Of a DNA stretch of 64,000 nt, positions 1-64,000 are shown one piece after another. The position numbers and the translations under genes were made by a program. The notes under the pieces are model-generated. The model was not told the origin of the DNA, searched no databases, and saw nothing but the letters and a program-made list of their open reading frames with translations. Every line of letters starts with the position of its first letter. Position 1 is the first letter of the stretch. The stretch comes from Hyphomonadaceae bacterium (lineage in GTDB: Bacteria; Pseudomonadota; Alphaproteobacteria; Caulobacterales; Hyphomonadaceae), in NCBI GenBank assembly GCA_024743315.1, contig JANSWU010000001.1, positions 558,001 to 622,000 of the forward strand, read 5' to 3'.

Positions 1-675
1 GGGGCATTGGTCAGCGCGTTCCCGGACGGTGCCCCAGTCCCTGACATTCCGGACGATCCAATCTATGCTGAATTGGCGCGCGCCGCGGCTGAGGAAGCGC
101 CGCCGCATCAGAGCACCAGTTCTGTTGACGCTGATATCATCCTGCTGGCAGACGCCGATATGCTTGATGATGCCCTGCATCTCGACCTTCAAACCGGTGT
201 TGCCTTTGCCGACAATATGACCTTCGTCTTGAATGCGCTGGACAGCTTGTCTGGGGGATCAGAACTGATGAGTCTTCGAGCTCGAGCCCCCGGACGTCGA
301 CCGATGGAAACGGTTGATCGTATGCGTGAAGCGGCGCAGACGCGCTTCTTCAGCGAACAGGCCCGTCTGGAAGCGCGCCTAGCGACCTCGCAAGCGCGGC
401 TCGAAGAATTGCAGTCTGTGGGGGCGACAGGCGGCTTCTTCGATGGCGATGTCAGCGCCGAGCTGAATGATATGGAACGCGAGGAATTGGCGCGCCTGCG
501 CGAGGATATCGTCACCACGCGGACCCGCCTGCGTCAGATTGAACGTGATTTTCGACGCGACATCGATCAGCTGGAACTCAATTTACGTCTGTTTACAATA
601 CTCAGTGGCCCGCTTTTGATCGGGGCTTTTGGATTGCTCCTGTTTCTACGCAATCGTCGGAGGGCGAAGCCATGA
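1..675 (+). CDS. GldG-like ABC exporter auxiliary protein, C-terminal part
   Basis: The frame is already open at the first base, so only the last ~224 residues are visible. They show a soluble region, a long Arg/Glu-rich helical stretch likely to form a coiled coil, one membrane helix near the end and a basic tail (RNRRRAKP). This layout, with a DUF4340 gene directly downstream sharing an ATGA overlap, matches the GldG-type auxiliary subunits of uncharacterised ABC exporters. The ATPase and permease genes would lie upstream, outside the window. The substrate is unknown. The family call rests on architecture and neighbour, not on a catalytic motif. Confidence 0.6.
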   Translation, partial: GALVSAFPDGAPVPDIPDDPIYAELARAAAEEAPPHQSTSSVDADIILLADADMLDDALHLDLQTGVAFADNMTFVLNALDSLSGGSELMSLRARAPGRRPMETVDRMREAAQTRFFSEQARLEARLATSQARLEELQSVGATGGFFDGDVSAELNDMEREELARLREDIVTTRTRLRQIERDFRRDIDQLELNLRLFTILSGPLLIGAFGLLLFLRNRRRAKP

Positions 676-1691
676 TTGCGGCGCACGCGGAGAAACGAAA
701 GCGGCGGATTCTCATGCTGACCGGTCTCGCGGTCGGACTTTGGGCCATTCTCGGTCTGACCAGTCTGACACTCGCCCCGGCCAGCGCCACGCATGGCCAA
801 ATGGGGGCACCGGTGCTGGCGGGTTTCAGTGAGACCCGAATCAATGCCGAACGCATCCGTTTCACCCTGGCCGATGAGCGTTATACATTGCTTCGCACGG
901 CGACAGGTTGGACTTTGGAAGAGACGGGCGGCTATCCGGTAAGACCGGACAGACTGGCTGGATTGGCTGGCGGACTAGAGACGCTCAGCTTTGACGAAAA
1001 ACGCACCGATGATCCCTATAAGCATGACCGAATCGGACTGGGCGATCCGCTCGAAGGCGGCAATGGCGCCTTAATCGAAGTCACGGACTCTGATGCGAAC
1101 CTGATTCACAGTCTGATTATTGGACGCAAAAATGAGGCGATCTATGTGCGCGACCCGGAAGACGCCCAAACATTTCGCGCAGAGGGCGATTTGCCACCCT
1201 TCTATAACCGTCGCGGCTGGCTGGATCTCGATATTATCGATATTGATCCCTCGGCGATTCGCTCCGTTCGAATAACGGACTCTAACAGTCAAACGCTCTA
1301 TCTGCGGCGCCAGGAGGGGGGCGATGCACGAAGCTTCCGCCCGGCACCACCCAATCAGGATGATCGTCTGATCTCGCGGCTCGCCGCGTCGACCACCGCG
1401 CTGGCGGTGACGCGACTGACGCCAATTGATGTCAAACCCGCCGCGGATCTCACCACCGCTCCGATCGCGGAACATATTAGCGAGACATTTGACGGGCTCG
1501 AAATTGATCTGAAAGCCTATCGCGAGCCAACCGGACTATGGGTCACATTGCGCGCTGTGGAAGCCGGCGAAGGCGCGCGCCGGGCCCAAGCCATCAACGA
1601 AAAAGCCGAGGGTTGGGCATTTCGGATCTCCGATTATGACTTCCAGGATTTCACGCCCGACGTCACCAGCATTGTCCAGCGCAATTTCTAG
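672..1691 (+). CDS. DUF4340 domain-containing protein
   Basis: 339 residues. After a basic N-terminus there is one membrane helix (about residues 13-35) and then a large periplasmic part with DUF4340-like features: repeated beta-rich segments, an ETGGYPVRPDRLAGL region and a GRKNEAIYVRD strand. DUF4340 proteins accompany GldG-like ABC subunits, and this gene starts inside the stop codon of such a gene (ATGA at 672-675), so the two are translationally coupled. The role is probably structural or auxiliary in the exporter. Its stop overlaps that of the convergent glycosyltransferase gene by 4 bases. Confidence 0.75.
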   Translation: MIAAHAEKRKRRILMLTGLAVGLWAILGLTSLTLAPASATHGQMGAPVLAGFSETRINAERIRFTLADERYTLLRTATGWTLEETGGYPVRPDRLAGLAGGLETLSFDEKRTDDPYKHDRIGLGDPLEGGNGALIEVTDSDANLIHSLIIGRKNEAIYVRDPEDAQTFRAEGDLPPFYNRRGWLDLDIIDIDPSAIRSVRITDSNSQTLYLRRQEGGDARSFRPAPPNQDDRLISRLAASTTALAVTRLTPIDVKPAADLTTAPIAEHISETFDGLEIDLKAYREPTGLWVTLRAVEAGEGARRAQAINEKAEGWAFRISDYDFQDFTPDVTSIVQRNF

Positions 1692-2512
1692 CGCGGCTTG
1701 AGCCAAAGTCCGACGCGCATCACAGGCAAAGCCAGCTCAATCATCAAGCGGTGCCAAGGTCCTCGAGCAAACTTCCGAAAATATCGGGCAAGGCTGTCCG
1801 CCTTGTGACCTGCCACGATCGCGCTGGGTGCGTCAGAGGTTGCGCCATAATGCAGCGCGCCAGCGTTGGGCTGATACATCACGCGCCCGCCGAGCCGCCA
1901 GCAACGCTGGCAGAGATCGACATCTTCGACATGCAGAAAGTAGCCTTCATCAAAGCCATCCAGCGCCGTCAGGCTTTGCTTGTCCGTGAGAAAAAACGCC
2001 CCTGAAATCACGGGCATTTCAACTGGGCCAGCCGGCGGGGTCGTGGCTTCCAGCGTCCAGGTATTCCAGCCGATCAGACTGGTCGCAGCACGCCAGAGCG
2101 TCAGCTCTCGACGCCGCGGGCCACGCTCTTCGCGGCCATACAGATCATAGACCTTTCCGCCAATGATCCATGGCACGGGCTGGCGGCTGGCCACCATTTG
2201 CATCGGCTGCAGGGACTTTTGTCGCAAAACCGCATCCGGATTGATGATCAAGAGATCCGGTCCGGCGGCTGCCTTTGCGCCGAGATTCACCGCGGCACCA
2301 AAGCCAATATTGCCTTGCTCATCCAAGATCTTGATATCGCCATGGCCGTCGGCGAAGTGCGCCAGCCAATTCCGCATATCGGCCGGATTGCCGTTATCGA
2401 CCAAAATGATTTCCGCCACATCCGGGTCGGCCCGGAGCGCATATAGGCATTCTTTCAGACGCGGCCCGGTCTTGTAAGAAACAACAAGAGCCGAGATCTT
2501 GGGATAAGTCAT
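1688..2512 (-). CDS. Family 2 glycosyltransferase (rhamnosyltransferase-like)
   Basis: 274 residues with a GT-A fold: an N-terminal strand SALVVSYKTGPRLKECL, the nucleotide-sugar loop IILVDNGN, a DXD-like position in INPDAVL, and the acceptor-side block FDEGYFLHVEDVDLCQR typical of GT2 rhamnosyl- and related transferases. It probably adds a sugar to a lipid-linked or surface glycan at the cytoplasmic face of the inner membrane. It overlaps the upstream O-antigen ligase gene by 4 bases (ATGA, 2509-2512), so both likely serve the same surface polysaccharide. The exact sugar cannot be told from sequence. Confidence 0.85.
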   Translation of the reverse strand: MTYPKISALVVSYKTGPRLKECLYALRADPDVAEIILVDNGNPADMRNWLAHFADGHGDIKILDEQGNIGFGAAVNLGAKAAAGPDLLIINPDAVLRQKSLQPMQMVASRQPVPWIIGGKVYDLYGREERGPRRRELTLWRAATSLIGWNTWTLEATTPPAGPVEMPVISGAFFLTDKQSLTALDGFDEGYFLHVEDVDLCQRCWRLGGRVMYQPNAGALHYGATSDAPSAIVAGHKADSLARYFRKFARGPWHRLMIELALPVMRVGLWLKPR

Positions 2513-3786
2513 TCTTTTACCGGCCCGTCATGACGCGCTTGCAGCAGAATAATCGCCGCCGCGAGGATGACGCTCGCCCAAAAAGCCTCGTTCCACATAC
2601 TGTAAGCAAAGCTGGTAATTGCGACACAAACGCCGACCAAACCGGCCCCGCCATAGCGCGCAATTGGCGACCATTGTGTCGGTGGTTTGAGCCGCCATCC
2701 GACCAGAAACAGGAATGCCGCGGCGAGCAATGCGCCTACCATTCCCGTCTCGGCCCAGACTTGCAGGGGCATATTGTGCGGGTGGATCGGGATCACGGGA
2801 TAGACTTCCCAGGCATAAGCATCACCATAGCGCGCCGCCGCATCATCGAGCCAGGCCGGATGATCTCCAAACGTGTCCCGCCAGGTATGTGAGGCTTCCG
2901 GACCATGCCCTATTATGGGCGCCTGACCAATCTTCGTACCGACCAATTCCCAGCTATGGGTTCGCGAGAAAAAAGACTTTGGCAACGGTAGGCCGGCCAG
3001 ACGCAATTGCGTCACGCCCCAGCCAACCAGGGCGGGCGCCGCGACGACGTAAAAAGCAAGACTGGTGAAAATCAATTTAAACCCGTTTTTGGGCATGAGT
3101 TTCACAATCCCCATGCAAATCAGCATGAATGCAGCACCGGTCAGGGCAGTCTGCGTCCCGGTTTGGGCGAATGCTCCAACCGCAAGAACGCCAACCGCGA
3201 TCGACACGAAGGGCCAGTACTCCGCCTCGCCGCGAAACCAGATCCACGCCAGCAGGAAAGGCAACAGCAAGGCAAATGCGTTGGCATTGCGCATCAAATT
3301 TTGCGGCATCTCGGTCACTGGGTCGCTGCGCGGGGCCATCGCTTCGAGAATTTGCGGCATGAATAGAGCCGTCACGATAACGCCGATGAATTGCACAATC
3401 GCGGCCGCGAGAATCACTTTCAAACTGAGATCCGCCCCGCCGGGTCGGGTCAAACCGACGGCCACCAGGACCCCCAATCCGGCCAAGGCTGTCAAACCAA
3501 AGCGAACGCCTGGAATGTCCAGGGAAAAGGACCCTTCGAGCAGATCTCCGGTAAGAAAGCCTTGGGCCTCAGGCGCCCAAAACGTCGAAATCACGACCCA
3601 GGTCGCAAAAGCAAGTCCGGCCGCGGCATAGATCTCAACCCGTCGGACCCGCACATAAGCGAGTCCGATCAAGGCTGCGACCCCGACCGAGCCGGTAAAG
3701 CCTTGGGCCCCGATATAGGCCATGATCGGCCAGACCACCAAGGCCGTCGCTAGAAATGGCGCGAAACTCTTCGGGCCAAGAGACAT
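2509..3786 (-). CDS. O-antigen ligase/polymerase family membrane protein (Wzy_C)
   Basis: 425 residues with about ten hydrophobic segments and a large periplasmic loop ending in the HPHN motif (IPIHPHNMPLQVWAETG), which is diagnostic of the Wzy_C/WaaL family. A GHGPEASH segment precedes it. These enzymes transfer or polymerise undecaprenyl-linked glycan on the periplasmic side of the inner membrane. The downstream GT2 gene overlaps it. Polymerase and ligase cannot be separated without the rest of the cluster, which is absent. The gene begins only 3 bases after the thrS stop. Confidence 0.8.
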   Translation of the reverse strand: MSLGPKSFAPFLATALVVWPIMAYIGAQGFTGSVGVAALIGLAYVRVRRVEIYAAAGLAFATWVVISTFWAPEAQGFLTGDLLEGSFSLDIPGVRFGLTALAGLGVLVAVGLTRPGGADLSLKVILAAAIVQFIGVIVTALFMPQILEAMAPRSDPVTEMPQNLMRNANAFALLLPFLLAWIWFRGEAEYWPFVSIAVGVLAVGAFAQTGTQTALTGAAFMLICMGIVKLMPKNGFKLIFTSLAFYVVAAPALVGWGVTQLRLAGLPLPKSFFSRTHSWELVGTKIGQAPIIGHGPEASHTWRDTFGDHPAWLDDAAARYGDAYAWEVYPVIPIHPHNMPLQVWAETGMVGALLAAAFLFLVGWRLKPPTQWSPIARYGGAGLVGVCVAITSFAYSMWNEAFWASVILAAAIILLQARHDGPVKE

Positions 3787-3789
3787 CTA

Positions 3790-5760
3790 CTAACCTACTC
3801 TGCGTTTTTGGTCAGGCGCCAGCGCCTCATGCGCCAGCATAGACATCCCCTCTTCCAAGGTCACGATTTCCTGTGCTTTTGATCCAAACCGGCGCAAGGC
3901 GAGCTTGCGCTCCTCGGCTTCGCGGGCCCCGACCACAGCAATGACCGGGACTTTTTGCACAGAATGTTCGCGCACTTTGTAATTGATCTTTTCAGATCGA
4001 AGATCGGTCTCAACGCGTAGACCAACCGACCGCAATTGCTCGGCGACCTCTTCAGCATAAGCGTCAGAGTTTTCAGAGATCGTCGCCACAACCACCTGAA
4101 CCGGCGCCAGCCAAAGCGGGAAAGCCCCCGAGAATTCCTCAATCAGAATGCCAAGGAACCGCTCCATAGAGCCAAGGATCGCGCGGTGCAGCATGACCGG
4201 GCGAACTTTCTCGCCGCTTTCCGCCACATATTCTGCGCCGAGGCGTTCCGGCAGCACGAAATCAAGTTGCAGCGTTCCGCACTGCCAGACCCGGCCAATC
4301 GCGTCTGTGAGCTGGAACTCAAGCTTAGGTCCATAGAAGGCGCCTTCGCCCGGCATGATCTCATACGGCAGACCGGTGTGCTTGATCGCTTCTTCGAGAT
4401 CGCTTTCCGCCCGGTCCCAGACCGCGTCTGAGCCTGCCCGGACCTCTGGGCGCGTGGAAAGCTTCACCGCAACATCGGTAAACCCAAAATCATCATAGAC
4501 ACTCTGCAACAGGGCACAGAACCGCTCTGTTTCCGAGATGATTTGCGCTTCTGTGCAGAAGATATGCGCATCGTCCTGCGTGAACTGGCGCACCCGCATA
4601 ATGCCATGCAGCGCGCCATGCGGCTCGTTGCGGTGGCAACAGCCAAATTCGGCGAGCCGCAGTGGCAGGTCGCGATAGGATTTTTGACCGGATTTGAACA
4701 CTTCGACATGCGCCGGGCAGTTCATTGGCTTAATCGCCATCAGTTTGGCATCAGCCGGCACGGTGACATCACCCTCGCCGTCCGGGACAAAGTCCGGCAC
4801 CACGAACATGTTCTCGCGGAACTTGCCCCAATGGCCGGATTTTTCCCATTGGGCGCTGTCCATGAGCTGTGGCGTCTTGATCTCGTCATAGCCTTCTTCG
4901 GCGAGCCGGCGCCGGATATAGGCCTCGACCTGCAGCCAGACCTGATAGCCCTTCGGGTGCCAGAACACTGACCCCATAGCGAGGCTGTCGAGATGGAACA
5001 GGTCGAGCTGCGTCGCGAGTTTCCGGTGATCGCGTTTCTCAGCTTCTTCCAAGCGATGCAGGTGCGCCTTGAGATCTTTCTCATTAGCCCAGGCCGTGCC
5101 GTACATACGCTGAAGCATTTCATTACTGCTATCGCCGCGCCAATAGGCGCCAGCCAGTTTCATCAGCTTGAACGCTTTGGGCAGCTTGCCCGTGCTTGGC
5201 AGGTGCGGACCGCGGCACAGATCGAACCAATCGCCTTGCTTATAGACCGTGATCGGTTCGCCCGGTGGGATGATGTCATCAATGATCTGGGCTTTGTAAT
5301 CCTCGCCGATCGATTTGAATGTCTCGATCGCCTGGTCCTTGTCCCAAACTTCACGAATGATCGGATAATCGGCGTCGACGATCTCCGCCATTTTCTTCTC
5401 AATCTTCTCGAAGTCTTCAGAAGAGAAGGGCTCTTCGCGGGCGAAATCGTAGTAGAAGCCATCATCGATCACAGGACCGATTGTGACCTGCGTATCGGGA
5501 TAAAGCTCCTGAACCGCCTGCGCCAGAACATGTGCGGCATCATGCCGGATCAGTTCCAGGCCTTCCGGGTCTTTCGCCGTAATCAGGGCGAGCTCAACAT
5601 CGCCTTCGAGCGGGCGCATCAGGTCATAGAGCTCGCCATCGACTTTCGCAGCGAGGGCTTTTTTGGCCAGTGAGTTGGAAATGCTCACGGCCACATCATA
5701 GGGACGCGCACCGTCTTCATAGTCTCGGACCGCGCCGTCAGGAAGCGTGACTTTAATCAT
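3790..5760 (-). CDS. thrS: Threonyl-tRNA synthetase
   Basis: 656 residues counting from ATG 5760 (MIKVTLPDG), the usual start of the TGS domain; an upstream in-frame ATG at 5793 would overlap yidD and is less likely. Order: TGS (1-60), editing domain with [11 protein letters not shown] and [10 protein letters not shown], class II catalytic core with [28 protein letters not shown] and TQDDAHIFC (zinc Cys and His ligands present), then the anticodon-binding domain. It charges tRNA-Thr with threonine in the cytoplasm. The gene is full length. Confidence 0.98.
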
Positions 5761-5773
5761 CTTCTTTGTCTTT

Positions 5774-6100
5774 TCATTTTGTATCTGGCCCATGATCAGG
5801 AAATGGGCGCTCTGTCAAAGCCCAATCTCCGTACCGCCATGGAGCCCAAAAGGGTGCAGATTTCGTTTCCAAGGGCACCGGGTCATAGCCGCGAGAACCG
5901 CCGGGGCGACAGCGCTGGAATCGCGCCAGCGTCATCCAAAGGCCCCTCCAGACGCCATGTCGCGACACGCATTCGGCGCCATACTGGCTGCAGGTGGGCT
6001 CATGCCGACAGCGGATCCCGAACACCATGAAGACCGGTGACAGGGTCAGCTTATAGACTTTGAGCAATCCATAGGCGATGGAGCGGCGAAGGCCGGACAT
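5774..6100 (-). CDS. yidD: Membrane protein insertion efficiency factor YidD
   Basis: 108 residues with the family signature [11 protein letters not shown], an amphipathic N-terminal helix ([15 protein letters not shown]) and a conserved [13 protein letters not shown] tail. YidD assists YidC-dependent insertion of membrane proteins at the inner membrane. Here it sits between a SufU-like gene and thrS rather than beside rnpA and yidC, an arrangement seen in several Alphaproteobacteria. It ends 13 bases before the thrS start, so the two are probably cotranscribed. Confidence 0.93.
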
Positions 6101-6187
6101 GGTGGAACAGTCCCGAGAAACTCTTGAAAACAGGTTTAAACGCTTTGACCTCAGGCGAATAGGGCGATGGCCCTTGTCTGCGCTGAG

Positions 6188-6661
6188 TTAGGCCGCGGGC
6201 AGCGCGTCAGCTGCCGCAGCCCGGCTGGTTCGGGCGGTCTCGATGGCTTCGAGAATGGCCTCATAGGCGAGCATGGTCGACGCATGGCGTGGGGGATAAT
6301 CCCGGACGCCTTCGAGGTGCCGCAATTCCCAGAACCGGCCTTTGGGAGGCTCGCCGCCTTGTTTCAGCATCGCACTTAGTTCGTCACGCACTTGCACAAG
6401 CTCATCATAGGTCGCGCCGGCCGCATGTTCGGCGAGGATCGCTGTCGCCGCCTGGCCGAGGGCACAGGCTTTTGGGTCCACAGCAATGGCTTCGACCGTA
6501 TCGCCATCGTCCGACAATCTGACATCGACGCGGACCGTCGAGCCACAAATCCGGGAGACTTTCGTGGCCGACCCATGCGCATCGTCCAGCACGCCGACAT
6601 GCGGAATGTCAGCGGCAAGTTCCAGGACGCGATTGTGATAGAGATCAACCATGAGGCCCAT
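6188..6661 (-). CDS. Iron-sulfur cluster assembly scaffold protein (SufU/NifU-N-like)
   Basis: About 157 residues from ATG 6661 (or 154 from ATG 6652). The opening LYHNRVLELAADIPHVGVL followed by HGSATKVSRICGS and VDPKACALGQAATAIL matches the alphaproteobacterial IscU/SufU-fold scaffold proteins. Two of the three expected cluster ligands are visible (about C39 and C66); at the third place the sequence reads PPRHAS, with His instead of Cys. It may therefore be a divergent scaffold or a regulator of Fe-S assembly. It precedes yidD and thrS on the same strand. Confidence 0.8.
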   Translation of the reverse strand: MGLMVDLYHNRVLELAADIPHVGVLDDAHGSATKVSRICGSTVRVDVRLSDDGDTVEAIAVDPKACALGQAATAILAEHAAGATYDELVQVRDELSAMLKQGGEPPKGRFWELRHLEGVRDYPPRHASTMLAYEAILEAIETARTSRAAAADALPAA

Positions 6662-6690
6662 GTCGCGCTGAAACGCGGGAAAATCAAGGC

Positions 6691-7284
6691 CTAGACAAAG
6701 GGTAGAGCCGCCCAAACCCGCATCAGGATATAGCAGGCCCCGACCAGACTGGCGCCAGCTAGGACCAGCACAAAACCATCGCGCGCCGTGATCGCAAGCC
6801 CGAACAGCAAGACGGCCAAGCTCGGAATCACCGGTCCGAGCGGCACGAAGGACAGTGGCAGCGTCACCAAAGCTGCACCGACACAAGCCAGGGCGACAAT
6901 TTGAACAAAGGGCGCATTGGTCAAAAAGGTCAGGCGAGGTTTCAAAAAGCGATCGACTTGGGCGACATATTTGTCCGCCACGGCAACACCCTGAACCATG
7001 TGTTTGCGCGGGAAACTGAACTCGAGCGCCGATTTCGGGATCCAGGGATAGGGCCGCCCAATCACCATTTGAAGCGCAAAGATCAGGGTGACCAAAGCCA
7101 CCAAGACATTGGCGCCCGGAATGATGGTCAGCGGGCTGATGGCGATGAATCCCAGCAGCAACAGAACAGGCCCATAAGAGCGCCGTCCCACCGCATTGAG
7201 CAAGTCGCCGACCGAGACGGTTTCCCCGTCGGTTTCCGCGCACAGCGATTGCAACAAGGTTCGCAAATTTCGGACTTGAGCCAT
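6691..7284 (-). CDS. exoD: ExoD family exopolysaccharide synthesis protein
   Basis: About 197 residues from ATG 7284. It has the ExoD pattern: a soluble N-terminus (LRTLLQSLCAETDGETVSVGDLL), a Gly/Pro-rich hydrophobic hairpin (GPVLLLLGFIAISPLTIIPG), then further membrane segments. ExoD proteins affect exopolysaccharide output and alkaline tolerance in rhizobia; the biochemical role is unknown. An AGGAGG lies 24 bases before the ATG, which is too far for ideal spacing, so the start is uncertain. It is divergent from the aquaporin gene. Confidence 0.8.
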   Translation of the reverse strand: MAQVRNLRTLLQSLCAETDGETVSVGDLLNAVGRRSYGPVLLLLGFIAISPLTIIPGANVLVALVTLIFALQMVIGRPYPWIPKSALEFSFPRKHMVQGVAVADKYVAQVDRFLKPRLTFLTNAPFVQIVALACVGAALVTLPLSFVPLGPVIPSLAVLLFGLAITARDGFVLVLAGASLVGACYILMRVWAALPFV

Positions 7285-7349
7285 GTCGCTGTCTAAGCCA
7301 AAAGCGAGCCTCCTGACAATTTGTTTGAGCGCCAAGGGGGTATGGAGCG

Positions 7350-8015
7350 TTGAAACAGGCCCGTGCACTTTTTGCAGAGTTTCTCGGCTCGCTCTTCTTG
7401 AGCGGCGTTGTGATCGGTTCGGGCATCCTGGCGCTCGAGCTGAGCGGCGGAAATATCGCCGTCGCCCTCCTTGGCAATACCGTCGCGACCGGTGCAATCC
7501 TCTGGGTTTTGGTGGCGACGCTCGGCCCGATCTCTGGGGCCCATTTCAATCCGGCCGTGACCCTCGCCTTCTTCCTGCGGCGCGAGATTTCGGTGCCGAC
7601 GAGCCTGATCTATATCGCGCTGCAAGTGGCCGGTTGCATTGCAGGGGCGATCTTGGCGCATGCAATGTTCGAGCTGCCTCTGCTGCAAATATCCGAAACG
7701 GATCGATCGGGGACGGCAAAAATGCTGGCCGAAGGCACCGCCACCTTTGCCCTCGTCTTTGCGATTTTCGGCGCCATCAAGCATGCCCCAAACGCGGTCC
7801 CGGCTGCCGTCGCTCTGGTCATCACGGCGGGCTATTGGTGGACGGCATCCACCAGTTTCGCCAATCCGGCAATCTCGATTGCGCGGGCCTTGAGCGATAC
7901 ATTCGCCGGCGTCCGCCCAGCTGACCTGCCCGGATTCCTAAGCGCTCAATTCATTGGCGCGGCGCTCGCCACCGGATGCGCCTATTTCCTGTTCCCCAAA
8001 GAAGAGAGCTCCTGA
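7350..8015 (+). CDS. aqpS: MIP family channel, AqpS-like (arsenite/glycerol facilitator type)
   Basis: 221 residues, TTG start at 7350 preceded by an AAGGGGG ribosome binding site about 10 bases upstream. Six hydrophobic segments and two pore half-helices, with NPA boxes in GAHFNPAVTLAFF and SFANPAISIARAL. The next gene, arsC, starts one base after its stop codon. In Sinorhizobium an AqpS-ArsC pair lets arsenite made by ArsC flow out through the channel; the same job is inferred here. Unlike that operon, there is no arsR beside it. A general water or glycerol channel remains possible. Confidence 0.8.
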   Translation: MKQARALFAEFLGSLFLSGVVIGSGILALELSGGNIAVALLGNTVATGAILWVLVATLGPISGAHFNPAVTLAFFLRREISVPTSLIYIALQVAGCIAGAILAHAMFELPLLQISETDRSGTAKMLAEGTATFALVFAIFGAIKHAPNAVPAAVALVITAGYWWTASTSFANPAISIARALSDTFAGVRPADLPGFLSAQFIGAALATGCAYFLFPKEESS

Positions 8016-8016
8016 A

Positions 8017-8442
8017 ATGACGGACTTCCCGGTAATCATTCATCATAATCCGGCTTGCGGCACCTCGCGCAATGTTGTGGCGATCACGAAAGCTGCAGGC
8101 TACGAGCCGGTCATTATCGAGTATCTCGACGCAGGCTGGACCCGGCCGCAATTACTGGCTCTGTTCGCCGCCGCCGGTCTGACCGCGCGCGAGGCGCTGC
8201 GCGAGACAAAATCTCCCGCCGAAGAACTCGGTCTGCTCCGGGAAGGGGTGCCCGCAACGGAGTTAATCGAGGCCATGATCAAGCACCCGATTCTGGTCAA
8301 TCGCCCCCTCGTAGCGACCCCAAGAGGCGTGAAGCTGTGTCGACCGAGCGAAACCGTGTTGTCGCTATTAGAGCGCGAGCCGTCAGAACCGGTCGTTAAA
8401 GAGGATGGCGAACAAGTTTGGCCAGTTAAATCAGCGCCTTAA
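8017..8442 (+). CDS. arsC: Arsenate reductase (glutaredoxin type)
   Basis: 141 residues with the ArsC/Spx fold: catalytic Cys at about position 14 in HHNPACGTSRN, the TRPQLLALFAAAGL helix, and the Arg triad region around ALRETKS and HPILVNRPLVATPRGVKLCRP. It reduces arsenate to arsenite using glutathione and glutaredoxin. ATG 8017 lies directly after the aqpS stop (TGAAATG), so the pair is coupled. The last residues (VVKEDGEQVWPVKSAP) are a short extension. Confidence 0.93.
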   Translation: MTDFPVIIHHNPACGTSRNVVAITKAAGYEPVIIEYLDAGWTRPQLLALFAAAGLTAREALRETKSPAEELGLLREGVPATELIEAMIKHPILVNRPLVATPRGVKLCRPSETVLSLLEREPSEPVVKEDGEQVWPVKSAP

Positions 8443-8625
8443 ATTTGTATTTTTTGCATAAACTAGACAGATCTTCGTTTCTACGGCCAAAGTTTATTGG
8501 ACGTTACGATATATCTTTCCTGCAATTATTTGCAAAAACATGTAAAAAGTGGATTTCCCCTCATACGGGAACCCTGTATCGCGGCGGGCGCAAGAAAGGC
8601 CAACCTCCTCGCCAAAGGACGTTCA
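8443..8625. other. AT-rich intergenic leader
   Basis: A 183-base gap after arsC that is clearly richer in A and T than its surroundings. It has no convincing terminator hairpin and no open frame with coding character. It probably holds the promoter of the 62-residue protein downstream, but I could not fix a -35/-10 pair. An AAAGGA ribosome binding site sits 6 bases before ATG 8626. Confidence 0.4.
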
Positions 8626-8814
8626 ATGAACAATCAAGAACTGAGTTCGAACGATATTGAATATATCGCCGACATGCTGCGCGCCGTGGTTTGGGCCAAA
8701 GACGATTTATTGCCGGTATCGACGGAAACACTGGTCGATATCGAAGTTAGCTTGTCCAAAGCCGAAGCTGCTCTTCGACGCGCGGCCGCCGAATTGCGCC
8801 GGATGAGCGCCTAG
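8626..8814 (+). CDS. Small hypothetical protein, 62 aa
   Basis: Starts at ATG 8626 with AAAGGA six bases upstream; the longer frame beginning at 8497 lacks coding character before this point. The protein (MNNQELSSNDIEYIADMLR at its start) is predicted mostly helical, with an acidic middle and an Ala/Arg-rich amphipathic C-terminus (RRAAAELRRMSA). It has no signal peptide and no recognised family. It overlaps the stop of the convergent methyltransferase gene by 4 bases. It may be a small regulator or adaptor, but no function can be assigned. Confidence 0.65.
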   Translation: MNNQELSSNDIEYIADMLRAVVWAKDDLLPVSTETLVDIEVSLSKAEAALRRAAAELRRMSA

Positions 8815-9395
8815 GCTTTGTTCGCCAAGTAATAGTGTGTGCCGTTCTCATCGCGGCGGCTATCAATTTGAGTAAATCCAGCTGCGCGGAAAGCTGTCCT
8901 ATAGGCGCTTTCGCCGAGCGATCGGGAGCGCTGCCCTGTCAGAATATCATCCCATTCGCCGGTTTCTATCGGCGCGGAACAGAGGAAAGATCCGCCGGGC
9001 TTGAGTGCCCGCGCAAACGTGTTGATCAGTACTTTTTGGGTCGCTTCAGGCAAAAGGAAGATCAGCCCGATCGCAACCATGCCATCAAATCGTTCGCCGA
9101 AAAAATCGCTCTCCTCGACCGGCTCGCAAGCAATGCGAATATTGGGAAACCGCAGCTTGAATTCAGCGACCATGGCTGGCGCGGCCTCGATGGCGCTGAC
9201 CTCACAGCCTGCTTCGATCAGGGCTGATGTGATCGGCTCGCCATAACCGGCCCCGAGATCCAGCACGCGCGCGCCTTTTGGGAGGGCTGCCGCCCAATCC
9301 AGAACCACCTCACGGCCACTCGAGGATCGCGCGAGAATATAGTCGTGGACAATCGCGTTATAGCCATTTGACGGGTCGCCTGCCGAACTTGCCAT
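8811..9395 (-). CDS. Class I SAM-dependent methyltransferase
   Basis: 194 residues from ATG 9395. Motif I is VLDLGAGYGEP, the acidic end of strand 2 is SAIEAAP, and the post-I loop and motif IV region follow (FDGMVAIGLIFLLPE), then LKPGGSFLCSAP as motif V/VI. It is a small Rossmann-fold methyltransferase of the UbiE/TehB kind, substrate unknown. It starts 8 bases after the cysS stop on the same strand, so it is likely cotranscribed with cysS. Confidence 0.85.
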   Translation of the reverse strand: MASSAGDPSNGYNAIVHDYILARSSSGREVVLDWAAALPKGARVLDLGAGYGEPITSALIEAGCEVSAIEAAPAMVAEFKLRFPNIRIACEPVEESDFFGERFDGMVAIGLIFLLPEATQKVLINTFARALKPGGSFLCSAPIETGEWDDILTGQRSRSLGESAYRTAFRAAGFTQIDSRRDENGTHYYLANKA

Positions 9396-9402
9396 CGCTG
9401 CC

Positions 9403-10788
9403 CTATACCCGGCGCCAGGTCGCCCCACTGGCGCTGTCCATGATTTCGATGCCTCGCGCCGCGAGCTCGTCTCTGATGCGATCGGCCTCTGCCCAATTCT
9501 TGTCAGCGCGCGCCTGAATGCGAGCCGCGACAAGCGCATCGATCTGGGCATTCTCGTCGCTGTCGCCGCCTTGCTCCCATTCGGCTGGGCTTTTTGTCAA
9601 AAGACCGAGTAAACGACCTGCCGCCAGTAAATCGGCTTTGGCTTCAGCCATCCCGGCTTCGTCCTTACGATCAGCGGCGCCATTCGCGGCCCCCGCCAGG
9701 CGCGACAATTCTGCCAAGGCGATCGGCGTGTTGAGGTCGTCGCTCAAGGCCTCGCGCACGCCTTTGTCGGCGGCAACACCGCCCTCGGCATCCCAGACCC
9801 GACGCAGCGCGCCATAGATTCGGTTCAGCGTCGCTTTGGCTTGTCCGAGCAGGTCGCCCGTCCAGTCAAGCGGGGCCCGGTAATGGCCGCTCAGCATGGC
9901 AAAGCGGATCACCTCGCCATCCCAATCGTTCAGCAGGTCATTAAGCAGGACGACATTGCCCAACGATTTCGACATTTTCTCACCGGCCATATCGAGGAAG
10001 CCATTATGCATCCAATAGTTGGCCATGGTCTGCCCGTGCGCGCATTCGGATTGCGCGATCTCATTCTCATGATGCGGGAATTGCAGGTCGATGCCGCCGC
10101 CATGAATGTCGATCGTCTTGCCGAGATGCTTGGCCGCCATGGCCGAGCATTCAATGTGCCAACCGGGCCGGCCCCGGCCCCATTTGCTATCCCAGATCGC
10201 GTCTTCCGGTTCGCCTTCTTTGGCGAATTTCCAGAGCGCGAAATCAGCTGGGTCACGTTTGCCAAGATCAACATCAACCCGCGCACCCGCCTGATTGTCT
10301 TCAAGACTGCGTTTCGAAAGGCGGCCATAATCGGCCATTTGCGGGACGTTGAAAAACACGCCGGCCTCGGTCGCATAGGCATAACCTTTGCGCTCCAGGG
10401 CTTCGATCATGCTGAGCATCTCGCCAACATGTTCTGTCGCCCAGGGAATTATGGTGGGTGGCAGGGCATTCACCGCAGCGGCGTCGGCGTCGTAAATCGC
10501 GGCATATTTTTTCGTAATGGCCTCGATCGACTCGCCCGTCTCCTGGCTCGCCGCGATGATCTTGTCTTCAATGTCGGTGACATTGCGTGCATAGATCACC
10601 GCCTCTTCGCCATAGGTGTGGCGCAGCAGGCGAAACAGCGTGTCAAACACGATGACTGGACGGAAATTGCCAATATGGGCGCGATTATAGACTGTGGGTC
10701 CGCAGACATACATGGTCACACGGGACGGGTCTTGGGGCTTGAAAACGCGTTTTTCGCGGCTCAGCGTATCGTAAAGGCGGATGGGCAT
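9403..10788 (-). CDS. cysS: Cysteinyl-tRNA synthetase
   Basis: 461 residues, full length. Visible motifs are MYVCGPTVYNRAHIGNFRP (zinc Cys and the HIGH box), GRPGWHIECSAM, the HHENEIAQSE zinc ligands, and GEKMSKSLGN as the KMSKS box, followed by the DALR-type helical C-terminus. It attaches cysteine to tRNA-Cys in the cytoplasm. The start MPIRLYDTLSREKR is the family norm. Its downstream partner is a methyltransferase gene. Confidence 0.98.
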   Translation of the reverse strand: MPIRLYDTLSREKRVFKPQDPSRVTMYVCGPTVYNRAHIGNFRPVIVFDTLFRLLRHTYGEEAVIYARNVTDIEDKIIAASQETGESIEAITKKYAAIYDADAAAVNALPPTIIPWATEHVGEMLSMIEALERKGYAYATEAGVFFNVPQMADYGRLSKRSLEDNQAGARVDVDLGKRDPADFALWKFAKEGEPEDAIWDSKWGRGRPGWHIECSAMAAKHLGKTIDIHGGGIDLQFPHHENEIAQSECAHGQTMANYWMHNGFLDMAGEKMSKSLGNVVLLNDLLNDWDGEVIRFAMLSGHYRAPLDWTGDLLGQAKATLNRIYGALRRVWDAEGGVAADKGVREALSDDLNTPIALAELSRLAGAANGAADRKDEAGMAEAKADLLAAGRLLGLLTKSPAEWEQGGDSDENAQIDALVAARIQARADKNWAEADRIRDELAARGIEIMDSASGATWRRV

Positions 10789-10830
10789 CTCAGGCTCATT
10801 TGTCTTGAAAAAGGATCACAGGCGAAGGCT

Positions 10831-10915
10831 GGCTAAGGCGAGGACCTTAGCCGCAAATACAAACGCAACAGATGGCGCGAGCAGGCATCGCGGGCTCCTT
10901 TAAGCTGGCGATGCC
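10831..10915. repeat. Two adjacent inverted repeats between cysS and the SDR gene
   Basis: The 160-base gap holds two perfect 8-bp dyads: GGCTAAGG/CCTTAGCC (10831-10852, 6-base loop) and GGCATCGC/GCGATGCC (10884-10915, 16-base loop). Neither is followed by a T-run on either strand, so they are not standard intrinsic terminators. They may be Rho-linked processing hairpins or intergenic repeats. Confidence 0.6.
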
Positions 10916-10948
10916 TTAGGCCTGTTATCGGGATTTGGCAATGGCCGG

Positions 10949-11965
10949 TTAGAGTTCGCCGAGGTCAATCAGGGAATTAGTGCTCGCGAGAATCGCTTCT
11001 TTGGCCGGGATATAATCGATGCCGAGGACCCGCCGGGACTTCTCGTTAGAATAGGAACGCTCTTTGCCGAGCTCCGGAACGATCTGCTTCAGCGTCGGAT
11101 TGACCAGGGTCAACATTTTGACCAGCCAGCTCGGGAGCTCCCCCTTGGGCAGTTTCCGATCCGGATAGGCAGCGCGTAAAATGTCGCCAATCTCGGTGAA
11201 TTTCAACACCGCATCGCCGACCAGGAAGCGCTCGCCAGCGGCTTCGGGTTTCTCCATGGCTGCGACATGTGCCAGCGCCACGTCGCGCACATCGACAATA
11301 CCAAAGGTCAGTTTCGGGAAGGCCGGGACCTTGTTCATCATTGGCTGGGTGATGAGTTCGAGCGAAGCCGAGACATCCCCGCTCATCGCCGGACCGAGCA
11401 CGGCGACAGGGTTGATCGTCGTTAATTCAAGCCCCGCGCCATCGCCCTGGACATAATCCCAAGCGGCTTTTTCGGCGATCGCTTTGGATCGCGTATAGGC
11501 GGTATTGTCCTTGATATTGTCCGGATTTGACCAATGGCGCTCGTCCAGGACCGATGGACGGCTATCGCCCCAGCCATAGCCAATCGAAGCGAAAGAGGAC
11601 GTCATCACAGCGCGCTTCACGCCCGCCGCTTTCGCCGCTTTCAGGGCTCTGAGCGCGCCTTCCCTAGCAGGAATGATCAGTTCGTTCGCATCCTTGGGAA
11701 GATTGTTCGGGATTGGCGATGCCAGATGCTGGAGATAGGTCACGCCGTCCATCGCCTCAGCCCAGCCCTCATCTTGGGTCAGGTCAGCGCTGACCAATTC
11801 AATCTCAATCGGCTTGCCAGCATACTGGCTGAGGGTTGCATTGAGTTTCTCGGCCTTACTGGCGGATCGCGCGGTGCCGCGGACCTCATAGCCTTTATTG
11901 ATCAGAGCGAGAATGGTGTGAGAGGCGATGAAGCCGGTGGCGCCGGTGACGAGAACTTTGGTCAT
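10949..11965 (-). CDS. Extended SDR: NAD(P)-dependent epimerase/dihydroflavonol-reductase-like
   Basis: 338 residues with the extended-SDR signature: nucleotide loop VTGATGFIASH (TGxxGxxG), an Arg pair for NADP (RGTARS), the catalytic Ser in MTSSFASIGYG and YTRSK as the YxxxK pair. Overall closest to 4-dihydromethyl-trisporate or dihydroflavonol/aldehyde-reductase-like bacterial SDRs. The substrate is unknown. It stands alone between cysS and a DMT transporter gene on the same strand. Confidence 0.85.
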   Translation of the reverse strand: MTKVLVTGATGFIASHTILALINKGYEVRGTARSASKAEKLNATLSQYAGKPIEIELVSADLTQDEGWAEAMDGVTYLQHLASPIPNNLPKDANELIIPAREGALRALKAAKAAGVKRAVMTSSFASIGYGWGDSRPSVLDERHWSNPDNIKDNTAYTRSKAIAEKAAWDYVQGDGAGLELTTINPVAVLGPAMSGDVSASLELITQPMMNKVPAFPKLTFGIVDVRDVALAHVAAMEKPEAAGERFLVGDAVLKFTEIGDILRAAYPDRKLPKGELPSWLVKMLTLVNPTLKQIVPELGKERSYSNEKSRRVLGIDYIPAKEAILASTNSLIDLGEL

Positions 11966-12025
11966 TGGAAACTCCCTTTCGCAAATACTGAACGATTTGT
12001 TCGATATTCACAAGAGCTCGGGCGA

Positions 12026-12982
12026 TCACGATTTCCCTTTCGCCTTCCGACGCTCCCGCCAGCCAATATAGAAGGTCGAGACGACAATGATCGCAGCGCC
12101 GATCCAGACGCTAAGGCCCGGGATCAGGCGGAACACCCAGAAATCGGCCACCGCCGACATGGGCAAACGCAAGTAATCAATCGGCGATAAGAAGGAGGCA
12201 TCGCCAATACTCATCGCGTAGATGAAGCAAAACTGCGAGGCGAAGCCAAACGCGCTCATGGCCAGGATCAAGCCCCAATCATGCAGCGAAACGTCGGTCC
12301 AGAAAATATAGAGAAATGGGGCCAGCAAGATGCTTGAGAACAGGTTGGCATAGAGCAGCAGGACCATGGAGGGCAGCTCCGCGCTCAGGAACTTCACCAT
12401 GACGATGGCGGCGGCCAGGCTGAAGGCGCTGATCAAGGCGACCAGGCTGCCGAGGTCAAACCCGGTCATGTCGAGCGCGCCAGGCTGCCAGAAAAAGAAC
12501 AGGCCCGGCATGACCATGATCAGGACGCCGAGAAAGCCGACTACCAAAGCGCCCCAACGGTGCGGACCGACATATTCGCGCAAAGCCAGCGCCGCCAGAA
12601 GGGTGACAAAAAGTGGACGGGTGAAGCTGATCGCGTTGAACTGCGCCAGGGTGAGAGTGAAGAAATCTGAGACGGCAACAATGGCCAAAGTGAAGCCGAG
12701 CGTCCCGAACAGGCTGCGCAAGATCAACAAGCCCGGCCGTTTGGTCTTCATTTTTGAGAACCCGATCATGGCGACGAACGGGATCGCCATGCTCATGCCC
12801 AAAAACGCTCTCCAAAAGGCCAGAAAAACCGGATGAACTTCAGAGGACAGCAATTTGTTGAGAAGGAGGTAGAAGGTGAACCCAACACCTGACATGACCA
12901 TTAACAGCGCGCCCTGCAGGTTTCCCGACAGTTTCGGCCGCTTAACGTCTTGGTAACCGGATGCTTCCTCCTTGTCTGACAT
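12026..12982 (-). CDS. EamA/DMT superfamily transporter
   Basis: 318 residues with ten predicted membrane helices in two EamA repeats (first around FTFYLLLNKLLS to VMPGLFFF, second from GSLVALISAFSLAAAIVMVKFL). ATG 12982 has GGAG nine bases upstream. Proteins of this type export small metabolites, amino acids or purines; the substrate is unknown. Its start codon overlaps, on the opposite strand, the start of a small divergent gene (shared CATG), an unusual arrangement. Confidence 0.85.
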   Translation of the reverse strand: MSDKEEASGYQDVKRPKLSGNLQGALLMVMSGVGFTFYLLLNKLLSSEVHPVFLAFWRAFLGMSMAIPFVAMIGFSKMKTKRPGLLILRSLFGTLGFTLAIVAVSDFFTLTLAQFNAISFTRPLFVTLLAALALREYVGPHRWGALVVGFLGVLIMVMPGLFFFWQPGALDMTGFDLGSLVALISAFSLAAAIVMVKFLSAELPSMVLLLYANLFSSILLAPFLYIFWTDVSLHDWGLILAMSAFGFASQFCFIYAMSIGDASFLSPIDYLRLPMSAVADFWVFRLIPGLSVWIGAAIIVVSTFYIGWRERRKAKGKS

Positions 12983-13253
12983 GACCCGTTTCTCCGCAGC
13001 CGATTTAAACGCTATAGACCGCCTCTGGCGATCAATTCCAGCTGATCATGTCTGGACCGGCTGGTCGGCCACCGGTGAGGAACCTGAAGAGATCACTCTC
13101 TACCGCACTCGCGCGCACTGGCGCCGATTTCCCTTACGCAAGTCAAACGGTGAATTTGTCTTGTTTGATGATCGCGGCACTGAAGTCGCACGATCCGGGA
13201 CGCCTGAAGATTTGCTGAAACAAGTCGAAGCGATCCCGGGCCTGGCGGCTTAA
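12981..13253 (+). CDS. Hypothetical protein, 90 aa
   Basis: The frame opens at ATG 12981, inside the CATG that also forms the divergent DMT gene's start. The protein is soluble, Trp- and Arg-rich in its middle (WTGWSATGEEPEE, RAHWRRFPLRK) and looks like a small alpha/beta domain. No ribosome binding site is visible; a TTG at 12972 could also serve. It ends by overlapping the convergent SDR gene's stop by 4 bases. I do not recognise the family. Coding is likely but not certain. Confidence 0.5.
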   Translation: MTRFSAADLNAIDRLWRSIPADHVWTGWSATGEEPEEITLYRTRAHWRRFPLRKSNGEFVLFDDRGTEVARSGTPEDLLKQVEAIPGLAA

Positions 13254-14137
13254 CTCCCCTGCCCACCCCGCATGGCTTCGGCCATTTGTTCGGCTTGTTC
13301 GGGCGTGATCCCAAGGGCATCGAGGATCGGCCCCCCGAGCTCTTCATTCCAGCTGTGCGGGGGACCGACCGTGATCCCGCCATCGACGACGAACTCACCG
13401 CCAGTAATAAACCCAGCTTGGTCTGAGCTGAGGAAGGCCGCCATCTGGGCAATGTCTTCGCCCTGACCCGTCCGTCCGGCGGGCTGCATGGTCGCGCCCG
13501 CCTGTGCGATCATCTCCGCCATCTGGTCAGCCTGTTCACGCGGCAGACCAAGCGACGCGCCGAAAATCGACGTGGCGATAAAGCCGGGTAAGATCGCATT
13601 GACCCGGATCTTGTGCTTGGACAGCTCAGCCGCGGCGAGTTTGGAAAAATGCGCCACGGCTTTCTTGGCCACCGAATAAGTAATTGGCGCATAGCCCGCA
13701 CAGATCGCCGAAATAGAAGATGTGTTGATGACGCTGCCACCGCCGCGGGCGACCATATGCGGCACGGCGAAATGCGTCCCGGCAAAGACCGACTTCAAGA
13801 GCAGGTCCATGGTGAAATCATACCCATCAAGATCCAGCTCCTCCACGGTGCTTGACGTGCCGCCACTGCCGGCATTGTTCCAGAGCACGTCAAGCCCGCC
13901 AAACTCGTCTGCTGCGGCCTGCATCAGGGCTTTGAGCTGATCGGGATCGGTCACGTCGCAATGCCGGAAGGCAACTTTGTCGGCACCGAACCGAGTAACC
14001 AGAGCCGCGCCTTTATCGTCCTGGACATCGCCTGCAACGACCTTTGCGCCGGCTTCAACAAACACCTCCACGCCGGCCGCACCAATGCCGCTCGCCGCGC
14101 CTGTGATCACTGCGACCTTGCCTGTCAGATCAACCAT
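13250..14137 (-). CDS. Classical SDR family oxidoreductase
   Basis: 295 residues from ATG 14137, preceded by GGGAGGAAAGC. Hallmarks are the cofactor loop [12 protein letters not shown], acidic residue after strand 2 (AGDVQDD) favouring NAD, NNAGSGG, catalytic Ser in [16 protein letters not shown] as the YxxxK pair and the C-terminal loop [12 protein letters not shown]. It oxidises or reduces an alcohol/ketone of unknown identity. A C-terminal extension ([15 protein letters not shown]) looks helical and is not part of the core fold. Confidence 0.9.
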
Positions 14138-14241
14138 GCTTTCCTCCCGATTTTTCGATTTCAGGCATGGGGCGGGAAGCAAGGCGGATCGTCAAGGCGG
14201 TCCGCAACGTCAATATCCGTCAATTCGAGTGTGCCGCATGC

Positions 14242-14247
14242 TTGACT
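14242..14247 (+). promoter_or_regulatory. Possible rpsD promoter (-35 hexamer)
   Basis: CTTGACTC at 14241-14248 resembles the strong CTTGAC -35 element of alphaproteobacterial ribosomal promoters and stands about 118 bases before the rpsD ATG. A -10 near TTTAGA would sit 18 bases downstream. The -10 is weak, so this is tentative. Confidence 0.35.
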
Positions 14248-14364
14248 CTTGCCCGCTCTTCCTGTTTTAGACGCCGCTTTAGGACGGGTCGGTGTGGTGC
14301 TGCCGTTGCAATCGTCACTTTCATTCGGAAAGCGACCAGCCCACGTCAAAAATTGAGGTTTCAT

Positions 14365-14982
14365 ATGTCACGTCGTCATTCGGCGAAGTACAAGATTGAT
14401 CGCCGTGTTGGCGAGAACATCTGGGGTCGCCCCAAATCACCAGTTAATAAGCGCCCAAACAAGCCAGGTCAGCACGGCCCGAACCGCCGTGGTAAAGTTT
14501 CTGACTATGGTATGCAGCTGATGGCCAAGCAGAAACTCAAGTTTCACTATGGCGATATCACTGAGAAACAGTTTCGCGCGACGTTTGTTGAAGCGGCACG
14601 CCGCAAGGGCAACACGGCTGAGAACCTGATCGGCCTGCTCGAGTCGCGTCTCGACGCGTTCGTCTACCGCTCCAAGTTCGTGCCGACCATTTTTGCCGCG
14701 CGCCAATTCGTCAATCACGGTCATGTCACCGTGAACGGCGTCAAAACCAATATCGGGTCTTACCGCCTGAAGCCGGGCGACGTTGTCCAGGTTCGCGAAA
14801 AGTCTCGCAACATGGCGCTGGTCCTGGAAGCCCTCGGCTCACCAGAGCGCGACTTGCCAGAATATATCGAGGTCGACCCGAAAGCGATGACCGCGACTTT
14901 TGTCCGGATGCCGGAATTGTCTGACGTACCTTATCCGGTGCAAATGGAACCGGCCCAGGTCGTCGAATACTATTCGTCATAA
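14365..14982 (+). CDS. rpsD: 30S ribosomal protein S4
   Basis: 205 residues from ATG 14365, the standard length. The start [22 protein letters not shown], the internal [11 protein letters not shown], and the S4 RNA-binding domain ([34 protein letters not shown]) are all present. S4 nucleates assembly of the 16S 5' domain and often represses its own translation. The frame is open further upstream, but this start matches all homologues. A strong terminator follows. Confidence 0.98.
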
Positions 14983-15010
14983 GCAGTCTTCTGCTTGCCA
15001 AAATCAAACA

Positions 15011-15037
15011 GCCGCGCTGTCATGGCGCGGCTTTTTT
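15011..15037 (+). terminator. Rho-independent terminator of rpsD
   Basis: Perfect 7-bp stem GCCGCGC/GCGCGGC (15011-15017 with 15025-15031), 7-base loop, followed by TTTTTT. Confidence 0.92.
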
Positions 15038-15063
15038 ATGTCTTATTGTCAGGAGGATAGTGC

Positions 15064-15891
15064 GTGACCCATCCAAAGATCTTCGATGTCAGGAAAGCGC
15101 TGCTCGCCCCACCCGGCAAGGCCTTCAACCTCTCAGATCGCGACAGTGGCGACCGATCCCTGTTCCCGGATAAGAAAGAAGCCCGCGTCTCGCTGAAAAA
15201 GGACGCGGCGATGATCAATGAATTGCAAGACAAGCTCTATGCCAATCGCGACCGCGCACTCCTGGTCGTGCTGCAGGGTATGGACACGTCCGGCAAAAGC
15301 GGCGTGATCCGCAATGTCTTTGCCGATACCAGCCCGCTCGGCCTGCAAGTCGAAGCGTTCAAGGCGCCGAGCAAGACCGAACTCGCCCATGACTATCTCT
15401 GGCGCATCCATGAAGCGGTGCCACGCAAGGGGCGGATCGGGATTTTCGATCGCTCACATTATGAGGACGTGCTGGTGGTCAAAGTTCGCAATTTCGCGCC
15501 TGCCGATAAAGTCGAGCAGCGCTATGAGCAAATCAATGCGTTCGAGAAACACCTGACCGAAAATGGCGTCACAATCCTAAAATTCATGCTCAATGTTGGC
15601 TATGAAGAGCAGGGCATTCGCCTGGCCGAGCGCCTGACCGAAGAGCACAAGCTCTGGAAGTTCAATCCGGCAGACCTTGAAGACCGTAAGCTCTGGCCGG
15701 ACTTCATGAACGCTTATGAGGTGGCGGTGAACCGCTGTTCGACCGAGCATGCGCCTTGGTATATCGTCCCTGCCGACAGTCGGACGCGGCGAAACGCTAT
15801 GATTGCCCGGATCGTTCGCGGCACCTTGGAGGATATGAACCTCTCCTGGCCAGATCCGGGCTATCGCTTGGAAGATCACCCGATCGGTTAG
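15064..15891 (+). CDS. ppk2: Polyphosphate kinase 2 family protein
   Basis: 275 residues, GTG start at 15064 with AGGAGG seven to eight bases upstream. Walker A is GMDTSGKSGV, the lid region is ELAHDYLWRIHEAVPRKG, and Walker B/DRSHYEDV follows (IGIFDRSHYEDVLVV). This matches the one-domain PPK2 enzymes that phosphorylate AMP and/or ADP from polyphosphate (class II/III); the class cannot be fixed by eye. It follows the rpsD terminator and overlaps the convergent GIN-protein stop by 4 bases. Confidence 0.92.
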   Translation: MTHPKIFDVRKALLAPPGKAFNLSDRDSGDRSLFPDKKEARVSLKKDAAMINELQDKLYANRDRALLVVLQGMDTSGKSGVIRNVFADTSPLGLQVEAFKAPSKTELAHDYLWRIHEAVPRKGRIGIFDRSHYEDVLVVKVRNFAPADKVEQRYEQINAFEKHLTENGVTILKFMLNVGYEEQGIRLAERLTEEHKLWKFNPADLEDRKLWPDFMNAYEVAVNRCSTEHAPWYIVPADSRTRRNAMIARIVRGTLEDMNLSWPDPGYRLEDHPIG

Positions 15892-16586
15892 CCGCGAATG
15901 GACACCGATCCGCCGCTGGATTTGTCGGTGGTGACATCGGTTGGGCTGCCATAGACGTCGACATCGGCCCCACTGGACACGTCTGCATTAACACTGCCAG
16001 TAACGTGGATGGAAATGTCTGAGCCACTGGACGCGTCGGCTTCACCATTTTGACAGATCAGATCGCGCGCTTCGATGTCGGATCCAGAAGACGATTCAGC
16101 GCGCACCGTCGTGCATGAGCCCGAGATTGAGGCGTCTGAGCCGCTCGAGGTTTCAATCGACACGACGCCGCCATTGACGCCGGTGACCGTCACATCCGCG
16201 CCAGAAGAGACGTCGATGAAGATGCGCTCGCCGGACATGCCGCGACCAGAAACATCCGAGCCAGACGAGGCTTCAACGCCGCTGATCGTTGGTGCCGTCA
16301 CGGTGATGCCATAACGCTCACGTCGATTGTTCCAGCCCCAATTATTGTTCTTCTTGCGTTTCAGGACGAGCGTGTCGCCTTTGACCAAAACCTCGATATC
16401 GCTGAAATCGCCCTTGGTATTTTCAACCGTGACGGACTGGGTGGCGCCTTGCTCAAAGGTCAGATCGAGCCCGGCGGAAATATCGATATTGGTGAAGGCC
16501 CCAACATCATAGGTTCGGGTTTCTGCACTGGCCGTACCTGCCAAGCCAAGCGCAACCAGGCCTGCGGCCGTAAATGTGCGGATCAT
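15888..16586 (-). CDS. Secreted GIN-domain (DUF2807) beta-repeat protein
   Basis: 232 residues from ATG 16586, which has GGAG eight bases upstream (a GTG at 16595 is too close to it). A signal peptide (LVALGLAGTASA) is followed by a putative auto-transporter adhesin head GIN domain with seven SSG(S/A)D-like repeats spaced about 19-20 residues apart, as expected for one turn each of a beta-solenoid. Such proteins are periplasmic or surface exposed with poorly known roles. A Trp/Asn patch (KKNNNWGWNNRRE) precedes the repeats. A promoter is visible upstream. Confidence 0.85.
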   Translation of the reverse strand: MIRTFTAAGLVALGLAGTASAETRTYDVGAFTNIDISAGLDLTFEQGATQSVTVENTKGDFSDIEVLVKGDTLVLKRKKNNNWGWNNRRERYGITVTAPTISGVEASSGSDVSGRGMSGERIFIDVSSGADVTVTGVNGGVVSIETSSGSDASISGSCTTVRAESSSGSDIEARDLICQNGEADASSGSDISIHVTGSVNADVSSGADVDVYGSPTDVTTDKSSGGSVSIRG

Positions 16587-16633
16587 GAGGGTCACTCCGT
16601 ATAAAAGTTGCTGTCGATCCTGAACGCCCGCTT

Positions 16634-16662
16634 TCTGTACATATCGAAAAACAATAAGTCAA
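16634..16662 (-). promoter_or_regulatory. Promoter of the GIN-domain gene
   Basis: On the minus strand TTGACT (plus 16657-16662) is followed after exactly 17 bases by TACAGA (plus 16634-16639), about 48 bases before the ATG. The -35 is half of a dyad AGTCAA/TTGACT (16657-16674, 6-base loop), a possible operator. Confidence 0.6.
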
Positions 16663-16713
16663 CAGGTTTTGACTACATTTGTGGTCAATCCTGATTGGCG
16701 GCTGCGGCGGAAC

Positions 16714-16742
16714 AAAAAAACCCGCTTCGAAGGAAGCGGGTT
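16714..16742 (-). terminator. Terminator downstream of rpmE
   Basis: Perfect 8-bp stem CCCGCTTC/GAAGCGGG (16721-16728 with 16733-16740) and a GAAG loop. On the minus strand it is followed by seven T (the A-run at 16714-16720); the plus-strand side has TTTT. Confidence 0.92.
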
Positions 16743-16772
16743 TTCTATCTGTTACGCCATCAGGCGAAAAGC

Positions 16773-16991
16773 TTACATGAAGCCCTTGAACTTGTCTTTG
16801 AAGCGAGACACGCGACCGCCGCGGTCAAGGTTCGCGTTGCGATCCCCGGTCCAGGCGGGGTGCGAGCTGGAATCAATGTCGAGGACGAGCTTGTCGCCTT
16901 CTTTGCCCCATGTGGAGCGGGTCTGGTACTCCGTCCCGTCGGTCATGACGACAGTGATGAAGTGATAGTCTGGATGGCCTTCGGCTTTCAT
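16773..16991 (-). CDS. rpmE: 50S ribosomal protein L31
   Basis: 72 residues from ATG 16991. The sequence [27 protein letters not shown] followed by SSHPAWTG and RFKDKF is the alphaproteobacterial L31 type without the CxxC zinc ligands. An AGAGG stands about 10 bases before the ATG. It ends with a strong terminator, so it is probably a single-gene unit. Confidence 0.95.
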
Positions 16992-17190
16992 CGCGGGTGC
17001 CTCTTTGATCTGCTGTGGGACGATTGCTGACCGGCCCGGAAAATCTGGAAAGCGCGGACATACAGGAAGGGGCAGATGTGCGCAAGCCAATTGAGTCAGA
17101 TCGTTCCGGTCGAACCGGTCTGGCAGATCTGACAGTGGCGCTCGGCAATTTGGCTTGGTCTGATGACCACAGATCCAAAAGGACTTTTAC

Positions 17191-17679
17191 ATGCGTTACC
17201 GAAGCCTCGCCAGTCTAGCCTTCCTTGCCAGCCTGTTCGTCGCACCCGCCGAGGCCCAATGCGACATCTCGCAAACCATCTGCGCGCTCGACGGCAAAAA
17301 GTGCAATATCAAGTTTCGCAACATCACTGACGAAAGCAGCGGCTCAGGGGCCGGCACGGATTATAAGCAAGGTGCGTCGGCGCAAACAATAAAAGTCAAA
17401 GCACGCAAGGCGAACGGCAATAATGCCGGCAATGCGCTGACCATCGATGCCGGTGCCAGCAATACGATGAACGTGGACAATAAGGCGAAGAAAGCCTTCG
17501 CCGATATCCGCATCAGCGCCTACACGGTCTCGTCCGTCAGTGGTGTCACAATGAAATGCGAGGATGTGGTCGATACGTTGAACGGCAACGGGACTTGCAA
17601 GATATTCAATGGCCAGGAGCAGGGCACCAAAGGACAGCTCGTCTTTACCTGCGATGGTGGCACGGTCACCGGACCTTAG
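17191..17679 (+). CDS. Secreted small cysteine-containing hypothetical protein
   Basis: 162 residues, AAAGGA ribosome binding site before ATG 17191. A clear signal peptide ends at AEA/Q (about residue 22). The mature part begins CDISQTICALDGKKC, then is Ala/Asn/Lys-rich and probably beta-stranded, with further Cys in MKCEDVV, TCKIF and TCDGG that could form disulfides. I do not recognise a family. A strikingly similar N-terminal motif (CDxSxTxCxLD) opens the mature form of the secreted protein encoded at 18419-19159. Its stop lies in a short palindrome shared with the convergent gene's stop. Confidence 0.75.
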   Translation: MRYRSLASLAFLASLFVAPAEAQCDISQTICALDGKKCNIKFRNITDESSGSGAGTDYKQGASAQTIKVKARKANGNNAGNALTIDAGASNTMNVDNKAKKAFADIRISAYTVSSVSGVTMKCEDVVDTLNGNGTCKIFNGQEQGTKGQLVFTCDGGTVTGP

Positions 17680-17683
17680 CGCG

Positions 17684-18394
17684 CTAGGCCCCATCCTCCG
17701 CAACGCCAGAGGCAAGTTCAGGGTCGAGATAATCGGCGGTGATCCGTTTATCGGCCTTTTCCAGCCGCCATGTATAGAAGGCAAAAACCATCCAGCTGAA
17801 ATGGAACACGATCCCCGAAGACAGCGCCAACCATCCCGGGATGGGTCCAATATGAGCGCGATAGAGGAATTCGCCCCAAGTGCTGGCATCGGTTGGATGC
17901 ATTCCAATCTTGGCATAATAGGCCGCGCCTTGGATCGCAAAGAGCCAACCATAATTACGGCGCAGCCGCCGCCCAATCGCCCGCATCGTGGAGATGCGAT
18001 GACGCGGGCGCAAATAGTCGTCTGACAGAGCGGTGCCTTTATCGAGGGGGATTTGCGCCCCCTTGCCACGCAGGATCGGAACATAATTGGTGATTTCGAT
18101 CATCCGCGCGCGAAACTTCCAGACATAGAAATAGCGATAGCGACGCGCTTCAAGGATCAGGAACATGGCCGAGAGCAAGCCGACCAATACGATTGGGAGC
18201 GGCGAAGCTTGTTCATTTGCGAAACTGACGGAGAAGGCAATGCCGGTCGAAACCACTGCCCAATTGGTGGTCATATCGAGACGTTGCCGCCAGATGGTCG
18301 ACCGATAGACTTCGGCGCGATACAAGTGGGCGAGCGCGCCGACTTCCGGGCCACCGCAAATGGCTTCTGGCGGGTCCTGATCCGGGTCCATCAT
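17684..18394 (-). CDS. DUF2270 membrane protein
   Basis: 236 residues. The order AHLYRAEVYRSTIWRQRLDMTTNWAV, a membrane pair, then LEARRYRYFYVWKFRARMIEITNY and the DDYLRPRHRIS segment matches DUF2270. About four membrane helices are visible (two in the N-terminal half, two near the C-terminus). Function unknown. It lies on the same strand as the secreted protein gene at 18419, 24 bases downstream of it. Confidence 0.8.
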   Translation of the reverse strand: MMDPDQDPPEAICGGPEVGALAHLYRAEVYRSTIWRQRLDMTTNWAVVSTGIAFSVSFANEQASPLPIVLVGLLSAMFLILEARRYRYFYVWKFRARMIEITNYVPILRGKGAQIPLDKGTALSDDYLRPRHRISTMRAIGRRLRRNYGWLFAIQGAAYYAKIGMHPTDASTWGEFLYRAHIGPIPGWLALSSGIVFHFSWMVFAFYTWRLEKADKRITADYLDPELASGVAEDGA

Positions 18395-18418
18395 TTCAAT
18401 AGGTATAAGCTGAATCGC

Positions 18419-19159
18419 TCAGCCGCCAATCTCGCTTTTGCGCGCAGGGCAGTAGCCATATTCCAGGATGGCGCGGTAGCCATCGAGAACACGGCGCACT
18501 TCGCGTGTGTCATCTTCAGTGTCGATTGCCCGCACACGCGGCAAAAGCGCTTGCCCTTTGCCGTCAATTCGTGCCCGCCAGAACGCGTATCGAAGATTAT
18601 CCGGCGCATCCGTGGCGGCCATGGCCTCCGATAAAGCGCCTGCATCGCATCGCGCCATGGCAAGCTCGGCGGCAGCGTGAGCCAGGTTTGGCCGCTCGAA
18701 CTTGGAAGCCGAGCGCATCATTTGCAGCATGGCGCGATTGAGCCGCAAGGCCTTGTCTGGCTCGGAGATGCGATAATGCTTGCCAGCCGCCAGCAAGACA
18801 TCGGTCCGGCCAAAGCTCAGTGGCGCCGCGCGCTGCTCGGCGCGTGCGATCAATCCATCAACACCTTCAGCCTCGAGCAAAGGTTTGGCGGTTTGCCAGC
18901 CATAGTCGGGATAAGTCGAGACAATGTCGCGCGATTGCTCGAAACGAGCTTCCCAGAATGAAATCAGCGCCTCATCGTCTGTGAGCAATGCCAGCTCGAG
19001 GAATGGGGCGGCCAGGCGGGTACGCTTCTCCTCGGGCAAGACGAGCGCTGCCGTCCACGCCGCATCGAGGACGCACGCCGTCTCGGACTTATCGCAGTCC
19101 TGAGCCTGCGCCGAAACGCTGATCACCGCGCCTAATAGAAGACAAACCAACCATTTCAT
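18419..19159 (-). CDS. Secreted helical-repeat hypothetical protein
   Basis: 246 residues from ATG 19159 (a GTG at 19168 is possible). A signal peptide (LVCLLLGAVISVSAQA) is followed by DCDKSETACVLDAAW and then an alpha-helical, Ala/Leu-rich body suggestive of TPR- or Sel1-like hairpins (ALLTDDEALISFWEARFEQS, KALRLNRAMLQMM). Two further Cys are present (MARCDAGA and YGYCPARK). No family recognised. The N-terminal Cys motif resembles that of the secreted protein at 17191, hinting at a common partner or fold. Confidence 0.75.
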   Translation of the reverse strand: MKWLVCLLLGAVISVSAQAQDCDKSETACVLDAAWTAALVLPEEKRTRLAAPFLELALLTDDEALISFWEARFEQSRDIVSTYPDYGWQTAKPLLEAEGVDGLIARAEQRAAPLSFGRTDVLLAAGKHYRISEPDKALRLNRAMLQMMRSASKFERPNLAHAAAELAMARCDAGALSEAMAATDAPDNLRYAFWRARIDGKGQALLPRVRAIDTEDDTREVRRVLDGYRAILEYGYCPARKSEIGG

Positions 19160-19220
19160 CAGGCCCACTTAGCCCGGGCAACCTGAACCCAAGCTGAGTA
19201 AATCCCGGACTTTCAGGGTC

Positions 19221-19688
19221 TTAGCCGCGGCCTCGATAGGGGGCGACGCCCGTCTCCGGGACGTAGAGGCCCTCCGGGATCGGCCCGGTTTGCCAGAACA
19301 CATCGATCGGAATGCCGCCGCGCGGATACCAATAACCGCTGATTCTTAGCCAACGCGGGTCGAGCAGGTCGGCGATCTCTTTGCCGACGCGGAGCGTACA
19401 ATCCTCATGAAAGCCGCCATGATTGCGGAAACTGGTGAGGAAAAGTTTCAAACTCTTGCTCTCAACCAGCCAGTCGCCCGGCGCATAATCAATCACCAGA
19501 TGGGCAAAATCCGGCTGTCCAGTGACCGGGCAGAGCGAGGTGAATTCCGGCGCCACGAACCGTGCGAGATAGAGCGTGTCTGGATGCGGATTGGGCACCC
19601 GTTCGAGCTTCGCCTCGTCAGGCGAGTTTGGCGCCGCGATTTGCTGCCCGAGCTGGTCCAAGCCTGTATAGATATCTTTGTCTGCCAT
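19221..19688 (-). CDS. queF: NADPH-dependent 7-cyano-7-deazaguanine reductase
   Basis: 155 residues, the one-domain (Bacillus-type) QueF. Catalytic Cys about position 53 in [12 protein letters not shown], Asp60, His94 and Glu95 in GGFHEDCT, and the QueF motif ESKSLKLFL are all visible. It reduces preQ0 to preQ1 in queuosine synthesis in the cytoplasm. The other queuosine genes are not nearby. It starts 3 bases before the antiporter stop on the same strand. Confidence 0.96.
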
Positions 19689-19691
19689 GCA

Positions 19692-20720
19692 TCAGAGCCC
19701 TATGCTTGGAATCATATCAAACCGCACGCCAATATAGAGGAAGTAGGCCGCCAGCAGCACAGCCCCTTCCCAGCGCGCAATCTTGCGGCCGGTAAAGGCA
19801 AAAACGAAGAGTAGGAAGACCGACAGGAAGATCGCGCCCATATCGGCCCAGGTGACCATGCTGGCTGCCTGTCCAAACTGCATCGCCGCGATTTCTAGAG
19901 GCACGCCGACCGCACCCGTCTCAATCAGCGAGAATGGGAAGACGATTGCAGACACGCCCAAAATGCCAAGAATATTGAAAACATTGGATCCCAGCACATT
20001 GCCGAGCGCGACGTCAGCTTTGCCTTTGCGCGCGGCAACCACGGAGGTCACCAGTTCCGGCAGACTGGTGCCAATGGCGACAATCGAGATCCCGATCACC
20101 GTCTCCGACACGCCGAACAGACGCGCTGCGTCCGAGCCTCCCTCAACGAGAAAACGCGCCCCGAAAATCACGCCGACAATGCCGCCCAGCGTCATTACAA
20201 TGGCCAGCCAGAGCGGGTCATCGGCGTCAAACTCTTCCGCTTCCCCGCCATGCATTCCGCCCGCCGCACTATTGGATCGACGGTCTAGGATGACGGAGGC
20301 GACGAGATAGGCGATGAGCAAGGCGGTAAAAGCGATCCCTGTCAGGCGCGTGAACCCATCTATCCAGACAATCACCGCAAACAGGGCCGTCACGGCGACC
20401 ATGAAGGCGCCGTCTCGCATCAATGCTTTCGGGTTGGTCATAATCGCGCTGACAAAAGCCGCGGCGCCGATCACGAGCAAAATATTGGCGACATTTGACC
20501 CGATCACATTGCCAATCGACAGGCCCACGGCACCCTCACTGAGTGCTTGCAGACTGGTCACCATTTCAGGCAGGCTGGTGCCAAAGCCGACCAGGGTCAG
20601 GCCGATCACCAATTCCGACATGCCGGCCTTGCGCGCGATACCGACAGAGCCTCTGACCAGCGCCTCGCCGCCTATGAATAGCAAAACGAATCCACCAAGG
20701 ATCAAGACGGCCATCATCAT
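19692..20720 (-). CDS. Calcium/sodium:cation antiporter (CaCA, YrbG-like)
   Basis: 342 residues from ATG 20720. Two inverted repeats carry the alpha motifs GFGTSLPEMVTSLQA ... GNVIGSNVANILLVIG and AIGTSLPELVTSVVAARKGKADVALGNVLGSNVFNILGILG, the signature of Na+/Ca2+ exchangers. About ten membrane helices in the inner membrane. A central acidic loop (HGGEAEEFDADDP) separates the halves. Three ATG codons in a row make the exact start uncertain by up to two residues. It is divergent from a lipoprotein gene. Confidence 0.93.
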   Translation of the reverse strand: MMMAVLILGGFVLLFIGGEALVRGSVGIARKAGMSELVIGLTLVGFGTSLPEMVTSLQALSEGAVGLSIGNVIGSNVANILLVIGAAAFVSAIMTNPKALMRDGAFMVAVTALFAVIVWIDGFTRLTGIAFTALLIAYLVASVILDRRSNSAAGGMHGGEAEEFDADDPLWLAIVMTLGGIVGVIFGARFLVEGGSDAARLFGVSETVIGISIVAIGTSLPELVTSVVAARKGKADVALGNVLGSNVFNILGILGVSAIVFPFSLIETGAVGVPLEIAAMQFGQAASMVTWADMGAIFLSVFLLFVFAFTGRKIARWEGAVLLAAYFLYIGVRFDMIPSIGL

Positions 20721-20827
20721 CAAAAAATCGCTCCCAGTCGCTTGGCGGTGATATGGACCCCCTTGCCAAGTTTTCAAAGCGGGTAAATGATTTTGGTCCC
20801 CACATATAGCCCCCGAAGGAGGTTGGC

Positions 20828-21310
20828 ATGCAGTTGCGCACACTCTTGTCCGGATTGGTCTTGATCCTCCTCGTCCCAGCTTGCACCCTGAATGGTCATG
20901 TCAGCGACGCCCAATCGCCTAAGGCCAGCGTATCTGAGGAAGATCGGATCCTGAATGTCCTGGCGACCCAGCAAACCGCTTGGAACGCTGGCGACATAGA
21001 AGGGTTCATGCAGGGCTATTGGCAATCCCCAGACCTTCGCTTCGCCTCGGGCGGATCGGTCACCAAAGGCTGGCAGGAGACGCTCGAGCGGTATCAGACC
21101 AATTACAGCGATCGGAGCTTGATGGGCACGCTGTCCTTTGATGAGCTTTATGTCACCCGGCTTGGCGATGATGCTGCGATCGTGCATGGCGCCTGGGCGC
21201 TGCAACGGAATGCAGACCGCCCGAGCGGTCTGTTTACCCTGGTCTTTCGCAAATTCGGGGATGATTGGAAAATTGTCAGCGACACCACGACATCGGCGGA
21301 TCGATCATGA
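20828..21310 (+). CDS. NTF2-like (SnoaL/DUF4440) lipoprotein
   Basis: 160 residues; AAGGAGG precedes ATG 20828 at good spacing. The N-terminus is a lipoprotein signal (LVLILLVPACTL, Cys about 19). The mature domain (LNVLATQQTAWNAGDIEGFMQGYWQSPDLRFASGG ... WKIVSDTTTS) is a cone-shaped NTF2/DUF4440 fold. Likely anchored in the outer membrane; ligand unknown. Its stop overlaps the start of the next gene (ATGA), so the two are coupled. Confidence 0.85.
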   Translation: MQLRTLLSGLVLILLVPACTLNGHVSDAQSPKASVSEEDRILNVLATQQTAWNAGDIEGFMQGYWQSPDLRFASGGSVTKGWQETLERYQTNYSDRSLMGTLSFDELYVTRLGDDAAIVHGAWALQRNADRPSGLFTLVFRKFGDDWKIVSDTTTSADRS

Positions 21311-22047
21311 CCCTGCCACGCATCCGCCAACTTGTTTTCGCCTCCAATGATCATGCCGATATAGAGCGATTGCGCCAGATCCTCGCGCTCGGTCCGGGCT
21401 TTATAGATCCCGGCGTCAATGTCTTTGGCCTGACCAATGGCGTGTTCGCGCTCGGGGACCAATTTCTCGAAGTGGTGGTGCCGACTGAGGCCAATACGGC
21501 GGCCGGACGCTTTATCACCCGCACTGGCGGCGTGGGCGGCTATATGGCGATCTTCCAAACCGATAATCTGGCGCGGGTGCGCGCCCATGCTGACGCTGAA
21601 AAGATCCGTCGGGTCTGGGACATTGATGTCGAGGATATCTCCGCCACACATTTCCATCCCGCCGATATCGGTGCAGCGATCGTCTCGGTGGACGAGGCGC
21701 GCCCGGCCTCATCCTGGCGCTGGGGCGGTCCGGATTGGCAAGGCGCGGCGCAGCCAGGCGCGATTATCGGTCTGGATGTGATGGCGCGAGATGCGTCAGC
21801 GCTGGCAAGGCGTTGGGGCGGGCTTCTCGAGAGTGCGCCCAATCATCTCGGCCAAGACGTATGGGCGCTCGAAACGCAGGACGGGCGCGTTCGGGTCGTG
21901 CCAGGTGACCGCGATTTTCTGAATACCTATACTTTGGCGCACCCTGACCCGGCCGGCTGCCTCAATCGCGCTCGTGAGGCAGGCTGCCATGCAGACGAAA
22001 CGAGCTTTCACTTCGCAGGCGTGCAGGTTTCTCTGTTGGCGAATTGA
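21307..22047 (+). CDS. Glyoxalase-like (VOC) domain protein
   Basis: 246 residues from ATG 21307. Two beta-alpha-beta halves fit a glyoxalase_3-like domain: RIRQLVFASNDHADIERL, FALGDQFLEVVVPTEANTAA, GGYMAIFQTDNLARV, and the second half from GLDVMARDASALARRW. Metal-binding residues are not obvious, so enzymatic activity is unproven. Coupled to the upstream lipoprotein gene. Confidence 0.8.
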   Translation: MTLPRIRQLVFASNDHADIERLRQILALGPGFIDPGVNVFGLTNGVFALGDQFLEVVVPTEANTAAGRFITRTGGVGGYMAIFQTDNLARVRAHADAEKIRRVWDIDVEDISATHFHPADIGAAIVSVDEARPASSWRWGGPDWQGAAQPGAIIGLDVMARDASALARRWGGLLESAPNHLGQDVWALETQDGRVRVVPGDRDFLNTYTLAHPDPAGCLNRAREAGCHADETSFHFAGVQVSLLAN

Positions 22048-22119
22048 TCCCGACGCATTCGGCGCTAAAACCCTTCCAAGGGATTCGCCTGAACGGGGCG
22101 CCAGGTTAAGGGTGTTGCA

Positions 22120-23001
22120 ATGAAACAGGGTACGCTCGATCTCGAGACCAGCAATTCGCGCCTCGAAACCTTCGTCGAAGGCAAGCTGTTTCGCAATTTC
22201 ATTACCACATTGATCATCGTCAATGCGATTATTCTCGGCATCCTGACCTATGATCGCATGATGCCGCCAGGTTTGGTGGGCTCAATGAGCTGGTTTGACC
22301 AGGCGGTCACAATCATCTTCTGCGTCGAGATCCTGCTGAAGCTGTTCGTCTACCGGCTCAACTTTTTCCGCTCGGGCTGGAATTGGTTCGACTTTCTGGT
22401 CGTCGGGGTCTCTCTCATCCCAGGCGGGGCGGCTTTTTCGGTCCTGCGGGCACTCCGGGTCCTGCGTGTGCTACGCCTGCTCCACATTGTTCCAATGATG
22501 CGGCGGATCACAGAAGCGCTGCTCAATGCTTTGCCCGGCATGGGCGCGATTCTCGCCGTGCTCGCCCTGCTGACCTATGTCGGTGCGGTCATGGCGACCA
22601 ATCTGTTTGGCGATACGGACAATCCTGAAGTTCTGCAATTGTTTGGCGACCTGCCAAGCTCTGCCTATTCGCTGTTTCAGGTAATGACCATGGATGGATG
22701 GCGCTTCGAAGTGGTTCAGAAAGTTGTCGATGATGGCAATCCGTACGCGCCTTTCTTCTTCCTGATCTTCATCTTCATTGCCAGTTTCGCGGTGCTCAAC
22801 TTATTCATCGCCCTGATTGTCGATGCGCTCGCCGCTGAGCAGCGCGCCGCAACTGAGGAACATCTTGATGAGATTGAGGAAGAGATGGACGAAGAGTTTG
22901 ATCTCGCTGACAAGGAGCGGGATGAAATCCTGATCCTATTGCGTGATCTTAAGCAAGAGCTTGCCGAATTGCGCGCCTCGAAAGCCAATGACGCACCCTA
23001 G
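22120..23001 (+). CDS. Voltage-gated cation channel (BacNav/Cav-like)
   Basis: 293 residues with the six-segment plan of NaChBac relatives. S1 about 25-45, S2-S3 around 60-100 with acidic counter-charges (FCVEILLKLF, WFDFLVVG), S4 with four Arg at every third place (R110, R113, R116, R119 in SVLRALRVLRVLRL), S5, then a pore loop and S6 (FIFIASFAVLNLFIALIVDAL). The filter reads T190-M-D-G-W194 where Nav channels have TLESW. The C-terminal tail (about 245-293) is acidic and heptad-like, as expected for the tetramerising coiled coil. It probably conducts Na+ or Ca2+. Confidence 0.9.
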   Translation: MKQGTLDLETSNSRLETFVEGKLFRNFITTLIIVNAIILGILTYDRMMPPGLVGSMSWFDQAVTIIFCVEILLKLFVYRLNFFRSGWNWFDFLVVGVSLIPGGAAFSVLRALRVLRVLRLLHIVPMMRRITEALLNALPGMGAILAVLALLTYVGAVMATNLFGDTDNPEVLQLFGDLPSSAYSLFQVMTMDGWRFEVVQKVVDDGNPYAPFFFLIFIFIASFAVLNLFIALIVDALAAEQRAATEEHLDEIEEEMDEEFDLADKERDEILILLRDLKQELAELRASKANDAP

Positions 23002-23009
23002 AAAAGGTT

Positions 23010-23037
23010 GTCCCGCCAGTGGGGGAACTGGCGGGAC
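23010..23037. repeat. 11-bp perfect inverted repeat after the channel gene
   Basis: GTCCCGCCAGT (23010-23020) and ACTGGCGGGAC (23027-23037) form an 11-bp GC-rich stem with a 6-base loop, 9 bases after the channel stop. No T-run follows, so termination would need Rho or another factor; it could also protect the mRNA 3' end. Confidence 0.7.
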
Positions 23038-23100
23038 GGTCTGGGAAGCGCGGGGTGGGGGGACGCTTCGCCTCCCAGTCTAGGTCTAACCCGAGGCCGT

Positions 23101-23661
23101 TTAGCCAGCAGGCAAGAGCACCGTATCAATCACGTGGATCACGCCGTTTGACGCAGACACGTCAGCCGTCACCACGGTGGCGGTTGATCCCGGTGCGGTC
23201 AGAACAACACCATCTGTGCCATCAACTGCCAAATCACCATTCAGTGTGGTCGCTGTGATTTGCTGACCGGCCAGGTCTTTTGATTTCACTTTGCCAGCCA
23301 CAACGTGCAGCTTCAGAACACCTGCGAGGGCGTCTTTGTTTTCAGGCTGCAAAAGCGTTTCAACGGTACCAGCTGGCAAAGCAGCAAAAGCTTCGTCGGT
23401 CGGCGCGAAGACGGTCAAAGGACCGTCTGCTTTCAGCGCATCGACCAGGCCAGCCGCCTCAGCAGCGGCGAGCAGAGTTGAGAAAGAACCAGCTGCAGCA
23501 GCCGTGTCGACAATGTCAGCTTTGGCTTTGCTGTAGCCTTCACCTGCAATCGTGGTGGTGTAGCTGGCATTTGTGTATTTGGCTTTGTTTTTAGAAGTGC
23601 ATTCGGCCAGTGCTGGAGCAGCAAGCAGACCGGCAGAAATCAAAAGCGTAGCAAATTTCAC
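23101..23661 (-). CDS. Secreted fasciclin (FAS1) domain protein
   Basis: 186 residues: signal peptide ([14 protein letters not shown]), a short Cys/Lys-rich linker, then one FAS1 domain with the conserved pieces [46 protein letters not shown] and the terminal [16 protein letters not shown]1 domains mediate adhesion in the envelope or extracellular matrix. A 14-bp perfect palindrome lies about 50 bases upstream of the ATG and may control it. Confidence 0.92.
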
Positions 23662-23713
23662 GGGGAATCTCCGTAATCAAATTACGACCCGAACCATATC
23701 GGTGTCATATTCA

Positions 23714-23727
23714 ATACGATATCGTAT
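23714..23727. promoter_or_regulatory. 14-bp perfect palindrome, candidate operator
   Basis: ATACGATATCGTAT in the AT-rich gap between the divergent fasciclin and J-domain genes, about 53 bases before the fasciclin ATG. The sequence fits a homodimer binding site; the regulator is unknown. Confidence 0.45.
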
Positions 23728-23840
23728 ATAAAATAGTTTTCGAAATGACTCGATTTTAATGATTGCGCATCCGACCGCTTAACAAGCGTGTCAGAATCGC
23801 TCACTCACACTTTTCATATTTACGCGCTATAGGTGTGCTC

Positions 23841-24542
23841 ATGAATCTTTGGCAACGCCTCATTGAGAGCGGAAAACGCTTATTCGACGTTGATGTAGAG
23901 GACGACCCGGTCCCTGCAGACCTTGAATGTGCCCCGGATCCGAATGATGTCGGCTTCACCGCCGCAGTGGTTGGTCTCGGGGCAAAAATGGCCAAGGCCG
24001 ATGGCCGCGTTACCGATGATGAGATCATGGTGTTTTCACGGGTTTTCCAAACGGCACCCAAGGACGCCGCCGCGGTGCGGCGGGTTTTCAATTTGGCCCA
24101 GCAGACCGTCAAAGGGTACGAATCCTATGCCCGTAAGATTGGGCGCAAATATGCGGCGCGGCCATGCTTGCTCGAAGGCGTGCTCGATGGGCTGTTCATG
24201 ATCGCCACCGCTGATGGCGTCGTCACTGAAGATGAGCTGACTTATTTGAAAACGGTGTCAGATGCGTTCGGGTTCACGGACGCCACTTTCCGGCGGATCA
24301 AGGCCAGTCATATGGGACCAGATCGCGACGACCCCTATCATGTGCTGGGCGTCGCACATGATGCAGAATTTGAAGAAATCCGCCGCGTCTATCGCCGCTT
24401 GATGGCGGATAATCATCCGGACCGGGTGATCCAAAACGGAGCCCCGCGCGAGTTTGAACACGCCGCGCATGAGAAGGCTGCCACGATTACGAGCGCCTAT
24501 GCTCGAATCCGCGCCGAACGCGGTTTGATCGCGGCGAATTGA
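23841..24542 (+). CDS. TerB-like plus J-domain protein (DjlA-like)
   Basis: 233 residues from ATG 23841. The middle (about 35-150) is a TerB-type helical domain with acidic loops (KMAKADGRVTDDEIMVF and MIATADGVVTEDELTYLK). The C-terminal 65 residues are a J domain with HPD in MADNHPDRV, so it should stimulate a DnaK ATPase. DjlA proteins have the same order after an N-terminal membrane helix; no such helix is evident here, so it is probably soluble. Confidence 0.88.
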   Translation: MNLWQRLIESGKRLFDVDVEDDPVPADLECAPDPNDVGFTAAVVGLGAKMAKADGRVTDDEIMVFSRVFQTAPKDAAAVRRVFNLAQQTVKGYESYARKIGRKYAARPCLLEGVLDGLFMIATADGVVTEDELTYLKTVSDAFGFTDATFRRIKASHMGPDRDDPYHVLGVAHDAEFEEIRRVYRRLMADNHPDRVIQNGAPREFEHAAHEKAATITSAYARIRAERGLIAAN

Positions 24543-24612
24543 TCAACTGTCACAATCAAAACATTGACGGCACCCCTCTTGCACGCCATCTAAAGTGCTC
24601 ACGAGGATAAAA

Positions 24613-24906
24613 ATGACCGCCACGCATACCGCCCCTTATGGTTTCCCACACAATCTGTTCGCGCTGATGCGCCGAATTGGGAACCTATTTGCGAAAGGTG
24701 TTCTCGCAGTTGCAATCGTCTTCATGGCCGGCCTGATCGCTGTTGCCACTGCTGCAGCCGGATTGGCCCTTGCCGCTTTTGCCGTCATCTTGCGCCTGTC
24801 CGGGTCCAAGTCAGACGATCACCAGACCCGCTATGAAGAGCGGGCCGAGAATGGCACGATCACGCTGGAAGCGAAGAAAACCCCGCGCGGTTGGACGGTC
24901 GAGTAA
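24613..24906 (+). CDS. Small membrane hypothetical protein
   Basis: 97 residues from ATG 24613 preceded by GAGGATAAA. A long hydrophobic stretch (about residues 30-63, VLAVAIVFMAGLIAVATAAAG and beyond) can form one long or two short membrane helices; the C-terminal third is polar and charged (DDHQTRYEERAENG, EAKKTPRGWTVE). No family recognised. It ends 3 bases before the convergent MscS gene. Confidence 0.7.
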   Translation: MTATHTAPYGFPHNLFALMRRIGNLFAKGVLAVAIVFMAGLIAVATAAAGLALAAFAVILRLSGSKSDDHQTRYEERAENGTITLEAKKTPRGWTVE

Positions 24907-24909
24907 GCC

Positions 24910-26103
24910 TTAGGCGGCTTTCTCCCCCATTTTTTCAATGAATAGAGTCTGTGTTGGGTAGGCGAATTCGAGCCCGTGTTCCTGCAATCCACGAAACAAG
25001 GCCAACAGGACCCGGGACCGCGCCGCCGCCGAGCGATTGAAATCCGGCTGCAAGGAATAGAACACCAGATCGAAATCCAGCGAGCTTGGCCCGAATGACG
25101 ACATGGCGCAAAACTCGAAATCAACGGCCGGCACGTCCTTGACAATTTTCGCGACGATTTCTGGAATTCGCTCTGCGAGTTCCGGATCGGTCTGATAGAT
25201 GACCCCAAACGTGGTCTGCATCCGCCGGCGCGCCATGCGCTGCATGTTATGGATCTCATAATTGAGCAGATTGGTATTGGAGATGATCATCTGCTCGCCT
25301 GACTTTGAGCGGATGCGCGTCGTCTTCAGACCGATCTCTTCAATAATCCCCCAACTCTCACCATACCGCACCGTGTCGCCGACCTGGAACGGTTTATCGA
25401 TGACTATCGAAAGCGACGAAAACAGGTCCTGGAATGTGCCTTGGGCCGCAATACCAATGGCGATGCCGCCAATACCGAGACCGGCGAGCAAGGCGGTTAC
25501 ATCGGCGCCGACATTGTCGAGGATGAGCAAGAGCGCAACCGACCAGACCGCGACCGTGATGAACCATTTGATGATGTTGAAGGCCGAGGCCAGCGCCCGC
25601 GCATCACCGCTGGAACGCGCGACATTGCGGCGAATGAACGAGACCGCGAATTCCTGAACCCATTCAGCTATCTGCAGGATCGCGGCAAGCACGAAGAAGA
25701 TCTTCACGATCACCGAAACCGCCTGTGGCAAGCCCAGCATGGCATCGGTGATCGCGAACGCGATCATGATCATGAAATAAGTATGGAATCGTTGCACGAC
25801 GCGATGGAACAGGGCGGCGAAAGAATAATCATCGCTCTGGGGCAGCTTCACAATGCCTTTCAGGATGGCCCAGCGCGCCAGCCATTGCAGCAAGGTCAGC
25901 GCGACGACCACGCCGAGCGCAATCAAGGCTTCAAGTTCGCCAGACCCGATCCAGTCGAGAAATTCAGTTGCCGCCTCGGTCGCTTGCGCCGTGGTTTCTG
26001 TCAGGGCGTCAATCGGATCATTGTTCGGATCGCTGCTCGGATCAGGAGCTGATTCCTGCACACGCGGCCAAAAAGATTGTAAAGATGCCAACCAGGACAT
26101 CAT
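24910..26103 (-). CDS. MscS family small-conductance mechanosensitive channel
   Basis: 397 residues. An N-terminal polar segment is followed by four membrane helices, the pore-lining TM3 (VTALLAGLGIGGIAIGIAAQGTFQDLFSSLSIVIDKPFQVGD) with its Gly/Ala packing pattern, then the beta domain (IGLKTTRIRSKSGEQMIISNTNLLN) and the alpha/beta vestibule. It opens under membrane tension to release solutes. Longer than E. coli MscS because of extra N-terminal helices. The product is in the inner membrane. Confidence 0.95.
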   Translation of the reverse strand: MMSWLASLQSFWPRVQESAPDPSSDPNNDPIDALTETTAQATEAATEFLDWIGSGELEALIALGVVVALTLLQWLARWAILKGIVKLPQSDDYSFAALFHRVVQRFHTYFMIMIAFAITDAMLGLPQAVSVIVKIFFVLAAILQIAEWVQEFAVSFIRRNVARSSGDARALASAFNIIKWFITVAVWSVALLLILDNVGADVTALLAGLGIGGIAIGIAAQGTFQDLFSSLSIVIDKPFQVGDTVRYGESWGIIEEIGLKTTRIRSKSGEQMIISNTNLLNYEIHNMQRMARRRMQTTFGVIYQTDPELAERIPEIVAKIVKDVPAVDFEFCAMSSFGPSSLDFDLVFYSLQPDFNRSAAARSRVLLALFRGLQEHGLEFAYPTQTLFIEKMGEKAA

Positions 26104-26114
26104 GTTTCACCCTT

Positions 26115-26564
26115 TCACACGTCGGATCGGAGCGCCGCAGCGGCGTGGATGACGCGCAGCGTTTCGTCCCACATTTCGAGTGATCCTAGCTCCGAAAGAT
26201 GAAAAAACCGTGCGTCTGCAGCGTCATCCCCCGCTTGCGGCGTGCCAGAAACCCATTCCGCCGCGAAATCCACCAGCACATAATGGCGGGTAATCAGATC
26301 GCCCGCGCGGTTTTCAAAGATCGCGTCGACCACATCGACCAAACCGATCAAACGCGCTTCTACCCCGGTCTCCTCCTGCAATTCCCGCAGCGCTGCTGCG
26401 CGAACCGGTTCACCGGGCTCGACCCGCCCGCCTGGCAGCGACCATTCACCTTGCTTGGGCGGGGTGCCGCGGCGGATCAGCAAGACCTCCTCACCACGCA
26501 GACAGACCACACCCACCGCTGGAACGGGGCGTAAGTCTTCAACCGGGGTCGCGGGCGCATGCAT
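26115..26564 (-). CDS. NUDIX hydrolase
   Basis: 149 residues with the full Nudix box GGRVEPGEPVRAAALRELQEETG (starting near residue 45). The substrate-side sequence (PAVGVVCLRGEEVLLIRRG) is common in ADP-ribose pyrophosphatase-like or MutT-like members; the substrate cannot be told. It is followed on the same strand by the MscS gene 11 bases later. Confidence 0.93.
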   Translation of the reverse strand: MHAPATPVEDLRPVPAVGVVCLRGEEVLLIRRGTPPKQGEWSLPGGRVEPGEPVRAAALRELQEETGVEARLIGLVDVVDAIFENRAGDLITRHYVLVDFAAEWVSGTPQAGDDAADARFFHLSELGSLEMWDETLRVIHAAAALRSDV

Positions 26565-26645
26565 GGCAGGCAGATTGCACAGAATGTCTTGAAGACCTCG
26601 TAAACAGTTTGTGCCATGGGGACCGCGTATCTACGAAAGCCCGTC

Positions 26646-27671
26646 ATGCCAAAACAGAAAGACAGAGAGATCAGCCTTGCCCTGCAAGGCGGCGGCGCGC
26701 ATGGGGCGTTTACCTGGGGCGTGCTCGATCGGCTGATCGAAGAACCCGGACTCACAATCAAAGCGATCACTGCGACCTCGGCTGGCGCCACCAATGCGGT
26801 GGCTTTTGCCGCCGGTCTGGCGCAAGGCGGGGAGGATGGTGCCAAAGCCAGCCTAGAACGTTATTGGCGGACAATCTCGGAAAAAGGCGCCCCCTTTTCG
26901 GCCTTTTCCTGGTCAAACTCGCCTTTCGCCGCCCTGCCCTTCGGGCCGTTTCAGGCGGCGATGGCCTTTACCAGCATTGCCAGCCCGTACGAATTCAACC
27001 CATTCGACATCAACCCGCTGCGCGATGCCCTCGATGAAGCAATTGATTTTGAGGCCGTCCATGCCGCCCCGATTGATCTTTTCTTATCAGCGACGAATGT
27101 CGAAACGGGCCGGGTAAAAGTCTTTCAAGATGGCGAAATCTCGCGTGATGCGGTCCTGGCCTCGGCCTGCCTGCCACAGACGTTTAGAGCGGTTGAAATC
27201 AATGGCAGCGCCTATTGGGATGGCGGCTATATGGGCAATCCGAGCCTGTTCCCCTTGATCTATGCCAAGGCGCCACGCGATGTTCTGCTGGTCCTGCTCA
27301 ACCCAATCTCACGGCTTGGCGTGCCGCGGCGTGTGCCTGAAATCATGGACCGACTGAACGAAATTAGCTTCAACGCGTCCCTGATTGGAGAACTGAGAGC
27401 GATCGCGTTCGTCCAGAAACTCCTCGATGATGGCATGCTGAAAGAGCCCTTGGTGAAGAAGTATCGCCGCTTGACCATTCACGCCATTCGCGGCGGACAG
27501 GTGCTGCGTGATCTCTCTTTGCAGACCAAATATGACACCAGCTGGACCTTCTTGACGCATCTGCGGGACAAAGGCCGGGCCGAGGCAGAGCGCTGGCTTG
27601 GTTCTTGTTCGAAATATCTCGGAACCGGGGATTCCAGCGTCGATCTGCAAAAAGAATTTCTGCACGACTAA
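26646..27671 (+). CDS. Patatin-like phospholipase
   Basis: 341 residues from ATG 26646 (MPKQKDREIS). Oxyanion loop LQGGGAHGAFTWGVLDRL (about 13-30), nucleophile Ser45 in TATSAGATNA and the catalytic DGG in YWDGGYMGNP. The nucleophile elbow reads ATSAG instead of the usual GxSxG; the first Gly is replaced by Ala. It probably hydrolyses acyl esters of lipids in the cytoplasm or when secreted. No signal peptide is visible. Its stop overlaps the convergent rsmD stop by 4 bases. Confidence 0.9.
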   Translation: MPKQKDREISLALQGGGAHGAFTWGVLDRLIEEPGLTIKAITATSAGATNAVAFAAGLAQGGEDGAKASLERYWRTISEKGAPFSAFSWSNSPFAALPFGPFQAAMAFTSIASPYEFNPFDINPLRDALDEAIDFEAVHAAPIDLFLSATNVETGRVKVFQDGEISRDAVLASACLPQTFRAVEINGSAYWDGGYMGNPSLFPLIYAKAPRDVLLVLLNPISRLGVPRRVPEIMDRLNEISFNASLIGELRAIAFVQKLLDDGMLKEPLVKKYRRLTIHAIRGGQVLRDLSLQTKYDTSWTFLTHLRDKGRAEAERWLGSCSKYLGTGDSSVDLQKEFLHD

Positions 27672-28228
27672 GACAGCGTCACGAACCAGAGCTTCGCGGC
27701 GCCGATGGCGCGTTCGGAAACACACTCCCAGCCGTCCAGGTCGGGCGTTTCGTCGGCCGCGGTTTCCACCACAATCAAAGCATCCTGCGCGAGCCAGGCG
27801 CCCGCGCGTAAAACCCTCAAGCACGGCTCAACCAGACCTTTTTTGTAAGGCGGGTCCATGAAGGCGAGATTGAAGGGCGCACCGAGACCTGCCGGTTTAT
27901 CGCCAAGCTCCGTGGCACTGCGTCGATGAATGCGCGTCACCCCAAACAAGTTCAACGTATCGATATTTTGGCGGATTGCGCCGCGCGCAGCATGTGCGGT
28001 TTCGACGAACAGGCAAAAGGCCGCGCCGCGGGAGATCGCCTCAAACCCGAGCGCCCCCGAGCCGGCAAACAGGTCGATGACCCGCGCGCCCTCAAGGTCC
28101 GGCGCCCAGTCGGCATGCGTGAGCATGTTGAACAGGCTTTCGCGCGCCCGGTCAGAAGTCGGGCGTGTCGCATCACTCTTCGGGGCATGGATGGGCCGCC
28201 CTTTAAACTGTCCTGCTACGATACGCAT
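27668..28228 (-). CDS. rsmD: 16S rRNA (guanine(966)-N2)-methyltransferase
   Basis: 186 residues. Start MRIVAGQFKGRPIHAPK, then RPTSDRARESLFNML, SAM motif VIDLFAGSGALGFEAISRG and catalytic AFMDPPYKKGL are the RsmD pattern. It methylates G966 of 16S rRNA late in 30S assembly. It is divergent from tadA, another translation gene, with 38 bases between the starts. Confidence 0.95.
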   Translation of the reverse strand: MRIVAGQFKGRPIHAPKSDATRPTSDRARESLFNMLTHADWAPDLEGARVIDLFAGSGALGFEAISRGAAFCLFVETAHAARGAIRQNIDTLNLFGVTRIHRRSATELGDKPAGLGAPFNLAFMDPPYKKGLVEPCLRVLRAGAWLAQDALIVVETAADETPDLDGWECVSERAIGAAKLWFVTLS

Positions 28229-28266
28229 GGCTTGCCTTTAGGCGCATGCGGCGCGATGGGGAAGAG

Positions 28267-28740
28267 ATGACAACCATTGAGGATCCCATGCGCCGTGCTT
28301 TGGCGCTCGCGCGTCGCGCGGCTGAGCTTGGCGAAGTGCCTGTCGGCGCCGTGATCGTGGATCCAGCGACCGGGGAGATTATTGCAGAGGCGCATAATCA
28401 GCCGATCGCCGATCATGACCCAACCGCGCATGCAGAAGTGCGCGCAATCCGCCTGGCTGCAGCCAAGCTTGGAAATTATCGCCTGCCCGGCCTGCATCTT
28501 TATGTGACGCTTGAACCGTGTGCCATGTGCGCGGGCGCGATTAGTTTTGCGCGCTTGGCCAAACTCGTATTTGCCGCAGATGATCCGAAAGGCGGCGCGG
28601 TTCTATACGGGCCAAAATTCTTTGATCAGCCGACCTGTCATTGGCGACCCGAGATCGAACAGGATCTGGCCCATGCCACAGAGGCGGGGGACTTGCTGAC
28701 AACATTCTTCAAAGCGCGCCGGTCCAAACGCACCGATTAA
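28267..28740 (+). CDS. tadA: tRNA-specific adenosine deaminase
   Basis: 157 residues from ATG 28267. The zinc and catalytic residues His55-Ala-Glu57 (THAxAE-like HAE) and PCAMC (Cys85 and Cys88) are in place, and ALVLARRAAE-like and GEVPVGAVIVD blocks identify TadA. It converts A34 to inosine in tRNA-Arg(ACG). Its stop overlaps the convergent NTF2-like gene by 4 bases. Confidence 0.95.
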   Translation: MTTIEDPMRRALALARRAAELGEVPVGAVIVDPATGEIIAEAHNQPIADHDPTAHAEVRAIRLAAAKLGNYRLPGLHLYVTLEPCAMCAGAISFARLAKLVFAADDPKGGAVLYGPKFFDQPTCHWRPEIEQDLAHATEAGDLLTTFFKARRSKRTD

Positions 28741-29096
28741 GCCCGCTCGTGCAGACCAAAAAATCCGATAACCTTTACGATTTTGCCGGCATCATTGACT
28801 TCGGTGACGTCAAATCCGGGCATGATGAGCTCATCATTCAGATGGATCGCCCAGTGATAGCGGCAGAAATTATTCTGCATGTCGACCTCGCTCGCCCGCG
28901 AATAAACCGCGCCCGGGATCTCACTTTGCACCTGCGCGACCATCTTTAGAAACGCGTCGCGACCCAAAATATTATGATTAGGGTCGACGAAGTGGACATT
29001 GTGTTCGAGCGCTTGCTCGGTCAATCGGCGCTGCTCAGCGGCGTCTTCCGTGTTCCAAATCGCCATCATGCTCGCCAGGTTTTCCATGTAGGACAT
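28737..29096 (-). CDS. NTF2-like (SnoaL) family protein
   Basis: 119 residues from ATG 29096. Residues WNTEDAAEQRRLTEQALEHNVHFVDPNHNILGRDAFLKMVAQV followed by YHWAIHLNDELIMPGFDVTEVNDAGKIVKVIGFFG form the usual SnoaL-like fold, without a signal peptide. Small-molecule binding or isomerase activity is possible. It is divergent from a TetR gene with a dyad in between, so it is the likely target of that regulator. Confidence 0.8.
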   Translation of the reverse strand: MSYMENLASMMAIWNTEDAAEQRRLTEQALEHNVHFVDPNHNILGRDAFLKMVAQVQSEIPGAVYSRASEVDMQNNFCRYHWAIHLNDELIMPGFDVTEVNDAGKIVKVIGFFGLHERA

Positions 29097-29114
29097 TGTT
29101 TGCTCCAAATTTAT

Positions 29115-29131
29115 AAACCGACCGACGGTTT
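29115..29131. promoter_or_regulatory. Candidate TetR operator
   Basis: AAACCG-ACCGA-CGGTTT, a perfect 6-bp dyad with a 5-base centre, in the 70-base gap between the divergent NTF2-like gene and the TetR gene, 19 bases before the NTF2-like ATG. AACCGACCG-type dyads are typical of TetR operators. Confidence 0.6.
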
Positions 29132-29166
29132 GTTTACATTTTTTGGCAAGCCTGTAAAGGGGAGCC

Positions 29167-29745
29167 ATGGCGACCCAGCAGCAAAGATCTGATTCAACCC
29201 GGCAAAAATTGCTGGCGGCCTTCCGCGCTTCGTTTCTGGAGCGCGGTTATGATGCCACGACGACCCAGCAAATCCTGTCAGAGACGGGCTTGAGCAAAGG
29301 CGCGCTTTATCACCATTTCCGCAGCAAGGCGGACATCATCGAGGCGCTTTATGAACACGAGTCCCGAGCCGCGATTGACCGCGCCGTGGCGCGGGTTGAG
29401 CGCACCGGTTCGCCGCTCGTACAGTTGAAGCAATCCTATTTAGAGTGGATGCGCACGGTACGGTCACCGGACGTCGCGCGTATCCTGTTCGAGATCGGAC
29501 CGTCGGCGCTTGGCGAACAGAGATCAAAGCAGATTGAAGAGGAGGCGAGCAATCCACCGATCAAACGGCTCCTGGAGAAGGCAAAAGGAGCCGGCGAAAT
29601 TGCACCCCCGGATGATGACCTCCTGATCCGCATGCTCAATGCGCTGGTGGCCGAGGCGGCGCTGTATCAGCTGCGCACGGAGAAGGATCCTTCGAAGTCG
29701 CTGGATCTGACCTTTTCAGCGATATTTGCAGCGATGAGGCCCTAA
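29167..29745 (+). CDS. TetR family transcriptional regulator
   Basis: 192 residues. N-terminal helix-turn-helix: RQKLLAAFRASFLERGYDATTTQQILSETGLSKGALYHHFRSKADIIEAL (residues about 12-62), the TetR_N signature. The C-terminal ligand domain is helical and unclassified. It starts with ATG 29167 and is divergent from the NTF2-like gene, with a dyad operator between, so it probably represses both. Confidence 0.92.
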   Translation: MATQQQRSDSTRQKLLAAFRASFLERGYDATTTQQILSETGLSKGALYHHFRSKADIIEALYEHESRAAIDRAVARVERTGSPLVQLKQSYLEWMRTVRSPDVARILFEIGPSALGEQRSKQIEEEASNPPIKRLLEKAKGAGEIAPPDDDLLIRMLNALVAEAALYQLRTEKDPSKSLDLTFSAIFAAMRP

Positions 29746-29756
29746 GAGTCCCGCGG

Positions 29757-30011
29757 CTATTGTCGTGACGGGACAAGCCGCTTTTTTGAAAATGCCCGAC
29801 CCGAATGAGACTTAAGATAGTTTTCAAAATCGAGTGCCTGAAGCTTGTCCCCAAAGGCGCAATACCAAATTAAGTCCCAAGGGGCATATTTTAAGGTGTG
29901 AGCAGACTTACCAGAATTGTGGTCCAGTAACCGCTTCCGCAGATCAGCGGTAAACCCCACGTATTCTCGCTCAGGATATTCAGTGCTGCGCAGGATATAG
30001 ACGTACCACAT
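29757..30011 (-). CDS. GIY-YIG superfamily (UPF0213) nuclease-like protein
   Basis: 84 residues from ATG 30011 (MWYVYILRS). The GIY-YIG core is visible as YVYILRS, REYVGFTADLRKRLLDHNSG and an Arg-containing helix; YCAFGDKLQALDFENYLKSHSGRAF completes the fold. These short proteins resemble nuclease domains, but few have shown activity. An upstream extension to 30086 is low-quality. An 11-bp direct repeat (GTCCCGCGGCT) lies at 29748-29758 and 30069-30079, flanking the gene. Confidence 0.85.
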   Translation of the reverse strand: MWYVYILRSTEYPEREYVGFTADLRKRLLDHNSGKSAHTLKYAPWDLIWYCAFGDKLQALDFENYLKSHSGRAFSKKRLVPSRQ

Positions 30012-30080
30012 TGACAGGCTCCGGCCCGTCTTCGCTTTCAGCTTCGCCGGGCACGCTTCGTGTTGGTCGTCCCGCGGCTG

Positions 30081-30184
<104 letters not shown>

Positions 30185-30234
30185 ATCTTCAAGGGAAAGG
30201 CGGGCATAAAGTTTCCAGGCCCGCCAATCAAGTC

Positions 30235-30762
30235 CTATTTATCATCGCCCTCAGGTTCGATGTCATCCGCATCGGGCTCGCCGAGCTCATTGTCATCGTC
30301 AAGATCGATATCGTCGCCAAGGTCGAACTCTTCATCCAGGTCGATATCGTCGCCGTCTTCATCATCATCGTCATCGTCGACGCCATCTTCGCTGAAGCCG
30401 GCGGGCATTTTCCCGGGCGCGGCATCATCGTCTTCGTCGCCGCCAGACATGTCGAGAACCACTTCATCCTCATCGCCGCCCAGTTCCTTGGCTTCGTCTT
30501 CAGAAGATTCCTCTTCATCATCACCGCCCGCCTCGGCTGCCTTGGTCGCTTCTTCTTCCTCCAGATCCTCGTCATCATCCTCAGGAACCGCTTCTTTTGC
30601 CGCCGCCGTGCGGACCTTTGTCTTCGTCGCCTGGGCCGACTCATCAGCCGGATCGAAGGAATGTCCACACTTCGGACACGTCGCAGGGCGCTTGTTCAAG
30701 TCGTAGAATTTAGACTCGCAGCTCGGGCAAACCTGTTTTGTGCCAAGTTCTGGATCAGCCAT
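30235..30762 (-). CDS. FYDLN-acid (TIGR02300) family protein
   Basis: 175 residues from ATG 30762. The first 45 hold a zinc ribbon (CPSCESKFYDLNKRPATCPKCGHSF), the FYDLN motif typical of this alphaproteobacterial family. The rest is an extremely acidic, low-complexity Asp/Glu tail (about residues 55-175). Function is unknown; the zinc ribbon suggests nucleic-acid or protein binding, and the tail may mimic nucleic acid. It is divergent from aroA. Confidence 0.92.
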   Translation of the reverse strand: MADPELGTKQVCPSCESKFYDLNKRPATCPKCGHSFDPADESAQATKTKVRTAAAKEAVPEDDDEDLEEEEATKAAEAGGDDEEESSEDEAKELGGDEDEVVLDMSGGDEDDDAAPGKMPAGFSEDGVDDDDDDEDGDDIDLDEEFDLGDDIDLDDDNELGEPDADDIEPEGDDK

Positions 30763-30871
30763 ATTTTTCATCCATTGGTGAGAAATTCATTGCAGGCGCG
30801 CTTGCCAGAAACGCTTGCGCCTGTCAAAGCGCTTTTCGCTAGGTACTGTAACTAAAGGAAACCCCTGAAAC

Positions 30872-32197
30872 ATGGTGTGGACTTCCCGTCCGGTGAAACA
30901 GATCGCCGGAACACTGCGTGCGCCTGGCGATAAGTCATGCAGCCACCGCGCGCTCATCCTTAGCGGCCTGGCCTCGGGCACATCTGAAATCTCCGGTCTG
31001 CTCGAAGGCGAAGACGTCCTGAATACAGGCCGGGTCATGGCCGCCCTCGGCGCGCAAGTGGAGCGCGTTGGCGACGGCGCCTGGCGCGTCGAAGGCGTTG
31101 GCAAGCGCGGCCTGCAAAGCCCGAGCACAGATCTCGACTTTGGCAATTCTGGCACCGGCTCACGCCTGATGATGGGCGTGGTCGCCGGCTATCCCATCCG
31201 CGCCCGGTTCATCGGCGATGCGAGCCTGTCAGGTCGCCCGATGGGCCGGGTCCTCGACCCCCTGTCCGAAATGGGCGTGACTTATGAGGCAAGTGACGGC
31301 CAACGTTTGCCTTTGACATTGCAAGGGCGCAGCGATTTGAACGCTATCTCTTACACCCCGCCACACGCCTCGGCCCAGGTCAAATCTTGCATCCTGCTGG
31401 CAGGTCTGAATGCTGAAGGTACCACGACTGTGACTGAAAGCCGGATCACGCGGGATCATTCCGAACGCATGCTACGCGGCTTCGGGGCTGAGGTAAAAAG
31501 CCAACGACAAGGCGCCGGCAACCTGGTGTCGATTGAGGGAGGCCAATCTCTCGTCGCCCAGGAAACAATTGTCCCGGGCGACCCGAGTTCAGCTGCATTT
31601 CTCGCCGCGGCAGCCATGATCTCCCCGCGCGGCGGCGTGGTCGTCGAAGGCATGATGTCGAACGAAACGCGCGATGGGTTCTATCGCGCAGCAGCTTTGA
31701 TGGGCGCGCCTGTTGGTGCCGAAGATATCGGCACCGCGGCAGGCGAACGCCTGATCGATATGAGCTTTGAGAGTGCCGACCTGCGTGGCGCAGCGATACC
31801 GGTCGATCTTGTGCCCAGTATGATTGACGAGTTCCCGATCCTTGCCGTCCTCGCCGCCTTTGCCTCGGGCAAGACCGTGGTTAAGGGCGCGGCCGAGCTG
31901 CGCGTCAAAGAAAGCGACCGGATCAAAGCTGTTGTCGCCATGTTGCGCGTCAATGGCGTCGCAGTCGAGGAAACCGAGGACGGCTTTATCGTTGAAGGCT
32001 GCGCTGGCAATGTGCCGGGTGGCGGCCTGGTCGAAACCCATCATGATCACCGCATCGCGATGAGCGCCCTCATCATGGGCACTGCGGCGCAAAATCCGGT
32101 CTCAATCGATGATGCCGCCATGATTGCGACGAGCTATCCGGACTTCATGGCGCATATGGCAGAACTTGGAGCGGATATTTCGGAGGGCCAGCCATGA
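30872..32197 (+). CDS. aroA: 3-phosphoshikimate 1-carboxyvinyltransferase (EPSP synthase, class II-like)
   Basis: 441 residues. APGDKSCSHRALIL (PEP/shikimate binding), DFGNSGTGSRLMMG, TESRITRDHSERMLRGFGA (the RxHxE box of class II enzymes), GDPSSAAF, and VKESDRIKAV are visible. It makes EPSP in the shikimate pathway. The active-site loop has Gly (GNSGT) where the glyphosate-tolerant CP4 enzyme has Ala. It overlaps cmk by 4 bases (ATGA), and aroA-cmk-rpsA is a common proteobacterial order. Confidence 0.96.
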   Translation: MVWTSRPVKQIAGTLRAPGDKSCSHRALILSGLASGTSEISGLLEGEDVLNTGRVMAALGAQVERVGDGAWRVEGVGKRGLQSPSTDLDFGNSGTGSRLMMGVVAGYPIRARFIGDASLSGRPMGRVLDPLSEMGVTYEASDGQRLPLTLQGRSDLNAISYTPPHASAQVKSCILLAGLNAEGTTTVTESRITRDHSERMLRGFGAEVKSQRQGAGNLVSIEGGQSLVAQETIVPGDPSSAAFLAAAAMISPRGGVVVEGMMSNETRDGFYRAAALMGAPVGAEDIGTAAGERLIDMSFESADLRGAAIPVDLVPSMIDEFPILAVLAAFASGKTVVKGAAELRVKESDRIKAVVAMLRVNGVAVEETEDGFIVEGCAGNVPGGGLVETHHDHRIAMSALIMGTAAQNPVSIDDAAMIATSYPDFMAHMAELGADISEGQP

Positions 32198-32841
32198 TCA
32201 TCGCCATTGATGGCACGCTCGCCTCTGGCAAAGGCACGATCGCCAAGCGCCTGTCCGGTTGGTACGGCCTGCCGCACATGGATACCGGCCGCCTCTATCG
32301 CGCCACCGGCGTCGCTGCGATGAACAAAAACACGGACTTTGACGATCCTGCGGCGCTGGCGAAGGTCGCGCGCACGCTCGATCTCAATGATTATTCTGAA
32401 GACCAGTTGCGCACGGCCGAGGCCGGCCAAGCCGCGTCTAAAGTCGCGGCGGTGCCTGAGGTCCGAGCCGCCTTGTTGGAGCTGCAACGCGCCTTCGCGC
32501 ATCAGCCAAAGGGCGCGGTCTTAGATGGCCGCGATATCGGCACCGTGGTCTGCCCCGATGCGGACGTAAAACTCTGGGTCGATGCTTCGGTCGAGGTTCG
32601 GGCGGAACGGCGCTGGAAAGAACTCCATGACAAAGGCGAGACGCTCTCGCTCGACGAGATGATCGCGCAATTGAAAGAGCGGGATGAACGCGACAAGACC
32701 CGCAAAGATGCGCCGATGATCGCAGCGGTAGATTCAGTCTTGATCGACACCACTCATCTGACTATAGACGCGGCTGTGGATAAAGCACGGGCCGCGGTCG
32801 ATGCCGTTATCGCCCAATCATCTGAGGGTTCTGGGTCCTAA
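32194..32841 (+). CDS. cmk: Cytidylate kinase
   Basis: 215 residues, starting inside the aroA stop (ATGA at 32194). P-loop IDGTLASGKGTIAKRL, then LYRATGVAA, LDGRDIGTVVCPDADVKLWVDAS and the lid region RDERDKTRKDAPM. It phosphorylates CMP and dCMP. The P-loop has L in place of the usual P (DGPAASGKGT in many homologues), a minor change. It precedes rpsA as usual. Confidence 0.96.
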   Translation: MIIAIDGTLASGKGTIAKRLSGWYGLPHMDTGRLYRATGVAAMNKNTDFDDPAALAKVARTLDLNDYSEDQLRTAEAGQAASKVAAVPEVRAALLELQRAFAHQPKGAVLDGRDIGTVVCPDADVKLWVDASVEVRAERRWKELHDKGETLSLDEMIAQLKERDERDKTRKDAPMIAAVDSVLIDTTHLTIDAAVDKARAAVDAVIAQSSEGSGS

Positions 32842-32874
32842 GCACCCAAATCTAACAGCCCTCTCTCGCTTATC

Positions 32875-32905
32875 CCTGACATCGCAGCGACGTCGGACTG
32901 TCAGG
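32875..32905 (+). promoter_or_regulatory. Inverted repeat in the rpsA leader
   Basis: CCTGACA (32875-32881) pairs with TGTCAGG (32899-32905) around an inner CGACGTCG palindrome, 50 bases before the rpsA ATG. S1 represses its own synthesis in gammaproteobacteria through leader structure; an equivalent role here is only a guess. Confidence 0.4.
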
Positions 32906-32955
32906 CATGGTGCCTGTGGCCGTGAACCCCGTAATGCTGCGCTTTTGGAGACCCC

Positions 32956-34719
32956 ATGACTGACTCAATGAATCCCTCAACTGAGGATTTTGCCTCTATG
33001 TTTGAGGACAGCGCTGGCGCCGCCACCCTGCAAGAGGGCAAGGTTGTTCCAGCCACCGTCATTTCTAACAATGGCGATTATCTCGTACTCGATGTCGGCC
33101 TCAAAACCGAAGGCCGTGTTGCATCGAAAGAATTCCTGCTCGAAGAAAAGCAGCCTGAAGCCGGTGATATTGTCGAGGTCTATCTCGATCGCATCGAAAA
33201 CCTGATGGGTGAAGCAGTTCTGTCGCGCGACAAAGCCCGCCGCGAAGAAAGCTGGATCCGTCTGGAAGACAATTACAACAAGGAAGAGCCGGTCAAAGGC
33301 GCGATTGTTGGCCGTGTCAAAGGCGGTTTCACCGTCGATCTTGGTGGCGTCAATGCATTCCTTCCGGGCTCTCAAGTCGACATCCGTCCAGTGCGCGATG
33401 TTGGCCCTCTGATGAACGAAGTTCAGCCTTTCGCCATTCTCAAAATGGACCGCGCCCGCGGCAACGTTGTCGTTTCCCGCCGCGCCATCCTGGAAGAGAG
33501 CCGTGCCGAACAGCGCGCTGAAATCGTTGGCGATATGAATGAAGGCGATACCCGCGAAGGCGTCGTCAAGAACATTACCGATTATGGTGCGTTCGTTGAC
33601 CTTGGCGGCATTGATGGCCTCCTGCACGTCACCGATATGAGCTGGAAGCGGGTCAATCACCCAAGCCAGGTCGTCAATGTCGGCGATACGGTGAAAGTGC
33701 AGATCATCAAGATCAACCCAGAGACCCAGCGCATCAGCCTTGGCATGAAGCAGCTCGAAAGCGACCCTTGGGACGATATCGAGAGCAAGTACACGGTTGG
33801 CACGCGCATGTCTGGCCAGGTGACCAACATCACCGATTATGGTGCTTTTGTTGAGCTGGAAGATGGCGTTGAAGGCTTGATCCACGTCTCTGAAATGAGC
33901 TGGACCAAGAAGAACGTCCACCCAGGCAAAATCGTTTCAACCTCTCAGGAAGTTCTGGTTGAAGTTCTGGATGTGGACAGCGAGAAGCGCCGCATTTCAC
34001 TGGGCCTCAAGCAAACTCAGGACAATCCATGGTCTGCCTTTATGGCAGAGCACCCGGTCGGTACCGACATCGAAGGTGAAGTCCGTGGCATCACAGAGTT
34101 TGGCCTGTTCGTTGGCCTCGGCCCAGACCTCGACGGCATGGTCCACATCAACGATATCTCCTGGGAACAGTCTGGTGAGGAAGCGATCCAGAACTACCAG
34201 AAAGGCGACACGGTTACCGCACGCGTCCTCGACGTTGATACTGAGAAAGAGCGCATTTCGCTCGGCATCAAGCAGGTTGGCGGCGATCCAATCGCGGACA
34301 ATGCCAGCGTCAAGCGTGGGGCGATTGTAACCTGTACGGTCACAGAAGTTGCCTCTGGCGGCATCGAGGTCGAGTTCGGCGATCCGGCTGTGAAAGCCTT
34401 CATCCGTCGCTCTGATCTGTCCCGTGACCGCAGCGAACAGCGTCCTGAGCGTTTCGCGGTTGGTGATAAGATCGATGCCAAGGTCACTCAGGTCGACAAA
34501 TCCTCTCGCCGTATCGGTGTCTCGATCAAAGCGCTTGAGATTTCCGAAGAGCAAGAGGCAGTCGCTCAGTATGGTTCTGCCGATAGCGGCGCCTCGCTCG
34601 GCGACATTCTCGGAGCCGCTCTGGCCACGGGTGGAGATGAAGAAGCTCCAGCCGAAGAAGAGAAGCCGAAGAAGAAAAAGACCACAAAGAAAAAGGCCGC
34701 TGAGAGCGACGAAGCTTAA
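32956..34719 (+). CDS. rpsA: 30S ribosomal protein S1
   Basis: 587 residues with six S1 (OB-fold) repeats, seen as the repeated (D/N)ITDYGAFV(D/E)L, (L)LHV(T/S)(D/E)MSW and (R)RISLG(M/L)KQ blocks from about residue 25 to 535. It unfolds mRNA and recruits it to the 30S subunit. The C-terminus (about 545-587) is a Glu/Lys-rich tail (EEEKPKKKKTTKKKAAE), a common alphaproteobacterial extension. A terminator separates it from ihfB. Confidence 0.98.
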   Translation: MTDSMNPSTEDFASMFEDSAGAATLQEGKVVPATVISNNGDYLVLDVGLKTEGRVASKEFLLEEKQPEAGDIVEVYLDRIENLMGEAVLSRDKARREESWIRLEDNYNKEEPVKGAIVGRVKGGFTVDLGGVNAFLPGSQVDIRPVRDVGPLMNEVQPFAILKMDRARGNVVVSRRAILEESRAEQRAEIVGDMNEGDTREGVVKNITDYGAFVDLGGIDGLLHVTDMSWKRVNHPSQVVNVGDTVKVQIIKINPETQRISLGMKQLESDPWDDIESKYTVGTRMSGQVTNITDYGAFVELEDGVEGLIHVSEMSWTKKNVHPGKIVSTSQEVLVEVLDVDSEKRRISLGLKQTQDNPWSAFMAEHPVGTDIEGEVRGITEFGLFVGLGPDLDGMVHINDISWEQSGEEAIQNYQKGDTVTARVLDVDTEKERISLGIKQVGGDPIADNASVKRGAIVTCTVTEVASGGIEVEFGDPAVKAFIRRSDLSRDRSEQRPERFAVGDKIDAKVTQVDKSSRRIGVSIKALEISEEQEAVAQYGSADSGASLGDILGAALATGGDEEAPAEEEKPKKKKTTKKKAAESDEA

Positions 34720-34766
34720 ACCGGCCCAAGACCAAACCTAACAATCAGGTAATGGTTAAGTATTTT

Positions 34767-34797
34767 GCGACGGAGGCCTAGTCTCCGTCGCATTTTT
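34767..34797 (+). terminator. Rho-independent terminator of rpsA
   Basis: Perfect 9-bp stem GCGACGGAG/CTCCGTCGC (34767-34775 with 34783-34791), 7-base loop, then ATTTTT. Confidence 0.93.
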
Positions 34798-34814
34798 CGT
34801 TTAGGTTCAAAGAC

Positions 34815-35114
34815 ATGCTGAGATCCGAACTGATCGCAAAACTGGCTGACGAGAATCCGGAACTGCGTCCGGAAGACCTCGAAAAAGTCGTTTCCGTCAT
34901 CCTCGACGAGATTGCTGACGCCTTGGCGCGAGGCGATCGGGTCGAATTGCGGGGCTTTGGGGCCTTCTCAGTTCGCCACCGAAAAGCTCGCAAAGGCCGC
35001 AACCCGCGCACCGGCGAAGCCGTCGATGTCGACGCGAAATCCGTTCCCTTTTTCAGGCCGGGCAAGGAATTGCGTGCCCGTGTCAATGACGGGATCGACC
35101 CAGAATCCCGCTAA
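34815..35114 (+). CDS. ihfB: Integration host factor beta subunit
   Basis: 99 residues. The HU/IHF fold is clear: [68 protein letters not shown], with the DNA-inserting Pro in the RNPRTG arm. With IHF-alpha (elsewhere) it bends DNA. Position after rpsA is conserved. In Caulobacter IHF acts at the origin, which here lies about 7 kb away. Confidence 0.96.
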
Positions 35115-35215
35115 CTGTCTGAAAAGACAGCTGTTCTACAAAATTGACGGCGTTAGAGAATTCTAACACTTTATCGGTGAGGTTTTTGGGTCTCACAGGA
35201 GAAAAGGGGAATATA

Positions 35216-35635
35216 ATGTTCAACGAATTCAAAGAGTTTGCCATGAAGGGCAATCTCGTCGACATGGCGGTCGGTTTCGTCATGGGCGGCGCGTTTGCAA
35301 CCGTGGTCACGGCCTTTATCCAAGGCGTCTTTTTGCCAGCTCTCAGCCCGGTCCTAGGCGGCTTGGATTTTGGCAGCTGGATGTATGAAATGGCACCAGC
35401 GGTTCTCGCCGAAGATGGCACTGTCGTCACTGAGGCCGTGACGATCAAGATTGGCGAGTTCATCTCTGCCGTCATCTCCTTCCTGATTGTCGCCTTTGTC
35501 ATGTTCCTGATCATTAAGGGCATGAACAATATGATGAAAAAGGCCGAGGAGGAGGCACCCGCGGAACCGCCAGCCCCGCCGCGTCAGGAAGTCCTGCTGG
35601 AGGAAATTCGCAATCTCCTCGCCAAACAGTCGTAA
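35216..35635 (+). CDS. mscL: Large-conductance mechanosensitive channel
   Basis: 139 residues from ATG 35216 (GAAAAGGGGA upstream). The start MFNEFKEFAMKGNLVDMAVGFVMGGAFATVV is TM1 with its pore-lining Gly/Ala pattern; TM2 (FISAVISFLIVAFVMFLII) and the C-terminal helical bundle (PAPPRQEVLLEEIRNLLAKQ) follow. The homopentamer releases solutes under osmotic down-shock. A terminator follows. Confidence 0.97.
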   Translation: MFNEFKEFAMKGNLVDMAVGFVMGGAFATVVTAFIQGVFLPALSPVLGGLDFGSWMYEMAPAVLAEDGTVVTEAVTIKIGEFISAVISFLIVAFVMFLIIKGMNNMMKKAEEEAPAEPPAPPRQEVLLEEIRNLLAKQS

Positions 35636-35690
35636 TTGATTAACAAAGCGACGATATATCCACCCTCAAGTAGAGTGTGTGGCGTGTTCA

Positions 35691-35715
35691 GGGGCGGCTT
35701 CCGGCTGCCCCTTTT
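35691..35715 (+). terminator. Rho-independent terminator of mscL
   Basis: 8-bp stem GGGGCGGC/GCTGCCCC (one G-U pair; 35691-35698 with 35704-35711), TTCCG loop, followed by TTTT. Confidence 0.85.
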
Positions 35716-35720
35716 CGTAT

Positions 35721-36203
35721 CTATCGTCTTCGCAAAAACACATACCATGCGCCGCCACCGCCATGCTTTGCATGCGCTGGGGCATAACCACTGATTAAGG
35801 CGCGCGCTTCCGGCATTTCCAACCAGTCAAGGAATGACCGGCGCAGAATGCCTTCCCCCGATTTGCCTTTGCCTGTGATCACGATCACGCATTTTGACCC
35901 CTTTGCCTTCTCGCGTGACAGGAAGCCGGGTAAGACTTTAAAGGCTGACTCCCTTGTATGCCCGTGCAGGTCAAAACTGGCTGAGATCGCCTGGCGTCCC
36001 CGCCGCACGCCGCGCTCATTCTGCCGGTTTTGCGGCACCGCGAACGGTTTCGCCTGGCTTGGGGCCGGCATCGTGAACGACGCCTCGTCGCGCTTCCTTG
36101 GACTGCCTGCGGGCGTGCCGCGTCGACCTGATAAGGGCGTGACATTGCGGGCCGCTGCCGACCAGGCACGTTTTTCTTTGTCGGTTAGATCGCGGCGGCT
36201 CAT
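35721..36203 (-). CDS. Smr domain protein
   Basis: 160 residues from ATG 36203. After a basic, Pro-rich N-terminus the Smr domain is clear: SFDLHGHTRESAFKVLPGFL, VIVITGKGKSGEGILRRSFLDWL and YAPAHAKHGGGGAWYVFLRR. Smr domains bind or nick nucleic acid and take part in ribosome quality control or recombination. The gene follows mltA by 10 bases on the same strand, the usual alphaproteobacterial arrangement. Confidence 0.9.
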   Translation of the reverse strand: MSRRDLTDKEKRAWSAAARNVTPLSGRRGTPAGSPRKRDEASFTMPAPSQAKPFAVPQNRQNERGVRRGRQAISASFDLHGHTRESAFKVLPGFLSREKAKGSKCVIVITGKGKSGEGILRRSFLDWLEMPEARALISGYAPAHAKHGGGGAWYVFLRRR

Positions 36204-36213
36204 GCACCGTGTT

Positions 36214-37440
36214 CTAGGGCGATAGAATGATCGGTCCAGCACTCTGCGCACGCACCGCGTTCTGCATGCGGATGCGCTCAGCCACCGCACGCGGCAATAA
36301 AACCCACAATCGCCCCGGCGCGTTGACCGTATCAGCCGCCGCGCCCGCACGCTCACCCGTGCCGAAATACAAATCGCCGCGGACCGGGCCTTTGATCGCC
36401 CCGCCGGTATCTTGTGAGACCAGCATACCGGACCAATCCCCGCCCAGCCCGGGCGCGCTTGTTTGAACAAACATGGGCACGCCGCCAGCATGATAATCAA
36501 GATCCACCGCGAGCGAACCGAGCGGCGTCAATGGCACCCCGAACGACCCTTTCGGGCCCAGCCGCGGGTCACCTTCGGATTCGATGTCAAAAAACACAAA
36601 GCGTGGATTAGCATTCATTGCCTGGCGCGCGCGGTCCGGCGAGGTGCGGTCCATCCAGGCGCGGATGCCGGTCATATTCGCCTCGCCGCGTTCAATCCAG
36701 CCGCGCGCCAGCAGCCAGTTTGCAGTTGATCGAAACGGCTGGCCATTATTGGCCGCATAGACTGCACGCAAGGTTCGCCCATCTGGTAGGATCAGCCGGC
36801 CAGAGCCCTGGATCTGCAAGAAGAAGACATCTGCAGGGTGTGCATAGGCCAGCGCTCGCACGCCTCGTTGCGTGATCTCGGCGCGGTCCGGATAAGGCCG
36901 GCGCGTTCCGTTGGGCAGCGTCTGATAAACTTTTCCGGAGGATGTGACGAGGTCGCTTGGCCGGCCTGGCACAGGCTCTGTGAAGGGCGGCTCTGGCTGC
37001 AATCGCGCTTCATAGGTCGGCTCGAAATAACCTGTGAACCGGGTATTGCCGGCCGGATCAACAATCTCAACCGGCGTGAACAAGGCCTGGAACACCGCGC
37101 GGGCACTGCCCTCATCTTCGATCACATCCAAAGCGGCGCAGGACGGGAGCCAGTCATCGACACGGCCGGCCCAGGCGGCCTTATCCGAGAGTAAGGCACC
37201 CGGAGCGCGTTTGGAGAACACATCGCAGCTTCGCCGCAGAGCCGCCAGGCCGGGGGCAAGCGATGAGCGGTCCCAACCCGGCAAGGTTTCAAACGCCACG
37301 GGTTTGGGCGCAATATTCAACTCCTCCGGAGTCAGCACCGGGGCTTGGGTGACCACAGGCTGCGGCGGCATGCGGTCAGAGCTCGAAACGCAGCCGGAGA
37401 GCGCCAACAGCGCGGCGCTAAGAAGGGCAATGATTCGCAT
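36214..37440 (-). CDS. mltA: Membrane-bound lytic murein transglycosylase A
   Basis: 408 residues. Lipoprotein signal with lipobox LALSGC (Cys 17). The MltA domain (FTGYFEPTYEARL, VFFLQIQGSGRL, YAANNGQPFRS) and the terminal 3D domain with its Asp triad (VSQDTGGAIKGPVRGDLYFGTG) are complete. It cleaves peptidoglycan to anhydromuropeptides from the inner face of the outer membrane. It heads a two-gene unit with the Smr gene. Confidence 0.95.
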   Translation of the reverse strand: MRIIALLSAALLALSGCVSSSDRMPPQPVVTQAPVLTPEELNIAPKPVAFETLPGWDRSSLAPGLAALRRSCDVFSKRAPGALLSDKAAWAGRVDDWLPSCAALDVIEDEGSARAVFQALFTPVEIVDPAGNTRFTGYFEPTYEARLQPEPPFTEPVPGRPSDLVTSSGKVYQTLPNGTRRPYPDRAEITQRGVRALAYAHPADVFFLQIQGSGRLILPDGRTLRAVYAANNGQPFRSTANWLLARGWIERGEANMTGIRAWMDRTSPDRARQAMNANPRFVFFDIESEGDPRLGPKGSFGVPLTPLGSLAVDLDYHAGGVPMFVQTSAPGLGGDWSGMLVSQDTGGAIKGPVRGDLYFGTGERAGAAADTVNAPGRLWVLLPRAVAERIRMQNAVRAQSAGPIILSP

Positions 37441-37503
37441 AAAGCGAGACTAGGCTGGTTCTAGCCGCGCGCTCAAGTTACGATTGTATGGTTTTGATGC
37501 GGC

Positions 37504-38118
37504 CTAATCAGCCGTATCGACATCATCGAGCAACCAGTTTGGGTCATTCGAGCTGGTCTGACGCATGTAAGTCCACAGCTCCGCCGCCTTGGTCGTGGTC
37601 TCGCCATCGCCGAGTTCAGATTCGTACAGGACTGTAACGCGCGCCATACCGTCTTCATCGAGTGATGCGTCGGTGATTTCTGCTTTGCGCAAACGCAAAA
37701 GCTGCATGCCTTCAGCACCGGTCTTCTCGCGCTCGGTGATTGCCGCGTCCCAGGCCTCATATACATCCGTGTCGAGAAGCGGCTTGAGCGCGTCGCGATC
37801 GCCGCGCGCGAAGGCCCCGACGATCATTTCATACGCCGAACGGGCTCCCTGCATGAACGTCCGTGGGTCGAAGCTGTTATCTGCATCATAAATCGCCTCC
37901 ATCCCTGCCGCTGCAGGTCCCGTGAAAGACGGGCGCAGCTCGACCACATCGCCGCCGCTCGGTGCACGGGAGGATGGCGTCGGGTTCGGGGCCGGCGACG
38001 GCATGCGGTTACGGCCTTCAGGCGGCCCCTCATCCTGGCCGAGCGTGACAAATAATCGCCAGCCAACAAACAAGGCGATTGCCGCCAAAACTAGAAATTC
38101 AATCATCGAAGAGGACAT
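37504..38118 (-). CDS. Tim44-like domain protein (TimA)
   Basis: 204 residues. A single N-terminal membrane helix (IEFLVLAAIALFVGWRLF), a Pro/Ser linker, then the Tim44-like domain (DPRTFMQGARSAYEMIVGAFARGDRDALKPLLDTDVYEAW ... AAELWTYMR). This is the alphaproteobacterial inner-membrane relative of mitochondrial Tim44. It is divergent from secB, as in Caulobacter and rickettsiae. The role in protein export or membrane organisation is inferred. Confidence 0.92.
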   Translation of the reverse strand: MSSSMIEFLVLAAIALFVGWRLFVTLGQDEGPPEGRNRMPSPAPNPTPSSRAPSGGDVVELRPSFTGPAAAGMEAIYDADNSFDPRTFMQGARSAYEMIVGAFARGDRDALKPLLDTDVYEAWDAAITEREKTGAEGMQLLRLRKAEITDASLDEDGMARVTVLYESELGDGETTTKAAELWTYMRQTSSNDPNWLLDDVDTAD

Positions 38119-38243
38119 TATATGCTCTTTTAACAGGGTTCCTGCCTCTCATATAGGTGCTTTCGCGGAAGTGCCACCCACCGTTGCGCCACTTTGTGGC
38201 ACATGTTACGCGCCAGTAATCCTAAGCGTTAGAGTGAATTTCA

Positions 38244-38759
38244 ATGACTGATACACCAGACATGGCGACACCGCCTCAAGGCAATGCTCAACAGCCCGGC
38301 CCGGCAATCCGGGTATTGAGCCAATATATCAAGGATCTTTCCTTCGAAAATCCGGGGGCGACGGTTCAAGATCAGCCCAATATTGAGCTCGGCATTGATG
38401 TCGGCGCGACACCCAAACAGGGCGATGAAGGCGTCTTTGAAGTCACCCTGAAATTGAAGGCCCGCGCGGGCACTCCGGACACGGCATTATTCCTGCTCGA
38501 GATGGATTATGCTGGCCAATTCCAACTGCAGGGCTTTTCCGCCGCTGATATGGAACCGATCCTTTTGATTGAATGCCCGCGAATCCTATTCCCGTTTGCG
38601 CGCCGGATTATCGCCGATGTTTCATCTGAAGGCGGGTTCCCACCATTGCGGATTGATCCGGTGGATTTCGGTCAGCTTTACGCAACGCAAAAACAGCGCG
38701 CCGCGGCCGCCGCTCAGGAACAAGCGGCAGCTTCAACCCCGGCTGAGCCTCAGGCGTAG
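38244..38759 (+). CDS. secB: Protein-export chaperone SecB
   Basis: 171 residues. Core: RVLSQYIKDLSFENPGA, VTLKLKARAGTPDTALFLLEMDYAGQFQLQGF, LIECPRILFPFARRIIADVSSEGGFPPLRIDPVDFGQLY, all standard SecB. It keeps preproteins unfolded and hands them to SecA. An Ala/Gln-rich tail (ERAAAAAQEQAA-like) closes the protein. It ends in a 10-base overlap with the convergent dnaQ stop. Confidence 0.97.
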   Translation: MTDTPDMATPPQGNAQQPGPAIRVLSQYIKDLSFENPGATVQDQPNIELGIDVGATPKQGDEGVFEVTLKLKARAGTPDTALFLLEMDYAGQFQLQGFSAADMEPILLIECPRILFPFARRIIADVSSEGGFPPLRIDPVDFGQLYATQKQRAAAAAQEQAAASTPAEPQA

Positions 38760-39448
38760 CGCTTCCAGATCGCGTCTTCGCCGAGCGTTTCAATAAACTC
38801 GGCGTGGATCGCGGCTTCATCCTGATCAACACTGACGACCCGTGGTTCGGGGCGCTGCTGCGCAGGCGCGCGGTGACCAGCCAAGGCTTCGCTTTGGCCG
38901 CCAAAGTCAAAGCGATGCGCCCGACCGCCCAGCAATTCCAAATAGACCTCGGCGAGCAATTGGCTGTCGAGCAGCGCACCGTGATAGGTGCGCGCTTCGG
39001 CATTCACCTCGAACCGTTTGCACAAGGCATCCAGGCTGGCAGGCGCGCCCGGGAACTTCTTACGGGCGATCGCCACTGTGTCGACCCAACGCGGTTCGGG
39101 GATCGGCGCCTTGCCGCATCGCGCAAGCTCCATGTTCAGAAAGCCGCGGTCAAACTTCGCATTATGGGCGACCAGGATGGCATCACCAACAAAGTCGAGG
39201 AACGCATCGACAATGGATGGATCTTCAAACGGCGGGCGGTCGACCAGATCGGCATCCGTAATCCCCGTGATACGAATCGTCGCCTCTGAAACAGCCCGGC
39301 CAGGATTGATATAAGTCTGAAACGTTTTGCCGGTCGGCACATGATTTATCAGTTCGACCGCCCCCAATTCGATGATGCGATCATCCTTGTCCCACTCGAG
39401 CCCTGTGGTCTCAGTATCGAACGCAATCTCACGAATACTTTCAGTCAT
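38750..39448 (-). CDS. dnaQ: DNA polymerase III epsilon subunit
   Basis: 232 residues. DEDDh exonuclease motifs: FDTETTGLEW, VAHNAKFDRGFLNMEL and HGALLDSQLLAEVYLEL (catalytic His and Asp). The 3'-5' exonuclease proofreads replication. Its place beside coaE near the origin is conserved. It overlaps the coaE 3' end by 8 bases. Confidence 0.97.
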   Translation of the reverse strand: MTESIREIAFDTETTGLEWDKDDRIIELGAVELINHVPTGKTFQTYINPGRAVSEATIRITGITDADLVDRPPFEDPSIVDAFLDFVGDAILVAHNAKFDRGFLNMELARCGKAPIPEPRWVDTVAIARKKFPGAPASLDALCKRFEVNAEARTYHGALLDSQLLAEVYLELLGGRAHRFDFGGQSEALAGHRAPAQQRPEPRVVSVDQDEAAIHAEFIETLGEDAIWKRYA

Positions 39449-40052
39449 CTACTGGCTCCATGGCGAGCGAATTCATCAGGTCGATAATGGAGTGAACGTG
39501 TGCGCGCGCAAAGTCAAAACCAAAAGCCGAACTGATGACGAAATCTGCCCGCGCGCGTTTATCTGCGTCGGACATCTGTTTGGCTTTGATCTGTTCGAAC
39601 TCTGCTTCGCTCATTTCACCGCGGGCCAATACACGGGCTTTCTGAATGTCGGCCGGGGCGGACACCACGGCGACATAATCACATCGCGCATCACCCCCTG
39701 TCTCATAGAGGAGAGGAATGTCCAGAACGGCAAAATGTGACTCTGATTCAAGAGCTTCCTGACGAAACCTCATCTGGCTCAAGCCGACCAACGGGTGCAC
39801 GATCGCTTCAAGATCTTTCATGGCGTCAGGATTATTAACCACTTTTGCCCGAAGCGCTGCGCGATCAACGGCACCTTCTTTGACAATATCGCCAAACCGT
39901 TCGGACAAAGGTCCGACGGCTGCCCCTCCTTTTTGGTAAAGTTCATGCACAGCCGCATCAGCATCATATACCGGTACGCCCGCCTCTCGAAACATATTTG
40001 CGGTGGCGGTTTTCCCCATACCGATCGAACCGGTCAGTCCGAGTATGATCAT
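39441..40052 (-). CDS. coaE: Dephospho-CoA kinase
   Basis: 203 residues from ATG 40052. P-loop GLTGSIGMGKTATANMF, DADAAVHELYQKGG, and LDIPLLYETGGDARCDYVAVV identify CoaE. It performs the last step of CoA synthesis. The ATG overlaps the aroE stop (ATGA, 40049-40052); a further in-frame start at 40079 would lie inside aroE and is not needed. Confidence 0.96.
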   Translation of the reverse strand: MIILGLTGSIGMGKTATANMFREAGVPVYDADAAVHELYQKGGAAVGPLSERFGDIVKEGAVDRAALRAKVVNNPDAMKDLEAIVHPLVGLSQMRFRQEALESESHFAVLDIPLLYETGGDARCDYVAVVSAPADIQKARVLARGEMSEAEFEQIKAKQMSDADKRARADFVISSAFGFDFARAHVHSIIDLMNSLAMEPVDD

Positions 40053-40861
40053 GACACAGCCTCCAAGGCGCTTTGGCACCGACGCATCCCAGATCTAATG
40101 TCTGGCATCTCGCCGAACCAGATCTGAAAACTGAAAGCGGCTTGTGCCACCAACATCGAGAGACCGTCCATTGTGCGCCAGCCCCGCTCTTGGGCATGCA
40201 GCAATTGCGGCGCTGAGATCTTGCCATAAGATATATCGAAGAAGAGCCGATCTGCACCCGATGGCAAAGACAGGATGTGGCCATCATGTCCCATACTGGT
40301 CGTATTGATCACGATCGCTGCGGAATCGATATACTCTTTATAGTGATCTATTGATCCGTACTCAGACTGAACGCCACCGAATTCTTGCGCCAATGCTTGC
40401 GCGCGCGCGACGGTTCGATTGAGGATCTTTACCCGGTGTTTGGTCTTCGAAAGCGCATAAATCAAGGCCCGCGCAGATCCCCCAGCCCCTAAGACGACAA
40501 TTTCGTCTGTATGCGGATCTGTCGAACCTAATGCTGTTAGAAACCCAGGCGCGTCGGTATTGTCCGCCCGCCATTTATCAGCACCTAAATAAGTCAGCGT
40601 GTTCGCGGCGCCAATTTTACGTGCCGCTTCACTGACTTCACTCGCCGCCGCCAAGGCCGCCTGCTTGTGGGGCAGCGTGACGTTTAGCCCAAGAACGTTT
40701 CGAGATGACAGGGTTTTCAGCGCGGGATCGAATTCCCCGGCTCGGACATGCAGGGCTTCATAGGTCGCATCATAGCCGAGATCACGTAGCCAGCCATTAT
40801 GGATCAAGGGAGAAAGGGAATGCGCGATCGGATCGCCAATCACGCCGAGCAGCTTGGTCAT
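40049..40861 (-). CDS. aroE: Shikimate dehydrogenase
   Basis: 270 residues. Substrate domain GVIGDPIAHSLSPLIHNGWL, catalytic Lys/Asp in NVTLPHKQAALA and NTDAPGFLTAL, NADP fold VVLGAGGSARALIYAL and the NTTSMGHDG loop. It reduces 3-dehydroshikimate in aromatic amino-acid synthesis. It overlaps maf upstream and coaE downstream as ATGA, so maf-aroE-coaE are tightly coupled. Confidence 0.97.
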   Translation of the reverse strand: MTKLLGVIGDPIAHSLSPLIHNGWLRDLGYDATYEALHVRAGEFDPALKTLSSRNVLGLNVTLPHKQAALAAASEVSEAARKIGAANTLTYLGADKWRADNTDAPGFLTALGSTDPHTDEIVVLGAGGSARALIYALSKTKHRVKILNRTVARAQALAQEFGGVQSEYGSIDHYKEYIDSAAIVINTTSMGHDGHILSLPSGADRLFFDISYGKISAPQLLHAQERGWRTMDGLSMLVAQAAFSFQIWFGEMPDIRSGMRRCQSALEAVS

Positions 40862-41454
40862 TGCTCCAAGATCCCCCTCGTCCGCAAATAGTCCAGCAAG
40901 GGTAATAAAGGCAGTCCCAGGATCGAAAAATAATCGCCCTCAATGCGCGAGAAAAGTTGCGCCCCGAGCTTTTCCAATTGATAGGCACCGACCGTGCTCA
41001 GCAGGGCTTCGCCACAGGTTTCGATATAACGCCCGATAAACGCCTCGCTCAGCGGACGCACGGTCAATTTCGGGCGCGCCAGATAGCGCCAGACGGGCTC
41101 GCCATTTTCGGCAATCAGGATCGCGGTCTCAAGCGTGTGGGATTTCCCGGAGAGCCGACGCAAATGGTTGGCCGCGTCATCAAGATTGGCCGGTTTGTCG
41201 AAGGCCGCGCCGTCCAGATTGAGCATTTGGTCGCCACCAATCACAAGACCAGGCTCGGCGCGGGACACTTTGATCGCCTTCAATTCTGCCAGCTGCATCG
41301 CTTGGTCGCGAACGCTCACGCCCTGCGCTCGCATGGCCTGCTTGGCTGTGTCTTCATCGACATTCGGTTTAATCGACCGGGCTTCGACTCCCGCCCCAGA
41401 CAAAAGAGCACGGCGGCTGGCGCTGCCGGACGCTAACACAATCCCACTCATCAA
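40858..41454 (-). CDS. maf: Maf-like nucleotide pyrophosphatase
   Basis: 198 residues. The ASGSASRRALLSGAG start, the IGGDQMLNLDG block, and LRRLSGKSHTLETA and VGAYQLEKLGAQLFSRIEGDYFSILGLPLLPLL are the Maf/HAM1 signature. It removes pyrophosphate from non-canonical nucleotides (dTTP/UTP type). It overlaps both ppsR (41451-41454) and aroE. Confidence 0.94.
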   Translation of the reverse strand: MMSGIVLASGSASRRALLSGAGVEARSIKPNVDEDTAKQAMRAQGVSVRDQAMQLAELKAIKVSRAEPGLVIGGDQMLNLDGAAFDKPANLDDAANHLRRLSGKSHTLETAILIAENGEPVWRYLARPKLTVRPLSEAFIGRYIETCGEALLSTVGAYQLEKLGAQLFSRIEGDYFSILGLPLLPLLDYLRTRGILEQ

Positions 41455-42275
41455 ACGAAGCCTCGGCGTTCATTTAACTTATTGAGGATGGCGGCGGCGG
41501 TTTCTTCGACGCTGCGCCGCGACACATCAATCACCGGCCATTTATTGCGCTGGAACAGGCGGCTGGCCTCGGTCACTTCGGCGCGAACTGCTTCCTCATC
41601 GACATAGTCGGTTTTGGAAACCTCATTCAGCGAGCGAAGCCTCTGATTGCGAATCTGCAGCAGGCGCTCGACCCCGATTTTAAGCCCGACCACCATCGGC
41701 ACCTCCAGCTCCTCGACCAAGCTTGGCAGCGGAATACCAGGTACCAAGGGAATATTGCCGGCCTTAACCCCGCGATTTGCCAGATAGACGCACGTCGGCG
41801 TTTTCGAGGTCCGGCTCACCCCAAGCAAAACAACATCGGCATCGACCAGCCCGGTGACATTCTGGCCATCATCATGATTGAGAGCGAAATCAATCGCCGA
41901 AATGCGCCGGAAATAATCTTCGTTGAGAGCGTGTTGGCCGGCAATGCGTTCACTCGCCGCAATCCCCAAATGCCGCGACAACATATGGATGGATGGGTCG
42001 AGCACTGGCAGGGTCTGGATCCCACGCTGCCGGCAAAACTGCTCCAGCTTACGACGCAGGTTCTCATCCGAGATTGTATACCAGACGACCCCGGGCGCCG
42101 CCTCGATCTCCGCCATCACGCGATCAAGCTGGCGTTCGGAACGGACCAAATAATAATTGTGTTCCAAGGGGATGGTGCGATCGAATTGCGCCGCCGCTGC
42201 CCGCATCACCGCGTTCAGCGTCTCGCCCGTCGAGTCCGAAACCAGGTGGACATTAAAATAGATTGCAAGCCGCAT
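41451..42275 (-). CDS. ppsR: Pyruvate, phosphate dikinase regulatory protein (DUF299 kinase/phosphorylase)
   Basis: 274 residues from ATG 42275 (MRLAIYFNVHLVSDSTGET). P-loop-like GVSRTSKTPTCVYLANRG and the DUF299 blocks NHDDGQ and IGVERLLQIRNQRL are clear. This bifunctional enzyme phosphorylates and dephosphorylates PPDK or PEP synthase. It is the first gene left of the origin, as in Caulobacter. An upstream in-frame start (42329) is less likely. Confidence 0.93.
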   Translation of the reverse strand: MRLAIYFNVHLVSDSTGETLNAVMRAAAAQFDRTIPLEHNYYLVRSERQLDRVMAEIEAAPGVVWYTISDENLRRKLEQFCRQRGIQTLPVLDPSIHMLSRHLGIAASERIAGQHALNEDYFRRISAIDFALNHDDGQNVTGLVDADVVLLGVSRTSKTPTCVYLANRGVKAGNIPLVPGIPLPSLVEELEVPMVVGLKIGVERLLQIRNQRLRSLNEVSKTDYVDEEAVRAEVTEASRLFQRNKWPVIDVSRRSVEETAAAILNKLNERRGFV

Positions 42276-42333
42276 ATTCGTCCTGACACGTTTTAAAAAG
42301 TCTCTGCCGGAGCGATACGAATTCGACAAGCCC

Positions 42334-42353
42334 TGTGGATGTGTTGTGGAAAT
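42334..42353. promoter_or_regulatory. Pair of DnaA-box-like sequences in the origin
   Basis: TGTGGATGT (42334-42342) and TGTGGAAAT (42345-42353) resemble the reverse DnaA box TGTGGATAA with one or two mismatches each and stand in tandem 11 bases apart. A third weak site TTTTCCACG is at 42557-42565 in the opposite orientation. Confidence 0.5.
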
Positions 42354-42367
42354 GTCATTTAAGCCTC

Positions 42368-42407
42368 GAATCCGACTCTGAATCGCACAATTGGACGAAT
42401 CTGACTC
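42368..42407. promoter_or_regulatory. Cluster of five CcrM (GANTC) methylation sites
   Basis: GAATC 42368, GACTC 42374, GAATC 42380, GAATC 42397 and GACTC 42403, five sites in 40 bp; a sixth (GACTC) is at 42567. Random expectation is about one per 256 bases. Adenine methylation at GANTC by CcrM marks replicated DNA in Caulobacter relatives. Confidence 0.8.
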
Positions 42408-42450
42408 CCCCTGTTGTTAGCCTGTTCCAAACATCCGTTCTGACCCGAAA

Positions 42451-42465
42451 TTAACTCAAAATTTA
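42451..42465. promoter_or_regulatory. Degenerate second CtrA-like site
   Basis: TTAACTCAAAATTTA, a TTAA-N7-TTTA arrangement with one mismatch in the second half-site, 31 bases from the perfect CtrA box. May be a lower-affinity site. Confidence 0.45.
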
Positions 42466-42481
42466 CCCTTTTTTCAGATGG

Positions 42482-42496
42482 TTAATGAAGTCTTAA
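42482..42496. promoter_or_regulatory. Perfect CtrA binding box in the origin
   Basis: TTAATGAAGTCTTAA is exactly TTAA-N7-TTAA, the CtrA consensus, 131 bases before the hemE start. In Caulobacter, CtrA bound at such sites blocks replication initiation in swarmer cells. Confidence 0.82.
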
Positions 42497-42626
42497 TCGT
42501 GCGCCGAATTGGGGAATGCCTGTGCATTTCAGTGGGACAATTACACCCAAATGAGATTTTCCACGAGACTCACCGCTTAATAATGATAAGGCCTTTCAGG
42601 TAATTTTTTGGGTTGGTGATTTTTCT

Positions 42627-43667
42627 ATGGTTGAGCGCAGTGCATCACGGTTTCTTCAGGTTCTTAGCGGAAAGCCGAGTTCCCCAGTTCCCCTCTGGAT
42701 GATGCGACAAGCCGGACGGCATTTGCCGGAATATCTGGAGCTCCGATCCCAGGCAAAGAACTTTCTCGACTTTTGTTATTCTCCTTCCATGGCGACAGAG
42801 GCGACGCTTCAACCGATCCGGCGCTATGATATGGATGCCGCGATCCTGTTCGCCGACATTCTGCTCGTCCTGGATGCCATGGGTCTAGATGTACGGTTCG
42901 AAAAAGGTGTGGGTCCAATTGTCGAAACCGTGGAAACCGAGGCCGACCTCACCCGCACATCGGCCGAGACGTCGGTTCAACGCCTGTCGCCGGTCTATGA
43001 AACCGTAGAACGCGTGCGCGCTGGATTAGCAGATGACAAAGCTCTGATCGGATTTTGCGGGGCGCCTTGGACGGTCGCCCTTTACGCTATTGAGGGCCGC
43101 GGCGGCACAGATAAAAGCTCGGCGCGTGGCTGGGCCTATTCTAAACCGGACCTGTTAGAGAAACTCCTCGCTCGCCTGGTCGAGATCTCAGCCCATTATC
43201 TCGCCGCGCAGGTCAAAGCTGGCGCTGATGCTTTGATGATCTTTGAATCGTGGGCAGAAGGCTTGCCGTCAGACCTGTTCCAGACGCTCGTCGTCGAGCC
43301 GAATGCAGCTCTGGTCAATCGCTTGCGCGAACTTGGCGTGACGGTGCCGATCATTGGATTCCCGCGCGGCGCTGGAACCATGATCGGATCTTATGCGGGC
43401 CAGGTGCCAATCAATGGCATAGGCTTGGACACAGCCATCGACCCTGCGCATGTGGTCAAAGCGGTTCCAGAAACGATCGCGGTTCAGGGCCATTTGGATC
43501 CGGTCCTATTAATCGCGGGTGGCGAAGCTATGGATCGCCGAGTGCGCGAAATCCTGGGCGCCTATAAAGGCCGACCCCACATCTTCAATCTTGGCCATGG
43601 GGTTCGTCCGGAGACCCCGATCCCTCACGTTGAGCGTGTGGTCCAATTGGTGCGGGAGCACAGCTAA
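42627..43667 (+). CDS. hemE: Uroporphyrinogen decarboxylase
   Basis: 346 residues. PLWMMRQAGRHLPEYLELR, the YDMDAAILFADILLVLDAMGLDVRF block, GFCGAPWTVALYAIEG, FESWAEGLPSDLF and IFNLGHGVRPETP are the UroD core, with the catalytic Asp in ILFADI. It makes coproporphyrinogen III in heme synthesis. It is the first gene on the right of the origin. No good Shine-Dalgarno is visible before ATG 42627 (TGATTTTTCTATG), as in some Caulobacter genes. Confidence 0.98.
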   Translation: MVERSASRFLQVLSGKPSSPVPLWMMRQAGRHLPEYLELRSQAKNFLDFCYSPSMATEATLQPIRRYDMDAAILFADILLVLDAMGLDVRFEKGVGPIVETVETEADLTRTSAETSVQRLSPVYETVERVRAGLADDKALIGFCGAPWTVALYAIEGRGGTDKSSARGWAYSKPDLLEKLLARLVEISAHYLAAQVKAGADALMIFESWAEGLPSDLFQTLVVEPNAALVNRLRELGVTVPIIGFPRGAGTMIGSYAGQVPINGIGLDTAIDPAHVVKAVPETIAVQGHLDPVLLIAGGEAMDRRVREILGAYKGRPHIFNLGHGVRPETPIPHVERVVQLVREHS

Positions 43668-43670
43668 GCG

Positions 43671-44102
43671 ATGTCGCTTTATATCTGGATCAAAGCCATT
43701 CACGTCATCTTCGTGATTGCCTGGATGGCCGGCCTGTTGATCTTTCCCCGCTATAAATTGCATCAGCTCAAATCGAAGCCAGGCGACGAGCTATTTGAAA
43801 CCATGAAGGATGCGTCAGCGCGGCTGCGGAGAATTATTCTGACCCCAGCGCTCCTCATTGTTTGGGCACTCGGCATCACCATGCTGCTCTTGAATCAAAC
43901 CCTGCTCTCGAGCGGATGGATGCATGCAAAGCTGGCGCTCGTCTTGATCTTGAGCGGTGTGCATGGATATTTCGTTTCTATCGGCCGAAAAATCGATGCC
44001 GGCAGTGAAGCAGTCAGCCCAAGGACCCTGAAAATGCTGAACGAGTTGCCATTTGTGATCATGATTGGCGTCGTCATCTTCGCGGTGGTCAAACCTTTCT
44101 GA
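43671..44102 (+). CDS. hemJ: Protoporphyrinogen oxidase HemJ
   Basis: 143 residues, UPF0093. Four membrane helices with [23 protein letters not shown] (conserved His near residue 10), [21 protein letters not shown] and [19 protein letters not shown]. It oxidises protoporphyrinogen IX in organisms without HemG or HemY. Its position one step after hemE, with 3 bases between, supports a heme operon. A 7-bp hairpin (44101-44121) begins within its stop codon. Confidence 0.92.
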
Positions 44103-44229
44103 GCCTTCACAGTCAAGGCTCTTGACCAAAGGGCAGGTTTTGCTCATATGCAGGGCAAGTCGCCGTCCGGCGCACCGCCCGTTCTGGGCCCTACATTTTC
44201 CCATACTTATAATTGGATACCGGCACCTC

Positions 44230-45525
44230 ATGCCTGATACCGCACCCGAAATTGATCTCCCGTCCCAAGTCTATCTGCGCGAGCTCAAAGCCAAATCCCC
44301 CACCGATCTCCTCGCTTATGCCGAAATGCTGGATGTCGAGAACGCATCTTCACTGCGCACGCAGGACATGTTGTTCGCCATTCTCAAAGAATTGGCCGAA
44401 CAGGAAGTCGAGATCATTGGCCGCGGTGTGGTTGAGGTCTTGCAAGACGGGTTCGGGTTCCTGCGCTCGCCGGAGTCGAATTATCTTGCCGGCCCGGATG
44501 ATATTTATGTCAGCCCAAAGGTCCTGAAAAAAGCCGGTGTTAAAACCGGCGATACGGTTGAAGGCCCGATTGCAGAGCCGGGTGAGAATGAACGCTATTT
44601 CGCCCTGACCGATGTCAGCTCGATCAATTTCGAAGACCCGGAAAAAGCACGTCAGAAAGTCCACTTTGACAATTTGACCCCCCTTTATCCTGAAGAGCGA
44701 CTGCTCATGGAAGGCCAGGATCCGACGAAAAAAGATCGCTCCGGCCGTGTCATCGATATCGTGTCGCCGATCGGGAAAGGTCAGCGCGCCTTGATCGTGG
44801 CGCCGCCGCGGACCGGTAAGACGGTCTTGCTCCAGAACATCGCGGCATCCATCGAAGAGAATCATCCGGAATGCTATCTCATTGTTCTGCTGATCGACGA
44901 GCGTCCCGAAGAGGTGACCGACATGAAGCGCTCGGTCAAAGGCGAAGTGATTTCGTCCACTTTTGACGAGCCAGCCAGCCGTCACGTGGCGGTGGCGGAA
45001 ATGGTCATCGAAAAAGCCAAGCGCCTGGTCGAGCATGGCCGGGATGTGGTCATCTTGCTCGACTCGATTACCCGTTTGGGCCGTGCTTATAACACCTCTG
45101 TTCCAAGTTCCGGCAAAGTCCTGACAGGCGGTGTGGATGCCAATGCGTTGCAACGTCCGAAACGGTTCTTCGGGGCGGCGCGCAACGTTGAGAATGGCGG
45201 CTCCCTGACAATTGTCGCAACCGCCTTGATCGATACCGGCTCGCGTATGGACGAGGTTATCTTTGAAGAATTCAAAGGCACCGGTAACTCTGAAATCGTG
45301 CTTGATCGCAAAGTTGCCGACAAGCGGACCTTCCCAGCCATCGATATTATGAAGTCCGGCACCCGGAAAGAAGAGCTGATCACCGACAAGGTCCAGCTCC
45401 AGAAAATCTATGTCTTACGTCGGATTCTAAATCCGATGGGGACGGCCGATGCGATCGAATTCCTCTTGGACAAACTCAAGCAGACCAAGACGAATGATGA
45501 ATTCTTCGAGGCCATGAAGAACTAG
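44230..45525 (+). CDS. rho: Transcription termination factor Rho
   Basis: 431 residues from ATG 44230. RNA-binding OB fold ([26 protein letters not shown]), P-loop [17 protein letters not shown], the [15 protein letters not shown] block, Q-loop ([22 protein letters not shown]) and R-loop are complete. The hexamer terminates transcription and would act on genes here without intrinsic terminators. A TTGACC at 44122 may be a -35 element. The frame is open further up but lacks homology. Confidence 0.98.
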
Positions 45526-45527
45526 GC

Positions 45528-46850
45528 ATGGCCTTGCGCCAGGACACGATTTGCGCACTTGCCACGGGACAACCGCCAGCGGCGATTGCGACGCTCCGGA
45601 TTTCAGGTCCTTCCACCAGTCAAATCATCGAAAAACGTTTATCAATCAAGAGTTTAACGCCAAGGCGGGCGACTCTGGTCGATCTCCGGGATGCCGCCGG
45701 AGCCCTTATTGATTCCGGTCTAGCCATATATATGCCGGGTCCCAACAGCTATACGGGCGAAGACACGCTTGAGCTGTCCTTGCATGGCGGCCGGATGATT
45801 ACCGAACTGGCGCTGCAATCGATCATGGCTGCGGGCGCCCGATTAGCCGATCCGGGAGAATTCACCCGCCGCGCATTCGAGGCCGGCAAGATGGATCTGA
45901 CCCGTGCCGAGGCCGTGGCCGATCTGATCGACGCTGAAAGCGAAGCCCAATTGGGTCAAGCCTTGAAACAGATGGATGGCGCGCTTGAAGATTTGTATTC
46001 TAGGTGGCGCGGGCAATTAACAGACTGCCTCGCTTTGCTGGAGGCGAGCATCGATTTTCCCGATGAAGAAGACGCGCCAGATCGCGTCGATGGCCCGGTC
46101 AGCGACCGGCTCGAGGCGCTGGTCGCTGACCTCAATCATGCGTTGGCCGAGGGCAATATTACCGAGCGTATCCGCGATGGCTTCAAGATCGCGATCCTCG
46201 GAAAACCGAATGCCGGCAAATCCACCCTGTTGAATCAACTTTCCAAACGCGATGCGGCGATCGTCACCGACATCCCCGGTACGACCCGCGATATTGTCGA
46301 AGTGCGACTGGTCATGGGCGGCTATCTGGTCTGGCTGTCAGATACAGCCGGTTTGCGCGAAACCACGGACAGGGTTGAAGCTGAGGGTGTCCGGCGCGCC
46401 GAGAAGGCGGCCGCCGAATCGGACTTGCGCATCTGGCTCTATGATGCCCGGGACTCCTTTGATGTCGCACAGGTCAAACCCGGCGATCTGATCGTCGCGA
46501 ACAAGTCAGACCTGGTCGCACGTCTGGATGTTTCACGTGAAACAATGGTGATCAGCGCAAAGGATGGCGAGGGAGTTGCGCAGGTCGAACAGGCGATTGT
46601 TTCGCGCCTCAAGGGCATGACCCAGGGTTTGACCGCCCCGATGATCACCCGGGCCCGTCATCGCCAAGGCATTGAGCGCGCGCGACAACATCTCGACCGT
46701 GCCCGTGAACATATGGCGCAAGGTGCGGGGGCTGAGTTTACGGCCGAAGAAGTTCGCCTCGCGAGTCGAGAGCTCGGAACGCTGACCGGGCATGTCGATC
46801 CTGAAATGGTGCTCGGGGCTGTGTTTTCTTCCTTTTGCATCGGCAAATAG
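45528..46850 (+). CDS. mnmE: tRNA modification GTPase MnmE
   Basis: 440 residues, starting 2 bases after the rho stop. Tetrahydrofolate domain (MALRQDTICALATGQPPAAIATLRISG), helical domain, G domain with GKPNAGKSTLLNQLSKRDAAIV, DTAG (SDTAGLRET), NKSD and SAKDG, and the terminal Cys motif FCIGK. With MnmG it makes the xm5U34 wobble modification. A perfect parS site is embedded at 46529-46544 in the linker following the NKSD motif. Confidence 0.97.
   Translation: MALRQDTICALATGQPPAAIATLRISGPSTSQIIEKRLSIKSLTPRRATLVDLRDAAGALIDSGLAIYMPGPNSYTGEDTLELSLHGGRMITELALQSIMAAGARLADPGEFTRRAFEAGKMDLTRAEAVADLIDAESEAQLGQALKQMDGALEDLYSRWRGQLTDCLALLEASIDFPDEEDAPDRVDGPVSDRLEALVADLNHALAEGNITERIRDGFKIAILGKPNAGKSTLLNQLSKRDAAIVTDIPGTTRDIVEVRLVMGGYLVWLSDTAGLRETTDRVEAEGVRRAEKAAAESDLRIWLYDARDSFDVAQVKPGDLIVANKSDLVARLDVSRETMVISAKDGEGVAQVEQAIVSRLKGMTQGLTAPMITRARHRQGIERARQHLDRAREHMAQGAGAEFTAEEVRLASRELGTLTGHVDPEMVLGAVFSSFCIGK
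46529..46544. promoter_or_regulatory. parS site in mnmE
   Basis: Perfect TGTTTCACGTGAAACA, the canonical ParB-binding 16-mer. It encodes the peptide VSRET within the GTPase. Confidence 0.96.
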
Positions 46851-46904
46851 TCTGTTTCTCCCGCGCACAATATTATATGAGGCCTCGAAAGTGAGGTCTG
46901 AGAG

Positions 46905-48785
46905 ATGAGCACGGCTCTGGATTTTGATGTGATCGTGGTCGGCGGCGGCCATGCCGGTTGTGAAGCCGCCTCTGCGGCTGCGCGTATGGGCGCGCGGACG
47001 GCTTTGATCACACATAAAATCGAAACCATCGGCGAGATGTCATGCAATCCGGCGATTGGCGGATTGGGGAAAGGCCATCTCGTACGCGAGATCGATGCGC
47101 TCGATGGCTTGATGGCGCGCGTCGCCGATCAGGCGGGTATTCAATTCCGGATGCTCAATCGCTCGAAAGGACCTGCGGTCTGGGGGCCACGGGCGCAGAT
47201 TGATCGGAAACTGTATCGCGAGGCGATGCAAAAAGAGATCCTCAATCACGACAATCTCGACGTCATTGCGGATGGCGTTGAGGACGTGCTCGTCAAAAAC
47301 GGAATTGTCGCAGGCGTGATTGGGGAATCGGGCTCAACTTACAAAAGCGACGCGGTGGTCATCACGACCGGGACCTTCTTGAAAGGCATCATCCATCGCG
47401 GCGCCGAACGCATTCCGGCGGGCCGCGTCGGGGAGAAACCAGCGATTGGCCTCGCCGAGCGGCTCTACGCGCTTGATCTGCCCATAGGGCGATTGAAAAC
47501 CGGGACACCCGCGCGCTTGAACGGCAATACGATCGACTGGGATCGGTTGGAGATGCAGCCCGCTGATGATGTTCCGATCCCATTTTCTTTCGCGAACAGC
47601 CAAATCCATGTGCCGCAGATTGCGTGCGGGATCACCTATACCAATCCAGAGGCGCACGCGATCATCGCTGAGAACATCAATCAATCCGCGGTCTATTCAG
47701 GGGCGATTGCCGGGCGTGGCCCGCGCTATTGCCCCTCCATCGAAGACAAGATCCATCGTTTTGCCGATAAGACCCGCCACCAGATCTTCCTTGAACCGGA
47801 AGGCTTGGAGGATGACACGGTCTATCCAAATGGGATTTCGACATCGCTTCCACGGGACGTCCAGGATGCCTTTGTCCGAAAGATTGAGGGATTGGAGAAT
47901 GTCGAGATCCTCGAATACGGCTATGCGATTGAATATGATTATGTCGATCCGCGGGCCCTGGACTTCGGTCTTCAAGTGAAAGTCCTGCCCGGCCTGTTCC
48001 TGGCAGGGCAGATCAATGGCACGACTGGATATGAAGAAGCCGGGGCGCAAGGACTTGTCGCCGGTTTGAACGCGGTGCGTTTTACGCGCGGCGAAGACAA
48101 TGCCACGTTTGACAGAGGTGAAGCCTATATCGGGGTTTTGATAGATGATCTGATCACGCGCGGCGTGACGGAGCCGTATCGGATGTTCACCTCACGCGCG
48201 GAGTACCGGCTGTCTTTGCGGTCAGACAATGCCGACCAAAGACTGACTCCGCGTGGCATCGAGCTCGGCTTGGTCGGACCGGGTCGCGCTGAAATGTTTC
48301 ACGTGAAACACTCAGAACTCGAAACGGGTCGAACCTTGATGCAAACCGCGACTCTGACACCGAACGAAGCGCAGAAGCGCGGTTGGAAAGTCAATCAGGA
48401 TGGCCAGCGTCGCAGCGCCTGGGACTATCTCGCCTATCCGACCATCTCAATGACTGACATCGAATCAGCGTTTCCGGAGATCGCGGCCCTGTCCGGTTCG
48501 ATCAAGGCGCAATTGGAAATTGAAGCCATGTATGCCGGCTATATCGAACGCCAGAAGGAAGACGTTGCCGCCTTGCGGCGGGAAGAGGCTTTGAAACTTC
48601 CGGCCGATCTCGATTATGCGGCGGTTGGAGGTCTGACCAACGAAGTCCGGGCCAAACTCGAGCAAATCCAACCCGCCACACTCGGTCAGGCTGGGCGAAT
48701 TGAGGGTATGACTCCGGGCGCCTTGACGGCCCTGCTCGCCTTTGTCCGCCGCCGACCGGATCGAAAGCGCGTAGCGAATGACTGA
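46905..48785 (+). CDS. mnmG: tRNA uridine-5-carboxymethylaminomethyl modification enzyme MnmG
   Basis: 626 residues. FAD loop [54 protein letters not shown] ([15 protein letters not shown]) and [24 protein letters not shown] are standard. It works with MnmE. A perfect parS site (48295-48310) falls in the codons for FHVKH near residue 467. The gene overlaps rsmG by 8 bases at its 3' end. Confidence 0.97.
48295..48310. promoter_or_regulatory. parS site in mnmG
   Basis: Perfect TGTTTCACGTGAAACA, encoding MFHVKH in the protein. Confidence 0.96.
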
Positions 48786-49410
48786 TCGCGACGGATTTGG
48801 CCCAGCGCAATTCCAATCCGAGACAAATGTTTCACGTGAAACATTGGAGAGGATCGTCCGGATCGTTGATGAGCTCGATGCCTGGCGGCACAAAATCAAC
48901 CTGATCGGGCCGTCCGAATTTGATCAGGTCTGGCGCCGCCATGTTCTGGACTCCTGGCAGCTCTTCGATCTGATCCCGGATCCGGGGCTGACCGTTGATT
49001 TGGGATCCGGTTCTGGCTTCCCGGCACTGATTCTGGCTGCGGGATTCGCGTCTACGGAGTCCCATATGACCATGATTGAGAGCGTCGGAAAGAAATGCGC
49101 CTTTCTGCGCGCGGCGGTTCAGGCAGCGGATTTGAATGCCAAAGTCATCCAGGCTCGGGTCGAGGCGGTTAACCCTGACAAAGCCCATTGTGTCACGGCG
49201 CGCGCCTTCGCGCCGCTACCAAAATTGCTAGAATATGCGGCGCCCTGGTTCAAAAACGGGGCTTATGGCGTTTTTCCAAAAGGCCGCCGCTGGCAAGAGG
49301 AATTGACGGCGGCGCAGGAATCTTGGAGATTCTCTTATGAAGCGATTCCCAGTGTGACCGGGGATGGGGCTATTTTGAAGATTTCGGAGGTTTCACGTGT
49401 CGACTCCTAA
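48778..49410 (+). CDS. rsmG: 16S rRNA (guanine(527)-N7)-methyltransferase
   Basis: 210 residues. [36 protein letters not shown] site [15 protein letters not shown] and the [15 protein letters not shown] block are RsmG (GidB). It makes m7G527 in 16S rRNA. It overlaps mnmG (48778-48785) and parA (49397-49410). A parS site sits in codons 17-22, giving VSRET. Confidence 0.96.
48828..48843. promoter_or_regulatory. parS site in rsmG
   Basis: Perfect TGTTTCACGTGAAACA in the 5' part of rsmG. Confidence 0.96.
49390..49399. promoter_or_regulatory. parS half-site at the parA start
   Basis: GTTTCACGTG matches one half plus the centre of parS and ends in the parA GTG start codon; the other arm (TCGAC) does not match. 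Weak ParB binding and autoregulation are conceivable. Confidence 0.4.
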
Positions 49411-50209
49411 CACTCGCATTCTCGCGATTGCCAATCAGAAAGGCGGGGTCGGGAAAACGACCACGTCAATCAATCTCGGCACGGCCCTCGCCGCTGTCGG
49501 CCGGAAAGTCCTAGTGATCGATTTCGATGCCCAGGGAAACGCCTCAACCGGGCTTGGAATTACCCGTCCGGAACGTCAGCTCACCACGTATGATGTGGTT
49601 GTCCACAATGAATTTCTCGGTGATGCGGTTCTCAACACTCTGGTGCCGCGCCTCGATATTGTCCCCGGCGATGAGAACCTGGCCGGGGTCGAAACGGAAC
49701 TGTCGAGCGACCCGCACCGATCTTATCGCTTGCGCAATGCGCTGCGCACTTATGTCCAGGAAGCGCAGGCCCGCGGCAAAACCGAGTATGATTATATCCT
49801 GATCGATTGCCCGCCTTCCTTGTCAGCCCTGACCATCAATGCCATGACGGCGGCGGACTCATTGCTGGTCCCGCTGCAATGCGAGTTCCTGGCTTTGGAA
49901 GGCTTGAGCCAGCTTTTAAAAACGGTCGAACTTGTGCGCAGCGGCCTCAACCCGGATCTCGACATCCAAGGCGTGGTGCTGACCATGTATGATCGTCGCA
50001 ACAATCTCTCCGACCAAGTGGCGGATGAGGTGCGCTCAGTGCTCGGCGCGAAAGTCTACAACACAGTGATCCCGCGAAATGTTCGTCTGTCTGAGGCGCC
50101 TAGCTTCGGCAAGCCGGCATTGCTGTATGATTATCGTTGCCCGGGCAGCGAAGCTTACATTCGCCTTGCCTCAGAAATGCTGCAGCGTGAACGCGCGCTT
50201 CGAGGATAG
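49397..50209 (+). CDS. parA: Chromosome partitioning ATPase ParA
   Basis: 270 residues with GTG start at 49397 (CGGAGG 5-9 bases upstream). Deviant Walker A ANQKGGVGKTTTSINLGTAL, Walker B YDYILIDCPPSLSALT, and a VIDFDAQGNASTGLG A'-motif. It forms the nucleoid-bound gradient that segregates ParB-parS. It overlaps rsmG by 14 bases and precedes parB by 2 bases. Confidence 0.98.
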   Translation: MSTPNTRILAIANQKGGVGKTTTSINLGTALAAVGRKVLVIDFDAQGNASTGLGITRPERQLTTYDVVVHNEFLGDAVLNTLVPRLDIVPGDENLAGVETELSSDPHRSYRLRNALRTYVQEAQARGKTEYDYILIDCPPSLSALTINAMTAADSLLVPLQCEFLALEGLSQLLKTVELVRSGLNPDLDIQGVVLTMYDRRNNLSDQVADEVRSVLGAKVYNTVIPRNVRLSEAPSFGKPALLYDYRCPGSEAYIRLASEMLQRERALRG

Positions 50210-50211
50210 AT

Positions 50212-51135
50212 ATGTCGCCAGATCCATCCCGGGGAAAACAAAGCCGGCTCGGCAAAGGCCTCTCAGCGCTGATCGGCGAAGTCGAAGGCGTTGGCCTCGC
50301 GCCCGCGCCCGATGAACCGCGCACCACGGACGCGCCCTCAGGAAACGTTCCGGAGTTCGCTGTTTCAGACATCCGTCCGAACCCGGCTCAGCCGCGGCGG
50401 AGTTTTTCTGAAGCTGAACTTGAAGAACTCGCCGCCTCGATCAAAACGCGTGGTGTCTTGCAGCCCATCTTGCTTCGGCCGGATCCAGATGCGCCGAACC
50501 AGTTTCAGATCGTTGCCGGCGAACGGCGTTGGCGCGCCGCTCAGCGGGCCGGCCTGACAACCATTCCTGCAGTGGTCCGCGATATGGACGAGCTACAATT
50601 GCTCGAAGTCGGGATTATCGAAAACGTTCAACGTGAAGACCTCAACCCGATTGAGGAAGCCGAAGCCTATGGCGCCTTGATCAAGCGCTTTGGGCGAACC
50701 CAGGAGAACCTGGCCGAAAGCGTCGGCAAGTCGCGGGCTCATATTGCGAATACAATGCGGTTGCTCAATCTCGGCGAGTCAGCGCGGGAACATTTGCGTC
50801 AGGGCCGAATTTCGGCCGGGCATGCCCGGGCGGCGCTTGGCGCGCCGGATCCGGATCCGGTGGTCGACATGGCGGTTGCGAAAGGTCTGTCGGTTCGTGA
50901 AGTCGAGTCCTTGGTCAAGCGTCTCAAAGATGGCGGCGCGCTCGATACGGTCGCCAAAAAAGTGCAACAGCACGACAAGGATGTCGACACGGAGGCCCTG
51001 GAGAGCGATTTGGCGCGGGTGCTCGGCTTGAAAGTCGACATTCGCCAGGGCCTTAAGGGCGGCGAGTTGCGGATCAAATATGGCGATCTTGAACAATTAG
51101 ACGAATTGTGCCGTCGCCTGACGGCAAAACGCTGA
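50212..51135 (+). CDS. parB: Chromosome partitioning CTPase/DNA-binding protein ParB
   Basis: 307 residues. N-terminal KQSRLGKGLSALIG (ParA-stimulating box), CTPase motif GERRWRAA, ENVQREDLNPIEEAEAY, helix-turn-helix (RTQENLAESVGKSRAHIANTMRLLNL) for parS, and the C-terminal dimer domain. It loads at parS and spreads as a CTP-dependent clamp. Last gene of the conserved origin block; the usual alphaproteobacterial leuS/holA set does not follow. Confidence 0.98.
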   Translation: MSPDPSRGKQSRLGKGLSALIGEVEGVGLAPAPDEPRTTDAPSGNVPEFAVSDIRPNPAQPRRSFSEAELEELAASIKTRGVLQPILLRPDPDAPNQFQIVAGERRWRAAQRAGLTTIPAVVRDMDELQLLEVGIIENVQREDLNPIEEAEAYGALIKRFGRTQENLAESVGKSRAHIANTMRLLNLGESAREHLRQGRISAGHARAALGAPDPDPVVDMAVAKGLSVREVESLVKRLKDGGALDTVAKKVQQHDKDVDTEALESDLARVLGLKVDIRQGLKGGELRIKYGDLEQLDELCRRLTAKR

Positions 51136-51314
51136 TAACTGCCTGTTATTATTGAATATTATTACGTTTGTTTTCTGACGAGATGGGTCCCGCTCTGCCG
51201 GTCATGGCGCGACGGAACCGTGTGTCGAAGCGCGTTTTCGGTTCCTTCCGCGCCAAAAAATCCATACCCTATCTCCAGACTGCCCGATTTGGGCCGGATC
51301 TGGAGGTGATGCAC

Positions 51315-52646
51315 ATGGCCGACACAGCCGTTCAATCGGGCAAAACCCTTCTACGCCCCAAATTGAGTTACAAGGTCCCGGCCCATCCGGGTTATCTCGA
51401 ACGCGGAGACCGCGTGCCTCCGGCGGATGAGCTGTCCCTTGATCAGATTGATTTCGCCGATACCGAGATTTGGCGGCAGAACAAGATGTGGGATCGGTTC
51501 GAGCGGCTGCGCAGGGAAGACCCGGTGCATCTGACGCCCGACAGTTTCTTTGGACCTTATTGGTCAATCACCCGCCATCGCGACATTGTTGCTGTCGATT
51601 CCGATCATAGAAGATTCTCGTCAGATGCCAGCCATGGGGGGATTACACTCAGCAATATGACCGAGACCCTGGTTGGAAGGAGCTTTATCTCTTCAGATGA
51701 GCCGCTTCATTCGGCCCAGCGCAAGGTCGCGCAACCCGCCGTCGCCCCTACCGCCTTGCGCGACTATGAGCCCTTGATCCGAAAACGCACGCAAACGGTC
51801 CTCGACTCGCTGCCCACCAATGAACCGTTCGACTGGGTGCATGCGGTCTCGATCGAACTCACTGCGATGATGCTGGCAACGCTGTTCAATTATCCTCAGG
51901 AGCGCCGTCGTGAGCTGACCCATTGGTCTGACATTACGACCAATCCGTCGGATCCAGACATTTGTCCGGGGGGTATGGAACAATGGCGCAAAGAGTTGAC
52001 CGAATGTGGACAGGTTTTCTGGCAAATATTTCACGATCGAAAAGAGTCTGCGCCGGCAGATGATTTGATGAGCTTGCTCGCGCATGGCGAAGCGACCAAG
52101 GATTTGGATCCGATCGCGCTGTTGGGGACAGTTTTGCTGTTGATCATTGGTGGCAATGATACGACCCGCAATTCGATGTCGGGCGGGGTCTATGCGCTCA
52201 ATCAATTCCCAGGCCAGTATCAAAAAGTGAAGGCCAATCCGGACCTGATCCCGAATATGGTGTCAGAGATTATTCGCTGGCAAACCCCGCTCGCTTATAT
52301 GCGCCGGACCGCGCTTGAAGATGTCGAGATGCATGGCAAATTGATCCGTAAGGGCGATAAGGTTGCGATGTGGTATGTCTCGGGTAATCGCGATGAAAGC
52401 TTCTGGGAAGAAGACCCGAACAAGCTGATCATTGATCGCAAACAGGCGCGCAATCATGTTTCCTTCGGTTTCGGCATCCATCGCTGTGTCGGCAACCGCC
52501 TGGCGGAATTACAATTAAGGATCCTCTGGGAAGAGATCCTGGAGCGATTTGAGCATGTGGAAGTTCTCGACGAGCCGAGCCGCGTTTCAAGCTCTTTCGT
52601 TAAAGGCTATTCTTGGCTGCCCGTCGTCTGCCACCCAAAAAAATAG
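51315..52646 (+). CDS. Cytochrome P450, CYP153-like alkane hydroxylase
   Basis: 443 residues from ATG 51315, with GGAGG eight bases upstream (the ATG at 51309 is too close). I-helix LIIGGNDTTRNSMSG, ExxR in VSEIIRWQTPLAYMRRTA, heme loop FGFGIHRCVGNRLAE with the Cys ligand. Overall spacing fits CYP153, soluble enzymes that hydroxylate terminal carbons of alkanes or fatty acids with ferredoxin partners. No ferredoxin or reductase gene is adjacent. It stands alone after parB. Confidence 0.88.
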   Translation: MADTAVQSGKTLLRPKLSYKVPAHPGYLERGDRVPPADELSLDQIDFADTEIWRQNKMWDRFERLRREDPVHLTPDSFFGPYWSITRHRDIVAVDSDHRRFSSDASHGGITLSNMTETLVGRSFISSDEPLHSAQRKVAQPAVAPTALRDYEPLIRKRTQTVLDSLPTNEPFDWVHAVSIELTAMMLATLFNYPQERRRELTHWSDITTNPSDPDICPGGMEQWRKELTECGQVFWQIFHDRKESAPADDLMSLLAHGEATKDLDPIALLGTVLLLIIGGNDTTRNSMSGGVYALNQFPGQYQKVKANPDLIPNMVSEIIRWQTPLAYMRRTALEDVEMHGKLIRKGDKVAMWYVSGNRDESFWEEDPNKLIIDRKQARNHVSFGFGIHRCVGNRLAELQLRILWEEILERFEHVEVLDEPSRVSSSFVKGYSWLPVVCHPKK

Positions 52647-52670
52647 CCGCCCCGGCGGGAGCGGCTATTT
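52638..52670. terminator. Bidirectional terminator between the P450 and tricorn genes
   Basis: Perfect 10-bp stem AAATAGCCGC/GCGGCTATTT (52641-52650 with 52661-52670) with a 10-base loop. On the minus strand it is followed by a T-run (A-run at 52637-52643), serving the tricorn gene; the plus side also ends in TTT. Confidence 0.88.
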
Positions 52671-52700
52671 GAATTCGGTCCATAAGACTGTGCCCAAACT

Positions 52701-55700
52701 CTATTCGGAGCCAAGCTCCGAAAGCAGAGAATCAACCGCCGCTTCAAGCGGCAGGTCACGACCGGTTTGTGCCAGTTGTGGTGGATTGTCGACCAGGATG
52801 TCTGGTTGCAATTCCTGGTTTTCCAGCGGGCGGTTTTGTTGATCCAGTGCCGGCAATTGTGGAATGCCGAAGACGAGATCTCCGGAAATTTGCCCTTCCC
52901 ACCATACGGCGGTGGCGGTGCCAGGCACCGGCATGCCAATCGTCTTGCCGAGTTCGAACAGATCATAGGCATAGGGGAACATGTGGGCGTTGGAGTAATT
53001 GCCTTCATTCATGACCACGGCTGATGGTTTGGTCCAGCGCTCCTCTGGGGCGCCCGAGACGATCCGGTCGCGTGCCCGCATATTGAAATAGGATTCCCCA
53101 TCGAGCAGTGTGATCAGATCATCATGCAACCAACCGCCGCCATTGAAGCGCGTGTCAACAATAACGGCTTCCTTGGCAAAGTTTTGTCCGAACAGGTCCG
53201 CGAAGATCTGCCGATAGCCGGCATCATTCATAGACCGAATGTGGACATAGCCGACGCGGCCATTCGAACGCGCTTCAACAATTGCCCGGCGACGATCGAT
53301 CCAGCGATCATAGAGCTTTCCGGCTTCATCACGTCGCGAATAGGTTCGAACGGCAATCGTCCGACCATCATCCAAGGTCAAACGCACGCGATCTCCCGCC
53401 TTGCGATTGAGCAGCTCAAACGCGTTCTGACGTCCGGTGATGGACTCGCCATCTATCGCCGTGATGCGGTCGCCAGCAGTGATATTGAGGGCGTCCCGAT
53501 CAAGCGGGCCGTCTGGCAGGATCTCGCCAATTCGCAAGCCCTCACCGCCATCCAAGTCAAAGATAACGCCGAGCGCTGCAGTGGAATCATCGGCCATGCC
53601 ATTGCCGCCATTATAATACATGCCGGTATGGCTGGCATTCAGCTGGCCGAGCATTTCTGACATCAGGACGGCGAAGTCGCGATTATTGGAAACCGCGGCC
53701 ACTTTGGGTTTATAGGCGGCCTGCATCGCCTCCCAATCGACGCCATGAAAGTCCGGATCATAGAATTTGTCGTCGACCTGGTGCCATGTGTGATTGAAAA
53801 TATACAGGCGTTCTGCGTCCGGGCGCAGGCGCATCTCTGCCGAAATCTCAACTGGCTTGACTTTGATGTCATCACCGAGCTTGGCCTGGTGGAGTCGGCC
53901 ATCAGCGAGAATGATCAGCATTTTGCCATCCTCGGAAATGTCGAGCGTCGCCGAGTTTGCGCCAATCGGGGCCACTTTGCTGGCTTCGCCTTTGGTCAGG
54001 TCATTGACCCAAAGGTCATACCCGCCCTCAAATGCGGCGAGATAGTAGAGCTTTTTAAGATCTGGCCCGAGCACCGCGCCAGCGAGATCCGCTGATTGAG
54101 GTGTCAGGCGCACGGTGCGATTTTCGATGGCGTCAAAGTCAATGCTGATATCGGCATCGTCTTCGCGCATCGCGGCCAGGTTTAGCAGCGCTGTAACATC
54201 GACTTTGTCATCGTCCTCGCCCTCATCCTCGCCGTCTTCATCTTCCTCTTTGGCGTCCCCATCGCCATTCTTTTCCAGCACGGAACGCTCCTGGTCGGTC
54301 AGGTTGAACCGGGTCCAGCTGGCTTCGGTGAGGAAAGCGGCCATGATGTCGCCTTCCGATCCCCAGGAGCCATGCGTGCGTTCGCCGAACCGGTCGGAAT
54401 ACCAGTACACAACATCGCCGCCGGAATGCCAGATTGGGCTGCCATCATGATAGCCATTGACCGATATATCTTGAGGCGGGGCCGAGCCATCGACTGGGGC
54501 AAGCCCGATATCGGCATAGAAATAATAGCCGCGCGGCGAAAAGTCCGCCGCAATCCATTTTGAATCCGGTGAGAAATCAAAGCTGATATCGCCATCGGCA
54601 TAGGAATAGTTTTGGTCCACCGTGAACAGGGTCCGACGATTGGTGCCGTCACGGTCCATCACGCGGATCAGGTCGCGGTCTTCAATGAAGCCGATTTTCT
54701 CGCCGTCCGGACTATAGGCTGGTTGGAAAGCATTGCCCTCGAACGGCTCATACACAGCCTTGGTTTCGAACTGCACAGACATGGAGAAACGCGGCGCATT
54801 GTCTTCGGCAATACTGGTCTCATAAATGCCCCAGCCGCCATTTTGTTCGCCGGCATAGAGCAAGGTTTTTCCATCTGGGGAGAACGAGACAGACCGCTCC
54901 TGTCCGGGCGTATCGGTGACCCGGACCGTGTCAGAAAATTCCGTGTCCGTGACAAAAATCTCGCCGCGGAAGACATAAGCAATTTCAGACCCATCGGGTG
55001 AGATCGCGAACTCGGAGATGCTTCCATTGGCAGGCACCGGCTCAATGTCCCCGCCGACTCGACCGACCGGCACTTTGATCGAGACCGGCTGCGGCTCGCT
55101 CCCCGGCATCACCTTATGGATCACGCCATGATAGGTGTAGACGACAGTGCCATCATTGCTGACCGAGGTTTCGCGCGCTGGGTGGGGGCCATGCTGGCTC
55201 AGCATTTCGCTCTCGCCGGTCTCTAAATTCACGCGCCGAAGATTGAACGCTCCGCCATCGACTTCTGACTGCATGAACAGGCTGGTGCCATCGGGGGACC
55301 AGGCCGGGGCGTGGTCACCGCCCGGTGTATCAGTGACTTTCGTATGGGTGCCGGCCTCGATGTCAAAGATCCAGATGTCGCGTGCAAATGAGCTGACATC
55401 GCGCTGGCGCCATTCATTTTCATAGGCCTTTTCGTCACGATAAGCGATCTTGGTGCCGTCCGGGCTGTACCGGGCCTCGTCGCCGGGGACAGTTGTGACC
55501 AGGCGCGGCGTGCCGCCAAGGATTGAGACATCGTAAAGCTGTGGCAGCGCCCCGGTCGGGAAATAGCTCGAGCTGACCGATTGCCCGCGCGCGGAGGTGA
55601 ATAACACACGGGTGCCGTCGACCGAGAAGTCACTCGGCGTATCGTCCGCGTCATGATAGGTCAGCCTTTGCAAGCCGGTGCCGTCTGACATCATGACAAA

Positions 55701-56006
55701 CACATCGAGGTCGCCATTGCGATCCGAAGCAAAGGCGATCCGCGAGCCATCGCGCGACCAGACTGGCATACCATCCCAGCCATTGTCCCGGGTCAGAGCG
55801 ACAGCTGTGCCACCTGAACTTGGGACGACCCAAATGTCGCCATGCGCAGCAAAGGCAATGCTGTTTCCATCAGGCGAAATGGCCGGGGCCTGGAACCAGG
55901 TTTCATCTTCATTGACGAGATCGCTCGCCGTAAACCCCTGGCCGAGCGCCGCGGGTGCGGACAAGAGGGCCGTGGCTAAGGAAAGAAGGGAGATCGATGC
56001 GCGCAT
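52701..56006 (-). CDS. Secreted tricorn-type S41 peptidase
   Basis: 1101 residues. Signal peptide (SLATALLSAPAALG), then beta-propeller repeats of the WD40-like/TolB kind (AISPDGNSIAFAAHGDIW, SRDGSRIAFASDRNGDLDV and many more, about 25-700), an acidic insert (EEDEDGEDEGEDDDK near 590), a helical linker, a PDZ domain (about 840-910) and an S41 protease core with RFNGGGWLHDDL and the nucleophile region NEGNYSNAH. It should trim peptides in the periplasm. The leader can form a hairpin covering the ribosome binding site. Confidence 0.93.
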   Translation of the reverse strand: MRASISLLSLATALLSAPAALGQGFTASDLVNEDETWFQAPAISPDGNSIAFAAHGDIWVVPSSGGTAVALTRDNGWDGMPVWSRDGSRIAFASDRNGDLDVFVMMSDGTGLQRLTYHDADDTPSDFSVDGTRVLFTSARGQSVSSSYFPTGALPQLYDVSILGGTPRLVTTVPGDEARYSPDGTKIAYRDEKAYENEWRQRDVSSFARDIWIFDIEAGTHTKVTDTPGGDHAPAWSPDGTSLFMQSEVDGGAFNLRRVNLETGESEMLSQHGPHPARETSVSNDGTVVYTYHGVIHKVMPGSEPQPVSIKVPVGRVGGDIEPVPANGSISEFAISPDGSEIAYVFRGEIFVTDTEFSDTVRVTDTPGQERSVSFSPDGKTLLYAGEQNGGWGIYETSIAEDNAPRFSMSVQFETKAVYEPFEGNAFQPAYSPDGEKIGFIEDRDLIRVMDRDGTNRRTLFTVDQNYSYADGDISFDFSPDSKWIAADFSPRGYYFYADIGLAPVDGSAPPQDISVNGYHDGSPIWHSGGDVVYWYSDRFGERTHGSWGSEGDIMAAFLTEASWTRFNLTDQERSVLEKNGDGDAKEEDEDGEDEGEDDDKVDVTALLNLAAMREDDADISIDFDAIENRTVRLTPQSADLAGAVLGPDLKKLYYLAAFEGGYDLWVNDLTKGEASKVAPIGANSATLDISEDGKMLIILADGRLHQAKLGDDIKVKPVEISAEMRLRPDAERLYIFNHTWHQVDDKFYDPDFHGVDWEAMQAAYKPKVAAVSNNRDFAVLMSEMLGQLNASHTGMYYNGGNGMADDSTAALGVIFDLDGGEGLRIGEILPDGPLDRDALNITAGDRITAIDGESITGRQNAFELLNRKAGDRVRLTLDDGRTIAVRTYSRRDEAGKLYDRWIDRRRAIVEARSNGRVGYVHIRSMNDAGYRQIFADLFGQNFAKEAVIVDTRFNGGGWLHDDLITLLDGESYFNMRARDRIVSGAPEERWTKPSAVVMNEGNYSNAHMFPYAYDLFELGKTIGMPVPGTATAVWWEGQISGDLVFGIPQLPALDQQNRPLENQELQPDILVDNPPQLAQTGRDLPLEAAVDSLLSELGSE

Positions 56007-56009
56007 GAA

Positions 56010-56062
56010 AGGCTCCTTGCTTTAACTTTTGCTCATTCGGTAGCGAGCCCAGGAAGGAGCCT
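56010..56062 (-). promoter_or_regulatory. Leader hairpin able to hide the tricorn ribosome binding site
   Basis: On the minus strand AGGCTCCTT (plus 56054-56062) is complementary over 9 bases to AAGGAGCCT (plus 56010-56018), which is the Shine-Dalgarno of the protease gene. The loop is 35 bases. An adjacent TTTGCTT can pair with AAAGCAA next to it, suggesting alternative folds. Confidence 0.5.
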
Positions 56063-56168
56063 CAAGCAAAGAATGGGATCTGCGCGTCGATTCTTGCGAT
56101 CTTGGAAGATCCTTCCCGAAACTGTTGTGTTTGCGGGGATTTATTCCAATTCTTAGCGCCCTATTTAC

Positions 56169-56188
56169 ATGCAACAAGAATGTTGCAT
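56169..56188. promoter_or_regulatory. ArsR-type operator
   Basis: ATGCAACA-AGAA-TGTTGCAT, a perfect 8-bp dyad with a 4-base centre, ending 9 bases before the ArsR-family start codon. Confidence 0.75.
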
Positions 56189-56196
56189 AACAGGAT

Positions 56197-56511
56197 ATGG
56201 GCATTCCATTCGATCCAAACCTCAGCAAATTGTTCCGCGCCCTGGGCGACGACACGCGCCTGATGCTGCTCGACCATTTGCGAAAGCGCGATGATCAGAG
56301 CCTGTTCGAGCTCTGTGCGCGACTGGTCGAGGATCAGAATGTAACCCTGACCCGCCAAGCCATCACAAGGCATTTGAACACGCTGGAAGAGGCGGGGCTG
56401 ATCACCACGGCCTGGCGCGGCCGAACCAAGGTTCACTCGCTCACGGCAGGCGCGTTCGAAGACACCATCAATCCATGGCTGACGCCATTTTTCAACGGGG
56501 ACGAAATATGA
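56197..56511 (+). CDS. ArsR family transcriptional regulator
   Basis: 104 residues. Winged helix: LSKLFRALGDDTRLMLLDHLRKRDDQSLFELCARL ... LTRQAITRHLNTLEEAGLITTAWRGRTKVHSL. The metal-binding Cys pair of classical ArsR (CVCDL in alpha 3) is absent; only one Cys (LCARL) is seen, so it may sense something else. A perfect dyad just upstream indicates autoregulation. It overlaps the VOC gene as ATGA. Confidence 0.9.
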   Translation: MGIPFDPNLSKLFRALGDDTRLMLLDHLRKRDDQSLFELCARLVEDQNVTLTRQAITRHLNTLEEAGLITTAWRGRTKVHSLTAGAFEDTINPWLTPFFNGDEI

Positions 56512-56897
56512 AAATGTACATTAAAAGCGTGATGGTCGAGGACCAGAACAAGGCGCGCGACTTTTACACCAAGACGCTCGGCTTCAAGATCAAGCATGAT
56601 ATCCCGATGGGTCATCATAGCTGGCTGACCCTGGTCTCATCAGATGAGCCTGATGGCGTCGAGCTGGCGCTCGAGCCGAGCGAATATCCAGCCGCTCGCG
56701 CGCTTCAGGAATCGCTGATGGCGGATGGTATTCCATGGACCGCGTTCAGCGTCGATAATATCGAAGACGAGGTCAAACGCCTTGAAGCGGCGGGCGTCAG
56801 CTTCACCCAACCGCCGATGAAAGCGGGCGGTGCGACCATGGCCGTGTTCGACGATACGTGCGGCAATCTCATTCAGCTGATTGAGCTGGAGGGCTAA
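56508..56897 (+). CDS. VOC (glyoxalase/bleomycin-resistance-like) family protein
   Basis: 129 residues from ATG 56508, coupled to the ArsR gene. The VOC core is complete: MYIKSVMVEDQNKARDFYTKTLGF, a middle strand (GHHSWLTLVSSDEPDGVELAL) and CGNLIQLIELEG with the terminal Glu. Such proteins bind or convert small molecules, sometimes giving resistance. ArsR-VOC pairs are widespread. Confidence 0.9.
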   Translation: MKMYIKSVMVEDQNKARDFYTKTLGFKIKHDIPMGHHSWLTLVSSDEPDGVELALEPSEYPAARALQESLMADGIPWTAFSVDNIEDEVKRLEAAGVSFTQPPMKAGGATMAVFDDTCGNLIQLIELEG

Positions 56898-56911
56898 CCC
56901 GGCGGGTGCAA

Positions 56912-57520
56912 TCAGAATGGAGACTTTGGCAAGGACCAGTTCCGCAAGATCGCAATCGCACGCAGGATGAACGCTGCCGCAAAGGCGATCCCGAACGCGG
57001 TCAGGTGCGACGCGCCGTTGGTCAAGGCGAGATAGTACGTCCCGGCCCCGAGCAAGGCGGCGGTGGCATAAATCTCACTGCGCAAAAGTAATGGGTCTTC
57101 ATTGGCGACCACATCGCGCAACAAGCCGCCGGCGCTCGCGGTCAGCACGCCCATGATGATCACCACCGGCCAGTCAAAGCCGAGCGCCGTCGCCTTGGCC
57201 GCGCCAGTCGCGGCGAACAAGGCCATGCCCACCGCATCGGCCCAGCGCAACGGCTTGAACGCATTGATCGGCCGATGAAACACAAACACGGTCAACCCGC
57301 CGAGCAAGGCCAGCAATAGCGTCCAGGTATCCGACAACCAGAACACTGGCTGATCCAGCAACACATCGCGCAAAGTCCCGCCGCCAATTGCCGGCAAGAA
57401 AGCGAGTACAATGATCCCGAACAGATCCATATCCTTGCGCACGGCGACCACCCCTCCGGATAAGGCAAAAACATAAACGCCGAGCCGATCGGCAATGGTG
57501 ATGAGCAGGTCGAGAGTCAT
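56912..57520 (-). CDS. TRIC-type (UPF0126) cation channel family protein
   Basis: 202 residues, seven hydrophobic segments in two UPF0126 repeats: ADRLGVYVFALSGGVVAVRKDMDLFGIIVLAFLPAIGGGTLRDVLL and GFDWPVVIIMGVLTASAGGLLRDVVANEDP. The paired GGG(T/L)LRDV motifs are diagnostic. Homologous to trimeric intracellular cation channels; bacterial members conduct K+ or transport amino acids (YicG type). It converges with the VOC gene. Confidence 0.93.
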   Translation of the reverse strand: MTLDLLITIADRLGVYVFALSGGVVAVRKDMDLFGIIVLAFLPAIGGGTLRDVLLDQPVFWLSDTWTLLLALLGGLTVFVFHRPINAFKPLRWADAVGMALFAATGAAKATALGFDWPVVIIMGVLTASAGGLLRDVVANEDPLLLRSEIYATAALLGAGTYYLALTNGASHLTAFGIAFAAAFILRAIAILRNWSLPKSPF

Positions 57521-57540
57521 GGGGTGGGGTTATAGAGGGT

Positions 57541-57719
57541 AACGAGGCCGGACAAAACCAAATCACGAATATTTACATTGCCATGACAAAAATTTTTATG
57601 CACTCAAAGAATAGTAATAATTAATTCCTGAAAAATTATATCTACTAATTAAAAGAACAATAATACTACAATAGATGGCTTGTATGAGATATATTACTAA
57701 ATTGCTTAGGAAATTTCGA
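57541..57719. other. AT-rich patch upstream of a small gene beside tRNA genes
   Basis: About 180 bases that are mostly A and T (for example TAATAATTAATTCC and ACTAATTAAAAG), strongly unlike the GC-rich surroundings. No gene seen in it. It lies close to tRNA-Gly, a common integration target, and may be a remnant of acquired DNA or a strong promoter region. Confidence 0.6.
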
Positions 57720-57974
57720 ATGAAGTTCATTGCGAAAATTCCAGACAGGGATCTATTGGGGATTGGCCTGGACGAAGCGCCTTTGGTCGAATTCAGCGAT
57801 CCATTCCAAAACACTTCAAACAATCGTTGGAGCGTAAGGGTGGCGATTTCGGGTTCAGCGGGTAGCTTCGACAGTGAGATACACGGCGCAACCGCCCTTC
57901 AAGCAGCGTTACTTGCAACTCAGTTCGCGGCAAGAGTGCTTGACCCGGATGTCTCGACCAAGTCCAACAATTGA
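57720..57974 (+). CDS. Hypothetical protein, 84 aa
   Basis: Starts at ATG 57720 with AGGAAA six bases upstream (an earlier in-frame ATG at 57675 has no site). Sequence begins MKFIAKIPDRDLLGIGLDEAPL, with a beta-rich centre (WSVRVAISGSAGS) and an Ala-rich helix (HGATALQAALLATQFAARVL). It resembles short strand-helix domains of the DUF6968 kind, but this is a weak impression. The preceding AT-rich patch suggests possible transfer. Function unknown. Confidence 0.55.
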   Translation: MKFIAKIPDRDLLGIGLDEAPLVEFSDPFQNTSNNRWSVRVAISGSAGSFDSEIHGATALQAALLATQFAARVLDPDVSTKSNN

Positions 57975-57993
57975 GCTGAGGGGCTAAAAAAGT

Positions 57994-58067
57994 TGGAGCG
58001 GGTACACGGAATCGAACCGAGCTACACAGCTTGGAAGGCTGGTGCATTACCACTATGCTATACCCGC
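57994..58067 (-). tRNA. tRNA-Gly (anticodon TCC)
   Basis: 74 bases with encoded CCA. Acceptor GCGGGTA/TACCCGC, anticodon loop CTTCCAA (TCC), T-loop GGTTCGATTCC. A T-run follows the CCA end on the minus strand and probably ends transcription from the tRNA-Tyr side. Confidence 0.97.
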
Positions 58068-58104
58068 TCAGGGTCCGCGGCTTCTATAGCACGTCTTGTG
58101 CAAG

Positions 58105-58189
58105 TGGTGGAGGGGACTGGATTCGAACCAGTGTACGCAAAGCGGGCAGATTTACAGTCTGCTGGATTTAACCACTCTCCCACCCCTCC
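58105..58189 (-). tRNA. tRNA-Tyr (anticodon GTA)
   Basis: 85 bases with encoded CCA, long variable arm as expected for bacterial tRNA-Tyr. Acceptor GGAGGGG/CCCCTCC, anticodon loop CTGTAAA (GTA), T-loop GGTTCGAATCC. 37 bases upstream of tRNA-Gly on the same strand. Confidence 0.97.
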
Positions 58190-58283
58190 GGGGCAACTTA
58201 CACAACGCCATTTGACGCCGCAGTTTCCGGCCTTCATTAGGGGGCTTTGACACCTCCGTCTTTCAACCGGAAACGGCCTTATA

Positions 58284-59057
58284 ATGAGCAAGCCCCGCCC
58301 GCGCAACCGTCCTAATTCACACAGGCGAAAATCATCGCCGCGCCCGCATGGCTCGGGCGAAAACTGGCTCTGGGGCGTGCATGCGGTGAGCGCGGCTCTG
58401 GCCAATCCAAACCGGCGTATGGTGCGCCTGGTCGGGACCAAGAATGGTTTGGCGCGCCTGGCCAAAAGTCCGGGCCGGGCCGAGGTCCTGGAGCCCGGGG
58501 CGATTGACGCGCTGCTGCCGCGCGACGCCGTGCATCAGGGGCTCGCGGCGAAGTTTGAACCGCTCAGCCCGGTTCAGATCGAGAATGTGATCGGATCCGG
58601 CGCGACCCGGGTCGTCGTGCTCGACCAGGTCAGTGATCCGCACAATCTTGGCGCCATCTATCGCTCGGCGGCCGCCTTTGGGTTTGAGGCGCTCATCCTG
58701 CAGACCCGCAATGCGCCGCCGATCACCGGCATCGTGGCCAAATCTGCAGTCGGGGCGATTGAAACCGTGACTGAGTGCCGGGTCGTCAATATCGCTCGCG
58801 CGCTCGAGGCCTTGAACGAGGCCGGCTTTCACACGGTCGGGCTCGCGGGTGAAGGCACGGCGATGATTGAACCGGCCGTGTCCGGCGCGGCAAAGCTTGC
58901 GATTGTTTTGGGCGCCGAAGGACCGGGTCTTAGACCGGGAGTCGCCAAAGCCTGCGCGGAACTCGCGCGCATTCCGATTGCCTCGCAGATGGAAAGCTTG
59001 AATGTTTCCAACGCGGCGGCGATTGCGTTTTACGAAGCGGCCCGGGCTAAAGGTTGA
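58284..59057 (+). CDS. rlmB: 23S rRNA (guanosine(2251)-2'-O)-methyltransferase RlmB
   Basis: 257 residues. N-terminal substrate domain (WGVHAVSAALANPNRRMVRLVGTKNG), SPOUT core with VVLDQVSDPHNLGAIYRSAAAFG, KSAVGAIETV, and the knot motifs LGAEGPGLRPGV and IPIASQMESLNVSNAAAIAFYEAAR. The basic N-terminus (KPRPRNRPNSHRRK) is an extension. Its last 11 bases overlap the convergent ATP-grasp gene. It stands beside the tRNA genes, as in other Alphaproteobacteria. Confidence 0.95.
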   Translation: MSKPRPRNRPNSHRRKSSPRPHGSGENWLWGVHAVSAALANPNRRMVRLVGTKNGLARLAKSPGRAEVLEPGAIDALLPRDAVHQGLAAKFEPLSPVQIENVIGSGATRVVVLDQVSDPHNLGAIYRSAAAFGFEALILQTRNAPPITGIVAKSAVGAIETVTECRVVNIARALEALNEAGFHTVGLAGEGTAMIEPAVSGAAKLAIVLGAEGPGLRPGVAKACAELARIPIASQMESLNVSNAAAIAFYEAARAKG

Positions 59058-59922
59058 GACGCTTCGCCACCGCGGCGGCCATGAGCGGTCCGAGGTCAGG
59101 GCCCTCGAGCGGATAAAGATACGGCTCGATCAGCTCCAATTCCATCAAGCGCAGTCCGCCATCTTCGCCGCGCAACATGTCGACACGGGCATAAAGAGGG
59201 ACCTCTTCCAAATGGGTCAGAACGTTTCGAGCTTCAGCGAGATCTTCCCGTGACGGCGTCACTGGGGTTTCGAACCCACCATAGGTCGACTGAATACGGT
59301 AATCGCCAGCTTTGGCCTGTTTCAGCAAGGCATGTGAAAACTCGCCATCAATGAAGATGAAGCTGAGCTCGCCCTCGTCCTGGATCATGGACAAAAAAGG
59401 CTGCACCATCATGGGGTGCGGCATGTCCGGCAGCTTATCCTCCGCCGACAGGCGATATTGGCCGTCCGCCCCTGCCCCGACCTGGCGCTTGAAAACCAGA
59501 TCCTCGCTGCTGAGTTCAGCGAAGGCGTTTTCGAAGGCGGCTTGGTCCACCCGGTCGATCCAGAGCGTCGGGATCAAGCGCACATCCGTGCTTTCGAATT
59601 CCCGCAAATAGCGCTTATCACTGTTCCATTTGACCAGGCGGGCGCTGTTAAACAGAGGTGTGACAAATTCGATCTGCTCCAGTGTTTTCAGGAAGTGATC
59701 AGCATGATCCCAATAATCCCAAGTCGTGCCGATGATGACGGCTGCGAAGCGGGACCAATCCTGTGTGTCATCGGCCCAGTCGACATCTTCGATCTGCATG
59801 CTTTGGGCGGCAAACGGTCCACGCAAAGCCTCCATCATCCGGTCATGTTCGAACGCATCGCTGCGCCTTGTCGGTGAGCCCGGCAGCGTGGCTTTGGAGG
59901 CAAGATAAGCAATTGAAGTCAT
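59047..59922 (-). CDS. ATP-grasp domain protein
   Basis: 291 residues. The ATP-grasp fold is suggested by DLVFKRQVGAGADGQYRL (nucleotide lysine), MVQPFLSMIQDEGELSFIFIDGEFSHALLK and the metal-binding LMELELIEPYLYPLEG. It resembles the glutathione-synthetase-like or cycloserine-type ligases of unknown specificity found in marine Alphaproteobacteria. It would ligate an amino or acyl group. It is a single gene, convergent with rlmB. Confidence 0.85.
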   Translation of the reverse strand: MTSIAYLASKATLPGSPTRRSDAFEHDRMMEALRGPFAAQSMQIEDVDWADDTQDWSRFAAVIIGTTWDYWDHADHFLKTLEQIEFVTPLFNSARLVKWNSDKRYLREFESTDVRLIPTLWIDRVDQAAFENAFAELSSEDLVFKRQVGAGADGQYRLSAEDKLPDMPHPMMVQPFLSMIQDEGELSFIFIDGEFSHALLKQAKAGDYRIQSTYGGFETPVTPSREDLAEARNVLTHLEEVPLYARVDMLRGEDGGLRLMELELIEPYLYPLEGPDLGPLMAAAVAKRLNL

Positions 59923-60006
59923 CGCCGCGCCTTAGCTGGCCTTCTTGGTTGCGTCCACCCTGACGATCTGGCACATGCGCGGCGAGTGAAAGCTGAGGAT
60001 ATTTCA

Positions 60007-61005
60007 ATGACAGCAGCGGTTTATGATGTGGTCGGGCTCGGCAATGCGATTGTCGATGTGATCTCGCGCCAGGATGATGCCTTCCTGGAAAGCTGGGGCA
60101 TCAACAAGGATGCGATGAACCTGATTGAGGAAGACCGCGCAGATGCGCTCACGAGCGCCTCGGTCAATGCACTCGAAACCTCCGGCGGCTCCGGGGCGAA
60201 CACGATTGCCGGCATTGCAAGCCTTGGCGGCAAGGCGGCCTATATCGGCAAAGTCGCGGATGACCGGCTCGGCAAAGTCTTCAAAGACGATATGCAGACG
60301 ATTGGCGTGCCGTTCGAGACTGTGCCGCTCACCGACGGCCCGGCAACCGCGCGCTCGATCATTTTTGTCACGCCCGACGGCAAGCGCAGCATGAACACAT
60401 TCCTGGGCGCGTCGGTTGAATTCTCACCTTCGGATGTTGACCGCACCACCGTGGAATCGGCCGGAATTCTGTATCTCGAAGGTTATCTTTTCGACAAGGA
60501 AGCCGCGAAAGCCGCTTTCGTGCATGCCGCCGAAATCGCGCATGCAGCGGGTCGCAAAGTGTCGCTGACCTTATCCGACAGCTTTTGCGTTGATCGTCAT
60601 CGCGACAGTTTCCGCCAACTTATCCGGACCCAGGTCGATATCCTGTTCGCCAATGAGGAAGAGCTGCTCAGCCTTTACGAGACGCGCGATTTTGAGGCGG
60701 CTGTCGAACAGCTGCGCGCGGATACCGGCGTCGCCGCGATCACGCGCAGCGAAAAAGGCTCGGTCGTCATCGGCGACGGTGATCCAATCGCGGTGCCGGC
60801 CGAGCCGGTGGCTGAAGTCGTCGACACGACCGGTGCCGGCGATCAATATGCGGCAGGGTTCCTGTTCGGAATTGCCCGCGGATTGCCGCTCGCCACCTGC
60901 GCCAAGCTTGGCCACATCGCGGCGGCGGAAGTGATCTCCCATTATGGCCCGCGTCCGGAAGTGTCGCTGGCAACGCTCGCGGCCAAGGCTGGGATCGAGG
61001 CCTAG
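60007..61005 (+). CDS. PfkB-type sugar kinase, adenosine kinase-like
   Basis: 332 residues from ATG 60007 (GAGGAT upstream). VVGLGNAIVDVISRQDDAFLES, GGSGANTIAGIASLGGKAAYIGKVADDRLGKVF, VTPDGKRSMNTFLGAS and anion-hole/catalytic VVDTTGAGDQYAAGFLFGIARG identify a PfkB ribokinase. The N-terminal style is that of bacterial adenosine kinases. Its stop overlaps the convergent isomerase stop by 4 bases. Confidence 0.92.
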   Translation: MTAAVYDVVGLGNAIVDVISRQDDAFLESWGINKDAMNLIEEDRADALTSASVNALETSGGSGANTIAGIASLGGKAAYIGKVADDRLGKVFKDDMQTIGVPFETVPLTDGPATARSIIFVTPDGKRSMNTFLGASVEFSPSDVDRTTVESAGILYLEGYLFDKEAAKAAFVHAAEIAHAAGRKVSLTLSDSFCVDRHRDSFRQLIRTQVDILFANEEELLSLYETRDFEAAVEQLRADTGVAAITRSEKGSVVIGDGDPIAVPAEPVAEVVDTTGAGDQYAAGFLFGIARGLPLATCAKLGHIAAAEVISHYGPRPEVSLATLAAKAGIEA

Positions 61006-61604
61006 GCCATTAGCGCTTCTTCAACATAATCGAGCCGGTCATGGCCGAAGAACATTTCGTCGCCGACAAAGAATGTTGGCGATCCAAACGCGCCCCGCTC
61101 GACGGCCTCATCCGTATTGGCGCGCAGCATGGCCTTTGACTCTGGATCATTGCCAAGCGCCCAAAGCGCATCGGCATCAAATCCTTCGGCGGCGAAGGCC
61201 GCTTTAAACTGGGCCTCATCACCCGTATCGATTCCGCCGCCCGGCTTGCCCCAGACATGTTTCCAGGCTGCTTCGAACAGTTTCATTTGCTGTGCGGGAT
61301 CGTCCTGTAACCGAATTGTGGCGCAGGTTAGCGGGCGCGTATTCATCATCGGGAAGTGTTTGTTGAAATGCAGCTCAATATCATAGCGCTTGCAGATCCG
61401 CGCCATGTCGGCGGCCATATACTTGCCTTTGGCGGGCACCATGCCAGGCGGCGAATTTCCTGTGGCCTTCATCACGCCGCCTTGAAACAGTGGGCGTAAT
61501 TTCAGCTCTGCACCGGTCCGTTCCAGCACGCCCTGAAGGGGCACGCGGGCGATGTAAGAGGTGGGGCTGATATAATCGAAAAAGAATTCTAGGGTCTTGG
61601 CCAC
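61002..61604 (-). CDS. 2-hydroxychromene-2-carboxylate isomerase family (DsbA-like)
   Basis: 200 residues with GTG start at 61604 preceded by GAGGAGG at 8 bases, which decides the start. DsbA/HCCA-isomerase fold: LEFFFDYISPTSYIARVPL, FQGGVMKATGNSPPGMVPAKGKYM, FGSPTFFVGDEMFFGHDRLDYVEEAL. The catalytic Ser of the HCCA isomerase motif (DxxSP) is visible as YISP. It may degrade aromatics. The divergent HxlR gene and the dyad between them suggest coregulation. Confidence 0.88.
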   Translation of the reverse strand: MAKTLEFFFDYISPTSYIARVPLQGVLERTGAELKLRPLFQGGVMKATGNSPPGMVPAKGKYMAADMARICKRYDIELHFNKHFPMMNTRPLTCATIRLQDDPAQQMKLFEAAWKHVWGKPGGGIDTGDEAQFKAAFAAEGFDADALWALGNDPESKAMLRANTDEAVERGAFGSPTFFVGDEMFFGHDRLDYVEEALMA

Positions 61605-61649
61605 GTGGCGGTCCTCCTCAGTTTGGATGAGCGCCAAAAAGGGTGCCCA

Positions 61650-61668
61650 AAGTTCTTATTTGGAACTT
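61650..61668. promoter_or_regulatory. Dyad operator between the isomerase and HxlR genes
   Basis: AAGTTC-TTATTTG-GAACTT, a perfect 6-bp inverted repeat with a 7-base centre; it covers the -35 box of the HxlR gene promoter. Confidence 0.6.
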
Positions 61669-61688
61669 ACGGCAAATCAGTCTATGCT
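61660..61688 (+). promoter_or_regulatory. Promoter of the HxlR-type regulator
   Basis: TTGGAA (61660-61665), 17-base spacer, TATGCT (61683-61688). The start of transcription would fall at or next to ATG 61696, implying a leaderless mRNA. Confidence 0.5.
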
Positions 61689-61695
61689 GGCAAGC

Positions 61696-62034
61696 ATGAA
61701 GTGGACAGACCTTGATAATAATTGGTGCCCCGTGGCTCGGACCTTGTCTCTGGTCGGGGACCGGTGGACGCTGTTGATCTTACGCGATTGCTTTCTTGGC
61801 CTCTCGCGCTTTGATCAATTTGTCTCAAGCACAGGGGCAACGCGGCATCTGATCTCAGACCGGCTCAAACGCCTGGTTGAGGCGGAGATTATCGAGAAGC
61901 GGCTCTATTCAGAGCGGCCCAAGCGCTATGAATATGTGCTGACCGAAAAAGGTCAGGAATTTGCGCCAGCCCTGATGGCGTTCAAGGATTGGGGCAAAAA
62001 GCACCTGCCCGTGCGTCGCGCCACGCAGGGCTGA
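61696..62034 (+). CDS. HxlR family transcriptional regulator
   Basis: 112 residues from ATG 61696. Winged helix: NNWCPVARTLSLVGDRWTLLILRDCFLGLSRFDQFVSSTGATRHLISDRLKRLVEAEIIEKRLYSERPKRYEYVLTEKG. No Shine-Dalgarno is visible; the promoter just upstream would give a leaderless transcript. ATG 61684 is an alternative. The Cys near the N-terminus (NWCP) is the redox position of HxlR/HypR regulators. It likely controls the divergent isomerase. Confidence 0.92.
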   Translation: MKWTDLDNNWCPVARTLSLVGDRWTLLILRDCFLGLSRFDQFVSSTGATRHLISDRLKRLVEAEIIEKRLYSERPKRYEYVLTEKGQEFAPALMAFKDWGKKHLPVRRATQG

Positions 62035-62347
62035 GCGAGGGGTCCGATCAGGACAGCGGAGACAAAGTGTCCGCCGACCCCAGCGCCGGCTGGGGTCCAG
62101 GGATGGTTATCAAACCCCGGACTCGAGGGAGCTGTCGTCCATGGGGTCCTGCCTGCGCAGGACCTGTCGGATTTAGGATGGTTGTCTATTACTCAGCGCT
62201 CTGCCCAGCTCGTCTGGGCAGTCCAGCACGGGAGGGTGCGGAACGATCGGGAGCGGCAACACCACTCTCGTTCTCCGACACAAGATCGGGTGCTGGGCCC
62301 CACGGACAAGCCGTGGGGAGCGCTAGCGCTTGCATTTGGTAGAGCAT
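62035..62347. repeat. Gene-free stretch with an array of hairpins
   Basis: 313 bases between convergent genes, no coding signal. It carries perfect hairpins at 62076-62097 (GACCCCAGC arms), 62145-62164 (GGTCCTGC), 62201-62221 (CTGCCCAG), 62298-62318 (CCCCACGG) and a 12-bp palindrome AGCGCTAGCGCT (62319-62330), plus weaker ones at 62056-62074 and 62241-62283. None has a strong T-run. It may be a REP-type repeat cluster or a structured RNA. Confidence 0.7.
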
Positions 62348-62767
62348 TTAACCCTCGTCCCGATCCAAATCCCGGGCCACCTCCGCCCGCCGGAACACCG
62401 CATTCATTTCAGCGGCTTCGTCATAGGACAGGTCGGCAATGAAGTGCAGCTGCGGGGTAAACTTCATCTCGATCTCGCGGCCCAAGCGCCCGCGCAGGAA
62501 GCCCGCGGCGCGATTTAACGCCTTGGCGATCTCTTCCATTTCATCCTTGCCCGATTTGCCAAGAGCGGAGCAGAACACATTGGCATGCCGCAAATCTGGT
62601 GAGGAGCGAACCTCGCCGATCGTGATCGCAACGCCTTGCAAGACCGGGTCGCGAAATTCTTCGCGGGCGAGGATTTCGACTAAGGCATGGCGCACCAATT
62701 CGCCAGCGCGTAATTGGCGCTGGCTCGGGGCATTGGCATTGTGATTGGCTTTTCGATTGCGGCTCAT
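62348..62767 (-). CDS. rbfA: Ribosome-binding factor A
   Basis: 139 residues from ATG 62767. The KH-type RbfA core SQRQLRAGELVRHALVEILAREEFRDPVLQ, ITIGEVRSSPDLRHANVFCSAL and LNRAAGFLRGRLGREIEMKFTPQLHFIADLSYDEAAEM is complete. It matures the 16S 5' end. It follows a membrane-protein gene by an ATGA-type overlap and is downstream of infB. Confidence 0.96.
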   Translation of the reverse strand: MSRNRKANHNANAPSQRQLRAGELVRHALVEILAREEFRDPVLQGVAITIGEVRSSPDLRHANVFCSALGKSGKDEMEEIAKALNRAAGFLRGRLGREIEMKFTPQLHFIADLSYDEAAEMNAVFRRAEVARDLDRDEG

Positions 62768-63291
62768 GCCGCCTTCATGCCTTGTCCGAGGCGTCTCATA
62801 AAGATCTCGCACGCAGTTTTTTCACCAAACCAGTCATGCGGGATCATCAGCGGGTCCGCGCCGTCAAACGAGATCAGCGTAAAGCTCCGGGTGCTTTTAA
62901 TCTCGTCAATCGCGTCCCAATCAATCCGGGTCTCGACCAGGCCGCGGCGCACAATCAGGACCTCCTCGTCGAGTTCGATCTCCGTTTTGGTGTCGATTTC
63001 ACCGGCCCGACCGTGCTTGTGGCGATACGCCCAGCGCATGAATATCAGATACCAGACAATGCCAGCAAAAGCCGCGGCGAAGGCCGATCCCATGGCAAGC
63101 CAGTACGGGCTGACCTGTAAATCGTCCAGAGCCGAACGCGACACCAAGGCCATGCCGGCCCCGATGATGGGTGCGGTGACCCCGGCATAGTAGAGTGTGG
63201 TCGGTCCGACTGTCCCACTGCGGATTGCGCTGGTGAGCCGCTTGATATCGCGCTTCGACAATGCGCCGGAAATGCTGAGAGGTGCCGCCAT
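62764..63291 (-). CDS. YcxB-like membrane protein
   Basis: 175 residues with two membrane helices (LYYAGVTAPIIGAGMALV and YWLAMGSAFAAAFAGIVWYLIFM) and a cytoplasmic C-terminal domain (TKTEIELDEEVLIVRRGLVETRIDWDAIDEIKSTRSFTLISFDGADPLMIPHDWF) of the YcxB type. Function unknown. Lying between infB and rbfA, with a 4-base overlap onto rbfA, it interrupts the normally conserved infB-rbfA pair and is probably cotranslated with rbfA. Confidence 0.8.
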   Translation of the reverse strand: MAAPLSISGALSKRDIKRLTSAIRSGTVGPTTLYYAGVTAPIIGAGMALVSRSALDDLQVSPYWLAMGSAFAAAFAGIVWYLIFMRWAYRHKHGRAGEIDTKTEIELDEEVLIVRRGLVETRIDWDAIDEIKSTRSFTLISFDGADPLMIPHDWFGEKTACEIFMRRLGQGMKAA

Positions 63292-63341
63292 GAGCGCACC
63301 ATAGACGAAAACAGTTTTTGAATTCGAAAAGCAAATCGATG

Positions 63342-63378
63342 AAAATGAAAAGACCGCCCCGGTTTCCCAGGGCGGTCT
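63342..63378 (-). terminator. Hairpin terminator after infB
   Basis: Perfect 9-bp stem AGACCGCCC/GGGCGGTCT (63351-63359 with 63370-63378), 10-base loop. On the minus strand it is followed by TTTCATTTTC, a moderate T-tract. Confidence 0.7.
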
Positions 63379-63402
63379 GTATCTTTTTTGAGTTTTTGCG
63401 GA

Positions 63403-64000
63403 CTAGTCGAGCGACCGTGCGATCATCTCCACCTCGAAACACTCGATCTTGTCGCCTTCGCGGATGTCTTCGTATTTCTCGAAAGCCATACCGCATTCCA
63501 TGCCATTGCTGACCTCTGGCACTTCATCTTTGAAGCGCTTCAGCGTTTTCAGCATGCCTTCGTGGATGACGACATCGTCGCGCAGCAGGCGAACACCGCA
63601 GCCGCGTTTAACCACGCCCTCGGTAACCTTACAGCCTGCCACTTTGCCAACTTTGGTGATGTTGAAGACCTCGAGAATGTCGGCATAGCCAATAAAGGTC
63701 TCTTTCTTCTCTGGCTCCAGCATGCCGGACAGCGAGGCTTTCACATCATCAATCAGCTCATAGATGATCGAATAATAGCGAATCTCGACGCCCTCTTTTT
63801 CGGCCAAATCGCGGGCTTGCTTATTGGCCCGGACGTTAAACGCGAAGACCGGTGCGCCTGAAGATTGGGCCAGCAAGATATCGCTTTCGGAAATACCGCC
63901 AGCGGCGCCATAGACGACATTGGCACGCACTTCATCAGTCGAGAGTTTCTCCAGCGACTGCGTGATTGCTTCCACCGAGCCTTGAACATCGCCTTTCAGG
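63403..64000 (-). CDS. infB: Translation initiation factor IF-2, C-terminal part
   Basis: The frame continues past the window edge. The visible ~198 residues match the C-terminal domains 3 and 4 of IF-2: the segment just before the first ATG reads [12 protein letters not shown], then [72 protein letters not shown] and [13 protein letters not shown]-type C2 domain. It binds fMet-tRNA. The G domain would lie outside the window. Confidence 0.95.

Follow-up and report, generated by a model that had tools for sequence, protein, structure and literature searches.

A probable chromosomal origin with CtrA boxes and a dense array of CcrM (GANTC) sites between ppsR and hemE in a Henriciella-type alphaproteobacterium

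The window analyzed here, a 64-kb stretch of contig C4 (C4:558001-622000), belongs to a genome of 3,312,933 bp in 8 contigs, whose HemE protein finds its best named relatives in Henriciella MAGs (84% identity at most), with further Henriciella and Hyphomonas next. Our analysis centered on the 351 bases, devoid of genes, in which the initial annotation had noted an AT-rich block. This description proved accurate: the interval between the ATG of ppsR (42275) and the ATG of hemE (42627) is gene-free, and its GC content of 0.430, against a mean of 0.574, falls within the lowest 0.13% of 351-bp windows in the 219,245 bp of genome sampled. An alternative TTG start in the ORF list would extend ppsR to 42329; the ATG was taken as the start because the bases upstream of it align poorly among relatives. 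The gap and the genes and sites around it are as follows.

42276 to 42626, no strand: candidate oriC, ppsR/hemE intergenic gap of 351 bp (synteny, AT-richness, blocks conserved across 29 aligned origins, GC-skew change)
41451 to 42275, minus strand: ppsR, left flank, pyruvate, phosphate dikinase/PEP synthase regulator family (NCBIfam NF003742, 319.7 bits, cut-off 225; below the cut-off of the narrower PpsR model NF049928)
42627 to 43667, plus strand: hemE, right flank (TIGR01464, 372.4 bits, cut-off 302.95)
46529 to 46544, no strand: perfect parS, TGTTTCACGTGAAACA, within mnmE (exact match)
48295 to 48310, no strand: perfect parS within mnmG (exact match)
48828 to 48843, no strand: perfect parS within rsmG (exact match)
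49397 to 50209, plus strand: parA (ParA-type ATPase domains PF13614 and PF01656, adjoining parB; NCBIfam models below their cut-offs)
50212 to 51135, plus strand: parB (TIGR00180, 198.8 bits, cut-off 58.45)

The gene order, secB-dnaQ-coaE-aroE-maf-ppsR, the gap, and then hemE-hemJ-rho-mnmE-mnmG-rsmG-parA-parB (dnaQ and hemJ being assigned from exonuclease and UPF0093 domains together with position), has the layout of a Caulobacter-type origin, namely a gap between ppsR (RP001-type) and hemE with parAB and parS nearby. The Caulobacter origin adjoins hemE and is repressed by CtrA at TTAA-N7-TTAA-type boxes, and the neighbor of this origin (Cori) opposite hemE is an RP001-type gene. The three perfect parS sites lie 3.9, 5.7, and 6.2 kb to the right of the gap, and TGTTTCACGTGAAACA is the parS sequence bound by ParB of Hyphomonas neptunium (PMC6650430). 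All three perfect parS sites of the window were located inside coding sequences and none between genes.

GC skew was read from samples of one contig and of a closed relative (G065). On contig C4, all 20 samples as far as the gap, the one spanning it among them, were negative, and 5 of the 8 farther on were positive; the cumulative minimum within the window fell at 44385, approximately 1.8 kb past the gap; the initial annotation had expected a change of sign here, and the sampled skew does change sign in this region. Of twenty samples of G065, 9 of the 10 to one side of hemE were negative and 8 of the 10 to the opposite side positive. Skew remained slightly negative in the sample 11 kb past the origin and was positive in the following one, 171 kb away, so that the change lies no more than about 170 kb from hemE; the reverse change was found at 1.10-1.28 Mb, roughly half a chromosome away. 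The marker-frequency maximum of H. neptunium is reported close to hemE (PMC6650430), in a species where skew and DnaA boxes alone gave no clear origin.

The possibility that the gap is a mere divergent ppsR/hemE promoter region under CtrA and CcrM regulation, with the origin elsewhere, for example by dnaA, draws on the frequent occurrence of CtrA and GANTC sites at promoters, the location of dnaA on a different contig, and the weakness of the GC skew. It is nevertheless highly improbable, and we rejected it, because the H. neptunium marker frequency is maximal close to hemE and because parS, parAB, and the skew change all lie at the gap region. An origin beside dnaA, which is on contig C1, was rejected as well, as skew, parS, and the published mapping indicate hemE. 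The proposal of the initial annotation that the gap is oriC is well supported because synteny, parS, GC skew, the phylogenetic footprint, and the published H. neptunium marker frequency (PMC6650430) all speak for it. The gap is thus very probably the oriC of a Henriciella-type alphaproteobacterium, a marine bacterium related to Caulobacter, under CtrA control.

The phylogenetic footprint was built from 29 aligned origins, 15 Henriciella-type and 14 Hyphomonas, with G100 and G110 left out. The features run, in the order of the alignment, from DnaA-like pair 1 through the CcrM-site array, the CCTGTTCC block, CtrA boxes 1 and 2, and pair 2 to TTTTCCACG and CTTAATAATGATAAG.

42332 to 42341, minus strand: left box of DnaA-like pair 1 (CCTGTGGATG), TGTGG in 15 of 15 Henriciella-type origins and TGTGANTC in 12 of 14 Hyphomonas origins
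42344 to 42352, minus strand: right box of DnaA-like pair 1 (TTGTGGAAA), spaced 11 bp from its partner and conserved in the alignment
42368 to 42407, no strand: CcrM-site array, GANTC at 42368, 42374, 42380, 42397, and 42403
42421 to 42428, plus strand: CCTGTTCC block, GTTC core kept in the 29-row alignment
42451 to 42465, no strand: CtrA box 1 (TTAACTCAAAATTTA), which has one mismatch; 27 of 28 relatives have a box with at most one mismatch here (best match over 22 positions)
42482 to 42496, no strand: CtrA box 2 (TTAATGAAGTCTTAA), a perfect box spaced 31 bp from box 1; 24 of 28 relatives have a box with at most one mismatch here (best match over 23 positions)
42509 to 42517, no strand: left box of pair 2 (TTGGGGAAT), opposite TGTGANTC in all 14 Hyphomonas rows of the alignment
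42519 to 42528, minus strand: right box of pair 2 (CCTGTGCATT), which reads TGTGGA in the majority of relatives (alignment)
42557 to 42565, plus strand: DnaA-like box (TTTTCCACG) beside the presumed unwinding element (motif scan, alignment)
42567 to 42571, no strand: sixth GANTC, in the spacer between the TTTTCCACG box and the trio-like element, in the same column in 5 of 15 Henriciella-type and 3 of 14 Hyphomonas origins
42576 to 42590, plus strand: CTTAATAATGATAAG, DnaA-trio-like element and candidate unwinding site, conserved in the alignment

Both CtrA boxes named in the initial annotation, a perfect TTAA-N7-TTAA (box 2) and a second with one mismatch (box 1), are present. The perfect form occurs once in the window and 14 times in the 3,312,933-bp genome, and 5,000 dinucleotide shuffles of the 351 bp gave P values of 0.010 for a perfect box and 0.0026 for a perfect box plus at least two boxes within one mismatch. 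At least one perfect box was found in 26 of 31 gaps of the family, and in 9/12, 4/12, 7/13, and 4/13 gaps of the other four families; outside the order, 7 of 28 loci had one. CtrA boxes at the origin are accordingly not unique to the family; their fixed place is what is particular. The relatives missing box 2 (4 of 28) are all Hyphomonas, and in two Hyphomonas origins, L135 (G036) and L141 (G041), an inverted repeat around AGGCGAGC occupies the alignment position where the box is missing.

The ctrA gene, on whose presence the initial annotation had made its proposal depend, was found in this genome (NF045991, 414.1 bits, cut-off 350) and in 31 of 31 genomes of the family, and gcrA (on C1) and chpT-family and sciP-family genes or domains are also present. 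Another match to the GcrA domain, incomplete and interrupted by an in-frame stop, occurs at L113 (G000:C2:246366-246536) in addition to the full gene on C1. CtrA ChIP in H. neptunium revealed binding next to the origin (PMC7200025). CtrA control of the present origin is likely because the box is rare, the places are conserved, ctrA is present, and the H. neptunium signal lies next to ori. Silencing of initiation by CtrA in a single cell type, as the initial annotation inferred, would go a step beyond these data. Depletion of DivL, CckA, or ChpT in H. neptunium raised the DNA content. A search of the open-licence literature for Henriciella together with CtrA returned no paper.

The Cori of Caulobacter crescentus is comparable with the present origin in its place beside hemE, its CtrA boxes, and its weak DnaA boxes, but it carries five CtrA sites, whereas two boxes within one mismatch, 31 bp apart, were found here. 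The gap also differs in length, measuring 459-586 bp in the sampled Caulobacteraceae (11 with ppsR found) against 351 bp here. In the origin of Rickettsia prowazekii, CtrA sites were reportedly described by Brassinga in 2002. In a review (PMC4468827), CtrA sites are said not to have been seen in origins outside Caulobacters, Rickettsia perhaps excepted, and some marine Caulobacter origins are described as having probably acquired CtrA sites independently. The same review reports that Caulobacter whose five Cori sites all had reduced affinity for CtrA showed only a mild disturbance of replication when grown in the laboratory, an effect that argues against a simple CtrA on/off switch.

The DnaA-like 9-mers of the initial annotation fared unevenly. 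Their count did not exceed chance, as TTATCCACA matched the gap at 3 places within two mismatches against 1.15 expected (P 0.10) and had no match in the gap within one mismatch, so that score alone was rejected as evidence for DnaA boxes; the blocks are credible because they are conserved in the 29-row alignment, not because of their score. The complement of the left member of pair 2, TCCCCA, resembles the Caulobacter W-box. The CTTAATAATGATAAG element can be read as four NTN triplets, and DnaA-trio elements are known in other bacteria (PMC8235120). A trio-like pattern, drawn from the consensus of the Henriciella/Hyphomonas group itself, occurred in 24 of 31 origins of the family versus 0 of 50 from the four other Caulobacterales families. 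Right after the trio-like element, a short inverted repeat, CGCCCTGWCGGGC, was visible by eye in 14 of 14 Hyphomonas origins (e.g., L120, L134, L138) and in 0 of 15 Henriciella-type origins.

The initial annotation had named CcrM in its title though it listed none of its sites; the gap holds six GANTC, five of them within the 40 bp from 42368 to 42407. Three of the array sites follow one another at 6-bp steps, forming a phased triple, GANTCNGANTCNGANTC, that occurs once in 3.31 Mb, and five GANTC so close together appeared in 0 of 5,000 shuffles. No five GANTC within 60 bp were found elsewhere in 219,245 bp of this genome or in 200,000 bp of G065 (its origin excluded), while at least six GANTC in 351 bp occurred at four other places in the 219,245 bp (window positions 49029-49348, L095, L100, and L102). 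The GAATCYGACTC pair is not exclusive to origins, as it occurred 51 times in 23 of 31 genomes, 19 of these in the origins of 14 genomes, with 12 occurrences for the backward control word. At 17 GANTC per kb (20.2/kb by a crude ORF rule) against 1.95/kb for the genome, the gap is far denser in sites than the genome, and a gene for a presumably replication-linked methylase is present, both being features of methylation-controlled origins. The ccrM product matched NF050803 with 607.8 bits over nearly its full length, below the cut-off of 830, and carries N6_N4_Mtase and RAMA domains; a CcrM protein was found in 31 of 31 genomes of the family.

For comparison, we used 80 of 147 other hemE-matching genomes, comprising all 30 of the same family and 50 of 117 others. 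One of them, the Caulobacteraceae-type G012 (L153), has no ppsR within 1 kb upstream of hemE and may have a rearranged neighborhood; the 500 bp upstream of its hemE was used as the gap. The phased triple was present in the gaps of 4 of the 80 relatives, the nearest ones, and five GANTC in 60 bp in 7 of 80. The median GANTC density was 19.7/kb in the family (n = 31) versus 5.7, 8.5, 2.1, and 5.9/kb in the other four Caulobacterales families (n = 12, 12, 13, and 13), and 4.5/kb in 28 loci outside the order, which were chosen by title from 80, all with ppsR adjacent, the highest being L060 (titled only Alphaproteobacteria) at 15.6/kb. The ranges overlap, with a family minimum of 8.4/kb and a maximum of 16.9/kb among the other Caulobacterales, and the Mann-Whitney P of 8.6e-13 overstates independence because the rows are related. 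The tight phased array is thus kept only in the nearest relatives, whereas GANTC density is kept across the family. Four loci titled Hyphomonadaceae (L019, L024, L027, and L030), with about 53% HemE identity, held 3-6 GANTC in 329-355 bp and probably belong to another of the sampled families.

Within the family, Henriciella-type origins (n = 15) averaged 15.3 GANTC/kb and Hyphomonas origins (n = 14) 24.0/kb, and GANTC was the most frequent of eight same-composition palindromes in the origins of both genera; one Henriciella-type origin, G090, had only three. Sites fused to TGT/ACA made up 61 of 119 in Hyphomonas (5.8 expected) and 0 of 81 in Henriciella-type origins (3.2 expected). The left box of pair 2, which is TGTGANTC in every Hyphomonas origin, bears GANTC in 3 of 15 Henriciella-type origins, and TGTGANTC stood at the left boxes of either pair in 0 of 15. 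Some GANTC columns are common to both genera and many are not, so that density is kept while positions turn over. Henriciella-type and Hyphomonas origins reach high GANTC density by different routes; the present origin has a separate GANTC array and no fused boxes.

These patterns bear on what the sites might do. One reading accepts the gap as oriC under CtrA control and assigns GANTC a transcriptional role only, with GcrA and CcrM regulating the divergent ppsR/hemE promoters and initiation unaffected. The presence of gcrA, the enrichment of GANTC in intergenic DNA of most alphaproteobacterial chromosomes (PMC8116508), and the other GANTC-rich places in the same genome are compatible with it, as is the normal DNA content of C. 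crescentus without ccrM, where CcrM is not required for initiation control (PMC3973325). It must, however, accommodate a gap density of 20.2/kb versus 3.3/kb in all sampled intergenic DNA of this genome (2.9/kb without the gap; crude ORF rule), the Hyphomonas sites fused to TGT/ACA, two of which stand at the places of DnaA-like boxes, and a sigma-70 consensus scan that yielded no promoter, a weak point as the consensus may not apply here. The scan for promoters and terminators found nothing. Sampled intergenic DNA of G065 also gave 3.3/kb by the crude ORF rule, with one 160-bp intergenic stretch, holding three GANTC, at 18.8/kb. A purely transcriptional role is a serious possibility, falling somewhat short of an even chance. 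Alternatively, the enrichment in oriC might be a by-product of the evolution of DnaA boxes or other protein sites and have nothing to do with methylation. Half of the Hyphomonas GANTC overlap TGTG cores, and the overlapping word GTNAC is also raised in that genus (7.7/kb), yet the Henriciella-type origins reach 15.3/kb with no TGT/ACA fusion among 81 sites, and we regard a by-product as unlikely.

We infer that CcrM methylation may tune DnaA loading at this origin, and methylation may help time replication in the Henriciella/Hyphomonas group. A stronger version, which we put forward tentatively and consider rather doubtful, is a CcrM-based switch in this group, in which hemimethylated oriC would be unable to reload DnaA until CcrM acted late in the cycle, alongside CtrA. 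Such a switch, with GANTC packed into oriC and built into the Hyphomonas DnaA boxes (TGTGANTC), might provide once-per-cycle control of the Dam/SeqA type, of which Caulobacter makes no use; this part is equally tentative. The origin of Escherichia coli holds many Dam (GATC) sites and is served by SeqA. It is alike in having many sites of a replication-linked adenine methylase inside the origin and unlike in that the pairing there is GATC with Dam, and here GANTC with CcrM. The need for full methylation of Cori to fire is an assumption of a Caulobacter model (PMC2217572), and C. crescentus and its near relatives are noted to carry several GANTC motifs in their origins (Gonzalez 2014, citing Shaheen 2009). 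The negative result in C. crescentus lacking ccrM need not carry over because the sampled Caulobacteraceae origins are comparatively GANTC-poor, at 5.5/kb in 12 origins versus 17/kb here.

In the mechanism that we propose, DnaA would assemble on the two pairs of weak boxes with 11-bp spacing and on the box beside the trio-like AT-rich element, at which the duplex would open. Phosphorylated CtrA, bound to two boxes about three helical turns apart and between the box pairs, would presumably block DnaA assembly. After initiation, hemimethylated GANTC could lower or delay re-initiation until late remethylation by CcrM, which is the weakest step of the scheme.

The origin and its CtrA boxes are of a known kind, whereas a search of open-licence literature turned up no paper that treats the GANTC density of these origins or their DnaA boxes fused to CcrM sites. 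The comparison adds a second family whose origins keep CtrA boxes in fixed positions, and the idea of licensing by methylation, modelled and then not found in Caulobacter, becomes testable anew in origins far richer in GANTC. The ori of H. neptunium is alike in family, in the marker-frequency maximum close to hemE, in CtrA ChIP next to ori, and in parS; it is unlike, as seen through the 14 sampled Hyphomonas-type origins, in that the left DnaA-like boxes are mostly TGTGANTC, which is absent in the 15 Henriciella-type origins. Since some CcrM sites in Hyphomonas stand in place of DnaA boxes, the methylation question can be put to the test in H. neptunium, a species with published depletion strains and ChIP (PMC7200025).

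A further GANTC-rich site lies at L102:4680-4830 (G000:C4:464680-464830), about 136 kb to the left of oriC, in the interval on which an HTH gene and a gene weakly matching PilZ converge, with hisI next. It has no CtrA box within one mismatch, and its neighbors were not found in the guessed syntenic stretches of G065, G016, G026, and G075. An alignment of the oriC array against 825,863 bp of Henriciella/Hyphomonas sequence (our own samples, G065, G016, G026, and G075, with the relatives' origins left out) ranked the site second-best with a score of 31 versus 29 for the next, a likeness that is not significant by itself. Five GANTC within 130 bp occurred at this site and oriC only in the same 825,863 bp. 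The site packs six GANTC into 113 bp together with TGATCCACA, CTGTGGACA, and CCTGTTC, and it could be a datA/DARS-like DnaA site.
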